In this document: piece after piece, positions 1-64,000 of the stretch | Layout: the number at the start of each line of letters is the position of its first letter | Position numbering within the stretch: the stretch's first letter is position 1 | Assembly: GCA_037043015.1 (NCBI GenBank) | Contig: CM073324.1 | Location: forward strand, 2,163,413 to 2,227,412 | DNA length: 64,000 nucleotides | Direction of reading: 5' to 3' | DNA from: Bryum argenteum | Lineage: Eukaryota; Streptophyta; Bryopsida; Bryales; Bryaceae | Notes under the pieces: model-generated | Told to the model about the DNA's origin: nothing | The model's input: the letters and a program-made list of their open reading frames with translations, nothing else | Databases searched by the model: none | Translations under genes and position numbers: made by a program

Positions 1-386
1 CCAACATCTAAGAAATAATAAAATCATAGGAATACACATTCATGAAAACATTAACACATTGTTTCAAATACTTTATCCCCTAAAGTCAAAATGGACTAGA
101 GATGTGTTGTTTTTGCAACAAGCAAAACTTAGACTAAATATAATCGATTATCCATACCGTAAACTTTGATAAAAATTGGTGGATAGACTATTAGACAATT
201 GTAAACAAGATCCGACAGTTGGGATTACCAAAATCAAATATGAAAAAATAAAAATAAAAATAAAAACGTTCATAGAATTAAATATGGCCATCTAAAGGTC
301 ATTGTAGAGCTTCGCCTAAATTAGGATATATATGTTAAAAGAAGAAAAATTGTTCTAGTTAACCACTGAACAAAGTAAATTTTCTT
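1..386. other. AT-rich intergenic sequence
   Basis: Short A/T-rich runs with no sustained reading frame on either strand. I see no gene, RNA gene or repeat that I can name. Confidence 0.6.
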
Positions 387-659
387 TTAACCCCTAAAAA
401 TCCTTAGTGCACAATTGCCTAAATTACAAAAAGAATAAAACCTGTTTCTACTATAAGACCCAAAAAAGTTTAATATGTGCATTATTTAGAAGCTCCAACG
501 GTAGAATATTAAAGTTAACTTGGCATACTACTTGCATACCAAATTTGAATTGTTGATTCTTCTTCATTTGTGAGATTATAACAGTCAAAGTTGGCTGAAT
601 TTTGTAACCGCAAGAACCCTCAAAACCCAAAACGAGTTTTAAGGATGTTTAGAAGTTAA
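387..659 (+). repeat. TTAACCC-ended MITE, copy a
   Basis: A degenerate member of a roughly 265-bp family. The left end is TTAACCCCTAAAAATCC. The right end (GGATGTTTAGAAGTTAA) is a decayed inverted copy of it. The interior contains a conserved block near 570-600 (reads GTCAAAGTTGGCTGAAT) shared with the copies at 4756, 12474 and 35513. There is no coding capacity. TTAA at both tips would fit a piggyBac-type target, or it may simply be part of the terminal repeat. Confidence 0.7.
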
Positions 660-1330
660 AAACAATCTCGTTCTTTATACATCTTTCTCATTAGTTTATT
701 ATCATACTACACAAATAAATAAAAGAAAATGGGTTGGACAATGGCTTAAAAGGAGCATAAATTAACCCAACCGCTATATTGTTCTCCTTCCCTCCAATTT
801 TCAACCCCCTCTTCCCTCATGATGAGGGGGTGAGTTGCAAAGGGATATGGACCTTTGGAATGAATGTACCACCTGCCCTACCCCTGCCCTGCCCGGCCCT
901 GGGCTGCTTATTACTATAAAGGTGCCCGCCCCCCCCCCCCCCCGTCTTCAATGCCGCTGCAATAATGGATCCTTCTTCTTCTCCATCGTTCTAGAATTGC
1001 CCAGGCACCCCACGCCAGGGCACGGGCAGGGCAGGCACTGGAGTGCTTGCAAAAAAAAAAAGAAAACAAGTAAAAAAAAATCTCAAAAGAAAATATTGGA
1101 GAAAGTTATTAATAACCCATGTTCACTTGTTTGGTGGTATGTTTGGTTTTCGTAAGGACCTTGGGTATGTTGTTAAGATTGAAAATGTAGTTGTTCTTAT
1201 TTGCAATTGTAATATAGACTAGTGGGACCCGTGCCGTTGAGCACGTTCAACTTGGATTGCCTAAAGCTATAAAACATTCATAAACTTCAAATAAGTTTAT
1301 ACAGAAAATATTTAAAAATACATATCGAAT
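660..1330. other. Low-complexity intergenic sequence
   Basis: Contains a C-run near 930-944, GC-rich inverted segments built on CTGCCCTGCCC near 872-900 and GGGCAGGGCAGG near 1025-1037, and two A-runs near 1050-1080. The open frame across it is low-complexity translation and I do not regard it as a gene. Confidence 0.5.
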
Positions 1331-2476
1331 TTATATATTTAGAATAATAAAATATACATCAATGGTCTCAAACATGGTCTCTATTGGATCATTCCTCAAA
1401 ATGGGTATTGACCGTTGGAATCCCTTTACTCTTTGTAAAAGGGTATTATAACGTTCGTTTGCAGGTTCACTCTTGAGCAACCATGAGGCCATGAGTGTAT
1501 ATCTCATAACTGTGGACGAAATCTCACCGTCTTCATCAAAAGGCCCTATAATCCAAGATGCTATCCTTGATGTAACATACACATCGTAGCTAAACTAAAT
1601 TTAGCTACTTTTGATCCATAAACACTCATTAAAGATGGATCCACCCAAGGCCGTCTTATTCTATCTCGCCTCCAATTCTTTTTGTGATGGATATGCATAG
1701 TTGGATAGCGAGAGGAAACTCTATCTTACATGCAAATCCCCAATCACAAACACCTATGTACATATTATCTTCTTCTCTGTGTAATAAGATGTTGTCGGAG
1801 ACAAATCACAATGTATGCTACCATTTTTATACGTAAATAGCATACCAAATAAAAAGTGCCAAGACAATCGGATTCGTAGTCGTTGAAACAACTTCACATT
1901 GTCGCATCCACTCCCGGCTCCATACGTGATTTTCCATTGCGCTTCAAGACCATACTTCTCAAAGTTCCAAAGATTCCACCATCGCATATATCCATGCGGT
2001 TTAGAAGGATGTATGGCAAATAATTTCATAAATAGAGGATGGACCAAAGGACAACTTGTGGCTTCTATGTTCATTGATTGAAAACTATTTCTATGAAACA
2101 AGTACTAATGAAGGCTTTACAAGCGTACTCTCTCTTCTCTTGGAATGAAATCGACTCCTATTATGTGACACTTAAAAATCACACCGTAGCTACGTCTAGC
2201 AACCTCCCTATTACCGTTCAAATCAATAACCTCTGCATCGAGTGGGAGGAAATGCAACAAAGATCCATCTAATAGATATTTGTTTATCCCATGTACTAAC
2301 CTACGAGGTTCAATTACTAATTCTGTCAACTCGGCATCAAGCCATGAAATTTTTGTCATTAAAGAGTCAAAATTGGGATCAAAAGGATCTAAAACTTGAA
2401 GCATCCAATTTTTTAAATTAGTGGTACCACTATTGACCTCCTCGCAAATAAGAATATCAAACCTCTCAAAAGACAT
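1331..2476 (-). pseudogene. Possible decayed protein-coding remnant, unrecognised
   Basis: Three consecutive minus-strand open frames of 119, 115 and 83 codons lie end to end over 1.1 kb but in different frames, which suggests one old coding region broken by frameshifts or split by introns I cannot place. The first begins with ATG (MSFERFDILICEEVN) and is acidic and hydrophobic in ordinary proportions. The second contains a Trp/Tyr-rich stretch (RWWNLWNFEKYGLEAQWKI). I do not recognise a family; an F-box or kelch-like plant protein is only a guess. It may also be chance. Confidence 0.25.
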
Positions 2477-3026
2477 CTGCTACCTATTTCTTTTTAACAC
2501 ATTTATATCTTTTTACTATCTAAATACCTAAAAAAACTAAAGACTACTTCTAGTCTTTTTATTTTATATTCCAATTTTAGAGCTAACGCATAGATCTTCC
2601 TATCTTTTAACCGTAGGTCTAAAACAATCTTATCTCTTTGAGAGAAGTTCCTTTCTCAAAAGACCAACAGTCTACTCCTACTCTTTTTACTTTCAGTTCC
2701 TACTTTAATTCTAAGTCATAGATTTAGCTACAATCTACTTCTAGTTTTTTTACTTTCTATTCCAATATTGGTTGTGTGGATACAAGAGGCAAGTCTCCAC
2801 GACGGATTCCAGCGCGGAACCGTCGTGTGAGACAAAGCCTCCTGTATTGTAATATAGATTGAGCTATACTAGATTTAGGAGAAATGAAATGAAAAAGAGT
2901 TATGAATTTCATGATGCTCAAATCCTTCTATAGTTGGTGATTGACTTTTTGAACAATTAATTACTAGGTTGAGTGTGTTTCAAGATTAGAGTGACACAAG
3001 TTGCACACTAGTGAATGGTGTTATGT
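2477..3026. other. Intergenic sequence
   Basis: Pyrimidine-rich near 2500-2750 on the plus strand, with repeated short phrases such as CTACTTCTAGT. No gene or structured RNA seen. Confidence 0.5.
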
Positions 3027-3109
3027 TTAACCCCTAAAATGTGCCGAATGTCGAAAAACTTCATTACGAATGAAGGGCAAAAACTTTGAAGACCCGAAAC
3101 TCCTTCGTC

Positions 3110-3262
3110 CGGGGATCTGAATGAAGTTACTTGGGTTGGGTCCCAAATCGAGTTTAGTTTGCGTGATAATAGTTGCAGATCCATGCAATGAAGTATGAGT
3201 AAATGGCATGCATTTTAGAGAAGGAAGCTTTTGTTTTCGAGTTTTCAAACATGGGGCATGTT
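3110..3262 (-). repeat. Dispersed repeat R62, minus copy
   Basis: Read on the minus strand, this stretch aligns along its length with 62600-62750 on the plus strand (shared words include CATGCCCCATGTTTGAAAAC and CTAAAATGCATGCCAT). A third, weaker copy lies at 5195-5290. The similarity is clear by eye but imperfect. The class of the element is unknown, and no terminal repeats could be delimited. Confidence 0.65.
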
Positions 3263-3349
3263 TTACCACAGTAAGGCACTTATGGGAAATCAAAAAGATG
3301 GCTTTATGAAACTTTTTGATTGAACTATGATCTTAAGGTGAAGGCTAAC

Positions 3350-3440
3350 AAATTTCTTGTTAAAGGATTTCTGAATTTCAAATAACTTTCTTGTTAAAGG
3401 ATTTTAAATTTCTTGTTAAAGGATTTTGATTTCAAATAAC
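3350..3440 (+). repeat. Short tandem repeat, TTTCTTGTTAAAGGATTT
   Basis: The phrase TTCTTGTTAAAGGATTT occurs three times in about 75 bases, separated by copies of ATTTCAAATAACTT. It is a small local duplication with no coding potential. Confidence 0.8.
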
Positions 3441-4755
3441 TTTGGTATCGGATTTGTAATGATGTTTATGCAATTAGAAAATGAAGTGAATAGATGGATG
3501 ATTTTTTAGGAGCTATATCTCTTTTGTCCACCATTGGATTTTGACTTTGTTTTTTGGGATGGGTTACAATTTTGATCAAGTTCACCTGGTAGAAACCTTG
3601 ATAAAATCAAAGATATATCATAGATAAGGCATAGATTTTAGTGCAAAGGGTTGAGTTTTCGACTATTTTTCCTTTGTAAATTTTTTGACAATTTTCACTA
3701 TTGCAAGGCCATTATTTGTGCTGAGAAATTTTTCTCATGGATTTTTTTTGTTCACAGGTATTATTGAGATGAAGGTAAACATTTTTGTAGTTGTTGATCT
3801 TTTCATTGCAATAAGTCCATTGGTAGCATTTTCACTGTAAAAGGAAAACCATATAGGGTATGTAGGAGGATAGTAGTTGCATAGAGACCTTCAATTGACT
3901 TAAAGATTTTTGAGATACATCTATAGAAAAGTAGCCCGTGCCTCGAAACCACTCCAAATACAACATGATCATGTATTTCATAGTTTGTGTGTTGAAATCA
4001 CTCAAAAACAGACCAATGGTCATATCTTTTATCAACAATCTTTTGCATCCTTCTTACGTTATACTCAACTTTGAACTCCTTCATCTCATGCTCCAATAGA
4101 ATAGTCTTGTATTCAAACCCTAGATTCACTCATATGTAGAATTTTCATTAAAATAGGGGTAGACCCAACTCCTTGAATCAAATAGTAGTAGTTAAGCTTT
4201 ATTATTTTATCATATAACAAATGATTTTATCCAATCGAATCAAATCTCAAGTACTAATGATAAAAAATATACTTCCAATTGAATTTCAAAGTTTTAGTTT
4301 TTTTAAAATCTTCACAAAACATATAGTTCCAGTTTTGAGGAATTCAATCGAATTGATCTAATCCATACAGTAAGGTCTTCCGTTACGTTTAACAAAATTT
4401 CATAAGTTTTAGAAGACTCACATTCTACAACACATTCTACAACACATCTAGGTTTTTTTTCAAACGCCTTGGGCGTTTAGGAGTTGAGCTCCTAGGCCCT
4501 TGGGTCTTTGTCTCATGTTTATTATAGCTTGTGTTGGCATCTATAATATTGCGATTTGGGAAATGTAACATAAAACCACATTACACAATGGCTAAAAAGA
4601 CTACTATAAGGATTAACCTCTCACCCTCGATCGACATTGAGGTATTTAATAAAGCTTGGAGCAAGGATTGCAATTACACAATATGTATAAGATTATGAAA
4701 GAATCACCGTTAACCACTGTTATATCCACCTATGTCAGTAGTAAATTTTCCGAAC
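3441..4755. other. Intergenic sequence
   Basis: AT-rich with no convincing coding frame. A 10-base direct repeat (CATTCTACAA, CAACACATCTA region) occurs near 4428-4450. Otherwise I see nothing here. Confidence 0.5.
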
Positions 4756-5033
4756 TTAACCCCTAAAGGTCCTTGATACAAAATTGTTTAAATCATCAAA
4801 AAGAACCTTCTTCTACTTCAGGTGCAAAGAAACTCAATCTAAGCATTGATTAGAAGATCCAACCGTAGGATCTTGAAGTTAACTTGACCCTTTTCTCGAA
4901 TGTCAAATTTGAACCGTTAATTTTCCTCCAATTTTGAGATTATAATGGTCAAAGTTGGCTGAATTTTCTCCCTGCGGAAATTCCAAAAAGCGATTGCCCC
5001 TTTCTTGGACCTTTAGGGGTTAAATAATAACAT
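4756..5033 (+). repeat. TTAACCC-ended MITE, copy b (intact ends)
   Basis: The best-preserved member in this orientation. TTAACCCCTAAAGGTCC at the left is an exact inverted match to GGACCTTTAGGGGTTAA at the right, giving 17-bp terminal inverted repeats. The interior shares the block GTCAAAGTTGGCTGAATTTT and a CTTGAAGTTAACTTGACCC block with the other copies. No open frame. It is non-autonomous. Confidence 0.88.
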
Positions 5034-5194
5034 GCAAGATTTTAGTACAATGAAATAATATAAGCAATCACATCTAATTGCCTATTTCGTGTACACTTTC
5101 ATCTCAATTCAACCTGACTACTTCAATATTCTCATCATTTTATTTTATTTATTTTTTTTCTCTTGGGGTCGAAATTTCACTTAACTTTTGCCGT

Positions 5195-5290
5195 TGTGTC
5201 ATGAATCAATTCTAATTTGTGTGATAAAAATAGCATATCTATCCAATATGGTATGAATTTATGACATCCATTTTAGTAAGGCAACATTTG
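5195..5290 (-). repeat. Dispersed repeat R62, partial copy
   Basis: A diverged partial match to the repeats at 3110-3262 and 62600-62750, visible in the run TTTGTGTGATAA...TATGGTATGAATTTATG...CATTTTAGTAAGG. Boundaries are uncertain. Confidence 0.5.
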
Positions 5291-5430
5291 TTATTGAGCG
5301 GAGAGGATTAATTCAAATTGAATCTAGAGTAAACGATTTCAAAACATTTTTCACAAATAATTCTTCAAGTACCACAGAGGTTTGTTGATGATACGAGGAC
5401 ACAAACTAACATGAAGTTTGGTGTATCTTA

Positions 5431-5975
5431 GGGCCGCTTCACATTATGGCCGAAGGTTGAGAGGCCGTCGATTTCAACCAATGAAATTGCACGAAACCAT
5501 AGTTTCGGCCTCTAGAGCCTTCACACTAGAAGCAAAAGTCCACCTGCCGACGCTCCTTCAAATGGCCTATGTGGCAACGTTTTTTGACCAACATGACGGC
5601 CTCTCGGCATTTGTTTGGGTCTTACATTTTGCAAGACCCAAACTATGATCGAGAGGCCGTCACATTTTATTCATAAAAAAAATTCAAAAATTGACAAGAT
5701 CTTGGCCGTTAGATCAAAAAGATGCCTTGGACAAGGAATAAAGTGATATGGGTTTGGACTTTGGGCTTGGCCTTTGGAGGCTTCACACTATGCCCGACCA
5801 AAGGCCCCAATTACACTATTTTATTGGCTATTTTCAGTAAAATTTCTTTGGACTCTCAACAAAGTTTGGACTCTCAACAAAGTTTGGACTCCCAACAAAG
5901 TTTGGACTCTCAACAAAGTTTGGACTCTCAATCCCACAGCCTCTCGACTTGGACGGCCATAGTGTGAAGCAGCCC
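5431..5975. mobile_element. PIF/Harbinger-type MITE with TTA target duplication
   Basis: The left end GGGCCGCTTCACATTATGG and the right end CCATAGTGTGAAGCAGCCC are inverted repeats of about 35 bp with few mismatches. TTA sits immediately outside both ends (5428-5430 and 5976-5978), the 3-bp target duplication typical of the PIF/Harbinger superfamily. Subterminal segments repeat the end sequence inside the element (around 5600, 5650 and 5780). An 18-bp tandem array lies at 5847-5932. There is no transposase, so it is non-autonomous. Open frames across it are by-products of the tandem repeat. Confidence 0.85.
5847..5932 (+). repeat. 18-bp minisatellite inside the Harbinger MITE
   Basis: Four full copies plus a partial one of TTTGGACTCTCAACAAAG, with one T-to-C change in the third copy. 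Because 18 is a multiple of three, it stays open in several frames on both strands. Confidence 0.95.
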
Positions 5976-5978
5976 TTA

Positions 5979-8369
5979 TTGCACAACAATACCATACACA
6001 CATGGTCATTCCAATAAAAAAAATCTAGGTACAGAAAAATCTGGATTTAGAGAATAAAATAAAATAAAATAAAATAGACATATGTAGACTAAAAAAATTT
6101 AAAAAATGAGGAAAATAGGTTTGAATGAATTGAATATTGGGCACTAGAGCGCCGAAATGGTCATGCGCGGGTACAGTAGTTTGACATTCAAGTGCGAATT
6201 GTTGAGTGAAAGTCCCCCATACTGTCGGATGTCCAACTTCCCTTCCATGTTGGGGATGGTGAACGGAGCGGAGGAGGCAGACACCTTCTAAAAGAAGGGT
6301 CAGCCCCTCCGTCCGTCCGTCTGACCTTGACTCCGGGCTCGGCTCAAAGGTTGTTATGAAGACCTGGATTGAGTCAACACGGACATTGACCCACTGCCCC
6401 CTCGTTGAATTGGCCCCTTTCCTTCCTTCCTTCACTGTTATTCATGTCGGCCCACCCCTTTGGAATGCGGCATGCATATACATCATCCATTCTAACATCC
6501 CCTCCTCAACTTTTGGACACCATTCCGCGATCCGTACAAATTAGGGTTTAGTGTATGTAGTGTTCCCATAGCACTATCTTTGTGGTCGTTTTCCTTTGAT
6601 GTAAATGAATGAATAGAAAATGGTAGAAGATGGCATAAGGTTCTAAATGTTAAGAGAATTTAAAATTAACATAAGTTGTTTGAGATATTTTACAAAAACT
6701 AATCTTGAATTTGGATTCAATTTATTAGAAACAAACTTTGGATGAAAAATTTAAGTTTCTAGCTTGTCTTTCAAGATGTGGAATTCTACAAATTTGTGGG
6801 TTTGATACATGTACAAATATGGTTTTACCACATTGAGACACATTAATTTTTATTTATTACATGTAATTAGTTTCAACATTTATACGAGAAAAAAATTATG
6901 TTGTGTAAAATGAGATTCTAAGGAGTCTTGACCTTACAAGTTGTTGGATTGATTTGAATGAGTTGGTGATAGAAAGATTCCACTTTCCATTTGATAACGT
7001 GGATTTGGGTGGGTAAGTTGAGGATGACAAGGATTAACATTGTAACTTCTATATACCATAGAAACATGTAATAAAATATATGGTTGGTGGGTTGTGAGTA
7101 ACCATAAGGTGGTGGGGGTATGGAATGCCTAATTGGAAAAAGGATTCTCCAAGGTTTGCGTGACAATGGGGTTAATGACTAAATATGACATCAATGTAGG
7201 AAAGGTGATATTCGTAGGTTTGCGTGACCATAGGGTTGATGGGGATATGTGATGTATGCTTCAAAAAGGCATTACTCCAAGGTTTACATTGAGAAAATTG
7301 TAAAACTAATGTGCAATTGAAGAATCTGAAGATTTAGAGTTATTTTGTCTAACCTCTAAAACTCCTTGTGTGTTAATTGCTATACTCATACCAAATTGTA
7401 GTCCAAAATACCATAAATAAGACCCTCCATCTTGGGTGCCCGAGATCCTAAAATCAAAACTTGCGTCAAAAAAAAATCTAGAGGTTTTGGATACGGAAAA
7501 GAATTGGGGGTGGTGATGAAGCACAGAATACTGTATCTAGAGGAAGGGATATTCTAAGATTTGCGTCATGTAATCAAATTGCAAATTGGACGTGTGATTG
7601 GACAATTTGTAATTTTAGAGTTATTTGATCTTAGGCATTTGTTTAAGTAAAAATATAGAGGTATAATGACAACTGCACTTGAAGACATTGGAAAGGAGGT
7701 GTGATTAGAAATAGTAATAAGAGTTCAAATTCCCCATAAACATGTTAGCGTTAAATCTAGGTTACATGTCAGTATCAAATCTATGGTCTAAACTCGTGGT
7801 GCATCAATCAGTCAACCCATAAATTTCCTTCTATGTTTTTGAAGCTTGAAACCTCAAAATTGCTAGTTTTACCTCTGTGTACTCCCGAGAGTGTGAACCA
7901 AATTTTCTAACCCTTTTAGACTTCCAACTTCTAAGATCTTGTAGACAAGCCTATTTTTAGTCACTAGTCCAAATTTGACCATCGGATGTTTATCAGTTGC
8001 AAGATCTTAACATCCAAAGTTTGTGCAAGAGTTTTTATTGAAAATTTTCCACAAACACGAAGCTTGCTCTTATAAAGTTCGAGGGTTGCCCTTGTAGAAT
8101 TGGTAATTCTTTTGACTTAGGGCGATAGTAATTTGGTTACGAACATATTTCCAAAAAAAAATCTCAAAAATAAAAAGTTTCTTCTGCTTGCCTAAGGTGT
8201 GAAAACTAAAACTTGCGTTGAAGAACTCTTAAATTGGAATTTGAATGTGCAATTTGTTCCACACACATCTTGTAGTACAAGGAATACTTAGTAAAACTCT
8301 TAGGAAGAAAATATTGATTTCAACCCCTTCATCTGGAATGCTCCAAATAGCAAAAGGGCAATTTGGCTT
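5979..8369. other. Intergenic sequence, no gene seen
   Basis: Mixed composition. 6240-6430 is GC-richer, with a short triplicated CCGTCCGTCCGT tract. Open frames of 62-136 codons here have no recognisable motif and overlap one another on both strands. Two related phrases containing AGGTTTGCGTGAC occur near 7153 and 7215, followed by similar text, indicating a small local duplication. Confidence 0.45.
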
Positions 8370-8445
8370 TTAACGATAGTTGGGGGTTAATGTAATAAAA
8401 TCAAGAAATAGGCTATAATGAATCTTATCATTTTTCCTTGTTCCA

Positions 8446-9950
8446 CTTTTAGTTATCCCACTTTTCGTCATCCCACTATTCTTTATCCCACTTTTCTTAT
8501 ACGAAGTATCATTTTCCTTCATCTCATTTTTCTTTATCCCATTTTTCTTTATCCCACTATTCTTCATCCCACTATTCATCTTCCTACTATTCATCATCCC
8601 ACTATTCTTCATCCCACTATTCTTCATCCCACTATTCATCACCCCACTATTCATCTTCCTACTATTCATCATCCCACTATTCTTCATCCCACTATTCTTC
8701 ATCCCACTATTCTTCATCCCACTATTCATCATCCCACTATTCATCACCCCACTAATCATCATCCCACTATTCTTCATCCCACTATTCATCATCCCACTAT
8801 TCATCATCCCACTATTCTTCATCCCACTATTCTTCATCCCACTATTCATCATCCCACTATTAATCACCCCACTAATCATCATCCCACTATTAATCACCCC
8901 ACTAATCATCATCCCACTATTCTTCATCCCACTATTCATCATCCCACTATTCTTCATCCCACTATTCATCATCCCACTATTCATCACCCCACTAATCATC
9001 ATTCCACTATTCTTCATCCCACTATTCATCATCCCACTATTCTTCATCCCACTATTCATCATCCCACTATTCATCACCCCACTAATCATCATCCCACTAT
9101 TCTTCATCCCACTATTCATCATCCCACTATTCATCATCCCACTATTCTTCATCCCACTATTCTTCATCCCACTATTCATCATCCCACTATTCATCACCCC
9201 ACTAATCATCATCCCACTATTCTTCATCCCACTATTCATCATCCCACTATTCATCATCCCACTATTCTTCATCCCACTATTCTTCATCCCACTATTCATC
9301 ACCCCACTAATCATCATCCCACTATTCTTCATCCCACTATTCATCATCCCACTATTCATCATCCCACTATTCTTCATCCCACTATTCTTCATCCCACTAT
9401 TCATCACCCCACTAATCATCATCCCACTATTCTTCATCCCACTATTCTTCATCCCACTATTCTTCATCCCACTATTCATCATCCCACTATTCTTCATCCC
9501 ACTATTCTTCATCCCACTATTCTTCATCCCACTATTCTTCATCCCACTATTCATCATCCCACTATTCATCATCCCACTATTCTTCATCCCACTATTCTTC
9601 ATCCCACTATTCTTCATCCCACTATTCTTCATCCCACTATTCATCATCCCACTATTCTTCATCCCACTATTCATCATCCCACTATTCATCATCCCACTAT
9701 TCATCATCCCACTATTCTTCATCCCACTATTCTTCATCCCACTATTCTTCATCCCACTATTCATCATCCCACTATTCGTCACCCCACTAATCATCATCCC
9801 ACTATTCATCATCCCACTATTCTTCATCCCACTATTCATCATCCCACTATTCTTCATCCCACTTCTCTTTATGGCACTTTCCTTTATCCCACTTTCCTCC
9901 ATCGCTCTTTCCTTTATATCATTTTTCTTTATCCACTTTTCTTTATTCCT
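8446..9950. repeat. 15-bp satellite array with higher-order structure
   Basis: About 1.5 kb built from the unit ATCCCACTATTCTTC and its variants (TTC or ATC at the end; a CACCCCACTAATCATC variant recurs at intervals that are multiples of 15 bp: 30, 90, 105, 120). Units degenerate at both edges (8446-8540 and 9860-9950). Because the unit length is five codons and lacks stop words, both strands carry continuous frames of over 500 codons: [10 protein letters not shown] repeats on plus and [10 protein letters not shown] on minus. There is no signal peptide, flanking domain or promoter support, so I treat it as satellite DNA, not a gene. Confidence 0.95.
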
Positions 9951-10467
9951 TTTTTTTTTTTTTTTTAAAAAAAATTTATCCCTCGTTCCTTTATTCCATT
10001 TTTCCTTTATCTCACTTTTTAAATTTTCCCTATTTTCTTCTTTTTACTTTTTCCCCCATGGTTGTAAAACATAGCCACGTATGTATGAAATGGTGATGGC
10101 ACCATAAGGCTTTTAGTTGGCCCCAACTCGTCATTGGCAAAGTGTACTGCCATCCTTGCTCCATCATGCGCATTCAATCATTGTCAATGCCATCCTTTGC
10201 CCCTCCTTCTCATACAAACCTTTCCTCAACCCCTCACTTTTTATGTGTTTTGTGGGTGCAATGCCGAAAAAATTGCATGGGAGAGTCATGTCTCAAATCT
10301 AGTGAGCGGGTAGATATTGGAACGAGTATTGACCAAGGGATATCTCAAATCTAGTACATTGGTAGATTCAAAAAGTGGTAGAGCACTATATTGTATCAAG
10401 TTCTTTTTAGTTACAAGAATGATATAATTATCAAACTTGCGTATTTTTTTTTAAGGAAGATCTCTTA
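9951..10467. other. T-rich flank and intergenic sequence
   Basis: A T-run followed by an A-run (9949-9975) flanks the satellite. Beyond it are short open frames with no recognisable content. Confidence 0.5.
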
Positions 10468-10566
10468 CTCCCTTTGTCCATGTTGAATTTTTCTTGTAGG
10501 TTTTTTGGGAATTTCCCTCAAGAGGTATATTTGAGAGAATCTATGAGGCAAATTCAACGAAGGGAG
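10468..10566. mobile_element. Stowaway-like MITE (99 bp)
   Basis: Ends CTCCCTTTGTCC... and ...CGAAGGGAG are inverted repeats (a 6-base deletion offsets one arm), flanked by TA on both sides. It has the Tc1/mariner Stowaway layout common in plant genomes. No coding sequence. Confidence 0.75.
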
Positions 10567-11041
10567 TATTTGTCCTTATAGAAGATATTGCGCAATAACT
10601 TATATCTCCCGATTAAAAAAGATCCATACTTACAAATTTGGGTTTATGAAACTCAATGTGTGAACACCACGACATCAATCAAAACAAAAGTTCTAGCCTA
10701 AAATAAATGATACTCTAATAATGAAATATAGTGTTAACCGCACTAATTAATTTCTAAATATTCTTCATATAATTACTTACCAACTGTGTTTAGGAGAATG
10801 CTCGCATGTCAATAGTAGTAGTTGTTGTTGTGGTCTTAGTAAGAATATCACCAAAAGTTAATAGTTATTGGAAAACCTCCCCACCCTGAGAGGGGTTAGT
10901 AGTCCTACGTAATTGCTGTTATGTCTTGTGGGCATATCATCAGGGTAGGTCGAACGGCCATTTTATTCACGCAAGGGTTTGGTGTTCTTATTTTTAAAAA
11001 AATTTACGACACTATATTTTAACATAGTGCTATCAAGTAGT

Positions 11042-11085
<44 letters not shown>

Positions 11086-11280
11086 CTGGGCATTTTTAAC
11101 AATCTCTTGGGAAATGAGGGTATATATATGTATAAGTGAGTTTGTCAGGTGGAGTTTATGAAATGGGAAGGTTTTAAATTAGGATTTGATACTGCAACAC
11201 TGCAACTGATTACTGCAACAAAAGTACTGGCTCACTGGCACTTACAAAATGATTAACCCTAAAGCTGGTACTCTCTCATA
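10567..11280. other. Intergenic sequence with a 37-base T run
   Basis: An uninterrupted T run at 11045-11081 stands next to TAAAGCTGGGC and could mark the tail of an old minus-oriented retroposon, but I found no matching head or target duplication. No gene seen. Confidence 0.5.
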
Positions 11281-11282
11281 TA

Positions 11283-11603
11283 TGGTAAGGTGTCCTATAA
11301 TGGCGCAATTTTCAGCACAGAAAATCTACTGGAATGTTGCGAGTGCACGCAATTTTGGTGCATGGGGAAAATTAGTAGAAAACTAGAGCAAGTGGAATCA
11401 TCATTTTTCGACTCTTCTACAGTGAGTAATGAATTTTTAAAGATGGAAATATAGGTGTTCCTAAAATGGTGCCCTAAAGTGACGCCCTACAATCTTTGCA
11501 GAGTGTACATGGTACTATTGTAAGGAGAAGCTATTATGTACGTGACAGTGAAGATTACTAGGGCTCCATTTTCGGCACTGCGCCATTTTTGGCTGCTCTA
11601 CCA
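11283..11603. mobile_element. MITE family A, copy 1 (about 320 bp)
   Basis: Ends TGGTAAGGTGTCC and GGCTGCTCTACCA are imperfect inverted repeats inside TA dinucleotides (11281-11282 and 11604-11605), with further inverted similarity around ATAATGGCGCAATTTT and the matching GCGCCATTTTTGG. The interior (GTGTTCCTAAAATGGTGC, AAGATTACTAG) matches copy 2 at 38824 along its whole length. It is non-autonomous. TA targeting suggests Tc1/mariner or a related superfamily. Confidence 0.85.
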
Positions 11604-12473
11604 TAGCCCCCCTCTACTACTACCTACCTCTAGCTTCTCACTTTTTGTGAGTGTAAATTATACCCACTTGAAATGTGTTAGGAATTTGAGTCTATGGGTC
11701 AATTGTTAGGTATGATTTTATTTTATTTTTTTCAATTTATGGAGCTCTTTCCAATATGCAAATATGATTAGTTTGATAAATGAGTTGTATGGTGGGGTCC
11801 TTGGTTCAAGAGATTCTCAAAATTATGTTGCACCTATTCATAAACTCTACGAGAAAAAAAAAAAAAAAACTGTACTTCCGATTGCATCTTAACAAATAGT
11901 ATTTTTTCTTAACCCTTCAAATTGGCATCTACCAAATTAGAATATTCTTGTTATGGGAACTTAGGGTCCTGCTAACATATTCCTATGGATATTACAGTAA
12001 TGCCCGTATTGAGTTTCTTACAAATTAGTTGATCTACGACTCATGGATAAGATTCTTGATGTTCTTGTTTTGAAATAATCAATGTTAGTATTAAATTGCA
12101 TTGCCCCATTTACTTCTATTTTTGTGACATTGGAGGACTATAACTCAAGGTCGATGTTTTTAGTGGATGTGATTTTATAGCATGTGCATGGTTTGAGAAT
12201 CAAACGCATTGTTGTGTAATTGAAAGTCCTTATGATATACTCATCAACTTGCCCTATGTGTTGATCGTACAAAAAGAAGACTTGTTCTCAAACAAGAAAC
12301 TTCATTTCAACAACGCCTCACTTCACCAATGTAAATGACAACACATATGATAGTCTCTCTTGATAGATGGAGGGTTGAACAAAACAACAAATATTTGATA
12401 GGATTAAGAGGGTTCACATAAAAAGTAATGTCATTCTTAGAATCTTTTGAGTAGAAGTGAATCACCTCAAACC
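11604..12473. other. Intergenic sequence
   Basis: AT-rich, with an A-run at about 11855-11872. No gene, RNA or clear repeat seen. Confidence 0.5.
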
Positions 12474-12735
12474 CAACCCTTGAAAATCCTTAAAACTCAA
12501 AACGGGTTGTTCTAGGACAAAAATTCAGCCAACTTTGATTGTTACAATCTCACAAATGGAGAAAAAATCAACGATTCGAATTCGGTGCCCAAATAGTATG
12601 TCAAGTTAACTTCAAAAATCCTATGATTAAATCTTCTTAGATTAAACATTTTTTTGTTTTGAAATATAAAGATATTTTTAAAAATAAAATCTAGGCAATT
12701 TTACACCAAAAATCTTCGTGGCTAACGTTAGTTTA
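12474..12735 (-). repeat. TTAACCC-ended MITE, copy c (decayed, inverted)
   Basis: The core reads TTCAGCCAACTTTGATTG near 12523 and is the reverse orientation of copies a and b. The outer ends (CCAACCCTTGAAAATCC on the left, a decayed GCTAACGTT on the right) have lost several terminal bases, so the borders are approximate. Confidence 0.65.
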
Positions 12736-13493
12736 ATTAATTAAACTAACGTTTTAGTACCCCTAAATCCACACTCTATGACCACAAGTAGTAAACCAAG
12801 AGAGTACAAATCACTTCACCCTTCCCTCAAAATGAAAAACTTTTCCAATTACTCTCATCACTCAACAAGGATGAAAATCATCCACTCAAGTTTGACCATT
12901 CATCCATAAAACTCTACCGGCAATTGAGCATTCACTTTCCCCAATATCACAAGTACCAACACTAATTATTTAATAGTATAACTTTTAATTTTCCTCCTTT
13001 TCCATAGGTTGACCCTGTCAGAACAATATGGTGGCACTTGCCCACTCATCCCCCCCAAGTGGCACACCAGTATCTACGTACGTGGTGGATGTGGTAATAG
13101 GGGATCTTTGTCTTTTTACCATTTACTATTAGTTAGTGACAGGTGCTCTGTTGCTGTCTGCCTAGGAAATCTAGCCCCCCTTTGCCCCTTTTTCCCTTTA
13201 TTTAATTCCACCTGCTTAATAATATTTAAATTTAATGTGGAAGGGGAGAGTAATAATTGATGGGTTTTGTTTGTTTGAGATTCTGCCTCCTATGTCCACC
13301 ACGTTTCAAACATGCAGGTAGTTTTTTTTATGGTTTCGAAAAATGAATTGAAGATTTGTCCTTGTGGAAGATTGAAAGTAGGTAAGAAAAAGGAATCTTA
13401 TGGATTTTATACGGTAGAAACTTCTATGTCTAAGTTGTCAAAAACCATTTAAGACCAAATATTGTTCAATGCCAAGAGTATGTTTTAGTTATA
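12736..13493. other. Intergenic sequence
   Basis: Pyrimidine-rich near 12820-13020 and 13140-13220. An 83-codon open frame at 13009-13260 has no recognisable motif and I do not call it a gene. Confidence 0.45.
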
Positions 13494-13565
13494 CTTAACC
13501 CCTAACTTTCCTTGAAGCCCGAAATGGGTTTTTGCAATTCCGGGCAGCCTAGATGAAGGGGTTAA
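13494..13565. repeat. Mini TTAACCC-ended element (72 bp)
   Basis: TTAACCCCT at one end and AGGGGTTAA (GAAGGGGTTAA) at the other, with an unrelated short interior. It shares only the tips with the longer TTAACCC family. Confidence 0.6.
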
Positions 13566-14449
13566 AAGTAATATTTTTGCTTAAGAATTTTATCGGGTCC
13601 TCCTATTACTGCAAAGTGTATGTGGTAAAGTTTGCAAAGTCAAATTCCAATTTTTGAGTCTCTTAGGATGATCCTTGGGTTGCGAGCCGAGATGGGACAG
13701 CTCAAAAAAGTCACTTTTTTTATTTTTTTTATTTTTTGAAACATGATCATTACTAAATCACTACTCAAATTTCAGAGTGACTTAAGTCAAAAAATTTACC
13801 AATTTTACAAGGGCAGCCTGAACTTAAGGTGCACAAGAACTTAACCCTTTATAATTACAATAATAAACATGATTATTATTTGGGCAAGTTTTAAATAAAG
13901 GGACGTTTGGAGGTACCCTTAATTTGACTTGCATTTTAGGACTTGCTGAACGAATGTAACCATCGTTGTAAGTGGCAATTCTTGTAACTTTTTTAAGGAC
14001 AACTAGTGTTTCTTATCTTACACCTTAAACAGAAGGTTCAAACTTCTTACTTAATGCACAATTTGGCTTTAAAATTAATATTAATAAGGTTTGTCTTAAG
14101 TTAATATTGATTTATTAGAAGATATTCTTATAAAAAACTTTCGATAATCTAAACACAATATATGATTAGCGATTTTTAATTGAATCATATGGCAAGGCCT
14201 TGGAGTTCCAAATATTCTCAACAAAAACTTCAACATTATATTGCATCTCTTCATAAACTCTATGAGAAAAAATCTCTATAGTTCTGAATGCATCTTAACA
14301 AGGATTTAGAGAAACAATTTTCTTCTTCCTAAACCTTTTTAAATAGTGATGAAGAGATGGTGTTTACCAAATGAGAATATTCCTATAGAAACTCCGGATT
14401 CCGCTAAGAGGTTGAGCTGTAGATTTATTCCATAAAATTCTTTACTTCT
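13566..14449. other. Intergenic sequence
   Basis: No gene seen. One more isolated CTTAACCCTTTA end-like word lies at about 13850, without an obvious partner. Confidence 0.45.
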
Positions 14450-17400
14450 TGCTTGATAAATTTTAAACAATGTTTGTCTTAAAAAAATTAATATCTTAAA
14501 TAATATACTCTTAAAGTGTGTTATGATATGTTGATTTTGATTATGAAATATTTAATCATAAAAATAAAGTAATTGATTCTTTAAAGTATTTTGAATAGTT
14601 GAAAGTTATTAAGTTTTATGAATTTCATTCTTTAATCTTTCTTTAAACTTGCATTATCTTTATAACCATGTTCATCTTAGATAGCATAAAATCTTATCAC
14701 TATCATTTATAAGCAACTATAATTTTTAAAGTGATTAAAATAATTATCTAGTTTCCAAATCTACTATAATAAAAAAATGTTGCATTCATACATTGTATAT
14801 ATCAACAAAGCTTCTTTTATCTTACAATTTAAAAAATTAAAACCGTTACTTGCTTTTCATATTTACACTAGATATGTCCTTGTATATTAATAGAATGTGT
14901 GAAGGTGTGTATAAATATCTAATGACATTTATATAAGTGTAAAAGGAAAATACTTATTATAGCCATTAATTTGGTTCTAGGTACCATTTCTCTTGTTCTA
15001 AGAAACTTAATTTGTCAACAATTTTCACACGTTGAAACTTACAAAATTAACAATAGATTTAAAAGATTTAATAGATATAACATATTTAATTTTTTATTGC
15101 ATGGATTTTAATTTATACATAACACATTTGAAATTTCTCTGTAAGAATATTATTTCACTAATTATCAACTTGAAATTAATGAGAGAAACCATATAAAAGT
15201 ATATCCTAATAATTTCAAATTGTGTTTGAAATTGTGTTTGAATTTGTAATGTTTATCATCAAGACCATTCATAAGTTAACATTGTACTAGCCAATATCAA
15301 AAAATCTAATATAAATTGAAAATTAGACATTCCATATCTATATATATGCTTAATTTCTAAAATGTACTTAAACTTCACAAAATTTTAAAATTTCGTGTCT
15401 TGCCCTCTGTATCTTGAATATTATAGTGAACCTTGTAGCACATATGTAAAGCAAATCTTATTGAAATTTGAAACTTCTATAATAAGACATTTAGTTCTTG
15501 GTTCTTTAACATAGAAGTAGTACAATATGCATTTGCAAACAACTTATATGTTTAATACTTTAATTTCCTCCTTCACTATAACAATATGAACAATAAATTA
15601 TAAAAATATATTGCTAAATAAAAAATTTGTATATTTTTTAAAAAATTGTCTAAAATTATATAATTTTCTTCCAAAATGCATAATTACATAGTAAGCTAAT
15701 AATAGTTACAAAATACTTTATGCCTCAATTTCAATAATTATTTACTTTCTTATGCAATCACAATAAATTGTTATACTTGACACATAATTATTTATTATTA
15801 TTTATATAAAAATTCAAAAGACAAATAAATTATCAGACAATCACTACAAAATATTATCAAATCCAATGTATTAGAATAAGTAGATTATTTACATTACACA
15901 AAGTATGTTAACTTTGGACTATTAAAATTATTTCCAGCAATCTAGCTTTATCTTTTAAAAAAATTCTAATATTTTTAAAATACTTATAATCATGAGTGTT
16001 ATTATCATTTATCCACAAAATTTAATATACAAAAATACAGTTTAATATATACATTAGGCGTGATAATTTTTTTTAGAATTAAGGATTAATTGAAATAAAT
16101 CTCAAATATTTTATTTTGTAAACGAATGTGAATGATTGTAATATGAAATGTAGCAAAGACTTTTATCCTAGATGAATGTTTCTGAAATAAAGACTTAATA
16201 GGAAAACTTGAGACGGAAGCTTTTATTTACTCAAGTTTATATTTCTCATGGGTGTATGTATGGTTAATAGTTAAGTGGGCGAAGCATTATAGTCAAATTG
16301 ACATCATGCATGTAAAAGTCTTAAGTCAAGCCGACAATTGTTTTACTCGACCAATGCATGGGTTTTAAGGATAGAGGACTTGTCGAAATCTACTTCAACC
16401 CTTGCTTATTTGTTAACTACCTTGCTTTCGATTTTCTCTCCATCATTATGATTCTAGTCATTAACTCACTCTTAAGGTAATGTTTTTTTATTTATTAAAT
16501 ATGGATCAAATAATTGGGATAAAGTAGTGTTAAGATGATCAAGCCTTATAATATTGATTCTTAAGAATGATTATGTATCCTCTTAAAAATATAACTAATA
16601 TATGTGTTTATTTCATTACTCGAAGTTAGCTAGTCTACTCTTTCCTTACGGTTGGCCAGGCTTATCTTTTCTCTTTGATAGACAGATCACAATAAACACG
16701 CTCTTAGCATTCTTCTAAGTTAAGATAAGATTCTTATCTAATATCAAGTTAATAGTGAAAAATATTTTGTACAGTTAATGCGGCTATTATTTTTTCCAGT
16801 TATAGCGATCTTGTGGATATCGACATGTGGACATCACTTTTATCATCCATTGCCTCTTGCTTCAGTAACTATTTTCTTGGCATCCACATTCCACAAGGCC
16901 TTCATGTTAGTCCTTCATTAATAACATTACACACACTTGAACAATGCGAAATAATAAAAAATGTAAAATGTTAACTGTATTAATAAATTGAAAATTTTTA
17001 GTTAGAATACACGGAGAGAATGGAGTAGACAATAATAACTTGTTTTTCAACAACTTCTCTCTCTCTAAAGACAAAAAGGTTCTTAGCCAAATCTTTACAA
17101 ATCTACCTTTCTATTTCTTAAGCTCTTTTGTCTCATTATTTCATCTTATCTGTATACTTAATCTACTAAACTTTTTACAATCTATTTTACTTAAGGTATT
17201 CCTTTACTACATAAAAATAAAAGAAATCCAAAATATATCAGTGAATAAATATGCATTTGTGCTATAAATTAAAAAAGAAAATAAATTGTAATATGGTGTC
17301 TAAAAGGTCAATTAACTTTTACAAGATCAATTGATTAAGAAAATTACAAAATTTTTAGGATATACAATTAGGCATTTTCGAATATTATCAAATAAAGTAG

Positions 17401-20357
17401 AATAAAATATAGAAATAAAATATTACAAAAATTATAGTAAAATATTGATTATAATACAAACACTTATTTAATATATTTATATTAATGAAATCTGAAAGTA
17501 ATATGAACTATTTAAATTTTTTTATGATTTTGATTAAATTCTAATCATACCTTATACAAAATATAGTAAGGTTTTATTGAACACACCTTAATGCAATATC
17601 GATAAATAGTATTCAATAAATTTTTTAATATATCAAGAATGATGAAAATACAACCCATTAGCTCCAACAAAAAAATAAAATTAATATTTTATTTCATAAA
17701 AATCAAATTTCATAAGTGTTGTATTTGAGAATCGTAACAAAATAAGCCCTCTTATATAGCAATTGAATGTATTGTCACACTCTATTGCCTCATTGATCAT
17801 TTTCAATTCACTCTTAACCTACTATAAAACCCCCATTTTTGTCTTCATGAAGAATTGTTTTACATATTAAATAAATATTAAAGGATCATGTAATTATTAA
17901 AAATTGCTAAAAAATTAAACAAAACAAATATTGTGCATATTATGGTTGTAATATTAATGATTTTTTCTTAATTTTTTCTTTTGTATTTTTGAAAGAAAAA
18001 TATTGAATAAGTATGTTGTTTTGAACTTTTGATGTACTAGGTTGCTGACTTTTCTCAGACAAATTTAATGTAAGTGGTAGAAATGACTCCATAGAACTTA
18101 GTTTGTGATTCACCTTTGCGGTTTTTGCATTATTTTTGAGGTCCACAAAGACTTCTTTTATTGGTTCTTGAGCATTTCTTCCAATCCATATCATTTGTGT
18201 TGCAATTGAATGCATACTCAATTCGGCAAAACTTCCATTTTGTGGAGCAAATTTTTTAAAATTTAATTTTGATTGTTAGCTTTTTACAATGGACAAGTTC
18301 ATAAACACATAAAAATTTATTGCATTGCTATATTATGCAAAATAGTTAAATTGTCTTATCTACTCGGGTTCAACAACTTTGAAATTAAAACAACCATTGT
18401 ATAAAACATCTCATTAGATAATTACATAAATAAATGCGATCGATTGTCGAGAGTTACATCTAGATCCAAGGGATATTAACTTAATTAAGAAGTGGGTCAT
18501 CAACCTTTATTTACAAATACTTGAATTTATGAGAATATTAAGTTTTTTTGTTATGGTATAAATTAAGAGTGAATTGAGATATATTAGTATTAAAATTTTC
18601 AAAATTCTTTTATGAGATGAAATATAGAATTATAAGAAGAAACAAAATATAATTTTCACTTGTTTGGCTCATGAAATTTCATAATTTTTGAAATTTATGG
18701 TACATTATTTTCATATATAAATATTTTACTCTTTCTTTTGAGAAAATAAAACTTTTACAACAACTCTTTTCTAGCGATAGTTTTACAATGATAATTTTAT
18801 AGAATTTTTTTTTTTATAAATATATGTACAATGTTGTTTTGTTGTAATCAATAATGTTATGACATAAAAATCACTTCATTAAGAAAGAAAAATAATGGTA
18901 CCATTGAAATTAGTTATATCTATAAAATAAATTAGTATTGAAATGATACCGAGATGGATATTGATAAAAAATTGTTTTTTAGAATGAAACACTAAATGCC
19001 ACACACTTTCAACAATCATGCAGACACAATTTTGCAATTAAATCTATCAAAAGACTTTAATATTGGTAAAAGATTGTTTTTAAAGTAACTTAAACTCTTT
19101 ATGTGTATTCAGTAAGCTAAATGTGTGCACTATTATAGTATGGTTCTTTGTTTTCAAAGCATTTGAGTATCTTCCTCTATCATTTTCTTCTCAAGAATAG
19201 CAAGAAATGCCTTACAATGTTATAGCTCAAGGTACTAGCAATAAAGAACTACTAAATTTATTGAGCAAAACCCAAGAATTTTGTTGTTTGATGACCTCAA
19301 ACCTTAACAAACATAGAAACTATATAAATTATTACTACATTTATCGGCCTACTTTGAGGGGTAATAAAATATTATTACTTGCTTCTACCAAAAGATATTG
19401 GATAATTGGCAAGAATGTATCACTATGATACAACTGTGCTATTCCAAGCAAGTAGGAAAAAAAATATGAATTTATGAAAATGACCTTCTAATAGAACGGA
19501 CAAAACAATTATGTAGAGGAACATGTATTAGAGAGGTTAGTTGGAATTGATTAGGGATTAGAAGTAGACCGTGTATCCAATAATACTATACATAGTTTCC
19601 ACATTCTGTAATCACACATTATTGAATAATATATATAATTATTTTTAATTTTTTAATTTTTTCTTTAAAAAAATAATCAAGTGTTATCTTCAACGAACTG
19701 AAGTTTCTACGAAACACTTCCAAGTTTTCTTACAAGACCTACTTGAAGCTACAAAATTACATAACCATTTCAGAATAGAAGAGTATCAAATAAAGATTGT
19801 ATACTTTCTCTTATTACTAAATAAATCACATGATTGAAAAAATTATAATTTAAATGGCTTTCATGCTTCTAAACTTTTTGCTTTGTCTATAAAGGTTGGT
19901 AATAATTGAGAAACTAGACATTCTTCATTTCATTACAATTTTGCAATGCTTTCTTGAATATTTCATAAAAAAGCACAATGTCTTCAATAAAATAGATTGC
20001 AAGTATAGTCTTTTGTGCTACTATATATGTTATATATGATATTTGTACTTATATTAAATCATATAAGCTGTATACCATTGCAATATATAAAATATGATTC
20101 CTTAACTATAGATTGTAGTTACAATGTTAAAAACAATTAGTCAAGAACGACTTAGAATATGACTACTTGTAAATATCTCAACACAAAATGTGATTATTTG
20201 TAGTTATGTAAAAGAAATAATCATAAAGTTTAATGAGATGACTTGCAATAGTTTATTCGTTGTCATTTTAGACTATTGATTGGGGATTATATGACTGTAT
20301 CCATAGCCAAGACCACCATCTTGTAGTTTATATATGATGTATCATATACAATACATC

Positions 20358-20398
<41 letters not shown>

Positions 20399-20450
20399 TG
20401 ATGTTATAAACCATAAATTGTGCACTTTTCACTATATACCATGTTGTATA
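14450..20450. other. Very AT-rich block without genes
   Basis: About 6 kb that is visibly richer in A and T than the rest of the window, with almost no CG dinucleotides. Open frames (75 codons at 17040 plus; 93 codons at 17940 minus; 73 codons at 19207 plus) are hydrophobic or Lys/Asn-rich and carry no recognisable domain. The composition would fit an old, methylation-decayed transposon tract. I found no long terminal repeats, transposase or reverse transcriptase motifs. A dinucleotide AT tract sits at about 20360-20397. Confidence 0.6.
20360..20397. repeat. (AT)n microsatellite
   Basis: Uninterrupted alternating AT of about 36 bases at the right edge of the AT-rich block. Confidence 0.95.
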
Positions 20451-20957
20451 TTGTACAGTGCACATCATCTTCATAATCAACAAATACTACACCCAAAATA
20501 GGCAACCAAAGTAACTTAACCATGTAAGTTATTGTAATATCAAGGAAACATCTTCTTGCTATTTATTGTTTCACACATTTCAATGGAGATATAAGTGAAA
20601 AGTTGTACATAGATATCAGCATTAGGATCCAAGACAAGTTTCTTTGTTACTTTTCATGTCAATCGGCTCCAAGTCTTACTATTTTTGAGATGTGTAGAAG
20701 ATTAAAAGCCTTCAAGAATGCAAAATTCAAATTAAGAATGTAACATAACTACATTTGTATGGCAAGTTCAAAAATATTTAGATTGAACTTTGAAATGTCA
20801 AACATTTTGAAATTTTCTATTTCTGGTAAAAACAATACCATCTTCAAAATGGATACATCAAAGGATAGACCGAACGAATATTATGTTGACATTGCCCTCA
20901 AAAATACTCAAAATTGACATTGGGTTCTTCTTCTATTTACAAGGTATCAAATAGTCA

Positions 20958-21204
20958 TTAACCCTTTATTGACACAGGGACCAAATTGGTCCTCGAATCT
21001 GAACAAGAACTTCCATACTCTCAATGGTGGCAAATTTTGAGATTTTACCTGATGTGGTCGTTTTTTTAAAAAAATATTTACAAAATCAAGTTAGCTCAAC
21101 ACTCACCATTTCGGATTTTTGAATTTATTTGATTATCTATGCTAGAATATGGTCAAAGGACAGGTCACATTTTTCTCAAAACAGTGATGTCAATTAAGGG
21201 TTAA
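20958..21204. repeat. TTAACCC-ended element e (247 bp)
   Basis: TTAACCCTTTATTGACA at the left is inverted as TGTCAATTAAGGGTTAA at the right (one mismatch in 17). The interior differs from copies a-d. It lies about 0.5 kb upstream of the CSU2/Tls1 start codon. Confidence 0.8.
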
Positions 21205-21344
21205 AATCGGTTTGTGAAATTCCAAATCTTAAAAATAAACCAATAACTTCACAGTCAAATTTCAACATAGGGTCTTCAATTACAAGAACTACTAATTTTT
21301 GTACGACACATCCACAATCTAATCTTCGACAACTCTTTTGAACT

Positions 21345-21440
21345 AATGAATATAATAGAGTGGTCCAAGCAGGTCCCATACTGGAGCTATAGTAAACTTC
21401 ACTCAAAGGTACATAATAGCTTCTCCATACAGCATGTACT
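21345..21440 (-). repeat. MITE family A fragment in the CSU2 upstream region
   Basis: Read on the minus strand it matches the last third of family A copy 1 (GAGAAGCTATTATGTACC, then GAAG.TTACTA..GCTCCA). The rest of the element is missing. It ends about 300 bases before the CSU2 start codon, so it lies in the promoter or 5' leader. Confidence 0.6.
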
Positions 21441-21737
21441 CACTGTGTGCGTTCGATTATCGTCCATCTTTCGTCAGTTCCTCGTCCTCTAACAACGACG
21501 AAAAAATCGCAGTTTTCGTCGAGAGGGTTCTCTTGTATCATCAGCTCTCCCAGCTCGTTTGCTAGTTGAGCAATCTGTATTTACGTTGTCGGTGTTGTTG
21601 TTAGGATTGCGATCGCACGTCACGACTGTGATGGAGTTCTAGTGTTTCTCATCTGCAATTTCCGATTACAGACATGGGGTGATTTTGATAGTGTCGGTGG
21701 AATTTTTCGAGAGACGACCAACCACTTGAACAGCAAC

Positions 21738-23601
21738 ATGGGCGCGAGCGGGAAGAAATTTCGTAAGCGGAATGCACCCGATTCCGACACCGAGAAACCA
21801 GAAGATGACGAAGAAATCAGGTTAGTCTCTGTTTTAGGGTTTGGGCAGGCAATGAGGGTTTGGAAGGCAATGAGGGTTTGGAGCGTAATTAATTGATGGA
21901 AATGAGGGTTTGCTGGCGTTCAGATCCACGTTAGAGGAGGTGAGGTTTCTGCAGAAGCAGCGGGAACGACGGGCCGGCGTGGTGGCCAACCAGCTCGCCG
22001 TGCCTTCTGGAGGAGGCGTGAACGGTCCGAAGCTCCCGGAAAAGGGCGAGGGCGAGGGGGAGAAAGAAGAGCTTGTGTTGCAAGATACCTTCGCTCAGGA
22101 AACTGCTGTCACTGTTGAAGACCCCAATATGTAAGGCTCCTTCTCTTACTCCAAACCATAGCATAAAACCAGCACACTCCAAACCCTAGCTCAAAACCAG
22201 CATCAGCACCAATATTGAAAGTGGACTGCTCAGTAAATGCCCGAATTTCAGTACGAAAGCAGTTTTTGGGCATCGGTAAAATAAGTGGAAGCCTAGACTA
22301 GTGAAATCACCAAAGAAATTTGGACTCTTCGTCACTTCTTGTTATGAATTCTAAGAGCTGTAGGTTTTTCTGAAAAAGTGCCCTCATTGTACACCGAAAA
22401 TCAGACTTTGAAGCAATAATGTACCTCTTGCTGATTAGGTCTACTGGTCCAGTATCGGACCTCCGTCAGTTCAGTTTTGAGCATCCCACCTTAGCTATGA
22501 TCGAGCAGGAGTTGGTCAAAAAGTAAGGAAGGAAGCTAGGTGATTACTCTTTGAGCAATATCACGTTACTAACTCAAAACTACGATAAGCTCCATCAATT
22601 ATATTAGCAGGTGGCTAGGTTTTCTGATATAGAAAGTAGCTGTGGAATCATGATAGAAGTGCGACTTTTTGAAGAAGAGTTGAGCCGATTTCAGTATACC
22701 AGCACAATTGAACTATATCAGCATGTGGCCAGGTTGTTGATTTGTGATGGAACTGTGATAGGTTGAAGTATATTGAGCAGGAGTTGGCCAAAAAGAGGGG
22801 AAGAGAACTGGGAATTGTAGCAGAAGACGTGAAGGCTGAAGAAGTGAATGATCTCTACATCACCCCCGAGCATCTCAAGGTACGTGTGTGCTCTAGCTTC
22901 TTCTTCATGACATGTTTCCGTTTCTTTATTTAAAGAGCTGAGTTTTCATTCGCTTTTTCAGGTTAGGAGAAGGAATGGTGAGGAAAGCTCCACGCAATGG
23001 ACCACTGGAATTGCTGAAGTACAACTACCCATAGAGTGAGTACCCATAAACCTGAACAGATTCTTCTTACGATGTTGTCGAAATTTGAACTGAACGAAGA
23101 CCTTACGCATTTTCAGATACAAGCTCAAAAATATTGAAGAGACAGAGGCTGCGAAGAAGCAGCTACAAGACAAGCGCCCGTTCGTAGGTCGTGGCAGAAC
23201 TCAGTCCAGCATTCCTTCCAGCTACAGCGCTGATTACTTTCAACGAGGTCGGGAGTATGCTGAGAAACTTCGGAGTGGTACGTATCTCAATTACGAGCCT
23301 CATAAACTTGACTCTGGCTTACTTTGATCAATGCTCAAAGGGTCTTAGCACAATCCTTATGAGTATCCTTTGTGCTCAAGGGGTGTGTGTAACTCTTTTA
23401 ATTGTTTGGTTGCGAGCAGATCATCCTGAGTCGTTCAAGAACAAAGGAGGAGGCGGAGGCGAAGGAGGAGCAGCAGGGCGAGGAGCCATCGACGCTCCCA
23501 GCGAGACGCTGGATGTAGGGAATAGAAGGCAAGCTGCCACTGATGAGATTATGCTAGAGCGTTTTAGGAAGAGAGAACGAAGTCGGTTGATGAGACGGTG
23601 A
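21738..23601 (+). CDS. CSU2: COP1 suppressor 2 / Tls1 (C9orf78, Hep_59 domain) splicing-associated protein
   Basis: A 274-residue nuclear protein of the C9orf78/Tls1 family (Hep_59 domain). Yeast Tls1 acts in splicing of shelterin-related messages. The Arabidopsis member CSU2 restrains the COP1 ubiquitin ligase through a coiled coil. Six exons by GT-AG joins that keep the frame: 21738-21820, 21924-22130, 22762-22879, 22962-23035, 23117-23277, 23420-23601. Family landmarks in order: basic start MGASGKKFRKR, LEEVRFLQKQRERRAGV (about residues 30-46), NMLKYIEQELAKKRGRELG (about 96-115), DLYITPEHLK, TQWTTGIAEVQLPIEYKL, SYSADYFQRGREYAEKLR, and the C-terminal DEIMLERFRKRERSRLMRR. ATG 21738 is chosen because upstream in-frame sequence is unlike the family. 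Length and ends match the family, so the gene looks intact. Confidence 0.93.
22225..22436 (+). repeat. MITE family A remnant in CSU2 intron 2
   Basis: Contains diverged family A phrases (CGAATTTCAGTACG, TAAAATAAGTGGAA, CTTGTTATGAATTCT and GAAAATCAGACTTTG). Ends are unclear. It lies wholly inside the 631-base second intron. Confidence 0.45.
22494..22525 (+). pseudogene. Duplicated pseudo-exon copy of CSU2 exon 3
   Basis: ATCGAGCAGGAGTTGGTCAA here matches the exon 3 stretch ATTGAGCAGGAGTTGGCCAA with two substitutions, and is followed by AAAAG and then a stop codon. Nearby words TATATTAGCAGGTGGCTAGG (near 22600) and TATATCAGCATGTGGCCAGG (near 22713) are a second pair, so part of the intron/exon 3 region was duplicated and then decayed. 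It is not needed for a functional reading frame. Confidence 0.7.
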
Positions 23602-24261
23602 GACGGATTGTAGCTCTATGCCCCACTAGTTTTCTTTTCTTTGTAAAGTAGGAATGTTTTCTTCCTCGGTGCCTTCCTGGAATCAGATCATAAGGTAGAC
23701 TGTTCTCGAACTGAAGGCGTGCAGTATAATTGGAAAGTTGGAATTTGTGAAATCATACGCTTGACATGAAGAATCTTCCATGTTTTTTGATATTTTGAAG
23801 CCGCTAACGAAATGCATAAATGTGACATGTACAGTACAGTATTCACTTACTACTCCTTGTGCGCACAGTAAGCAGCTATTAGTTTAGAGTGTGCTTTAAC
23901 GATATGCATATACTCTGAACGGTTTACCATTGGTTTTCCATTGCAGAATAATAACAGCCCATCACATAGCAGAAGTATAACAGTCCATCTTCGTCAACAT
24001 TTCTTTTCTTACTGCATATGTGAATGGGAACGACTTGTTTTTTTTTCCAGTCTCACGGTACATGTCATTACGCAATTTAGTTTTGAGATATGTGCATCCC
24101 ATCTCTATTCATATGAGCACAGATTATGGGTATGATGTACATGTCACATTGTACAGATGGGCAATCTCACCAAAGTAGCGGTATTCTGAGTGCCAATTCC
24201 GCCACACTAAAATCACACTAAAATCACTTGTTTGCATTGTGTACGGGTAGTATCACCTCTC

Positions 24262-24341
24262 TTAACCCTTAAACGTCAAGCCCCTCTGAAAATACACTGG
24301 AAACCAAGCCCGAGGGGCATGCTCTGACGTTTAAGGGTTAA
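24262..24341. repeat. Hairpin TTAACCC-ended element f (80 bp)
   Basis: TTAACCCTTAAACGTCA inverted exactly as TGACGTTTAAGGGTTAA, with a further inner pair AAGCCCCTC / GAGGGGCAT. Nearly the whole element folds into a hairpin. It lies between the CSU2 and cyanoalanine synthase genes. Confidence 0.85.
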
Positions 24342-24962
24342 GAGAGAAGCCAATTCTGAAACATTAAAGCCTCACCCACTTTTGACCCAAAATTACCCAA
24401 ATTCACATGTTTCCGGTCACTTTTCGAGAGTTTGTTAACATAGGTACTCTTAAAGGATGTTGAAATGTGTTTGATATATACTTTTGGGAATAAGAACTAG
24501 ATAAGAATCATACTTGAGATGACTTCTATTTGTAAAATAACCCTCACATTCATACTCACATGTACAATACAAGCCTTCATTCCTTTCCTTTCACCATGCC
24601 ATTCACCTGATAATCTTGCCAATATAATTTATATAATTTGTACTCTACCACCAACAAACTCATCATCCTAAGTGACCAACAATTGCAATTCATCTCCTTG
24701 TATTCCTCTCTCACTTACACTTGACAAGAAGTACAGTACGTTCCAAGGGGGCTGGTGGGGGTGACGAGCATGGTCCAATGCAGATTCAGCCGTCCATGCT
24801 TGTGTCGCCTGCATGCAAGCAGGCTACTCGTGCTACATTTCAAAACTCTTCAACAAAAGGCTGTGCAGCTTCATTTCCAAGTAGCTCATTTGTTTGTGTG
24901 TCTGTGTGTGTCTGTAAGAGTTTTGCTCGTTGTCGTTGCGATTGTTGGTGTTGTTGTTGGCT
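24342..24962. other. Intergenic and 5' leader of the cyanoalanine synthase gene
   Basis: The last 240 bases before ATG 24963 are GC-richer and include a GTGTGT/CTGTGTG tract near 24893-24915. An in-frame stop (TAA at 24915) precedes the start, so there is no longer N-terminus unless another exon lies upstream. No TATA box could be assigned with confidence. Confidence 0.5.
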
Positions 24963-27900
24963 ATGGCGATGGCGGAGCAGCATATGGGTGTCGACGCAAG
25001 AACCCGCCGCATTGCTGCCGATGTTTCCAAGGTGAGCTTACGAGCCCAATATTTTCAAATTTTGGGTTTCCAGAGCACTATTTGAGGGACAGTTTAGATA
25101 CTATAGTTTGGGTACTATATAGCTGCCAACAAAAATACCCGCTTTCAACGATAACTTCTACACCACGAGATCTTGTTGTCTCAAGCAAATCAAAACAAAC
25201 TATCTGCCTTACATATATAGATTAATATTTTATCTGCCTCTGAAATGCTTCTGGTCAAAAGAGTTACCTTCTACAAAGAACACCAAACAAATTTCAACTT
25301 TCTCAAACATTCTTAGATGGAACGAATCATTCCAATCTGTAGGTACTATAGCTGTAACTTACCGTACAAAATATTTAAGGTTGTAGTTGTTAGTTACTTT
25401 GTTAGTCATTAGTTACCTTGATACTGAACAATTGTCCACATTTGAGAAAGTTGTTGATCTTCTTTGAAAATTGTTATTAGAGTGTTAATGTTTGGAGAAT
25501 TCTAGCAGAAACATGTTTTATATCTGATTCAAAAGAATTATCTGTTGGGAGAACAAAAAAAACAAACAAAAAACTGTTGATAGTGGAACTACTCACATGA
25601 AAATAATTATTGTAGCTTTTGAGGCATTGTATGTAGTAGACTACTTAAATTGATACTTTTACGAATATGTAAGCCTCCAATAACTTGCTAGTTGACAACA
25701 ATTTCAACGAGGATTCATTTTTCCTGTCATTGTCACGGTAAAAATAAGTGTTGGAAACATATTTCAGTTGTTTTCATGAGAAACAATTGACGCAATTGTA
25801 AGTAAGTCTTGTTGAATTGAAAACATATCACTTGTTTTGATCATGCTTACATCACTTGTCATTTGAAAACTATGTGTGTCATTGCAGTTGGTGGGCAAAA
25901 CTCCACTAGTATACCTCAACAAAGTAGTCAAAGGTTGCAAAGCAACCATAGCTGTGAAGATGGAAGGTATGCAACCTTGTTCTAGTGTTAAAGACCGGGT
26001 GGGCTTTGCCATGATTGAAGACGCCGAAGCCAAAGGACTCATCCACCCTGCAAAGGTATATGCACCTCCACTTACTCACTCAGACTCTTAATATGTCGAT
26101 AGATTGAGGAATCTCATACCACATTACTACTAACATCTCAAAACGACACATGGAATTCTTCCAATTCAGTGGAATTCAAATCTCTCACTCCAAATCATTA
26201 CATTTAGAAATGACGCAACCAACATCTTAGCATTGGTTAACAAAAATCAAGAGTCTACTCAAAACCCAAATCAAAACTCAAACACAACTCTATCCTTTCA
26301 AGAAGCAAATAAATGTGAGAAATTAACAAAAGAAAACAATCATGTGATGAGTATGAATAGAATGTTGCATCAATAGTAGACTGAGTGGTTCCAAATGAAG
26401 CACATTCTACAATGAAGCTCCAGGAATCTTCACTCACAGGTACAGAACAACTTCGTCATACAACAATACTATGTACTCACAACAGACACTAAGTATGGGT
26501 ATCAACTTTAGAAGCACCTATATTTCGAAAATTCGTAACTCATTGTAGAAGAGTCCAAAATTGATGATTCCACTTGCTCCATCTTCTTACTCAGTTTCCC
26601 CATACATGAAAAATAGCTTCTTCTACTAGTTACATCCAAAGTGTGCTGAAAATTGAGCCATTATTGAGCACATTCAGACGACGTTGGTGGAGCCGACATC
26701 AGGCAACATGGGCATCGGGCTGGCGTTCGTAGCAGCAGCCAAAGGCTACAAGCTGATCTGCACCATGCCCTCGTACGCCAGCCTCGAGAGGCGCATGGTG
26801 ATGCTGGCGCTCGGAGCGGACCTGGTCTTGACTGCCCCCGAGAAGAGCGTCGGTGGAGCGGTGGAGAAAGCGGAAGAGATCGTTGCCGAGCTCCCCAATG
26901 CCTTCATGCTTCAGCAGTTCAACAATCCTGCAAACGTCAAGGCATCATCCTGATCATAATACTCCCTCTAACGCGTATTTCGTTAAAATGGAAATATTCA
27001 AATTATAGACAGTTGAGCTTGAGTCGAGCTAAATGTACCCACAGATCGGGTACTTTCATGAAATATGACTAAACAACCAATCGTCAACATTTTCAAATGG
27101 TCATGTCTTACTCAAATTTTTTCCAAATTGGGCATAAGAGGTGTTCTTTAACATTTACTCTTTCTTTAGATGTCTAAAAAGACCTCATATGTTGAATTTG
27201 GGCAAAATTTGAGTAAGATATGGCCATTTGAAAATGCTTACGATTGGTTGTTTACTCCTGTTTCAGTGAAGTACCCAATTTGTGATTTGATCTAATCTCG
27301 ATGTCCCCAAAATCATTGAATATTCCCATTATAACGAAATATGTGTTCTTTGTTTTTGGAAAAACACATACCGTGATTTGGTTCGAACACTTGTGTCACA
27401 AATGATGTTAATGGGTAATCCAAACTATTCAAATATATCAATGAGTAATATAGACCATTAAAGAAAATCCAACCATTTTTGGCAAATCATGGTGTTTTTT
27501 TTTTTTCAGAGACAGAGCGAGTATCACATTGTTGTTTTATGGGTAAATTTTCTTACATAGTTTAAAGACTACACTAAATTTGATAATTAGTGTTAGATTA
27601 TTATAAGATTTGAAAATGCTATAAGTTTTTACTTTTGTTTAAAAAAAATTACCAATAGCATTGATTCTGATACTATATAAGGACCCCCATCTTGGCCAAT
27701 ATAGTGGGTAAAATCATTGAACAACAGTAAAAACTTATAACATGTTTATGTAAATTAGTGTATCTAACACTAATTGTCAAATTTAGTGTAGTATTGATTA
27801 CTGATGTTGTGAGAGATGGCAGGTGCATTATGAGACTACTGGGCCGGAGATTTGGGAGGATACGGCAGGCGACGTTGATGTGTTTGTGGCTGGCATTGGT

Positions 27901-30436
27901 AGCGGTGGAACTGTTACTGGCGTTGGACGTTATTTGAAGCAAAAGAACCCCAATATCAAGGTATCAAGGCTCTTGCAAACTCTAGTTTCAGGTTGGGGTT
28001 GTACATAACCTTGTAGGAGGTTGCAAGCTCATCATTGATTGGATCATTCATGATGCTCAAGTTCAAAAAGTGCACTATTCATGGTGTCCAAGTCCAAAAG
28101 ATGTTTTGATCCAATACTGGGCTGCCCAAATCCGCATAGACTAACGTTTAAGGGTTAAGCATCATTTAGTTGCACCAATCATGTGATTCTAATTGCACTT
28201 TTGTTAGAACCAGCGTTGTTTTACAAGACAGAATTCCTATTCATTTTTCAAACACACTTTAGATGAGATGTACATTTGATACATTGAAGACCTCTTAGAT
28301 ATACATCTCATCTAAATTGTGGCTCATGAATGAATAGGAATGTTGTTTGATAAGACAACCCTGGTCAGAAGATTCAAAAGAATTTTTCATATAAAATCAA
28401 GAATTGTTTCAGTAGACGCTTGAAATTAGTCTATGTTTATGTTCTTACCGTTTTCAAAATCTCCGGTAAGTGATGGTGGGTATGTATAATAGGTAGATTG
28501 CAAATGGATTGTGTTGTTGTATGGGCACCCTCAAGGCTCTTTGGGAGATGACATGTTCATTGTCTTTTAGGGAACAATAATACAAAGGAACTATATAGGA
28601 GAAAGCCTACACTCTCTCAAAAAATTCTGGTCGTATTGCATAGAATTAGGTCTATTTTTGATGTTCTATTTAAGATGATCTATTCAAGCTTTTCTTGCTT
28701 TTCTTCAAATGTTAGTCTCAACTAAGACCCTTGTATATATACTACTTGTTTACACAAGGATATATGACATTACATCTCTTATGTCAAGGGATAAGTGGTT
28801 TCTTATTTACCACCTAAATAACTCTCAAATCGTCCATATACTTATGACATTTTGGGTCATGCAATTCACAGATTTTTGGTTTGGAACCAACGGAGAGCAA
28901 TATCTTGAATGGTGGCAAGCAAGGTAGAGCCCCAATAATGTTGCTACTTTGAGATTGATATATAAAAGACTTAACCCTTTTCCAACGGCAAGGCCTCTGA
29001 CATGCTTTGAAATGTTCAACGACTAAACATTTCTCGCCCTTGTCACTGGAAAAGGGTAAAAGTTCTTGGATTATAATCTTCTATTAATATATCCCTTACC
29101 ACCCTATGAATTCTTTTGCACATACTTTTTGTTGTTATCAAATATTCTAAACATCACTATGCTTGGTTCTATAACATAGTTTGAGTAAATGGATGCTTTT
29201 TGAGTATATGTTTACATAAAACACCATATTTGATAATTTGGGAGATTTCCAACCTCCCAATTTGATGACTGTTTAGCTTGAGTCGAGCTAAATTACACCC
29301 ACATATTGGGTACTTCGACTCGAGCTAAAATGTATTTTCTTAAAATCATGCAATTTTCTCATTATAATGAATATGGTGTTATATTCAAGAAACTTGTTTG
29401 TACTTCTTTTTCCATAGTTTTACATGTTGTGTTGGGCAGGGCTTCATTTGATCACTGGGACTGGAACTGGATTTAAACCCAACATTCTGGATTTAGGTCT
29501 TTTGGAGAGCGTGATGATGGTAAGCACACAAGCATAATGAGGAACAAGTGATTGTTAGGGCGAGTTTACACTTACGGTGGGGACCATGAATTTTTCGGGT
29601 CAAGAGAGGTCATTTTCGGCTGTCAATGCCCTCATCCCTCATTAATATTTGAGCATTTATTATCCTGACATGGTCCCAAGGAGCAAAAAGAAAAGAACTT
29701 ACCAGTTGGGAGCTCGCTTGGGGCCATGTCAAAGGCTCCCAAATGCTAATGTAACATGAATATGGTGTAAGAGGAGAACAATAAAATATAGTTGACTCCT
29801 ACTCCTATTGTATACCCAATGAGGTTGGTTTAAAATCCTAGATTAGTGAGCGAGCTCTATTTGGTGGCCCCAAGCCCCCAAAAATGACCTTGATCCCTTG
29901 TGTAAAATTGCTCTTAATAGCACTACGAAGAAGAAAAAGTGTCTTGTACGACATGTCCGACAATCGTATTTTAATTATAAAACGTCTTACTTCAATCAAA
30001 GTTATTGTGAACAAGTTGTACCCGACAGTTTGAAACAGTTACTTGATTAAGATGAGAGTGTACATAACAATGACATCAATGTTTGTGTCGGCATTGAAAT
30101 CACCTTTGGTTTCTAAGGTAGGAGTGGCTAAACCGTCCAGCCCCAAAAACCGTCCGAATTTCAGCTTTGCATACTTGGAATAGTGGTGTAAAATATTAAT
30201 TATTTTTTGATAGTTTGCAAAGCTAGTGCAAATCCATCCAAAAAAAAAAAAGACATTTTTTGAGTAATCCTATAATTTCCTATGAATATTTGAACCCTAC
30301 TGTGCGGTTTTGGGGCTGGACAGTTTTAGCCACTCCTACCTTACTGCTTTGATCTTTCCTTGCCTTTGGTCACAACGCCTGCAAAGAAATCATTACTGCT
30401 CCTACATATACACACTTTTACTTTCTTATTTGTTTT

Positions 30437-30482
<46 letters not shown>

Positions 30483-31122
30483 GTTTGTTTGTTTTTTTTT
30501 TTTTTTTTTTTTTTTTTTGTTTTGTTTTGTTTTGTTGTTTGTTGTTAAACTGAATAGATGCTTGGAGTTGTCAGATTGAAAGCAATGCAGCTGTGGAGAT
30601 GGCAAGGAAGTTGGCCGTACAAGAAGGCTTGCTCGTAACTCATGGCAACTCGCTTTTCTTTAGAGTAGTTTGCCGCTTGGCAAAAGAATGAAATTAATCG
30701 AAACATTTTGTCTTAAATATACTCAACTTGGACCTTATCTATCGACTTTTCTTGAAATAATAGAGTCCAATTTTGATTGTGGATAGGTGGGTATTTCTTC
30801 GGGAGCAAATGTGGAAGCTGCCATCAGATTAGCAAAGATGCCAGAATTTGAAGGAAAACTCATTGTGGTATGTATTCCAAGCTTTTAGTCCCAAGTACAT
30901 GTCTTATGATTATGTTGACAACATCATTGTATAAAGATAGCAATTAAAAGACATCGCATACCCAAATGGACAACATTAGTTGATCAAACTTGTAAATGAA
31001 TACACATGTGTTTGGTTTTTTGTACGTAGACAATGTTGCCAAGTGGTGGGGAGCGATATTTGTCTGGGCCTCTCTTCAAAGAAGCGCGAAAAAAGGCAAC
31101 CGAAATGGAAGTTACACAATGA
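24963..31122 (+). CDS. Beta-cyanoalanine synthase / cysteine synthase (OAS-TL family, CYSC-like)
   Basis: A 334-residue PLP fold-type II enzyme making beta-cyanoalanine from cysteine and cyanide, or cysteine from O-acetylserine and sulfide. Nine exons: 24963-25031, 25888-26055, 26678-26941, 27823-27960, 28872-28923, 29440-29519, 30575-30634, 30787-30867, 31030-31122. All join in frame. Landmarks: [17 protein letters not shown] lysine K58 in SSVKDR, TSGNMG (86-91), [19 protein letters not shown], phosphate loop GIGSGGT (191-197), [35 protein letters not shown], PSYxSLERR and xGFKPxILD are typical of the CYSC1 cyanoalanine synthase branch, while CSSVKDRVG is cysteine synthase-like. CYSC1 is mitochondrial, but this start ([18 protein letters not shown]) has no clear presequence, so a cytosolic location is likely. 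Intron 3 appears to start with GC. Introns are long and full of MITEs. Confidence 0.92.
26385..26677 (-). mobile_element. MITE family A, inverted copy abutting exon 3 of the cyanoalanine synthase gene
   Basis: On the minus strand it reads like copies 1 and 2: CAATAATGGCTCAATTTTCAGCAC at the start in 20-base pieces, then the ATGATTCCACTTGCTC region and GTGAGTGAAGATTCCTGGAGCTCC-like end. Its right tip falls at or within a few bases of the AG that ends intron 2, so the exon 3 acceptor lies at the edge of the element. Confidence 0.6.
26968..27352. repeat. Foldback element in cyanoalanine synthase intron 3
   Basis: The left arm (GTATTTCGTTAAAATGGAA, then GTACCC..., then TCAAATGGTCATGTCTTACT) is inverted on the right (AAGATATGGCCATTTGAAAA, GTACCCAATTTG, TTATAACGAAATATGTG). 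The two halves of roughly 190 bases could pair almost end to end. Related partial copies lie at 29265-29395 and 42595-42790. No coding sequence. It starts only about 26 bases after the exon 3 donor. Confidence 0.75.
28025..28162 (-). repeat. TTAACCC-ended element g, related to 42063
   Basis: Its right end TAACGTTTAAGGGTTAA and interior (GGGCTGCCCAAAT, ATGTTTTGATCCAATACTGG, TTCATGATGC) read, on the minus strand, like 42063-42165. The left border was not found and may lie close to exon 4. Confidence 0.55.
28211..28363. mobile_element. hAT-type MITE in cyanoalanine synthase intron 4
   Basis: Ends CAGCGTTGTTTTACAAGAC and GATAAGACAACCCTG form an imperfect inverted repeat of about 35 bp that includes ATTCCTATTCAT / ATGAATAGGAAT. 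The 8-base flanks GTTAGAAC (28203-28210) and GTCAGAAG (28364-28371) match at six positions, fitting an aged hAT 8-bp target duplication. A second inner palindrome (TAGATGAGATGTACAT / ATACATCTCATCTA) makes the whole a hairpin. Confidence 0.75.
28971..29059. repeat. TTAACCC-ended element h (about 89 bp)
   Basis: TTAACCCTTTTCCAACGGCAAGG pairs with CCTTGTCACTGGAAAAGGGTAAA (18 or more of 23 positions), the last T of the right TTAA being mutated. It lies in intron 5, just after the 52-base exon 5. Confidence 0.75.
29265..29395. repeat. Partial copy of the intron-3 foldback element
   Basis: Shares AGCTTGAGTCGAGCTAAAT and the GGGTACTT and ATTATAATGAATATG.GT phrases with 26968-27352. Here the arms are short and truncated. 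Confidence 0.6.
30116..30341. mobile_element. TA-flanked MITE with 34-bp terminal repeats (226 bp)
   Basis: AGGTAGGAGTGGCTAAACCG at the left is inverted at the right as CAGTTTTAGCCACTCCTACCT. The match continues through GGGGCTGGAC / GTCCAGCCCC with one or two mismatches. TA flanks both sides (30114-30115 and 30342-30343). High similarity of the arms suggests recent insertion into intron 6 of the cyanoalanine synthase gene. Confidence 0.88.
30437..30519 (+). repeat. Long poly-T tracts before exon 7
   Basis: Two T runs (about 45 and 28 bases) separated by GGTTTGTTTG, ending about 55 bases before the exon 7 acceptor. They act as an extreme polypyrimidine tract for intron 6, and are also a place where read length is unreliable. 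Confidence 0.9.
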
Positions 31123-31551
31123 GGAGCATGTGTTACATCAAGAATTTTTATTGTTCATCTCACTCAATTTCATCACCAACTTGCAACTGGAAGATGCTTA
31201 AGGGACTTCCATTGGTCAATGATACGTCTTTAATATTCTTAGACATATATTTGTTTTGATTATATGGTATAAGGTTGCGTTGTTACGCATTTAGAAATGT
31301 GTAAGATGCAAAGTTCTCCAAATCATTCTTGTGAATGGTACATTTTGTGAGATCCTCTTGAGGTGCCCCTAGGGTGGGTTATATCCAATGTATGCACTAA
31401 TCAAGAGTGAAGGTGCACAATTTAGGAAACCACTATTGGTAATGTTTAAATAGAATTATGACGATTTAAAAAAGAGTTAAAAAACAAAGTTTTGCTCATG
31501 TATTTAAAAACTATCCCTTCCTCACCCCACCATGAAACTTTCTCAAGTGTA
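31123..31551. other. 3' flank of the cyanoalanine synthase gene
   Basis: AT-rich. The 3' untranslated region presumably lies within the first 200 bases, but I cannot place a polyadenylation site. Confidence 0.4.
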
Positions 31552-32516
31552 CAGTACCCACCAACAAGTTTACGTTCAGGAATGAAACAAGAGAACATGC
31601 CGCAATCTTCAAACAATTGCCATGTTCACAAAAATAATCCAAATTACCAACTACAAGTTGTATCGGAGAGATGATGTAGTATTCTATATCATCATTTGAA
31701 GAAATTCCAATAAAAACTAGAAATTCTATCTTAATATACAACTTTTTAACATATTATTTACTATTTATCCTTAGCTCTTATTAGAAGCTAGTATTGTTGA
31801 GGCATGAAACAATGAAAACCTTCAACCATCTCTAAAGAAAGCTATTCCGATACACTTTCTATATATGCAATTCCTTTTTAGAAAAACATTGAATTGTACC
31901 CCCCATGAAGCCCAACATTGAACTTTTGTACTCTAAGTAAATGTCACGATAAACAAAAGCAACTTCAAGTGATCATAACTACCACCGGAATAACCAAATT
32001 CCATGACACTACCACCAAAGTGCTCGAAATGTAGCGCTTAACGCTATCAAAACTATCGCTTTCGTGCTAATCCAAGCCTCATGTGTAAGAAAAGGCCATG
32101 AGCAATCACAACACTTTAGAATGTTTATGTAACTTTTTCAATAAGAGACAACATCAAGGTCTCTCACACTAACTCACCTCAATATTTGTGAATGTAAGCC
32201 ACATATATGTAAAGGGCATCAAAAGAGGTTACTAGAGAGATATTAATACTCTTTTTCCCAACAAACCTCACCATGAAATGATCTTCATAACATCTAAAGG
32301 TAGATACCAAAAGTAAGTTAAAAGATACTAAAGTTATCAAATCAATTTACACTTTTTATAGAGATTTTTCATACATTGGTAAAGAAAACTTCACTACCTT
32401 ACTCTCACACTTCATAATTTGCAATTTGGATAGATTTTACAAACATGGTGATCATTTGAAAGTTGAGGGTATGTAATCTCTGCTTGCTCTGAACGTAAAC
32501 TTCTTAGTGGGTACTG
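31552..32516. mobile_element. Non-autonomous mariner-like element (965 bp)
   Basis: CAGTACCCACCAACAAGTTT at the left is inverted as AAACTTCTTAGTGGGTACTG at the right (28 of about 30 terminal bases match through TTTACGTTCAG / CTGAACGTAAA). TA stands outside both ends (31550-31551 and 32517-32518), as for Tc1/mariner elements. The interior is AT-rich, with only short frames and no DDE/D transposase motif. Confidence 0.8.
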
Positions 32517-33696
32517 TACATTGGTTTGTAGCTACCCATACCTTAAAGCTGCTCTACACTATTGTTGAGAGGGACACCGACCATGAAGTTTAGGAGAGTC
32601 CTAAGTCCTCAAAAGCACAAGTCATGATTGGTAGGTGTTTGTTTCATGATCAAGAATGCAACGGTGGTGAACTCTACAATGGATAATAAAACCACATAGC
32701 AACCTGTCTAATTTTATTTCCTATCTTTCAATATTCTTACATACATCAACCATTCACTTGCTCTAAAGAACTATGTCTTAGGCAATAGAAAATATGAAGT
32801 CCTTTGAGGGTAAAGATAACACAGACGTATTCCTAACTCACATAGGAATAAGAATGTGAACAACCTCAATTCAGAATATCTCCACCCACTTGGGAATAAG
32901 AATATGAAGAGCCTCAATTCGAATTTATCTCCAAGAACGGGTCGTATTGGCCCTCAAGACAAAGCTTACCCTGTCTACAACAACTTTGAACATTACAATC
33001 TCACAATTGCTAAAGAATTTGAATCTAAGGTTTGACGTACATATACACATACAAGTTCCCTAGAATCTATATACGTACTTGATCCTATGGTTACAAACTT
33101 GGAGATTCGTCAAAATTTTAAAAATCTAACCTTGCAATGATAGAGGCCAATTTTGAGGTTAATCAACTTCAAAAGTGAAGAACTTATGGCAGAGGTTCGC
33201 TTACAAGTACACCAACCTACTGACGGAGAAATCAGTGCAAAAGAAGGTTCATGTCTATTATGATCTGATAAATTTGAATCGTGTGGACACCAAACTCCTG
33301 ACGGTGAAACCAATGCAGGGTGTGTGTCTCTATCCACCTTCAAGAACCATCTACTTCAATAAATCTCAACCTTTGAATCTCGTACGATCATTTCTTCTTG
33401 ATGATCTTTACAGCAGACGGAGATATCATTGCGATCCAATAATGCATACACTCTCCTTTCGTTTACACAGCTCTGAAAATATTTGAATACTATGTACACA
33501 GGTCTCTAAGATCGTAAACACAATATCACAAATCTGCAAAGACCTAAACCGCATTCTGGCTGCTGATCGTCATAAGATAAGCTTCTTTCAAAATCATCAC
33601 GATTCTAAGCCCAAGAATCCGATCGCCGAGAGCATCTCGAAGCGATACGAGGATAGTACGGTTGTGTATGTAACAGAATGGACAATTGAGTGTGTT
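32517..33696. other. Intergenic sequence and thioesterase 3' flank
   Basis: A near-duplicate phrase containing GGAATAAGAATATGAA/GGAATAAGAATGTGAA with CCTCAATTC occurs at about 32845-32875 and 32893-32920. Open frames at 33110-33486 on both strands have no recognisable motif. The last 200 bases likely hold the thioesterase 3' untranslated region. Confidence 0.45.
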
Positions 33697-34854
33697 CTAG
33701 AGCTTGGAAACGGTCACCGTGATTTGGTCTGGAGGTAGCTCGCCGCCGATGGATTTGGCGATGGCGATCAGCTTGTCATTGCCCTCTTTCGACTTCTCCG
33801 CATCCGGCAATCCCACTAGCAGTGTCAGCCGTGCCACGGCTGTGGTCGCGAACTGCTGCTCTGCCTGCTCCGACTTCTTCTTTGACTTGACCGCTTTCGT
33901 AAAGTGCACGTCCCAGACCTAACACCCCACAGGCCAAAGCGCGTGAGCCACCATGCTTGAAATACTCTCTCGAAATGGCCATGCCCTAATCTCAATGCTG
34001 TGCAACTGTTCGAACCACCCCTTGCGCACTCCTTTCAGACATGTTAAAACGATTCTACTCTTCAATCTAACCCTGGTGCGTTTGATTGTACACAGGCTTT
34101 TCCTCACTCAACAACTGAACACAAGCTTCTTCCACGGCCGTGACATTTTAGAACACGAAATATGGAGTACATTCTTCTCTGATTGTGGTGATCTAGAGGG
34201 ACTGCTAAGTGGTTGTGGATTCGCTTGCACTGATAAAATGACGCCTTGTCCGCAATGACGCAAACACAGTCTTCAACTAAAGTGTCAAGATTTGGCAATT
34301 GGCCGTTGTGAGTACTGCGATGTGACTGACCTGCACTCGTTTGCCGAGGCGGAGGGGTTTGGCGCTAACAATGACAGTCTCGCCAATGGAGGCCGACAGC
34401 AGATGGTTCACGTTTAGGTCGATGCCAGCCACTCGCGCCCAGTTCGAATTCACTTGCGCTCCGATGCTAGCCAAGTTCTCGGCTAAGAACGCCGTGATAC
34501 CGCCATGGAGCACCCCAAACGGCTGTGCAATCACAATCACGCCACCACACAAAATCAATAACTTGCAATCCAAAATTCACCCTTTTCCGCAATCAAAAGA
34601 TCAACCTAGAAGCGAGATACCGACAGTGAAACAGTACTCACTTGGCAGGTTTTGGGGGAGACAAGGAAGCGGCCACGAAGCTCCTTGGTGGACACTAAAT
34701 CCCACTTGAAGTCGATGAAGTTGAGCACATCGAAACCGTCGGTAGTCACCTTCGCGCCGGCGCTATCCTTCATCATAGCCGACGGCTTCGTCAACCCCGC
34801 CTCCACATTCTCCCTCTTCAAACTGTCGAAGCTCCGTGAATACTCCGTCGCCAT
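33697..34854 (-). CDS. DHNAT: 1,4-dihydroxy-2-naphthoyl-CoA thioesterase, peroxisomal (hotdog fold)
   Basis: A 208-residue hotdog-fold thioesterase (4HBT/PaaI type) that releases 1,4-dihydroxy-2-naphthoate from its CoA ester in phylloquinone synthesis. Exons on the minus strand: 34854-34642, 34522-34331, 33918-33697, both introns GT-AG and phase 0. The core QPFGVLHGGITAFLAENLAS (residues 71-90) carries the active-site region with H77-G-G and the candidate catalytic Glu86. RVAGIDLNVNHL, GKRVQVWDV and VARLTLLVGLP follow as in plant DHNAT1/2. The protein ends in SKL, a canonical peroxisomal PTS1, agreeing with the known peroxisomal step. It is some 50 residues longer than the Arabidopsis protein: a 40-residue N-terminal lead (MATEYSRSFDSLKRENVEAG...) and a lysine-rich insert (KAVKSKKKSEQAEQQ) account for this. 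A related hotdog thioesterase acting on another acyl-CoA is the main alternative. Confidence 0.88.
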
Positions 34855-34857
34855 AGC

Positions 34858-34898
34858 CTCCCTCTCTCCCTCTCTCTTTCTCCCTCTCTCTCTCTCTC
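34858..34898 (-). promoter_or_regulatory. GA/CT dinucleotide tract in the thioesterase 5' leader
   Basis: Almost pure CT repeats on the plus strand (GA on the coding strand) directly before ATG 34854. Such pyrimidine/GA tracts are common in plant core promoters and leaders. No TATA box could be placed. Confidence 0.5.
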
Positions 34899-35427
34899 AA
34901 AGCACGCTACCAAAGCTGCCACCCACCATATCTAGAGCATGCGCATCGCTAGTAAGGATCGATTGACGAGAGTGTTGCAGAGATTGTGCATGAGGTCTGG
35001 GCCTGTCAAGTGAGTAGGCAGATCATGAGAATGCGGTGAGGTGGCCGACGCTGCTGCCGTACTCGATTTTGGAGGCAGCGTAAGTATGTGGGCTTCATCC
35101 TGATTTGTGGGGCCTGTTTGGAGGTAAGGAATTGGGTGTTTTTAAAATTGGGTTTTGGAGGTCTTGTTTTCATGAGCATTGTCAAAGCACATGGTATTTA
35201 CCTTTTGATTATTGTGCGTTTTCTTGAATTTTGACTCCGAAGAATTTCTTTGTTATTACTCAAAAACCACATTAACTTCAGAAAAGAAAAGGAATGGGAA
35301 GGTTCTTTTTAGATAGAGCATCAGGTTTATTACTCTTTGTTGTGTGCACATGGAGTAGGTGACGTACCGAGTGATGTAACCTTGTATTCAATACCTTGGT
35401 GCTACATGATATAATAGTAATTATCTA
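34899..35427. other. Thioesterase upstream region
   Basis: The first 200 bases are GC-richer and likely contain the promoter. No other gene seen. Confidence 0.4.

Positions 35428-35497
<70 letters not shown>
35428..35497. repeat. (TA)n microsatellite, about 70 bases
   Basis: Uninterrupted alternating AT, ending 15 bases before a TTAACCC-ended MITE. Confidence 0.95.
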
Positions 35498-35501
<4 letters not shown>

Positions 35502-35512
35502 CCAATCAAGGA

Positions 35513-35773
35513 TTAACCCCTAAAGGTCCAAGAAACAGGAAATTGCTTCTTGGAATTTCAGCAGGAAAAAAGTTCAGCCAACTTTGACCATTATAATCTC
35601 AAAATCGCACAAAGATTAACTGTTCAAATTTGACATTTGAACAAAGGGTCAAGTTGACTTCAAGATCCTAGTACGGTTGGATCGTCTTAGAATGAGTTTC
35701 TTTGGGCCTGAAGTAGAAGAAAGTTCTTTTTGATAACTTAGACAATTTTGTATGAAGGCTCTTTAGGGGTTAA
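35513..35773 (-). repeat. TTAACCC-ended MITE, copy d (intact ends)
   Basis: TTAACCCCTAAAGGTCC at the left; CTCTTTAGGGGTTAA at the right. The interior is the reverse orientation of copies a and b, with the core TTCAGCCAACTTTGACCATT clearly readable at about 35572. About 80 percent similar to copy b by eye. No coding sequence. Confidence 0.88.
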
Positions 35774-36242
35774 TTGGATGCCAAAGATAAAAATAAAATA
35801 AAAAACATAAACATGAGTACTTGTTGCTGAAGAAAAATTGGGCCTCAAGAAAAAACTGGTAGGTCTGAAAAGGTGGACCGGCTGTGAGTGTACATGAGCA
35901 TGCAGGATTAACTTTTGTTGACTTGGAGGGGAGCTTTATTATTGCTCTTTTTGTTGAATTTGGACTTTTGGGTCTTCCACCTCGCCCCTTTTGGTCAACT
36001 CCCATGCAGGAAAAAACCTTAATTTAAATTTCCATGCATGATAGAATATTCATATTATTATCATTTAGATCTCGGTCACATTCTGTACGAAATCCTTGTT
36101 TTGTGGGTGGGGTCGGTTTGGTTTTGCAGTTTTTCTTTTTTTCTAATTTAAGGTTGTTGTGTTTTTAGAAGAGAATTTTGAAAGAGGTCATTTTTGGATC
36201 GATTGGAAGTTTCATGCAAATGGAGGGGTAGTGAGAATTTCA
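35774..36242. other. Intergenic sequence
   Basis: No gene seen. An 80-codon minus frame at 35763-36005 overlaps the MITE end and has no recognisable motif. Confidence 0.45.
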
Positions 36243-36260
36243 AAGCACGTTGCACTGTTA

Positions 36261-36361
36261 CATAGATAGATAGAAACTCCAGTCCCTTTCTAATGGGCGG
36301 GCGTGAATGAAGTGTCCGTTCGTAATGCTAATATCCCGATGGCCACCGGACAAGGGAAAAT
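36261..36361 (-). mobile_element. 5'-truncated SINE-like retroposon with perfect 18-bp target duplication
   Basis: AAGCACGTTGCACTGTTA occurs immediately left (36243-36260) and right (36362-36379) of a 101-bp insert, an exact 18-base target-site duplication. The insert begins with CATAGATAGATAG, so on the minus strand it ends in (CTAT)n, a simple-repeat tail. Its body (CGTTCGTAATGCTAATATCC, CGATGGCCA) is shared with the longer element at 61850-62190, so this is a 3' fragment mobilised by LINE-type machinery. Confidence 0.88.
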
Positions 36362-36379
36362 AAGCACGTTGCACTGTTA

Positions 36380-36947
36380 TTTGTAATGAGTGAGCTCCCC
36401 TGAGAGCATTCATTCTGTTCTTCATTGTTCTCCTACACCTTCTAAAGAATGTTTTTGAGATTTCTTTGGAAACAAAGTTGTTTCACCATTGATTTATTTT
36501 TTCTAATTTTTTTTTAATAAATTTAATTTTTGTAATTCAAAAAGAGAACACTTTTGCATGTGGAGAGAGAGCCAAAAGGAATTTTACTTCATTTAAGAGA
36601 CATACAAAACCAAGACTTGGTAATTCCTTAAGGAGAAGCTCTACAATGCACCTCTAGATGGCCATATTTGGAATCTCTAGATTATTTATTTATTATTATT
36701 TATTTTCTTTTCTTTTCTTCCAAGAAATCCAACTATAGGATCTTTTTCATAACTCTCTAATTAGTTTACGTTCTAATTTTAAATAAATTTCACTATACAG
36801 ATCTTGAGATATATCGAGGTATGAGTTTTTGCAAAAGAAACATATTTTTATCAACGCTTTAAAAAATCTTCAATAGGGGCTGAAGTAGAACCTCGATCAA
36901 GCTTGCCTATAACAAGCTAGAGCTCCCTATAATGCCCATGGAGTTCC
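36380..36947. other. Intergenic sequence
   Basis: AT-rich, no gene or repeat recognised. Confidence 0.5.
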
Positions 36948-37180
36948 TTAACCCTTAAAAGTCCCTTGGGGATAGTATGTACGCTATCGTATAATTAGGA
37001 TTTGCTACCAACAAGAAACTCTAAACTGGAATTGTAATAGCTCACTAGAACCGCATTAATTCAAATGTCAACTTCTTCTTTGAACTCAAACCCATTAAAG
37101 GTGTGCATTCACTCCAAATACAACAAAAATACATTGTATTCTACTGGTCGCCACGGCACGCTTAGACCTTTAGGGGTTAA
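36948..37180. repeat. TTAACCC-ended element i (233 bp)
   Basis: TTAACCCTTAAAAGTCCC at the left and GACCTTTAGGGGTTAA at the right are imperfect inverted repeats. The interior is unrelated to copies a-d. Confidence 0.75.
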
Positions 37181-37510
37181 AGCACCCCCAAGCTCACAAT
37201 GTTTGCTCCCCCAAGAGTGAATCTTGGTGGCAGTGTCATAACCTTGTCTTGTCTAACAATTTTTGATGCTTCAAATTGGTGGTAAAACTCATTTGAGTGA
37301 ACCTAAATTCTCTAAGATAATTCTAGTACCGGCATTAAGAGGATAATCATAATAAAAACATGTCAATCACCACCGTATATAATTATCTTTTTTTATATCT
37401 ATTTTTGATAAACTATAAAACACAAACCAAAGTTACTTTTATTGCAGAAAAATGATCACATGCCCTTGTTGGAGAACCATGGTAGAGAGGACTTCTAGAA
37501 TTAATTTAAG

Positions 37511-37733
37511 TAAGAGTGCTCAATTATGGCTCAAATTTGAACAAGGGAGATATGTAGTGAAGTTAACGATGGTAAACGATTTTTGTCCCAAGTCAATTCA
37601 TCATTTTTGAACTCTTTTACGATTTGTTATGAATTTTTATAGGTGGAGTTCTAAAATGTTGCCCTAATTTGACACCTTATAATGTTTGTGATGAGTGCAT
37701 GATACTATTAGATTATGAAGCTATTCTCCCTTA
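37511..37733 (+). repeat. MITE family A, diverged copy 4
   Basis: GTGCTCAATTATGGCTCAAA at the left, then the family phrases TTGTTATGAATTTTTATAGG, GTTCTAAAATGTTGCCCTAA and GAAGCTATTCTCCC. The right terminal repeat is missing or replaced. Confidence 0.65.
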
Positions 37734-38197
37734 AAGTAGACAAAAGCTTGCTTTGGTTAGTTTGAGATTTTGTCAACCTCTGGTTTACTATATTTAGTTT
37801 GCATGAAGTTGCAACCTTTAATAGGTTATAGATTTTTTCAGAACCTTTCCAAATAGTCATTTCACGCTTCTAAATTCCTCATACTTTAGTAGGTATTTAT
37901 GGTCAAAGTTTAAAAAACACTATTTGAAATCTGCCCAAATAACCCTATATGCTCATTTATTCTCAAAATCTACCCTAAGATCAAGTAGATGGCCTAAATC
38001 CTCGCCCAAGTTAGCTTGTCGTTCAGATGTTCATTGCCGTGGTGGTAACTCCAATCTTACTTGATTTTATTGTTCTAAGAATGGGCCATTACGGGTGGAG
38101 GTGTGGAAGGAGGTGAAGATGCCACTGCTATCTCTCTTCTGCCGGAGCCTTTTCGCTCTCTTATCTTGGCTTCTTTCGGCTATGTAAGAGCTCTTTA

Positions 38198-38490
38198 AAA
38201 GGAGAGTGCTCCAAAATGGCTCAAATTTCAGATCTCCCAATTTGTAAAAGCAATCTTCATGCATGGGGAAAGTAAGTGGAAGGATATTCAAAGTGAATGT
38301 ATCAATTCTGGACTATTCTACAATTCGTTTTGAATTCTTGAAGATGGATTTGAAGATGTTTCTAAAGTGGTGGCCTATACAGTAATGTTTGGGATGAGTA
38401 CTATTGAAATGTGAAGCTATTATGTACCTATGAGTTGAGAAGCGTTGCGCTGCATTGTTGATATTGCTCCATTCTTGAGCACTCTCCCTT
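38198..38490 (+). mobile_element. MITE family A, copy 3
   Basis: Ends AAAGGAGAGTGCTCCAAAAT and ATTCTTGAGCACTCTCCCTT are inverted repeats. Interior phrases CATGCATGGGGAAAGTAAGT and GTGAAGCTATTATGTACC place it in family A, as a subfamily with different tips from copies 1 and 2. Confidence 0.75.
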
Positions 38491-38689
38491 AATTTTGTTG
38501 ATTTGTAATGTTTTTGATTGGGAGGTTCCAAGAAGCAAGCCAATCATGGCGTGAGATTGGGGTATTTGAAAACGCTTATTACTTTAGGCCTGTTAAGTGG
38601 GGTCACCATTAGGTGGATTGCTCGAAACGTTTGGGGTACAATAATGACTCACTAATCATGTGCATGATTAGCTTTGAAGTCCAATTCTC

Positions 38690-38821
38690 CATGTACTCAT
38701 GATGAACTTTTAGGGTCCATTGTAGGGCATTGTTTTAGAAACATCTATAAGTCCAATTTCAAAATATTTATTACAGATTGTTCAAAATTGATGATTCCAC
38801 TTGGTCTAATCTTCCACTTAC
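38690..38821 (-). repeat. MITE family A, inverted fragment
   Basis: Minus-strand match to the middle of family A (GATGATTCCACTTGG, ACATCTATAAGTCCAATTTC, AGGGCATTGTTTTAGAAACA) directly left of copy 2, forming a head-to-head pair with it. Confidence 0.65.
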
Positions 38822-38823
38822 TA

Positions 38824-39143
38824 TAGTAAGGTGGCTAATAATGGCGCAGTTTTAGCAAGAAAAATCTACAAGATTGTTAGCACTGCAAGCAATTTTAGTA
38901 CATGGAGGGAATTAGTATAAAGCTAGATAAAGTGGATTCATGAATTTTGGACTTTTCTACCATGAGTTATGAATTCTTGAAGTTGGAATAATAGGTGTTC
39001 CTAAAATGGTGCTCTAAAGTGACACTCTATAATTTTTGCACTGAGTACATGATACTATCGTATGAAGTGGCTATTGTGTACCCAAGAATAAAGATTACTA
39101 GAGCTCCATTTTTGACATTGCGCCATTATTGACTGTTCTACTA
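38824..39143 (+). mobile_element. MITE family A, copy 2 (320 bp, intact ends)
   Basis: TAGTAAGGTGGC...AATGGCGCAGTTTT at the left and ATTGCGCCATTATTGACTGT...CTA at the right are inverted repeats of about 35 bp inside TA dinucleotides (38822-38823 and 39144-39145). The interior aligns end to end with copy 1 at 11283. Confidence 0.87.
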
Positions 39144-39863
39144 TATGTAATCTCACTAACATGGTTACTCTAAAACAAAATTTCCACTTGAAATTTGTGC
39201 AATTAAAGAGCAACCCACCTTATACTTGCAACACCTTATCAAACCACAAATAGAAAAAAAAACACGATTGAATGAAGTTGTTCATTTTTACTTGTCACGA
39301 TTTTATTTTTTATTTTTAAGTGTCTATGATTATAATAAAATTAATCATAATATGCCTATTTTTCTTCTAGGGGCCTTGCCCACCTTAATCTCAAATTTAA
39401 ATTTTCAATATACTTAGGGCTACTTTATATTATTGCCCACCTGGCCTTCGGCCCATTTGGAGTTGAGCCCATCTGAAGCTCAAGTGAGCCTTGACCCAAG
39501 CCTGAGTTTCACAAAATAGGTTGTGAAATTGACCTTGCAATATAAAGTCCATAGGCCCACTTAGAAGGCCCAGATCGAAACTTTTACTTTGATTTGGGCC
39601 TTCCAAATTAGCCAAAGAGGAGAAATCAGTTGCCATCCTATGGCAACCCAATCTTTTTGGCTTGGGCCTATTTGGGCACTCCACACACTCTCATTGGTTG
39701 ATGCTAGGGTTGGAAAGTTGGCCTTCAAAATGGGCTCTAATATAAAATCACTTAGGCCCATCTGGAAAACCCAACTCTATTTTTTTTTTCTAATTTCAGC
39801 CTTCTGAGTAGGCCTATGGACTTTCTATTGCATGGCCGGTTTCACCGGTCACTTTGTAAAATA
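39144..39863. other. Intergenic sequence, GGCCC-rich
   Basis: 39430-39830 is full of GGCCC/GGGCC words and inverted segments (for example TTGGGCCT repeated on both strands), with overlapping open frames on both strands that have no motif. It resembles the interior of a PIF/Harbinger-like element (CTTAGGGCTACTTTATATTA at 39414 resembles the tip at 5428), but I could not find the matching right end. Confidence 0.4.
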
Positions 39864-40390
39864 GGAGAAAATATAAAATTGGCCCTCAAAGATTGCAAAT
39901 TTTCTAAAATGGCCCTCACTTTTCTGAAATTACCAAAAAGACCCTTATTCTTCATGAAGCTTACTTGATAATGTCTCATTAGAGTACATTTCTAGAATTC
40001 ACATTTGCATTCGCAAACACGATGTTAGGATAACTCATTTAGAAATCAGGATGTTTGGCGTTAGTTTTGAAGAGTTGAAGAGAAAACATTAACAACACAT
40101 GTGCTTAGCTATTCTTGAGAGTGATGACTTTTGATAGAGTGCATGTGAAACATATTCTGAAAATGCGAACCAACAATGTTGATTTAGAAGATGCTTATCT
40201 TGATGTAGTGCTTGTGAATGCAAATTTAATGTTGTGCTTGCAAATGCGAATATGAATTCTGAAAATGTACTCCAAAGAGACAATATCAAACAAGCTTCAT
40301 GAAGAATGAGGGCCATTTTGGGAATTTCATAAAAGTGAGGGCCATATTAGTAAATATGCAATCTTTGATGGCCAATTTTGTAATTTTCCC
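39864..40390. mobile_element. Mutator-like MITE with roughly 100-bp terminal inverted repeats
   Basis: The left arm from GGAGAAAATATAAAATTGGC through ATTCTTCATGAAGC (about 100 bases) is inverted at the right from GCTTCATGAAGAATGAGGGC to GGCCAATTTTGTAATTTTCC. Long arms and GGGAAAATTACAAAATTGG-type tips are typical of plant MULEs. The 9-base flanks TGTAAAATA (39855-39863) and ATTAAAATA (40391-40399) match at seven positions, fitting an aged 9-bp target duplication. No transposase frame, so it is non-autonomous. Confidence 0.82.
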
Positions 40391-41565
40391 ATTAAAATAT
40401 GCATTTCTTACCTCTTATGAAGATTTGCTCCTAAAAAAAATATATGAAAACCTTAATGCTTGAATGAGCTTGAATTAGATTGATGTGGTTAGATTTTACA
40501 AAATAGTAATTATTTATTTTAGAATGAATTATAGAGAGTAATACTTTGGAAATTGGTAGAAAATGAATGTCCTATAATTGGAAATTGAAAATTGGTAAGT
40601 TTGGCTAAATACACATCTATTATAAGGTAGGTAGTTTGTTTGTTTTGTTTTGTGACATTATGATCCTAGGCACTGCCAATTGGATCGGGCCGCATGAGGT
40701 GTTGTTGGAAGCAATTTTATTTTGTAGAGTGTGAAAAAAGATTGGATTGCAAAATGGGTCAACAGATACTGAGATATTGAATTTTCAACGGCCCCCAAAT
40801 CACCAAAAATCACAAAAATGACCTAATTATAGATCAAGCACAAAAAACAAAAGGGGCATGATAAAATTATTCAAGTGTGCATGGCAATGCCGATAAGGCA
40901 TATCAGTAATAAATGATAAAATAGAGAAAGGCCACTAATAACCTAAGAAGATCACCAAAATAGTAAGTTTTCTAACACTACGGAAATTTTGCCTCATTTG
41001 TATTTGAAGGCTCAGTGTGAACAATCTATAGATCCAAACCATGTTCTTTAACTTAGTTGTGAATCTCAACTTACCAAAGTTTTAGAAACAAACAAAAACT
41101 TTCAAAAATTTACTTCTTTTAGTAAAAAGTTACTCACAAATTAGAATCAACCATGAGATAGTTGATTGAGCCTTAGTGGTTATATCTCAATCTTCTCAAT
41201 TATGTTGCATGCTTTATAAAGCTTTAGTGGATGAAGTCGGTAATGTTATCTAGTCATATCAATTTCTATGATAAAATTTAATTTCTCTTAAAACTTTTGG
41301 TGAGGTCCACTCTTGGTACCACTTTTCCATAAACTTTTTTAGTGATTCTCATCATAGAAAGTAAAATGGAGATGTGAAGGAAATGTGAGACTTGAGATAC
41401 ACTAGTGGTTTTTGTATACATGCAATTGTAAGAAGTAGTACACCCCATATGACAATTTACACCTTGAATTGAAAGATTGAGATTTTTGTTGTGGGTATGT
41501 AGAGTGCTTATAATAGTTGAGATAATACTCCTTTTAGATGAAAAAAATAATTTCGGATTTACCTG
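40391..41565. other. Intergenic sequence
   Basis: AT-rich with no recognisable gene. A 96-codon minus frame at 41278-41568 has no motif. Confidence 0.45.
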
Positions 41566-41717
41566 CACTAGTAGAAAAGTGGCTTGAGAACACTAGGTAC
41601 TATACCAGTGACTACACCCAATTAAATGCAAATGAGGCGTTTTACACCCACCTTGGGTTTACGTGGTGTACTCATTGGTATACTGCATGGTGTTCTCAAA
41701 CCACTTTTCTACTAGTG
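41566..41717. mobile_element. CACTA-type MITE, copy 1 (152 bp)
   Basis: CACTAGTAGAAAAGTGGCTT at the left and CCACTTTTCTACTAGTG at the right are 28-bp inverted repeats starting with CACTA. Inner pair GTACTATACCAGTGACTACA / TGTACTCATTGGTATACTGC extends the fold. No clear 3-bp target duplication at this copy. Confidence 0.82.
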
Positions 41718-42062
41718 AAGGTTACTGCAAAGACCTCCAAAACCGTACAAGGTAGAAAGCTCCTAAAAGAATATAATCGAGAAAATGTGCCAAACTTGTG
41801 AGAGACTATACCATTTGTTATCATAATTGTCAAACTTTTCTTGGATCATACATTAATTTTTGAGATTAAAGTAGATGGGTACCCTAAACTATTTACCCTA
41901 AAATCTATAAGTTTTGTACATAAAAAAAAAAGGAGTTACCATCTAAAATGTATCTTGTGAGTAAGTTCATTGGGGTCTAAACATTCCATCCATATATTAT
42001 GAAAGAAGGTCGAGGCCCATGAGCTCAAAAGTGTGAGTCCAAAGTAAAACTTCATCTTGTCA
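41718..42062. other. Intergenic sequence
   Basis: No gene seen. Confidence 0.4.
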
Positions 42063-42165
42063 TTAACCCTTGAACGTCCACGGGTTCTAAAACGGGCAGC
42101 CCAAAATTGGACCACAACATCTTTTGGACTTGGGCATCCTGAATGAACCAATCAATGCATCATAA
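42063..42165 (+). repeat. TTAACCC-ended element, partner of 28025-28162
   Basis: TTAACCCTTGAACGTCC followed by AAACGGGCAGCCCAAAAT, ACATCTTTTGGACTTGGGCA and CAATCAATGCATCAT, the inverse of the copy in the cyanoalanine synthase intron. The right end may be the GCGTTAAG near 42265. Confidence 0.6.
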
Positions 42166-42594
42166 GAAGGTGACCAGTTTGACATCAAAATATAAGTGAA
42201 AAGTTGAGTACAGTGAGAGCTACAAAACAGATTCTGTTGGAAACAAGCCCCGAGAGCTTCCTTGGGCGTTAAGATTGTGTAATTTTTTGTGTGTAGAGTT
42301 TCGCTTAGGTTGAGGGGGTTGCTGTTTGTGAGGTTCTTCACCACCACTTCTAAACCATGGTTGAATCACTGTGCAGACTTTCAAGCATTAGTAGATACTA
42401 ACAGTGTTTCAACCACTTTTTTCTGCAATAGTATCTAGAGCTTTAGTTTGAGAACAATCATGTAAAGTTCAGAGTTCGAAAATATCTATAGTAGCCAAGT
42501 TCATGATTTTCTATTATTATGTATTATTGATGATAGAGGTTGTTCCACACTCTGATTCTTGGGAGGAGGAGGAGTTTCAAGGACATGTTCAAAA

Positions 42595-42790
42595 AGAGTA
42601 GATGTCAAAAAACACCTCATATACCCAATTTGAACAAAATTTGAGTAAAATATGACCATTTGAAAATGACAATGATTGAATTGTTTTGTTCAGTTTTAGT
42701 GAAGTTCTCAGTTTGTGGGTACATTAAGCTCAACTCTCCATGAAATGATAATCTGAATATTCCCATTACAACGAATTACGTATTAGATGA
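42595..42790 (+). repeat. Half copy of the foldback element
   Basis: Matches the right half of 26968-27352 (CACCTCATATACCCAATTTG, ATATGACCATTTGAAAATG, GAATATTCCCATTACAACGA). Confidence 0.75.
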
Positions 42791-43253
42791 AGTATGGCAC
42801 TTTTGTTCTTTACATTCTGGGACATACTGGTAAAGTATGGACTGAGCAGACTGAGCAGGCGTATACCATATCTTGAACTACATGTCAAAATCTTACGTTT
42901 CAAACTAATGTTTCAGATTTTTCAGAACGCCCTCAAATTGCATCTTTCAATTTTTTGAGATAACGACGAAGAAAGAGATCAAGTATACATTGTTGAGTTT
43001 GTGGATGACTTCAATCGTTGTTCCCAGCTCTTCAACATGAGCTCGTTTTATTAACGAATTGTAACAGATTGTTTGCAATCATGTATTGTGTAATAATTCT
43101 GAGGAATGTTGCGTAGTGACCCAGAAGAATTCAGGAGATTCCATGTTTATGAAGAACTTTCCTACAATCAGTCGAAGAACACAATTAGAACCACTAACTA
43201 CTAATATAACGATACCTAAGTCTTCTGAAATCAAGCTCCTACTGTAAGTTCAT

Positions 43254-43877
43254 GTGAATGGCTCAGCACCAATCAATCAGAAAAAAGACATTTTAGAGCG
43301 ATTCTGCAAATTTGAGGAGGCAGGTGAAAACTTTGCTGCTTCTGGTAGATCACATTCAGTGACGGTTTTGGGGTCGCATACCGAGGTCTTGAATGAGAGG
43401 AGATGGACATCTGCACCTGGTAAAAGAAACAAAGCTGGCGCAGAAGCTCACATTCCTCAACTCAGAAAAATCCTCCGCCACAATCCCGTGCAAGAGACAT
43501 GCAAACTGCATTTGATTTGGAAACTTATGCAAGAATATAGCCTAGTTAAAATTGCAGTTGTCACGAATGTAAAGTCGAAGGGAAGATTGTACATTCCAGA
43601 GGAGAAAATGACTAAGAGTATCGTTACGGGCTCTCTAAACTGGGAGAGTCGCGAATGTACAATTCAACCTGCTCCGTGCCCGCTCAAAACACATCGTTCC
43701 TCATGCATTGAATATCTTTGTGTCCGCCTTGATTTGACCATTTCAGCTAATTATCTTGTAGCTTACTTACATCATTCTTTTTGTGATCCAATACCAATCG
43801 CATGGAATAATGGACAGCGAACCAGAGCAGGAATCTCCAAGACCATGGGTGGCGGGTGGCAAAACATGATCGCATGA
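43254..43877 (+). other. Unrecognised 207-codon open frame
   Basis: A 624-base plus-strand frame that begins at a GTG, not an ATG, so if real it is an internal or terminal exon of a spliced gene. It is basic and reads NGSAPINQKKDILERFCKFE at the start and ends TMGGGWQNMIA. Codon use is mixed and I recognise no domain. It is longer than most chance frames here. No partner exons identified, so it may be a decayed gene or transposon fragment. Confidence 0.3.
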
Positions 43878-44225
43878 TGTACCTTATGGAAGAATGAAGC
43901 AGCTAATTAAGTGATTGAGATATTGCACAATAAATTAAAGCTTGATAACAGTTTGTAAGACTTCATACCGAATGGCACATGGAACGACTCTAATTTGGAA
44001 GGACTGAGATTATTGCCAACGTCTCAAACTCAGCGCGAGCAACACTCTGAGTACTGTACACACTTCGCTGCTTCGCGGCCTGGTACTAGGCTCCACAATA
44101 TCTACATGCTTGCTCTAGTACAGACTCTGTAAATGCACTGACGACCATACCGATATCATTGCGCATCCATACCGTTCGTGGGTGGTGATGAAACGTCCTC
44201 AATCAATCTCATGGACTAGGTAATG

Positions 44226-44294
44226 GTCGAGCAGTCTGTGGTTATGAGGAATAACCGATGGGGCGGTACCTACCATAACCACAGGCTGCTGACC
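44226..44294. other. Short inverted repeat, potential 70-nt hairpin
   Basis: GGTCGAGCAGTCTGTGGTTATG (44226 onward, about 22 bases) pairs with CATAACCACAGGCTGCTGACC (ending 44294) with two or three mismatches around a 25-base loop. Size and shape are compatible with a small RNA precursor or an element tip. Nothing else supports an RNA gene. Confidence 0.4.
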
Positions 44295-44322
44295 ATTTGT
44301 AAGTCTGCCGTCGTTTTCTTTC

Positions 44323-44646
44323 TTGCACGGTGCGTGCTTCCTGTCTGCGATGGATTGTCCAAAGCACAGGGTTCCTACATATAAGCGGGTCATGTCGATT
44401 TCAGATTGTCCTACGCATGGACGCGGTCGTGGTCCTGATAGTACGGCTGCACCTAATCCCTACATACAGGCATATATAGCTCCAACTCTTAACGTGCAGC
44501 CTGTTTTAGTTCGAGATGATCTAATGATGCAAAGTACTCTCGTTAGTGTAGAAACTCTTACACAATTTGATGAAGAAACGCTAGAAAGCTTAGATATGTT
44601 TGGAATCGGACTTGATTCTTTGAGCCTCCACTCCTCCCGTTGTTGA
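44323..44646 (+). other. Unrecognised 107-codon open frame
   Basis: Starts with TTG in frame; the first ATG gives MDCPKHRVPTYKRVMSISDC. The latter half is acidic and hydrophilic (LTQFDEETLESLDMFGIGLD). No known motif. Could be an exon of the same unrecognised locus as 43254-43877. Confidence 0.25.
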
Positions 44647-47398
44647 AGTGCCGAATATGGAGCTGTCAGCTGCCGTCCTCAATTGAAAAAAATTCCGTAG
44701 ATTCCGAAAATCCAAAGGTCTGGCAGCGGATCTTTTGATTTTGATTCAGGAAAAATGGAGAAATGTTAAGTTTCACAGAAATCCGAGCAAGAGATCATAT
44801 ACATGGGCAAGAAATTGTTTTGATTCTTGGAGAAGTTTCTGTGGATTGGATACTATTATTGCAATTAAGAAGCTTCCTATTCAAGAGTTTGGATCAATGT
44901 TGTGTAAGTTTTTAATTATGTTGAACAAGGAGAGTGGTGATTGGTGAACACTATCCCACGAGAACAATTATGAGTATGCTCCAAGCTTTCAATCAAATTT
45001 TGTGGCATATATGCTCAAGATGAAAGGATTGTTACAATCAAAATTTAAGAGGTGTCGTTTAAGACAAAAATCATCCTTGGTTCAAAGCCCACTACTAGGG
45101 TTGTACAAGATGTTGTAGAACGGAGTAAGGATGGTGGCACCAATAACCTTGAAAACATGTTAATTATATTCCATTTGATGAAGAATGCAAATTAAAGTAC
45201 TTTCTCATGCTAATCATTTGGCAAGTCATCCGCTAGGAGTTCAGAAGAGATTTGCATATTATTGTGTCAATTATTGTGTTTCTTGTACAATGAGGATCTG
45301 AATTGCAAGGACTTCCGGGCAATGGTAAGCTTGGGGTATCACTTTTTGGACACACTAATTAGGTTATTTTTATTGAAAGCCTCCAAAGTTTGTCTAATTT
45401 AGTCATTTTAATCAAGTAAAAAGACCCTAAAATAGAAAATAAAATATCATGCACCTCACTGAAATCAAAGTATATATGCCTATAGATTTTCTTTTAGATT
45501 TTTTATTTTTTTGGATCCATTCATAGATGAGGGAAAAAGTGTTGAATTTGGGGATTTGCAGGCATTTTAGTGCACAATGAATTAATTCTTTTATTATTAA
45601 ATAAATTATTTTGTATTCTATACAAGAAGATGTAGGTCATATTCAAAAATCATATTAAAATAAAAATGGTTGATATTCCATTTGCTTGATTCTATGGATT
45701 TTAGGTTATTGGGACATGACTTACTTTTTCAACTAAAAAATCAAATAAAATTACTTCAAAATATTTTTTTTAATTTTTAATTTTTTTTCTTGATACATTA
45801 TAAGTATAGACAACTAAAACCACATCTAATGAAGTCTTATTGTATTACAGTTTAAAAATGGATATGCTTGTCACACCAGCATAGAGTGCAATTGTTCATA
45901 GGACAACCTTTTTGGGTACCCCAACCAGACTATCACCCTTCCGGTGTCTGACTTTCAACTCAAAAAAGCCTTTGAAGCCTTTGACCTTTGAATATCACTA
46001 CCAAAAAGAGTTCGAGGCATGGTATGCGCAACAATTCTTCAAGTCAACTCCCTGTACACATGTTTCTAGAGTTTTTTTGGAGTTACTAAGGTAAGCAGAT
46101 TTTGCTTCATAGAAAGTGGTTCAAGGGATGTAGCTTACAGTCTTTTGAGTTGGCTCGTATTTTGCAGGTTGACTGTTGAGAATATGCCAATAATCGAAAG
46201 TCTTGGCAGTAGAATTGCGTTTTCAATGTGCAAATCGGCGAAAAAATAGTTAAATTTGTGTGAAGAAGTGTGAGACAATGTGATGCACAAAGCAATATTG
46301 CAATAGAGATGTAAATATTATGTATCAATGTATGTTGAAGTCTTTGTGCTAGATGAAGCATGAATGGTTGGACGAAAACTGTGAATCTCGATGTGAAATC
46401 GAGGGATTTCTTCTAGTGCTTTGGATGACGTCCATCCTCATTCATCCATATACATGGGAGTGGCAAGTATCCCATATGGTTATGTAGCAGTATAATAACC
46501 GAAGTGGAAAATCAATTCCAAACATTAAGGATTCAAACACTGGGGATCCGTCATCCGTAGTGTAGAAGCTTTGTTGTAAATTGTCACTAGAATAAATTTC
46601 TTTCTCTCTCACACATAATCATTTTATCACATTCCTATAAATTTCTCATAATACAATGAACATCAATTTGCACAATTTATACTTTATTTATCTCCAGGTG
46701 GGATTGTAAAATTAAACATTCAATTGTTGAATCTTAACACAATAAAATAGGTTGCTTTTAGTATCCCTAGGTACTGCCACTCTTCATGGTCTGACAAAGA
46801 AAAATAAAACACCAAAAAAAGTCTATACTCTTCCAAAAACGGCTAAAGTGAAAAGACTCATAAATACCAAAGGACACAATACTTCAAACAAGAACGGACG
46901 GACAATTGAAAAAATTAAAAACGGACGGACGGATCACGAACTTAAGTACGGATTTGAACTTTGAAACGGAACGGGCACGAACGGACAAGGACTTTTGAGA
47001 CGGATAAATGAAATTGAAAACTTAGAGTATCAAACTATCTAACAGGAAATATGACATTATTTACTATCCATTTTAAAACCCGGAACCTCCGTTTTGAACT
47101 ATTAAAACTCCGTTATTAACAAATTGAAAAATTCCTGGTCTACAGGTTAGCAGGGTAAAGGTTACCCGTAGCCCCAGTGGAGTAATCTTGGAGGCTGTAC
47201 TGGAGAGATTCGGAAAGCACCAAGGAGTAACTGGCATGCGATGGTTGCATGTGGTGGAAACACATAGCACCAGGGAAGGTGTTGTTGTGAATTATAACGC
47301 TGATCGTCTTCTCAAGTGAAAGCTGCCACGAGAAGAAATATTGACTGGACTGCGGTAATGGAATATGGTATGAAACAGGCGATCTGTACAGATTGAAG
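44647..47398. other. Intergenic sequence left of the KamA gene
   Basis: AT-rich with scattered short frames. ACGGACGG repeats occur near 46910-46990. Composition shifts sharply to GC-rich at about 47,450, inside the last codons of the KamA frame. No other gene recognised. Confidence 0.5.
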
Positions 47399-49012
47399 TT
47401 ACGATTGAGCGCCAACAAGCGGAGCCGCTGTGCGGTTGTGAGAGCGGCCACCGTTTGTGTTCAGCAAGCGGTCGGCCCACCAGCGACGCCCGGATTCCGG
47501 CAGCGTGTGGATGGGGTCGTAGTAGGCGTACCGGCGGTCCAGCGCAGTCTCGTCAGACCGCTCGATCCGGGTCCTGTAGTTCTTCGTCCAGTAACTGATC
47601 CCCCGCTCGCGGTCGTACTCGGCCACCTGATGCACCCATCGTTTGCCCACGTAGGGCACATCGCAGACAACTCGAGGCGTTGCGAACCCGGGCAGGTAGC
47701 CCATCAGGTCGTGCTGCAGGGCCTGCGCGGTGGCCAGCGACACCCGCCAGTGCTCGGCCGACGGGATCATGTCGCACATGTAGAAGTAGTAGGGCGTGAC
47801 GCCAGCACCGTCCAAGAGCGCGAAGCATAAGTCAAGCAGCTGCCCGGCGCTGTCGTTGACCCCGTGAAGCAGCACGCCCTGGTTGCGGACGTCGCGGACC
47901 CCGGCATTGAGCATCGCGCGCGCAGCCTCGGCCACCAGCGGGGTCACCGACTGGGCGGCGTTCACGTGCGTGTGCACGGCGAGCGAGACCCCTCGTTCCC
48001 GGGCAGTTGTCGCCAGACGCGTCATCCCCTCGACGACGTCTTCCTGCAGCCAGTGCTGCGGCAGCCCCATCAGCGCCTTGGACGCCAGACGAATATCCCG
48101 GATGGACTCGATCTCCAGCAGCCCCGAGACGAACGCCTCAAGGCTCCTGAACGGCATATTGGCGACGTCGCCGCCAGAGACGACGACGTCGCGGACGCTC
48201 GGGGTGGCCCGCAGGTGGGTCAACATCGCAGTCTGCCTGTCGACGGGCAGCATATCGAACTTAAGCTTGGTGACGGCCGGGGTGGAGTTCCCCACCAGGT
48301 CCATCCGGGTGCAGAGCCCGCAGTATTGCGGGCAGGTGGGCAGGAGTTCGGCGAGGACTTTGGTGGGGTAGCGGTGGGTCAGGCCCTCTACAGCCCACAT
48401 CTCCTGCTCGTGCAGAGAGTCTCGCGCGGCGTACGGGTGGCTAGCCGCGGCGAGCCGGTCAGAGGCAACGGGGAGCATGTAGCGACGGACTGGGTCGGAC
48501 AGCATGGCGCGCGTGCTGGGCAGCGTGGTGGGTACCATGGTGTTCAGCATCTGCGGCGGTAGTAGCAGTGACATCGTCGCCTGCCCAGCCTGGTCGGCGG
48601 CGATGTCGGCGTAGAAGGACTCATCGAGCAGGTCGCCGTACACCCGGCGCAGCTGACGCAGGTCCTTTACGCTGTGGAGTCGCTGCCACTTCGCGCTGCG
48701 CCACTGCGCTTCAGTCACGTCGGCGAACCCGGGCAGCCTCCGCCAGTCAGGCTCGACGAGCTCCCGCGCTGTGTACTCGTACGGCTGCTCCAGCGCGGCG
48801 TCCTCCCGCCGCGAGCGCACCTTGGTTATGCACCGCTCCACGTCCGAACCGATGGATATGCTGCTCCAGGCCGCCCGGCGAATGGATTTCGACGCCCCGA
48901 TCGGGCTCGACGAGGTTCGCATCGACGTTGAGCAGCTCAACCTCGACGCCGGGTCGTCCCGGCAGGCGCGCTGTGGTGAAGGCGATGCGATCCAGGACGC
49001 GATGCTGGCCAT
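47399..49012 (-). CDS. kamA: KamA-family radical SAM protein (lysine 2,3-aminomutase-like), bacterial-type, intronless
   Basis: An uninterrupted 537-residue frame. The radical SAM cluster motif CPQYCGLC places Cys227, Cys231 and Cys234 to bind the 4Fe-4S cluster. VVSGGDVANMP (277-287) is the SAM-contacting GGD/GGE-type motif. VHTHVN and YYFYMCDMIPSAEHWRV follow. Lys457 in VPYVGKRW is the likely PLP lysine, but the clostridial lysine aminomutase PGGGGK motif is absent, so the substrate is uncertain. Text such as EQPYEYTARELVEPDW, MSLLLPPQMLNTMVP and GISYWTKNYRT is what I know from actinobacterial KamA proteins. GC content and GC at third codon positions are far above both flanks. The first in-frame ATG is 49012. 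Residues 1-57 precede the bacterial homology and look like a Ser/Ala/Arg-rich transit peptide. I infer horizontal transfer from an actinobacterium. No intron and no neighbouring bacterial gene is intact. Confidence 0.9.
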   Translation of the reverse strand: MASIASWIASPSPQRACRDDPASRLSCSTSMRTSSSPIGASKSIRRAAWSSISIGSDVERCITKVRSRREDAALEQPYEYTARELVEPDWRRLPGFADVTEAQWRSAKWQRLHSVKDLRQLRRVYGDLLDESFYADIAADQAGQATMSLLLPPQMLNTMVPTTLPSTRAMLSDPVRRYMLPVASDRLAAASHPYAARDSLHEQEMWAVEGLTHRYPTKVLAELLPTCPQYCGLCTRMDLVGNSTPAVTKLKFDMLPVDRQTAMLTHLRATPSVRDVVVSGGDVANMPFRSLEAFVSGLLEIESIRDIRLASKALMGLPQHWLQEDVVEGMTRLATTARERGVSLAVHTHVNAAQSVTPLVAEAARAMLNAGVRDVRNQGVLLHGVNDSAGQLLDLCFALLDGAGVTPYYFYMCDMIPSAEHWRVSLATAQALQHDLMGYLPGFATPRVVCDVPYVGKRWVHQVAEYDRERGISYWTKNYRTRIERSDETALDRRYAYYDPIHTLPESGRRWWADRLLNTNGGRSHNRTAAPLVGAQS

Positions 49013-49043
49013 TTTGGCCGAGCTGGTCAAGATTCACCACCCT
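48828..49043 (+). pseudogene. Truncated bacterial open frame antisense to the KamA 5' extension
   Basis: The plus strand reads MDMLLQAARRMDFDAPIGLD, then EVRIDVEQLNLDAG and DAIQDAMLAILAELVKIHH, before reaching plant-like sequence and a stop at 49050-49052. Codons are rich in G at position 1 and G/C at position 3, and the residue mix is normal for a globular actinobacterial protein, unlike the Ser/Arg-rich product of the opposite strand. I infer the 5' part of a divergent neighbour carried in with kamA and cut off at the integration junction near 49040. The family is not recognised. Confidence 0.5.
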
Positions 49044-49430
49044 GAATACTGAGTTCGACAGCTGAATTCAATGTCGGCGATTAAACGGATGCTCAGAATC
49101 CAATCAGTCTGCCGTCGAGGAAATCCTATCAATTTACTCAAAGTTTGAAGTGACTTCAGTCTTGAGCACCTGATGTCCTTGACCACAACCAATTCAGCTT
49201 CGAAGGTCCACAATTATGGACAGTTTCTAGCAAGAAAACTCAGCGGTTCAAGCTGCAGAATCCTGAATTCTGAGTTCTACAGCTGAATCCAAATTCCATT
49301 GTGTAACAATGGCTCAGAATCCAATCAAGTCTACACTCAAAGTTCTAAGTTCTTGACGACCTATCTTCACTACAGCCAGTTCAGCTGCAAAGAGCTCCAC
49401 GGGTTTGGACAGTTTCTAGCGAGGAAGGCA
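49041..49430 (+). repeat. Imperfect tandem duplication at the right edge of the bacterial insert
   Basis: CCTGAATACTGAGTTCGACA (49041) recurs as CCTGAATTCTGAGTTCTACA (49262). Each is followed in the same order by GCTCAGAATCCAATCA, a TCTTGA block, CAGTTCAGCT-type words and GGACAGTTTCTAGC. Copy lengths are about 221 and 170 bases. The bacterial-like sequence stops exactly where the first copy starts. Confidence 0.8.
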
Positions 49431-49882
49431 ATCCAAGCACATGGTTGACTGCAGTGCAGAGGGTTACGTCTGATGGACAAAGCCGTGGCTTCATATATCT
49501 GGAAGGCCAAGAGTTCGCCATCACGAGTTTTTCATGTCTTCCTTGTTTCATACATGCAGTGGTGGGGTCCTAGATGACAATCCTCAAGTCTCTCAATGTG
49601 GCAGTTAAGGAAATCAAGACACTTCGAAATGTGGGCTAGTTGACAAACGTTTCGGCACTTTCTGGCTGTCGAGGCTCTTTCCACATGTGTCATCTCAGTG
49701 CACATAATGGCTCAGCCATTATTTTTTTAGCACAGATTGTCTAACTTTGTACCCACGAGATTTCCGAACTGCCGCATCTCACACCTCAAAATGGCACATA
49801 GAATGATGCTACATAAATCGAGGTGTCTCATCTTCTAACTCCATCATCAATTCGAAAAGCACTTTTTATGCACATGCAATAT
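49431..49882. other. Intergenic sequence
   Basis: Contains family-A-like phrases (TCAAAATGGCACATAGAATG near 49790, also seen as TCAAAACGACACATGGAATT near 26135). No gene seen. Confidence 0.45.
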
Positions 49883-49990
49883 CACTAGTAAAAAAGTGGC
49901 TTGAGAACACCAGGTGCTATACCAACGAGTACATCACATGTGGAGACTTACACCTAGTACATTCATACTCAAGCCAATTTTCTACTAGTG
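49883..49990. mobile_element. CACTA-type MITE, copy 2 (108 bp) with TAT target duplication
   Basis: CACTAGTAAAAAAGTGGCTT at the left and CCAATTTTCTACTAGTG at the right, flanked by TAT on both sides (49880-49882 and 49991-49993), the 3-bp target duplication expected for En/Spm (CACTA). The tips match copy 1 at 41566; the middle is shorter and different. Confidence 0.88.
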
Positions 49991-49993
49991 TAT

Positions 49994-51112
49994 GAACTGG
50001 AAAACCACCATTGAAAGGGCACTGAAGTCTGAGTATTTGGTTTTTCTCACTCTTGGAAAGGGACTTACCAGCTTGAATGTTCCTCATACGCCCGAAAAGG
50101 GACTTAGCTAGTTAGCTGCTTGTTTCTCTTCCTGTGGATTTCGGCTGCAAAGTCAATCCATGTGAGTCAGTGAGTGTAACAGCATTGAATTTTGTGAGTA
50201 GGGGAGGTGGTTACTGGTCTGGGAAGAGACGTCGGACAATGGACTGGAAATGGATACACGAGTCTATGGAAAGTGATGGCTGGGGTCACCCGTGATTTGC
50301 GGCGTCGACTCGACACGCACAGCAAAAACGCATGGGCGTGGCGCCGCATCAAGAATGGACCACCTGGGAGTTTTTCATCTCCTCTCCTCTGAGTGAGGGC
50401 CCATTCCCATGTGCCACCGTTCCACTGTAGAAGCTTTTGAAAAATCATCTGTCAGGAAGATTATGAAGGACCATTCACATGTCTTCCCTCATAAGGTCGA
50501 CTGCCCTAAAACCACCAACTTAAGGATTCTGAGCTTTTTTTTGCAGAGTTATTCTTGGGGTATATTTTTCCCATGTAGGAAAGTTATTTTCTAACAGAAC
50601 GCAAATTTTTCGGAATTTTCTGCCCCATACTGAAATAGATACAAATTTCTTAAGGTAAAAGTACTTCGTGACCCAAACCCGATCTGTAGGTTTTCCCATT
50701 GTCACACCATGTGGTACCCAAAACCACCAGCTTTTTCTTTGCAGGGATTGGTCAATATTTGGTGTTTCTGGATATCAACTCTGGTGGTTTAAGAAAGGTC
50801 TACATATCAGAGATGGGGAAGGTGGTGGTTTTAGGACACTCGACTGTAATCCAAATTTAAGTTCACCTTTTGAGAGAATATTGGTCAGGAAGCACTATTC
50901 ATCCTCAAAAAGGTAGAGACAAGAGGAAAGCCTCCAATTTTGTATTACGGGTTCTAATTTCATTTCAAGGGCTTGACATCTCCCCTTGGCAGGCCCATGA
51001 AATCTAACTGGCTCTTATGAAACGAATTACAGGTTGGGTTTTAGGGGAATGGCCTGTTTTTGGAGACCCTCTCAATTTTTGAGGGACGGGTCTAACATGA
51101 GAATGGGTCCTA
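49994..51112. other. Intergenic sequence
   Basis: Open frames of 60-93 codons overlap on both strands near 50170-50450 with no motif. ACCACCAACTT-type phrases near 50515 and CCACCAGCTTTTT near 50725 are a weak local duplication. No gene recognised. Confidence 0.45.
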
Positions 51113-51490
51113 AGAGCATGCCCAACCCTCTGCTCCTGGCGGGGTCGCTGGGCTCGCACGGGCCGCTCGGGTGGATGTTGAAACCCAACTGTTAGGCCGG
51201 AAGGCAGAGTGGACGAAAAGGCTGCTCACGAATCACTGTTTCTAACAAGCCACTTGTTATAAAAATTAATTTCTTCCAATGAAATCTCCGCTACATGTCA
51301 CTCTCCCATTGATTAATAGGGATGCTAAAATGTAAGTAAAGGCACTAGATAACTTTGTGTTATGATGTGCTAAAATTTAGGAGACTTCAGCCCTCGTGGC
51401 CGGGTTATAGGGATAGTGCGTAGATTGGGGTTCCTCACACTCCAAAGAAGGCTCTACTCTCCGGCCAATAATGTGGGTTGGACATGCTCT
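51113..51490. mobile_element. MITE with AGAGCATGCCCAACCC ends (378 bp)
   Basis: AGAGCATGCCCAACCCTC at the left is inverted as GTGGGTTGGACATGCTCT at the right (one or two mismatches over 17 bases). TA lies outside the left tip and AA outside the right, so the superfamily is unresolved. No coding sequence. Confidence 0.7.
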
Positions 51491-52291
51491 AAGAGCCTCT
51501 CGCCATGATCCAACCGAGTTGTATGTATTTGAGGGTGAGGGTGGCTTCCATGCAACTTGGAGATACCCCATAAAAAATAGTAGTAGTTTGTTTTTTTAGA
51601 GTCCCCGCTTGCCAAGAGAGCTTGGCAAGCCCTTTTGATAATATGGGTCACTCTCTTTCCTAAGTTAGGAGGGTTTCCCTCCTTGTAGCTACATTCCTTT
51701 TCCTCCATTTTTTTAAGAAGTTGCTTTTCTATCCTTTAATAAAATTGAGTGGGGAGATATGATGGCACGGTCCACACATGAGAGCGAACTGCTTTTTATT
51801 TAATATCTTAATTAATTCAAGAGTTATCTAAACTTAATTCAAGTCTAGCTACAATAGAAATTGTGAAATGATACCGCTTGGTTGGAGCATGGGGAAGTGC
51901 CGGATCACTGTAAACCAGTGCTATGAGCGTTTCTCGGTGGTTAGGGAAGGTGAGGGGTAAAGAGCCCCTTAAATTTTTGATATATAGGCTTAGAATGCCA
52001 AGGAGTAAGAATGTAAGATTCCGAAGAAACTTGGGACTGCAGGCTCCATTTTTGAATTCAAAATTATCAAAAACGGTCGTCGGGGTTCATATCGAAATTT
52101 TCCAGGATTCTGAAGAAAACATCCCATTTGCTGATGAGGCTCCGAGAAACGCGCCCTAAGGGTAGAGAAACTCTAATTAGAAAGTTCCCCTGTGTACCCA
52201 TGATTGGAATCATTGGATCTACAAGAGGATATTTCATCATCCATAGAAGGATGAATGTTTTCGTGGATGAACGTGCGCCTATTCCACATCC
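51491..52291. other. Intergenic sequence
   Basis: AT-rich with no recognised gene. Frames at 51923-52159 (+) and 52067-52357 (-) overlap and have no motif. Confidence 0.4.
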
Positions 52292-52402
52292 ATGCAGGTA
52301 GCGAGCTCCGCTGCAGTGAAGCATGGCGCTGCAGGTGGCGAGCTCAGCTGCTGTCAAGTGGCGAGCTCAGCTGCCGTGAAGCATGGCGCTGCAGGTGGCA
52401 AC
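52292..52402 (+). repeat. GC-rich minisatellite in the upstream region of the 52.56-kb gene
   Basis: Three imperfect copies of a 30-40-base unit built from GGTGGCGAGCTCAGCTGC and GTGAAGCATGGCGCTGCA. It ends about 160 bases before the start codon of the next gene, so it is in the promoter or leader. Confidence 0.85.
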
Positions 52403-52563
52403 AAGACGACGTTCATGAATAAATTGCGCCGCCAGCGCACTCCCCGATTCACAATTCTACAACACCCTCAACGTTATCAGTCCAAAGATTTAGAGAGAAG
52501 TGCATGCAGATCATATAATCACCTACCAGAATAGGCAACTTCGTCGGTGATCGATCAATCGAA

Positions 52564-54290
52564 ATGGGTAAAGCTTCGGAAACCAACGATCAGTCGGTAT
52601 CGTTCGATGTTAAGGTACGTCTACAATCAACTCACCCCATCCTCCTGAAGCAGGACTCCAATGTGAGTTAAAATCGGAAAGGATCGAAACACAAGAGTTG
52701 GCACATTTCCAAGAAAATTCGGTTTTCAGTGACCATGCATACCAAGAATGTGTCGATGTTTGTGATGGTTTAGTGGGCTTGGACGATGCGGTAGCAGTAG
52801 CGGCTGGGGGTTTTGGGTGCAATGTCCGCAAGCAGTAAGTTTTTTCTATCAGGCAACTTCCATAGCAATAGATTTGTTGCAGCTTCAAGGGTTTCGAGAG
52901 GCTAAACTCTAATCTACACGAAGCAGGAGAAAGGAGAGATTTACTTCTTCTTCAGACCCAAAGTGGGAGTTGAAGAGCCGCACAGTGGCGATGATGTACA
53001 GCGCATGTTCTTCGTCCTTCGACCTCAAGCTGCTGAAAACCCTGTCCAGGAGAAGCAAACCTCAGACTCCGGTAAGCAACATTTGTAGGGTTCTCTGAAG
53101 CTCACCAGTTTTAGGGTATCCGGCATGACTCGCCTGACTCCCCTGTGCAGGAAAGGAGGGGGAGTTGACAAAAGTACACGAGGAAACCGGCGCCGGACCT
53201 GACAATGCTGTGAGCGAGAAAGAAGCCACAGAAGCAGAACATGATGACAAGAAGCCCACCGAGAAAACTTCAGACGAAGAGAAGAACGGTCATAAGAGCG
53301 AGAAGGTCATCGAGACGGAGGAAGGCGACAAAGTCGAGGTATCCATCTCAATTCTCTATTGCTTCCTGAAACAATCATGTATGTTGGATTAAATGGTCGA
53401 TTGTTCAGAAAGTGGAGATTGGAGATAAGCCCCTGTTTCGATACATCGTGATGGGGCGGAAGAGCCTTCCCGATAAGTCGAAGGGCAAGACCAGGCCTTA
53501 CTGGGGTTTTGTGGAGCTTGTCACCACCAACCCTGAAGATCTGAAAGCAGTGCTATCTGAGGGTAAGTGATTAAGCCTGTCGATTAACATCCATTGATTT
53601 GCAGAAGACTGTGACTCTGATTTGCCGAAGACTTTGGTTCATGTAGAGGAATACGATACCAAAACACTTGGTCATCGCGTGAACCCCGCGGCTAGGCCTG
53701 TCGGTGAGGGTCGGTACAGCATCGTTCAACATCACCCAGAAAATGGGCAGCCCAGCACCCATCTCGTTTACAAGCTTGAGCGCCCTGGTCCTCACAAGAA
53801 GCACGACCCTCAAGATGCCATGAACATTGAGCCCCAGGCATCCTTCGTCATTCAGGTACACACTTCAATCTATTCAATGTAGAGGGTACATCGGGAGATT
53901 ATGAAATTGAATGATAAAGAGTTATTTCACTGGATGTGTGAAAGTATTTACGTGAGATTTTATTGCTGGCAGGTGAAGAACCCGAAGCAGCCGACGCCAC
54001 CAGAAGCGCGTGCAGGGAGCAAGAGGTCAGCGCTGTTGCCTGCGAAACTGCTTGGGCAGCTGGGGACGAAACGATTCGTGCCACTCGACCCTCCGGACAT
54101 TCTGAATTACGAGGGTGTGGAATTCATTCTCATCTCAACAGATGACGAGCTCTTGGATGAGGAGGTCGATGAGGAGCTCGAAACCTCCGACAACTTGTCC
54201 GCGCTCGTGCCTGATATCATGGCGTTGGTTGTCATGTCCAAGGATCATGAGAAGCTCATCAGGCCCCTCATTGAGGGCGTCTGGTCGTAG
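52564..54290 (+). CDS. Conserved protein of unknown function (354 residues)
   Basis: Six exons join in frame: 52564-52614, 52927-53071, 53151-53338, 53409-53562, 53647-53855, 53973-54290, all GT-AG. The protein begins MGKASETNDQSVSFDVKEKG. Blocks in order: GEIYFFFRPKVGVEEPHSGD (about 19-38), DDVQRMFFVLRP, an acidic Lys/Glu/Thr-rich linker (about 75-128), KPLFRYIVMGRKSLPD, YWGFVELVTTNPEDLKAVL, YDTKTLGHRVNPAARPVGEG, RYSIVQHHP, DAMNIEPQASFVIQVKNPKQ, and near the end KRFVPLDPPDILNYEGVEFI. The pattern (GEIxFFYRP at the start, GxY near 'PAARP.GEG', NIEPxxSFVIxVKNP, DPPxxLNYEG) is one I recall from uncharacterised fungal and bacterial proteins. I cannot name a domain or function. No signal peptide or membrane segment; probably soluble. 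Confidence 0.85.
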
Positions 54291-55058
54291 CCTGTCAACT
54301 TGACTTTACTTTTGTAGACCCAGTTAGTTTCTTAGTTGCAAATTAGGGGTTCACAATAAGAGCAGTGAGGTGCTGCTTGTATTGTTATTACTCCTATCAA
54401 CGGCACTGTAATGAAGCATTTTGTTTACCTCGCTTATTATCAATGTAGTGTGGAGGGCTCTGAGAATCGACTCGGATATCTGCAACGCAGAAATATCTCT
54501 GAAGTTGTTATTCTTAGCTGACTGCACTAATTCATTTCCAGTACTGGTTCTTATTCCTGCGTATATTTCTACGGTTCGTTCAACGTACTGAAATATGAAT
54601 ACTAGAAATTTCCGGGATGACCTGTCACATAGCACAATTCATGAGAGACGAAGTTCTTACGGGAAGGGGCGTGAAAACAAAGCCACAGTTTGTAAATTGC
54701 GATAGCCAAATTCTTGGTTTTCTGACTTCCAATATGGAACCGAAAGTTACTCGTTCTAAATCGAACAGCGATACAAGATACAAGTGGAGAGGAGAGAAAC
54801 CAACAGAGGTGAAGTAAATCAATACATTCTGAACTGCTCTTTGTAAAGTCTTCACTAAAAAGAATCGATGATTGCTAATCGCTACAGTTTAATTTGTCGA
54901 CACCATCAGTGAACTAGTGATGTTTCATACTGATCTCACCGTGACCTGCTCCATTGCTAGTCTTTTCCTGCAGTTCCAGCAGGACCACTACTATCTCTAT
55001 GATTAACTAAACAGCAGAAACCCATGGCTGTGTACAGAGAGGTACCTAATGATGCGTC
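54291..55058. other. Convergent intergenic region
   Basis: Lies between two convergent genes and should hold both 3' untranslated regions. Overlapping frames on both strands have no motif. Confidence 0.5.
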
Positions 55059-58000
55059 CTACGTAAAGATGGTGATGACATCTCGTCTATAACCTCGCAC
55101 CATGAGTAGTCTTGGGACGTTCGCCACTAGTAAATCGATGTACTCCATGTAGCAGAAAGCAGGGTGGCGAGGGGGTGGTGGGGGCAGGCTTACTAGAACT
55201 ACCGCCGCCGTTCTCGAGTATTTTAATATGATAGAATTGAGTTTTAATGTCGTATACAAAAATTTGTTCACCTGCCAATTTCCAACATATATCAGCAACA
55301 TGAATAACAACAGCACTGAACCCTTAAAGGAAATCGACGTCTAGGTTAACCGAGAATCCTCTCTTGGACGGCTTACACCAAAAAAAAAAAAAGGACACCC
55401 AGATACGAGCAGAAGCAATAGGGGTTTGCTGTGAATTCAATATCGAGTGAGTAATATTTTGACGAATGTCCTCACCTGGTGATCGTTGAAAGAAGTGTAA
55501 TCAGTCTCGAACTTGGTGGGACCATCAACACCTTGCTTCATTTCCTCGACACGAACGGAGATTCGCTTGCGAGCTTTGGAAAATGCATCCATGGCACCAT
55601 CACGTTGTACTATATTGGTGTCTTCATGGTTATCCTCCCACGACTTCATGGTGACGACAATCACTTCCGCTTGCATTCGCAAATCATATAAAAATTTCTT
55701 CACGTCTGCTTTAAGTTCCTCAGCCTCGGTTTCCTCCTCGGCAATGCAAAACACCTGTGATGGCAAAGGATAGCTAGTTAGCCGCGAGACCTCGATTGCT
55801 TACGTAACGCATCATAAGTGACATCCAAGAGTGCAGGGAAGCGTACCTGGATTTTGCAGCTATCGAAACATTCTTTCGCCCGAAGCAACTGAGATAAGAG
55901 TAGCATAAGGCCACCATCACGGACAATCCAGTACAAGTCAATTGTACCATACTGCCTGTCGTACTCGCCGGGCCACTCATCCAGACCCTTCACCAAGACA
56001 ACAGCTTTGTTTGCAGTGGAGCAGTCGTTGATGATGGAGTAGAAATTGTTTGGCACTGCGCTGTGGGATCTGTCCCTCCATATCTCAGGATACCGCATGC
56101 ACACAATGTTAGGTTTCAAATTGGCGAGTCCCATAGTCTGAATCACACCCCGGAACCCATCCAGGAGTGTTCTGGCCACAATCACCTCCGCCACTCCTTC
56201 ACATTTCTTCTCCTGAATGTACGTACCCAGCAGCTTGCCAGCCTGAAAACCGTAACTGTGTTAAGGCGATGCATCATTCAAGCGTTATATGATGAGCCTG
56301 CAGTGAAGTAATTGTATACTTCACAGCTAAATTCGACCTCAAAGATAAGCTACTCACTGAATCCGTCATATGAAGTTGGTTTCATGTGACATACTTTTTA
56401 AGATGTATCGAATTAGACTTGTTGAAATTAGAAATATTCCTAGTTAGAATCTAGGTCGTTGTGGTACCTGACGAGCATCTTCATTTCTAAGCTTGTAATC
56501 GCCTTCTAAGATGGAGATGAATAAGGACATTCCACGGCCCTTCTTTTTCATGCAATTTGCAAACTCCGCCAGCTTTGGATGACAAGGAGCATCATTCGGC
56601 AGGATACCCCACGGTCTGCAGAAGATAAGAGGAATGGGGTACCAGTTTTTGGGATGTACTTGAGTGGCTGCAGAAAAAAAAGATCGTCTCAGTCCTGGGC
56701 ACCACTACGAAATGTCTACACATTCTGCAGCATGTATACTTAAATGCAACAAGAGTCATTTTAACAGAAGCACGTCGTTTAGTTTAAGCGCACCTCCAAG
56801 AGAGCGTAGACTTCGCAAGGCAAGTTGGAAGTAGGCACTTTTGAATCCATCCCCCCAATCACCACCTTTGCCTTTGATGCTAACATACCAGTATAGCAAG
56901 CTCGCCAATGCCAGTGAGACCACGGTAAATAACCATGAAATTACGAACATGATGACTGCATCCACACACATTTGAACAGCCTTGTCATGACTTCCGAAAA
57001 CACAAAGCAACAACAGTAGAAATTTCTTATCATAAATTTGGCATTGATGATAGGTTCTAAAGGCAAAACTACATTCGAAGTTGCTCAACTAAATCTGTAG
57101 GCCATTATACTGCTATACTTTTGCTGACGATGACCACAATAGGATGGAGAAGAAGCAGAAGACCCGATACTCACCGATGCAAAGCACAGCACCCAAAAGA
57201 GAAAAGCTCCAGTGGTGGTATTTCCAGCGAGGGCGCCAGCTGGGTGCGTCTAGAAGCTCAAGTAAAAGGCAAGACAAGTTGACACCTCCATAGCACATGA
57301 GGAAGAACATAGTTATGACTGGAGTGATAAGGTCAAGGTTGCCAATAACCACACAGCTCGAGCAGATGAACATGGTAGCCAGCGTTGCTAAGTGGGGCTC
57401 AACACCGTCAGGGGCCTTAAAGTACTTCAGAACAGGGAGAATGTCGTCATTGGCAATGGCAGCCAAAAGTCTAGGTGCCCCTGTTAAACTCTGCAGAGCA
57501 GCACCAAGCGTGGACAAGATCACTCCTACTTGCACCACCCATGCTACTGGCCATGCGACTGTCGCTGTTAACAATCTGTTCACAAGTTACAACTTGTACG
57601 TCATTCTTGGACAACATAGACTTGCACTTCGTGCCTACTGTACAATACCTGAAACTAAGGCATTGTACACGAATTGCTCAAACAAGTTGAAAGCTCTAAA
57701 AAATCTTCTGCTTCAGGATATCGTACACTAGATAAGGAAAAAGAATGCGGAAGATCTTCTTGAAAGTGAATGCACGATATTTAAGAAAAATGCATCTCAT
57801 ACATATATATTCAAAAAATCGCAGTGATAAGCTATACCTGTCCGTTAGCAGCTGCTCTCTAGTGGCCACTGCCCCAAACATGAACACGGACACTATGTAC
57901 AAAGCAGTGGTGGTGCCAATAGCTGATAATGTACCCACGGGAATAGACTTTTGTGTGTCCTTCAAAGATGCTGAACGATTTGAACCTGCCATGATACCGG

Positions 58001-60718
58001 TGACGGCTGGAAAGAAAAGCCCCAATAATGAACTGCATACATTTTCAAACCACAAAAATCTGCTCAGTGGCATGAAACAAGTACACTCACGTACTAATGA
58101 ACAACAACAGTGGACTTGGAAAGAACATACTCAGTCGGACTAACAAATATACAAATTCATTGAAACGAGGGGGAACAACCAAGAACAGCCCCAGAAGTTT
58201 CACAGCTCCTACACATTCATTCCCCTACAGTAAGTATTGTCCTGGTATCCGATAAAATCTGCCTGGAGAATTCTGGCTTATGAAAAGAAGCGCTTGCGTT
58301 GAACTACTCACTAGAAACTCCAGTATATGTCTCCATCAGGGGTTGGTATGCCAGCATGATTAGTTCGTTGATAAGCAGAACCCCAATTCGAAGTCAATGT
58401 GTGCCACCTTAGTCCCGTAACTCCCGCTGCATTTTCACCAAACTAATAGGTCATTCACCCACTTTCAAGCATGCTTCGTGAAAGTCTGAAGCCATCACTA
58501 TGAGCGTAACATTCTGAATCAAACCAGTGCTGCCATAAAATCTCCACTGTAATAAGCTCATGAGAGAGAAAGTCAGGAGAAGGAAACTTACGGGGATCTT
58601 TGCTGCGAGGAGCTGCTAAGATACCGATAAAGATAAGGAGCACCGATAACAGCACCGGGAATAGAAAGGCAGGGGCCACCTTGTTGATAATTTTAACACC
58701 TCCGAAGACAATAAGACACAGCAATACCGTCAGGATTACTGAGTACACCTGGAGATCGTGTATGTTTGTGGTCCTCAGTACATCAGGTGCTGCTGAAGCT
58801 GATGGAACTCCAGGGACCAAGTCCGTGATGGTTACGGTTTCTGTCAAAGCAACAAACTCGATCTCAATGAAGTAGTCTTTATAAAATCGGAGAACGAACG
58901 CATTTGAATTGGTGACACGGTCATGACTCAGATTTGAGCTTCAAGCTTATGCCAGTTCTCCTATGTGGTCTCTTTATTGCCCAACCACACTGCAAGAACT
59001 AGGACCAGACCCACATCAACGTACGCTTGAATATGCCTGCCGCGGGAATGGCGTCAAGAAACGTTTCCACAGCTCCAAGCACATACCTGTAGTAACCAGG
59101 TAAACAAATATTCAAGAGTCAAAAATTTGAATCTTCAACGTGCAGTGATATTATAAGTTACTACATACTCCTTCATACACATTAAAGTTAACCTACGATT
59201 GCCTCGAATAGGAATTGCTGAGCATGCGTCAGTAGAAAATACTAAAAGTCAATCTAACAACTTGATGACCTGAATCTGTCGGTGCCGGCGAACCTTATTA
59301 TGGTTGTTGTACCAATTAGTGATACAGGGTTGTGAACAACATGAGTTTGGAGATAATATAGCATGAACAGATGAAGCAAGGAATCAGCGACTTACAAGGA
59401 CCCTGCCACAGCGTTCCCAAGAAAAAAGCAGAGTCCAATGCTGACCCCAACTTCAGGACCCAGCGCTCTGCCTATGAGATAATAAGGACCTCCACCCTGC
59501 AGCAGCCAGACGTACAACGCATATCAAATTAGAATCAAGACGACGCTGGCCCAACCTAAAACATTATGAGTGAAAGAAGCGCCACTCCACCCGCCATTCC
59601 AACATATGGAGATAAATTTCTCACCTTCATGGCTCCATTGGTAGCAATGGCACTGAGAGATAAGCCAGTTAAAAATGTACAAGCGCAGCAGATAAGTACC
59701 AGCACCAAGCTGTGCCAGATGCCTGCTATACCAACAATCCTGCAAGAAAACGAGCAGAAATCAGGGTAAAGCTTTCGGCCCAAGGTAATCAACAGCATGC
59801 AAGGTCGACTTCTGAATGCAGGACCACATCATCAAGTATGCCTCAACAAGCACTGCTTGACAGTGGACATTTTACTAGATTTGACTTGCTGTAAGATGAA
59901 TTTAGTTGGAAATCAAATAAAAGTGTAACAATTTACCAACTTCGGGTCTTAAGACAAACGAACTCACCATGAAAACCGAATATAAAATATAATACCAAGA
60001 ATATTTTGAAGGCACGGAATGAAGACGCCCATCAGAGTCCCCAGGTTTGCACTCTTCGCCTGCAAGCGAGCTCAATTCTTAGAGACCATCAAAGCAATAA
60101 TAGAATGGTTGATTTCAAATCAATCTCCAATGAGTTAATGCCAAATACAAGACTCTAAAATGGAAAATGTTCAGGAGTCTACCTGGAAAAAAGGTTGCTG
60201 AGCAGGATCTTGGCGTGGTTGATCAACCGAAACTGCAACCTCTCCTATAGGACTTTGAGGTACCTGCTGCTGACCTCCCATACTGCAATAACTCACGAAT
60301 CGATCCCTTACTTTCGAAAAAATTAGGTTTAACATTGATGAAACTCACGAGAAAATTAACCGAACCTTTTGAGGCCGCGGACATTAACGAGCGGGTCAAC
60401 TTCGAAGAGCTCCAGCTTAGACTCGCGCTCATTTCGCTCAAAGATAGCTTTACTTGGAGACGACGGTCTTGGAGGATCACTTCCATTTTCTTGCTCCCTA
60501 TTAACAAGAATTTTCAGGATCTTTGCCACAAGAACAAAATCATTTCATTGCAATAAAAGCTGCAAAAAAATAATTACACAAGAGAGAAAGAGCTCTGACT
60601 TGACGGATGGGGGCGGGGGGGAGCTGCTCCGAGGCGGGAGCGGCGACGACAGATCCACCGTCGCCATTTCAATCCCCTCCTGTTCACCTGTAGCGTCTCG
60701 TTCGTCCTCGTCCGCCAT
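55059..60718 (-). CDS. CCC1: Cation-chloride cotransporter (SLC12 family, plant CCC1)
   Basis: A 976-residue membrane cotransporter moving Cl with K and/or Na, almost the same length as Arabidopsis CCC1. Sixteen exons (minus): 60718-60600, 60497-60366, 60282-60183, 60059-59968, 59739-59625, 59496-59396, 59086-59025, 58840-58592, 58426-58312, 58032-57838, 57575-57175, 56955-56794, 56667-56468, 56242-55847, 55754-55476, 55271-55059; all keep frame. Residues 1-117 are a hydrophilic acidic/Pro/Ser-rich cytosolic N-terminus. The amino-acid permease core begins [20 protein letters not shown] and includes [54 protein letters not shown] and [15 protein letters not shown] soluble SLC12 C-terminal domain follows ([28 protein letters not shown]-like [48 protein letters not shown]), ending [12 protein letters not shown]. 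No defect seen. Confidence 0.95.
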
Positions 60719-61169
60719 CTTTCTCCTCTTTCACAAAAATTCAAATCGAATACTCACTAAAACTCGATCTCATCACGCTACACTAACTGATCACGGGCAC
60801 ATGGAAAGTCGTGCTCATCAGATCCACCGTAGCCAACCCTGAAGAAGCTCCAATCTGAGAATACAATTTGCGATGCTTGATGAAACTTTGGTCAAGAATG
60901 GAAAATGTAGTGCAATAGACCTAATAAAGTTCAGCGCATTTGCAGCGTCTCCGAGAATAGTGAGCCCCGTGACATGTTCCCGATGATCTCACTCGCGGAG
61001 CCCCTTCGTCTTTCTTCACCTGCACCTTCTTCGTCTTCGGCCGAAGGCGCTACATTCGAAGATTTGGAGTGCTTTTGATAGATTCTATTCGATTCGTACA
61101 TATGTACTGAGAGGATAGATGTTTCGGAGAGGAGGAGCGCTTTTGTGGATAATTAACACTTAAATTGTA
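60719..61169. promoter_or_regulatory. CCC1: CCC1 upstream region
   Basis: 450 bases between the CCC1 start codon and a Stowaway element. GC-moderate, without a clear TATA box; expected to contain the 5' leader and promoter. Confidence 0.4.
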
Positions 61170-61278
61170 CTCCCTCCTCCCTCCGTCCCATCATTATTGT
61201 CCAGTAGGTTCTCTCAAATCTACTTTGGAAGGTAGATTTGAGAGAACCTACTGGACAATTATAATGGGACAGAGGGAG
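61170..61278. mobile_element. Stowaway MITE (109 bp) upstream of CCC1
   Basis: CTCCCTCCTCCCTCCGTCCC at the left and GGGACAGAGGGAG at the right, flanked by TA. Inner arms GTCCAGTAGGTTCTCTCAAA / TTTGAGAGAACCTACTGGAC are a perfect palindrome, so the element folds into a near-complete hairpin. It is a textbook plant Stowaway and looks young. Confidence 0.95.
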
Positions 61279-61849
61279 TACCTACCAACCTCATGAATGT
61301 TTGGGAAGATGTACCTTTCTTAACCTATTCCTTAACAAAGATATAGTCCTTCTTTTCAGTAAAATACTGTGATTTGCTTGAAAAGTTTGTCAAAACACTT
61401 CATGTTGTTGTATGAGCCTCTTCGCTCCGATAAGGAACTCCATACAATATTGAGCTATCCTAATAGGTCATTGAGTAACCTTAATATGTTTGTCATTCAT
61501 ATTCTATAAACCTACAACACATGTTGTATATTGAGGTTCTAAAAATTGAATCTGAATCTTTTGTAATATCGAAATCATTGTACTATAGTGAGACGGGGGA
61601 GTAGCACTCTACAGCTGATACGGAATCGGAAGTCCCCTTTCATAAATATTATTCACGGCCACTCATGCCTTTAAAATTCTAGACCTCCAAATGCAATGAC
61701 TCATTTCTAGAAAAATATGCCCTTAAACAAAAAATAATAATAATAAAGATTTTTTTTTTAAAATCATAAAATAAAAACCAATGTGAGTTAGTTAGATCTC
61801 AACCACAAGATCTTGTCGTAAAGCGTATTGTACCATCCATCGCAATTAT
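61279..61849. other. Intergenic sequence
   Basis: AT-rich, no gene or named repeat. Confidence 0.5.
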
Positions 61850-62190
61850 AGATAGATAGTAACTCCGCTCTTTTTCTAAGCGGCTGACATGAATGAAGTG
61901 ACCGTTCGTAATGCTAATATCCCGATGGCCAATCGACAAGGGGAAATTGGAACAATACTACTTTCTCATCTCGAGGGTGGACACTACAACTACACTAGTT
62001 TCTAGCTAGTTAATACTGCCTTGAAGATACTAGACAAAGTATCTTCTAAAGGGCTTTGAGGTACCCATACAGCAAGCTCCAATGACCCCCCACAATAGTT
62101 GGGTGGACTGTAGTGGTGAGCACCACGCCGGCACGGGGAATAGAACCCACGATCTCCTCATTGGAGGCCATGAGCCCTAAAACAATACAC
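61850..62190 (-). mobile_element. SINE-like retroposon with tRNA-type head
   Basis: On the minus strand it starts GGGCTCATGGCCTCCAATGA, carries GTGGGTTCTATTCCCC (a match to the RNA polymerase III B box GGTTCRANNCC), and ends near ATTAGCATTACGAACGGTCA followed by a CTATCTATCTAT tail. The 3' part is shared with the 101-bp fragment at 36261-36361. Target duplications were not found at this copy, so the exact ends are uncertain. Confidence 0.7.
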
Positions 62191-62599
62191 AAATTTCTTG
62201 TGCAAATAATAGTCTTGCAATGATGAAAATTGCGCCAACATTTACAAAGAAAAACATGTTCAAAACTAGGCCCCTTGATTGAAACTGAATGTCATGACTT
62301 CCTCACATCTTTAATGGAATGAGGGTTTCTTTTAGATAACTAGATTCAGACAAGAATCCACCTCGACAAACAAATTCAATATTCAACAGTGAATATATGA
62401 GAAACTTCTTCTCAGAAACCATGTATACTTTTCAATTTTTTCAAAATAGAAACATCACTGCAAATCTAATACGTTAACTATTCGAAGAAAAAATATTCCA
62501 GATACAAATTTGTTGGATTTCATATGAGATCTTATAATGCAATAAACGTCCTAGAGAACAAAAATTAAAAATTCACATAATTGGCTTGAAATGATACAA
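62191..62599. other. Intergenic sequence
   Basis: AT-rich; nothing recognised. Confidence 0.5.
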
Positions 62600-62750
62600 C
62601 ATGCCCCATGTTTGAAAACCCAAAAACAAGAATTGCCATCACTAAAATGCATGCCATCAATTCACACTTCATTGTACGGATTTGCCATTTTTACCACACA
62701 AACAAGACTTGACTTGGAACTAAATCCAAGTGATTACATTCAAAAACAAA
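62600..62750 (+). repeat. Dispersed repeat R62, plus copy
   Basis: Aligned with the minus strand of 3110-3262 (CATGCCCCATGTTTGAAAAC; CTAAAATGCATGCCATCAAT; CACTTCATTG). The matching reading frames in the two copies (CLKTxKQxLPSLKCMP) have similar residues, but whether this reflects old coding or plain nucleotide similarity cannot be decided from two copies. Confidence 0.65.
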
Positions 62751-62970
62751 CTCTAAACATAAAACTTATGACTCTTCAAAGTTGTTGTTTGTTATGCAAA
62801 ATATCATTCATTTTTGACATTCGACATGTTTAATAGCTGAGTGGTTATGGTTTAAGAGGTCTCCATGACCTCTCTTCTTACCAACAAGATAAATGTCACA
62901 CGCTTACTATCTTGACCTTCAACAAACAATATGATTCTTCCACAAAAGAACACTTTATTGAGAGGTCCAT

Positions 62971-63720
62971 ATGATGCAAGATAATTCTCAAATCACAATG
63001 GCGTCATACGCTGGCCAAATCTCTTCATACAAAATTTTGAAAAACAACCTCAGTCATGGGATCTTCTCACGGGTGTACATGATCGTAGAAATGGGTAGCT
63101 CCTACGACATGGATCTGAATCTCGTACCGTTCTCCTCCTCCTCTTGCAGCCCCTCCTTGCAAATCTCCATCGATCAATGACTTGCAGGGAGCACTAGCTC
63201 AGGAACCAATCTGCTTCGGTGAACAAACTCACTCCAGCTTGCATCACATGACCATTATGCGATCGCCGACATTTGACAAAGTGAAAACATTGCCATTAAA
63301 AGTGTGGCTATGGCTACAATTGCTATGTGCTCCCGTTAATGCGCAATTATTCGCTAGGGTCACACTGTGGTTCCATTTTAAGAGTTTAGAATCCTTATGC
63401 AGTGTGAACATTGGCAGATGCGATCATTTAAATGGATCCATTTCATCATCATCCCGTGCTTTTGTGTGCATTCTCCAGTATACAAAGCTTTAGATCACCT
63501 GCAGATGTTTTGGCACTGGTACGAGAAAAACAAGCACAAGTGTCCAGCTTCAAAGGGTGAGCTTATGATTCATCGTTTATGGTGTCACTCAATCCCTATT
63601 CCGTTTGAAGGCTTTTACCGGCGTGAATGGAAATCGTCTCGTCTGTTTGAGAGTATTTACTCGGTTGTTGTGACTGATCGAGAACTGAGGACCCTCTTCT
63701 ACCGTGTTCTAACCTCTTGA
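62971..63720 (+). other. Unrecognised cluster of plus-strand open frames
   Basis: Three frames (62971-63180, 63182-63493, 63397-63720) follow one another in the same orientation. The last reads MFWHWYEKNKHKCPASKGEL and then FEGFYRREWKSSRLFESIYS before its stop. Base composition is less AT-rich than the neighbourhood. They might be parts of a gene or of a decayed element. I recognise no family. Confidence 0.25.
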
Positions 63721-64000
63721 TTATTCAGTTTGGGAAGTGGATCAACTCCTCAACTTGATTGTCTTGTCATTCGACGAGTTGATCGTGGACTACATTCCTG
63801 ATTGATGGACTGGTGAATGAACTTTTGGACTTTGTGTATGAACAGAAAGTGAATCGTTCGCACACCGGACGTTGTAAATGATATAAGTTGTGCCTCGAAG
63901 CTATCAGGAACTGGTGGCGGAATCTCTAATAAAAAGATTCACGAGGAAGGAGTTAGTAGAAGTCGATCTCGTTCAGCTCACCTCATTCTTGTAGGTGGAG
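63721..64000. other. Window end
   Basis: No feature recognised. It may belong to the same locus as the preceding open frames and continue beyond the window. Confidence 0.4.

Follow-up and report, generated by a model that had tools for sequence, protein, structure and literature searches.

A kamA-type gene of actinobacterial origin in the chromosome of the moss Bryum argenteum, most likely kept by purifying selection beside a decayed remnant of its bacterial neighbour

Bacterial genes are known to have been transferred into mosses, and evidence from orthologs or expression is usually required to show that such a gene is in use. Among the described cases, the nicotianamine synthase genes of mosses were acquired repeatedly and independently from fungi and bacteria, lie between plant flanks, and hold an intron in some copies (PMC12454661). 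The kamA-type gene of B. argenteum described here resembles them as a gene of microbial origin that lies between moss genes and is apparently kept in use. It differs from them in the enzyme encoded, in the donor—which is fungal in two of the three lineages of moss nicotianamine synthase genes—and in the kind of evidence, which includes expression and metabolite for nicotianamine synthase (PMC12454661) and is drawn from sequence for moss kamA. In the literature searched, no report of a moss or plant lysine 2,3-aminomutase was found. The moss gene adds to the known microbe-to-moss transfers, among which its enzyme and the rewiring of its start site are unusual.

On the bacterial side, the closest systems are the kamA loci of Geodermatophilaceae (Klenkia, Blastococcus, and Modestobacter), where kamA and kdd, which encodes L-erythro-3,5-diaminohexanoate dehydrogenase, are arranged divergently. 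In the bacterial set used here (the best 80 of at least 581 confirmed candidates from the genome collection), kdd is the divergent upstream neighbour of kamA in 76 loci; the other four (L007, L029, L049, and L075) hold no kdd match, and in two of them kamA is found at the edge of the locus. The moss protein has the same core as KamA from Geodermatophilaceae (81–87% amino acid identity in 12 loci compared), and the moss insert shares with these loci the spacing of the cysteine motif and the divergent order of both genes. In contrast to them, the moss copy has lost the GTG start and nearly all the intergenic segment, its kdd is a decayed stub, both ends of the KamA protein are new, and residue 233 has changed from His to Leu. 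The GC content at third codon positions (GC3) of moss kamA is 0.86, compared to 0.948–0.998 in the 21 closest bacterial loci. No loss of CpG that would be a footprint of methylation was observed, with an observed/expected ratio of 1.08 in moss kamA and 1.03–1.25 in 27 bacteria.

The window, i.e., the whole 64-kb stretch of DNA that was analysed, comprises bases 2163413–2227412 of a 28.7-Mb contig (C4) from an assembly of 258.8 Mb in 25 contigs, and contains no N bases. The KamA-type radical SAM frame occupies positions 47399..49012 on the minus strand, from an ATG at 49012 to a TAA at 47399. As the first-pass annotation had described, it is intronless and has 537 codons: a single uninterrupted ORF of 537 amino acids counted from the ATG (AAAATGGCC). 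The ORF over this frame extends to 47399..49030 on the same strand and yields 543 amino acids when counted from a TTG. The sharp-edged, GC-rich island reported in the same annotation is also borne out, since each 100-nt block between 47400 and 48999 has a GC content of 61–73%, while the twelve flanking blocks on both sides have 31–51%. Among all 1640-nt windows, the island is the GC maximum, with 0.664, followed by 0.509 for the next best elsewhere and a mean of 0.382. The extent initially assigned to it, 47399..49012, is right for the frame, but the bacterial-like DNA passes 49012 and ends somewhere between 49020 and 49046.

The insert is bordered in the assembly by plant DNA on both sides, free of gaps, and has a single match there (C4:2210811-2212472). 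On the left, part of a repeat with copies scattered over the moss genome (47180..47367, plus strand) ends 32–39 bp from the kamA stop codon. The left flank has 23 weaker matches elsewhere in the moss genome, 16 of which fall inside this fragment, and 15 of these 16 stop at positions 47360–47367. The right flank, with one match in the moss genome, bears an imperfect direct duplication (49021..49428, plus strand, spacing 189–221), the first copy of which overlaps the junction. The neighbouring gene is a spliced moss gene for cation-chloride cotransporter 1 (CCC1; 55440..59830, minus strand), whose exons, stitched by hand and identified by database match, have their best matches in Physcomitrium patens and Ceratodon purpureus (81% each), which identifies the host as a moss at a similar distance from the two. 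The CCC1 exons and the moss repeat on the left agree with the plant flanks proposed in the first-pass annotation, and, together with the single match, they support within the assembly the integration in a plant chromosome. Copies of the moss repeat were also located at L086 and L089–L092, and the one at L090 adjoins a frame of ~325 codons that may be a mobile-element gene.

The actinobacterial origin behind the horizontal transfer proposed at first reading is supported by protein search and phylogeny. The part homologous to Geodermatophilaceae kamA DNA covers residues ~74–514 (47468..48817, minus strand, limits of the best match), and its best DNA match among the 80 loci is that of Klenkia marina (L001), with 83.8% by blastn over 1356 nt. 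The best 120 of 8000 scored proteins show 71–87% amino acid identity to moss KamA, and those named by organism are actinobacterial, mostly from Geodermatophilaceae. In a tree of 131 proteins, moss KamA falls in a set of seven with an SH-aLRT of 96, together with K. marina, K. terrae (P0059), and four further proteins. No named moss protein appears among the best 120 (at least 71% identity) of the 8000, from a database that includes P. patens and C. purpureus proteins; either the transfer is lineage-specific, or the copies elsewhere were lost or are unannotated.

The bacterial DNA is not limited to kamA. The first-pass annotation correctly recognized kamA as an embedded gene, but overlooked a hitch-hiking stub of kdd, the disappearance of the GTG start and of the segment between the two genes, and a second, intron-bearing KamA gene elsewhere in the genome. 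This truncated and decayed stub, of ~77 codons, is located at 48813..49043 on the plus strand, with its right end at 49020–49046. It matches NF052381 with an E-value of 2e-9 and 37.4 bits, a fragment score below the 200-bit cut-off, compared to 262 bits for the full kdd of K. marina. Relative to 12 bacterial loci, the stub has indels of +3 and −9, and its amino acid identity to these bacteria is 46–61%, whereas they share ~80% on average among themselves. The homology to kdd breaks off mid-gene, where the plant DNA with the imperfect ~200-bp duplication starts. In the 23 nt at 49021–49043, the window coincides with the second plant copy at 16 positions, and Klenkia kdd coincides over the same stretch with the first copy at 16 and with the second at 17. 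Due to this likeness among window, kdd, and second plant copy, the join between bacterial and plant DNA can lie anywhere in ~49020–49046, and it was perhaps made at a chance similarity between kdd and plant DNA. The flank duplication of ~200 bp, with the end of the kdd stub, the second plant copy, and bacterial kdd all alike, may tell how the joining took place.

The start of kamA has also been remodelled. In the 12 bacterial loci aligned, chosen from the 80, the start codon is GTG in every case, while the moss copy holds GCG at 48794–48796. Of the segment between the bacterial genes, the presumed promoter, 16 nt are left, and the lost start and this remnant together take up positions 48794..48812. 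Through the intergenic loss, the replacement of GTG by GCG, and the indels of the stub, the kamA frame has become continuous with the antisense strand of kdd up to the ATG at 49012. This codon, in the context ccaaaATGGcc, would be the translation start of moss KamA. The resulting N-terminal extension (MASIASWIASPSPQRACRDD..., 48813..49012 in the alignment, minus strand) comprises ~67 residues from kdd antisense, followed by a few from the remnant of the bacterial leader. It is rich in Ser, Ala, and Arg, and resembles an organelle transit peptide, and it might perhaps direct the import of moss KamA into an organelle. However, the antisense frame of bacterial kdd is equally rich in Ser, Ala, and Arg, so this likeness is inherited and is no proof of targeting.

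Whether the open state of this extension reflects selection was judged from the bacterial sequences. Projected on the window columns, the antisense frame is open in seven of the 12 bacteria and already holds a stop in the other five, and simulated drift starting from those seven leaves it open in 23–57% of the runs. The open extension was consequently rejected as proof of selection, and its openness is weak evidence. At the opposite end of the protein, the last ~22 codons (47399..47470, minus strand) form a tail that, in comparison with bacterial kamA tails, is replaced or unrecognisable. This tail has no clear match in five bacterial loci; four of them align no better than shuffled sequences, and the fifth (L005) is marginal, with a score reached by 28 of 300 shuffles.

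Regarding the enzyme itself, a sequence search of solved structures yielded a single relative, the lysine 2,3-aminomutase of Clostridium subterminale (2a5h, E=3e-38), which is also the best fold match in the PDB (E=2e-22). The identity is 26–27%, and the two structures superpose only moderately (TM 0.53, normalized by the length of the query). The three cysteines of the cluster motif CxxxCxxC are kept in the moss protein as C227, C231, and C234. The CPQYCGLC stretch of the first-pass annotation is indeed present, as C227-P-Q-Y-C231-G-L-C234, but the annotation missed that the Leu inside it replaces an invariant His. Radical SAM proteins follow the rule CxxxCx-Phi-C, with an aromatic residue or His before the third Cys; Leu233, at this very position in moss KamA, departs from it, and the best 120 relatives listed hold His without exception. 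Considering 222 near-invariant columns, moss KamA deviates at four, and each of the 39 relatives examined (of 120) at none or one.

Compared to 2a5h, the cluster loop has Leu instead of His, and a Cys that presumably binds zinc in the clostridial enzyme is aligned with a Ser. R134, D293, D330, and K337 of 2a5h are presumably the PLP-binding Lys and the lysine-contacting Arg and Asp residues, with D293 and D330 binding lysine. In an alignment read by eye, the moss residues opposite R134, D293, and D330 are likewise R, D, and D. Lys457, which is invariant, is likely the PLP lysine of the moss enzyme, but lies just past the end of the 2a5h alignment and is closer to the Asp by one residue. The substitution His233Leu could weaken or change the activity. 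The AlphaFold model, built from 43 sequences with a mean pLDDT of 73.6, leaves its effect unsettled, as the pLDDT falls below 50 in residues 221–255, which include the cluster loop, as well as in residues 1–53, 198–217, and 522–537.

L-lysine is the predicted substrate of moss KamA, in a SAM/PLP-dependent 2,3-amino shift, and the moss would use the β-lysine formed as, for instance, a compatible solute or a precursor. An appreciable minority chance is left for another substrate or another reaction of the KamA fold. Moss KamA reaches 149.8 bits against TIGR03820, the lysine-2,3-aminomutase equivalog, below the cut-off of 525.4, and both His233Leu and the Ser at the presumed zinc ligand would fit a different reaction. 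Nevertheless, the bacterial relatives P0006, annotated at NCBI as KamA family, and P0059 score alike (150.5 and 126.1 bits, likewise below the cut-off), the columns of the presumed lysine-binding D293 and D330 are kept, and kdd, with which the gene forms a pair in bacteria, belongs to the β-lysine route. The picture is similar for the NCBIfam KamA family profile TIGR00238, where moss KamA obtains 156.2 bits and the same two relatives 158.5 and 137.9, all below the curated cut-off of 199.2.

The decayed kdd inside the same insert provides a built-in yardstick, by which constraint on kamA becomes visible from one genome. Changes were counted at sites where two bacterial references agree and the moss copy differs; for kamA, the counts cover the 445 of 492 codon columns that are free of gaps in 28 sequences. 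At codon positions 1, 2, and 3, changes from G/C to A/T affect 23/300, 2/188, and 38/331 sites in kamA (references L001 and L003), and 8/53, 8/29, and 8/48 sites in the kdd stub (48834–49043, references L001 and L014). The pattern is alike in all six distinct reference pairs for kamA and in all seven for the stub. Both genes differ at position 2 (Fisher P=1.5e-6, with second references that differ between the genes) and do not differ at position 3 (P=0.34). Over the seven pairs and over stub ends set at 48813 or 48834 and at 49020 or 49043, the P-value for position 2 ranges from 3.5e-9 to 4.4e-5, and omitting the ambiguous stretch 49021–49043 leaves the result on selection as before. Moreover, 39 of the 63 A/T-ward changes in kamA are synonymous, compared to 34.7% expected under random placement with an assumed transition weight of 66:34 (P=1e-5).

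For A/T-ward changes, the kdd stub is without constraint, while kamA keeps it in the same DNA. Thus, kamA has most likely been kept by purifying selection since the transfer, where the split of its branch between donor and moss is a matter that we infer. The fact that the neighbouring scrap decayed and kamA stayed intact suggests, at the level of sequence, that the moss uses the captured enzyme, and the retention of the gene makes it most likely that the KamA protein is made.

A gene that was once used, and now drifts with its frame open by luck, is an improbable explanation. It would account for the His233Leu substitution in the cluster motif, for the deviations at four of the 222 near-invariant columns, and for the length of the moss branch (0.226, compared to 0.075 for K. 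marina). However, kamA contains no stops, when 8.1 would be expected at the rate of the stub, and its position-2 changes are limited to 2/188 over the same drift that the stub records, which implies that selection acted during most of that time. A recent loss of function after long selection may still have occurred.

The stub also informs about the age of the insertion. When all changes are considered, position 3 of the stub differs at 20/48 sites, compared to 9/62 and 12/62 at positions 1 and 2, and this excess indicates that part of the branch corresponds to a phase of constrained kdd, i.e., to the donor. Part of the A/T drift of kamA could similarly precede the transfer, its GC3 being within the bacterial range. 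At positions 1 and 2 of the stub, 21 of 124 sites differ uniquely (JC 0.19). Mosses accumulate ~5–9e-9 substitutions per site and year, which suggests an insertion roughly 20–40 million years old, with a wide error and with some of the changes possibly belonging to the donor. The integration is thus possibly old, in the order of tens of millions of years. Of the two options offered at first reading, recent or under selection, the codon structure of kamA compared to that of the stub supports the second and speaks against a very recent insertion.

Alternatively, selection and A/T drift could have taken place mostly in an unsampled donor of lower GC content, already devoid of kdd, from which the gene passed to the moss very recently. 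Such donors are conceivable, since GC3 values of 0.85 and 0.87 are found in two Geodermatophilaceae genomes from metagenomes, and the total changes of the stub retain some codon-position structure. Neither of these genomes, however, groups with the window gene, and a bacterial kamA deprived of its start codon and of the DNA upstream would presumably fall silent, yet the constraint persisted. This course of events is considered quite improbable.

The same genome contains a second gene of the KamA fold. This gene, of actinobacterial type, is located at C5:2868452-2870392 (positions 4953-6893 of L093), and shows 78% to Actinomadura craniellae and 87 and 84% to P0121 and P0122, two proteins from short contigs with which it groups with an SH-aLRT of 100, and which could come from other plants or from an unsampled bacterium. 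Its coding sequence consists of two exons split by a 534-bp GT-AG intron with in-frame stops, and removal of these 534 bp restores the reading of the bacterial protein. Like the window kamA, it encodes an actinobacterial-type radical SAM protein of the KamA fold with an N-terminal extension, in this case short and rich in Ser and Ala. Unlike the window kamA, it belongs to another subfamily and contains an intron. The gene looks domesticated, which makes a repeated capture of such enzymes by the moss lineage credible.

Assembly contamination or a chimera, i.e., a bacterial fragment misjoined into a moss scaffold, fits the 87% amino acid identity to living soil actinobacteria, the lack of introns, and the GC content of still 66%, the joins having been examined in the assembly, but it was judged very unlikely from the moss repeat 32–39 bp from the stop on one side and the single-match moss flank on the other, with no N, from the single copy, from the decayed stub with its A/T-ward changes devoid of codon structure, from the disappearance of the GTG start and of nearly all the DNA between kdd and kamA, and from the intron-split actinobacterial KamA elsewhere in the same genome.

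The reading preferred here, which is held to be very probable, is that a kdd-kamA piece was integrated in the moss chromosome, where kdd decayed and kamA was rewired and kept by purifying selection. According to this model, ~1.6 kb of actinobacterial DNA, similar to that of Klenkia and other Geodermatophilaceae and bearing divergent kdd and kamA, would have entered the chromosome at a time that plausibly lies tens of millions of years back. Truncation of kdd would have been followed by its decay, the DNA between the two genes, which presumably held the promoter, would have been almost wholly lost along with the GTG start, and kamA would have been rewired to the upstream ATG, with a frame that crosses the kdd stub in antisense. 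Purifying selection would then have maintained kamA, with the moss producing the KamA protein. The product is predicted to be a [4Fe-4S]/SAM/PLP lysine 2,3-aminomutase converting L-lysine to β-lysine, which the new N-terminus perhaps takes into an organelle.

That the moss holds a β-lysine enzyme with an organelle leader derived from kdd antisense, which together with the C5 KamA would constitute a plant β-amino-acid metabolism, is a tentative proposal and a rather doubtful one. No description of a plant metabolism of this kind was found in the literature searched. If a land plant has a radical SAM aminomutase of the KamA type, plant lysine metabolism would gain a β-amino-acid branch, which might bear on stress tolerance. 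In turn, the rewiring of the start site represents a simple path from a gene with a GTG start and a bacterial promoter to a plant gene.

Two other features of the window lie apart from the insert. At positions 8370-9968, a 15-bp unit (ATCCCACTATTCTTC) is repeated in tandem ~95 times, an array that yields frames of more than 500 codons on both strands, one of which is a run of peptide repeats. Positions 14001-21000 form a 7-kb stretch with a GC content of 21–29%, clearly below that of the remaining window.
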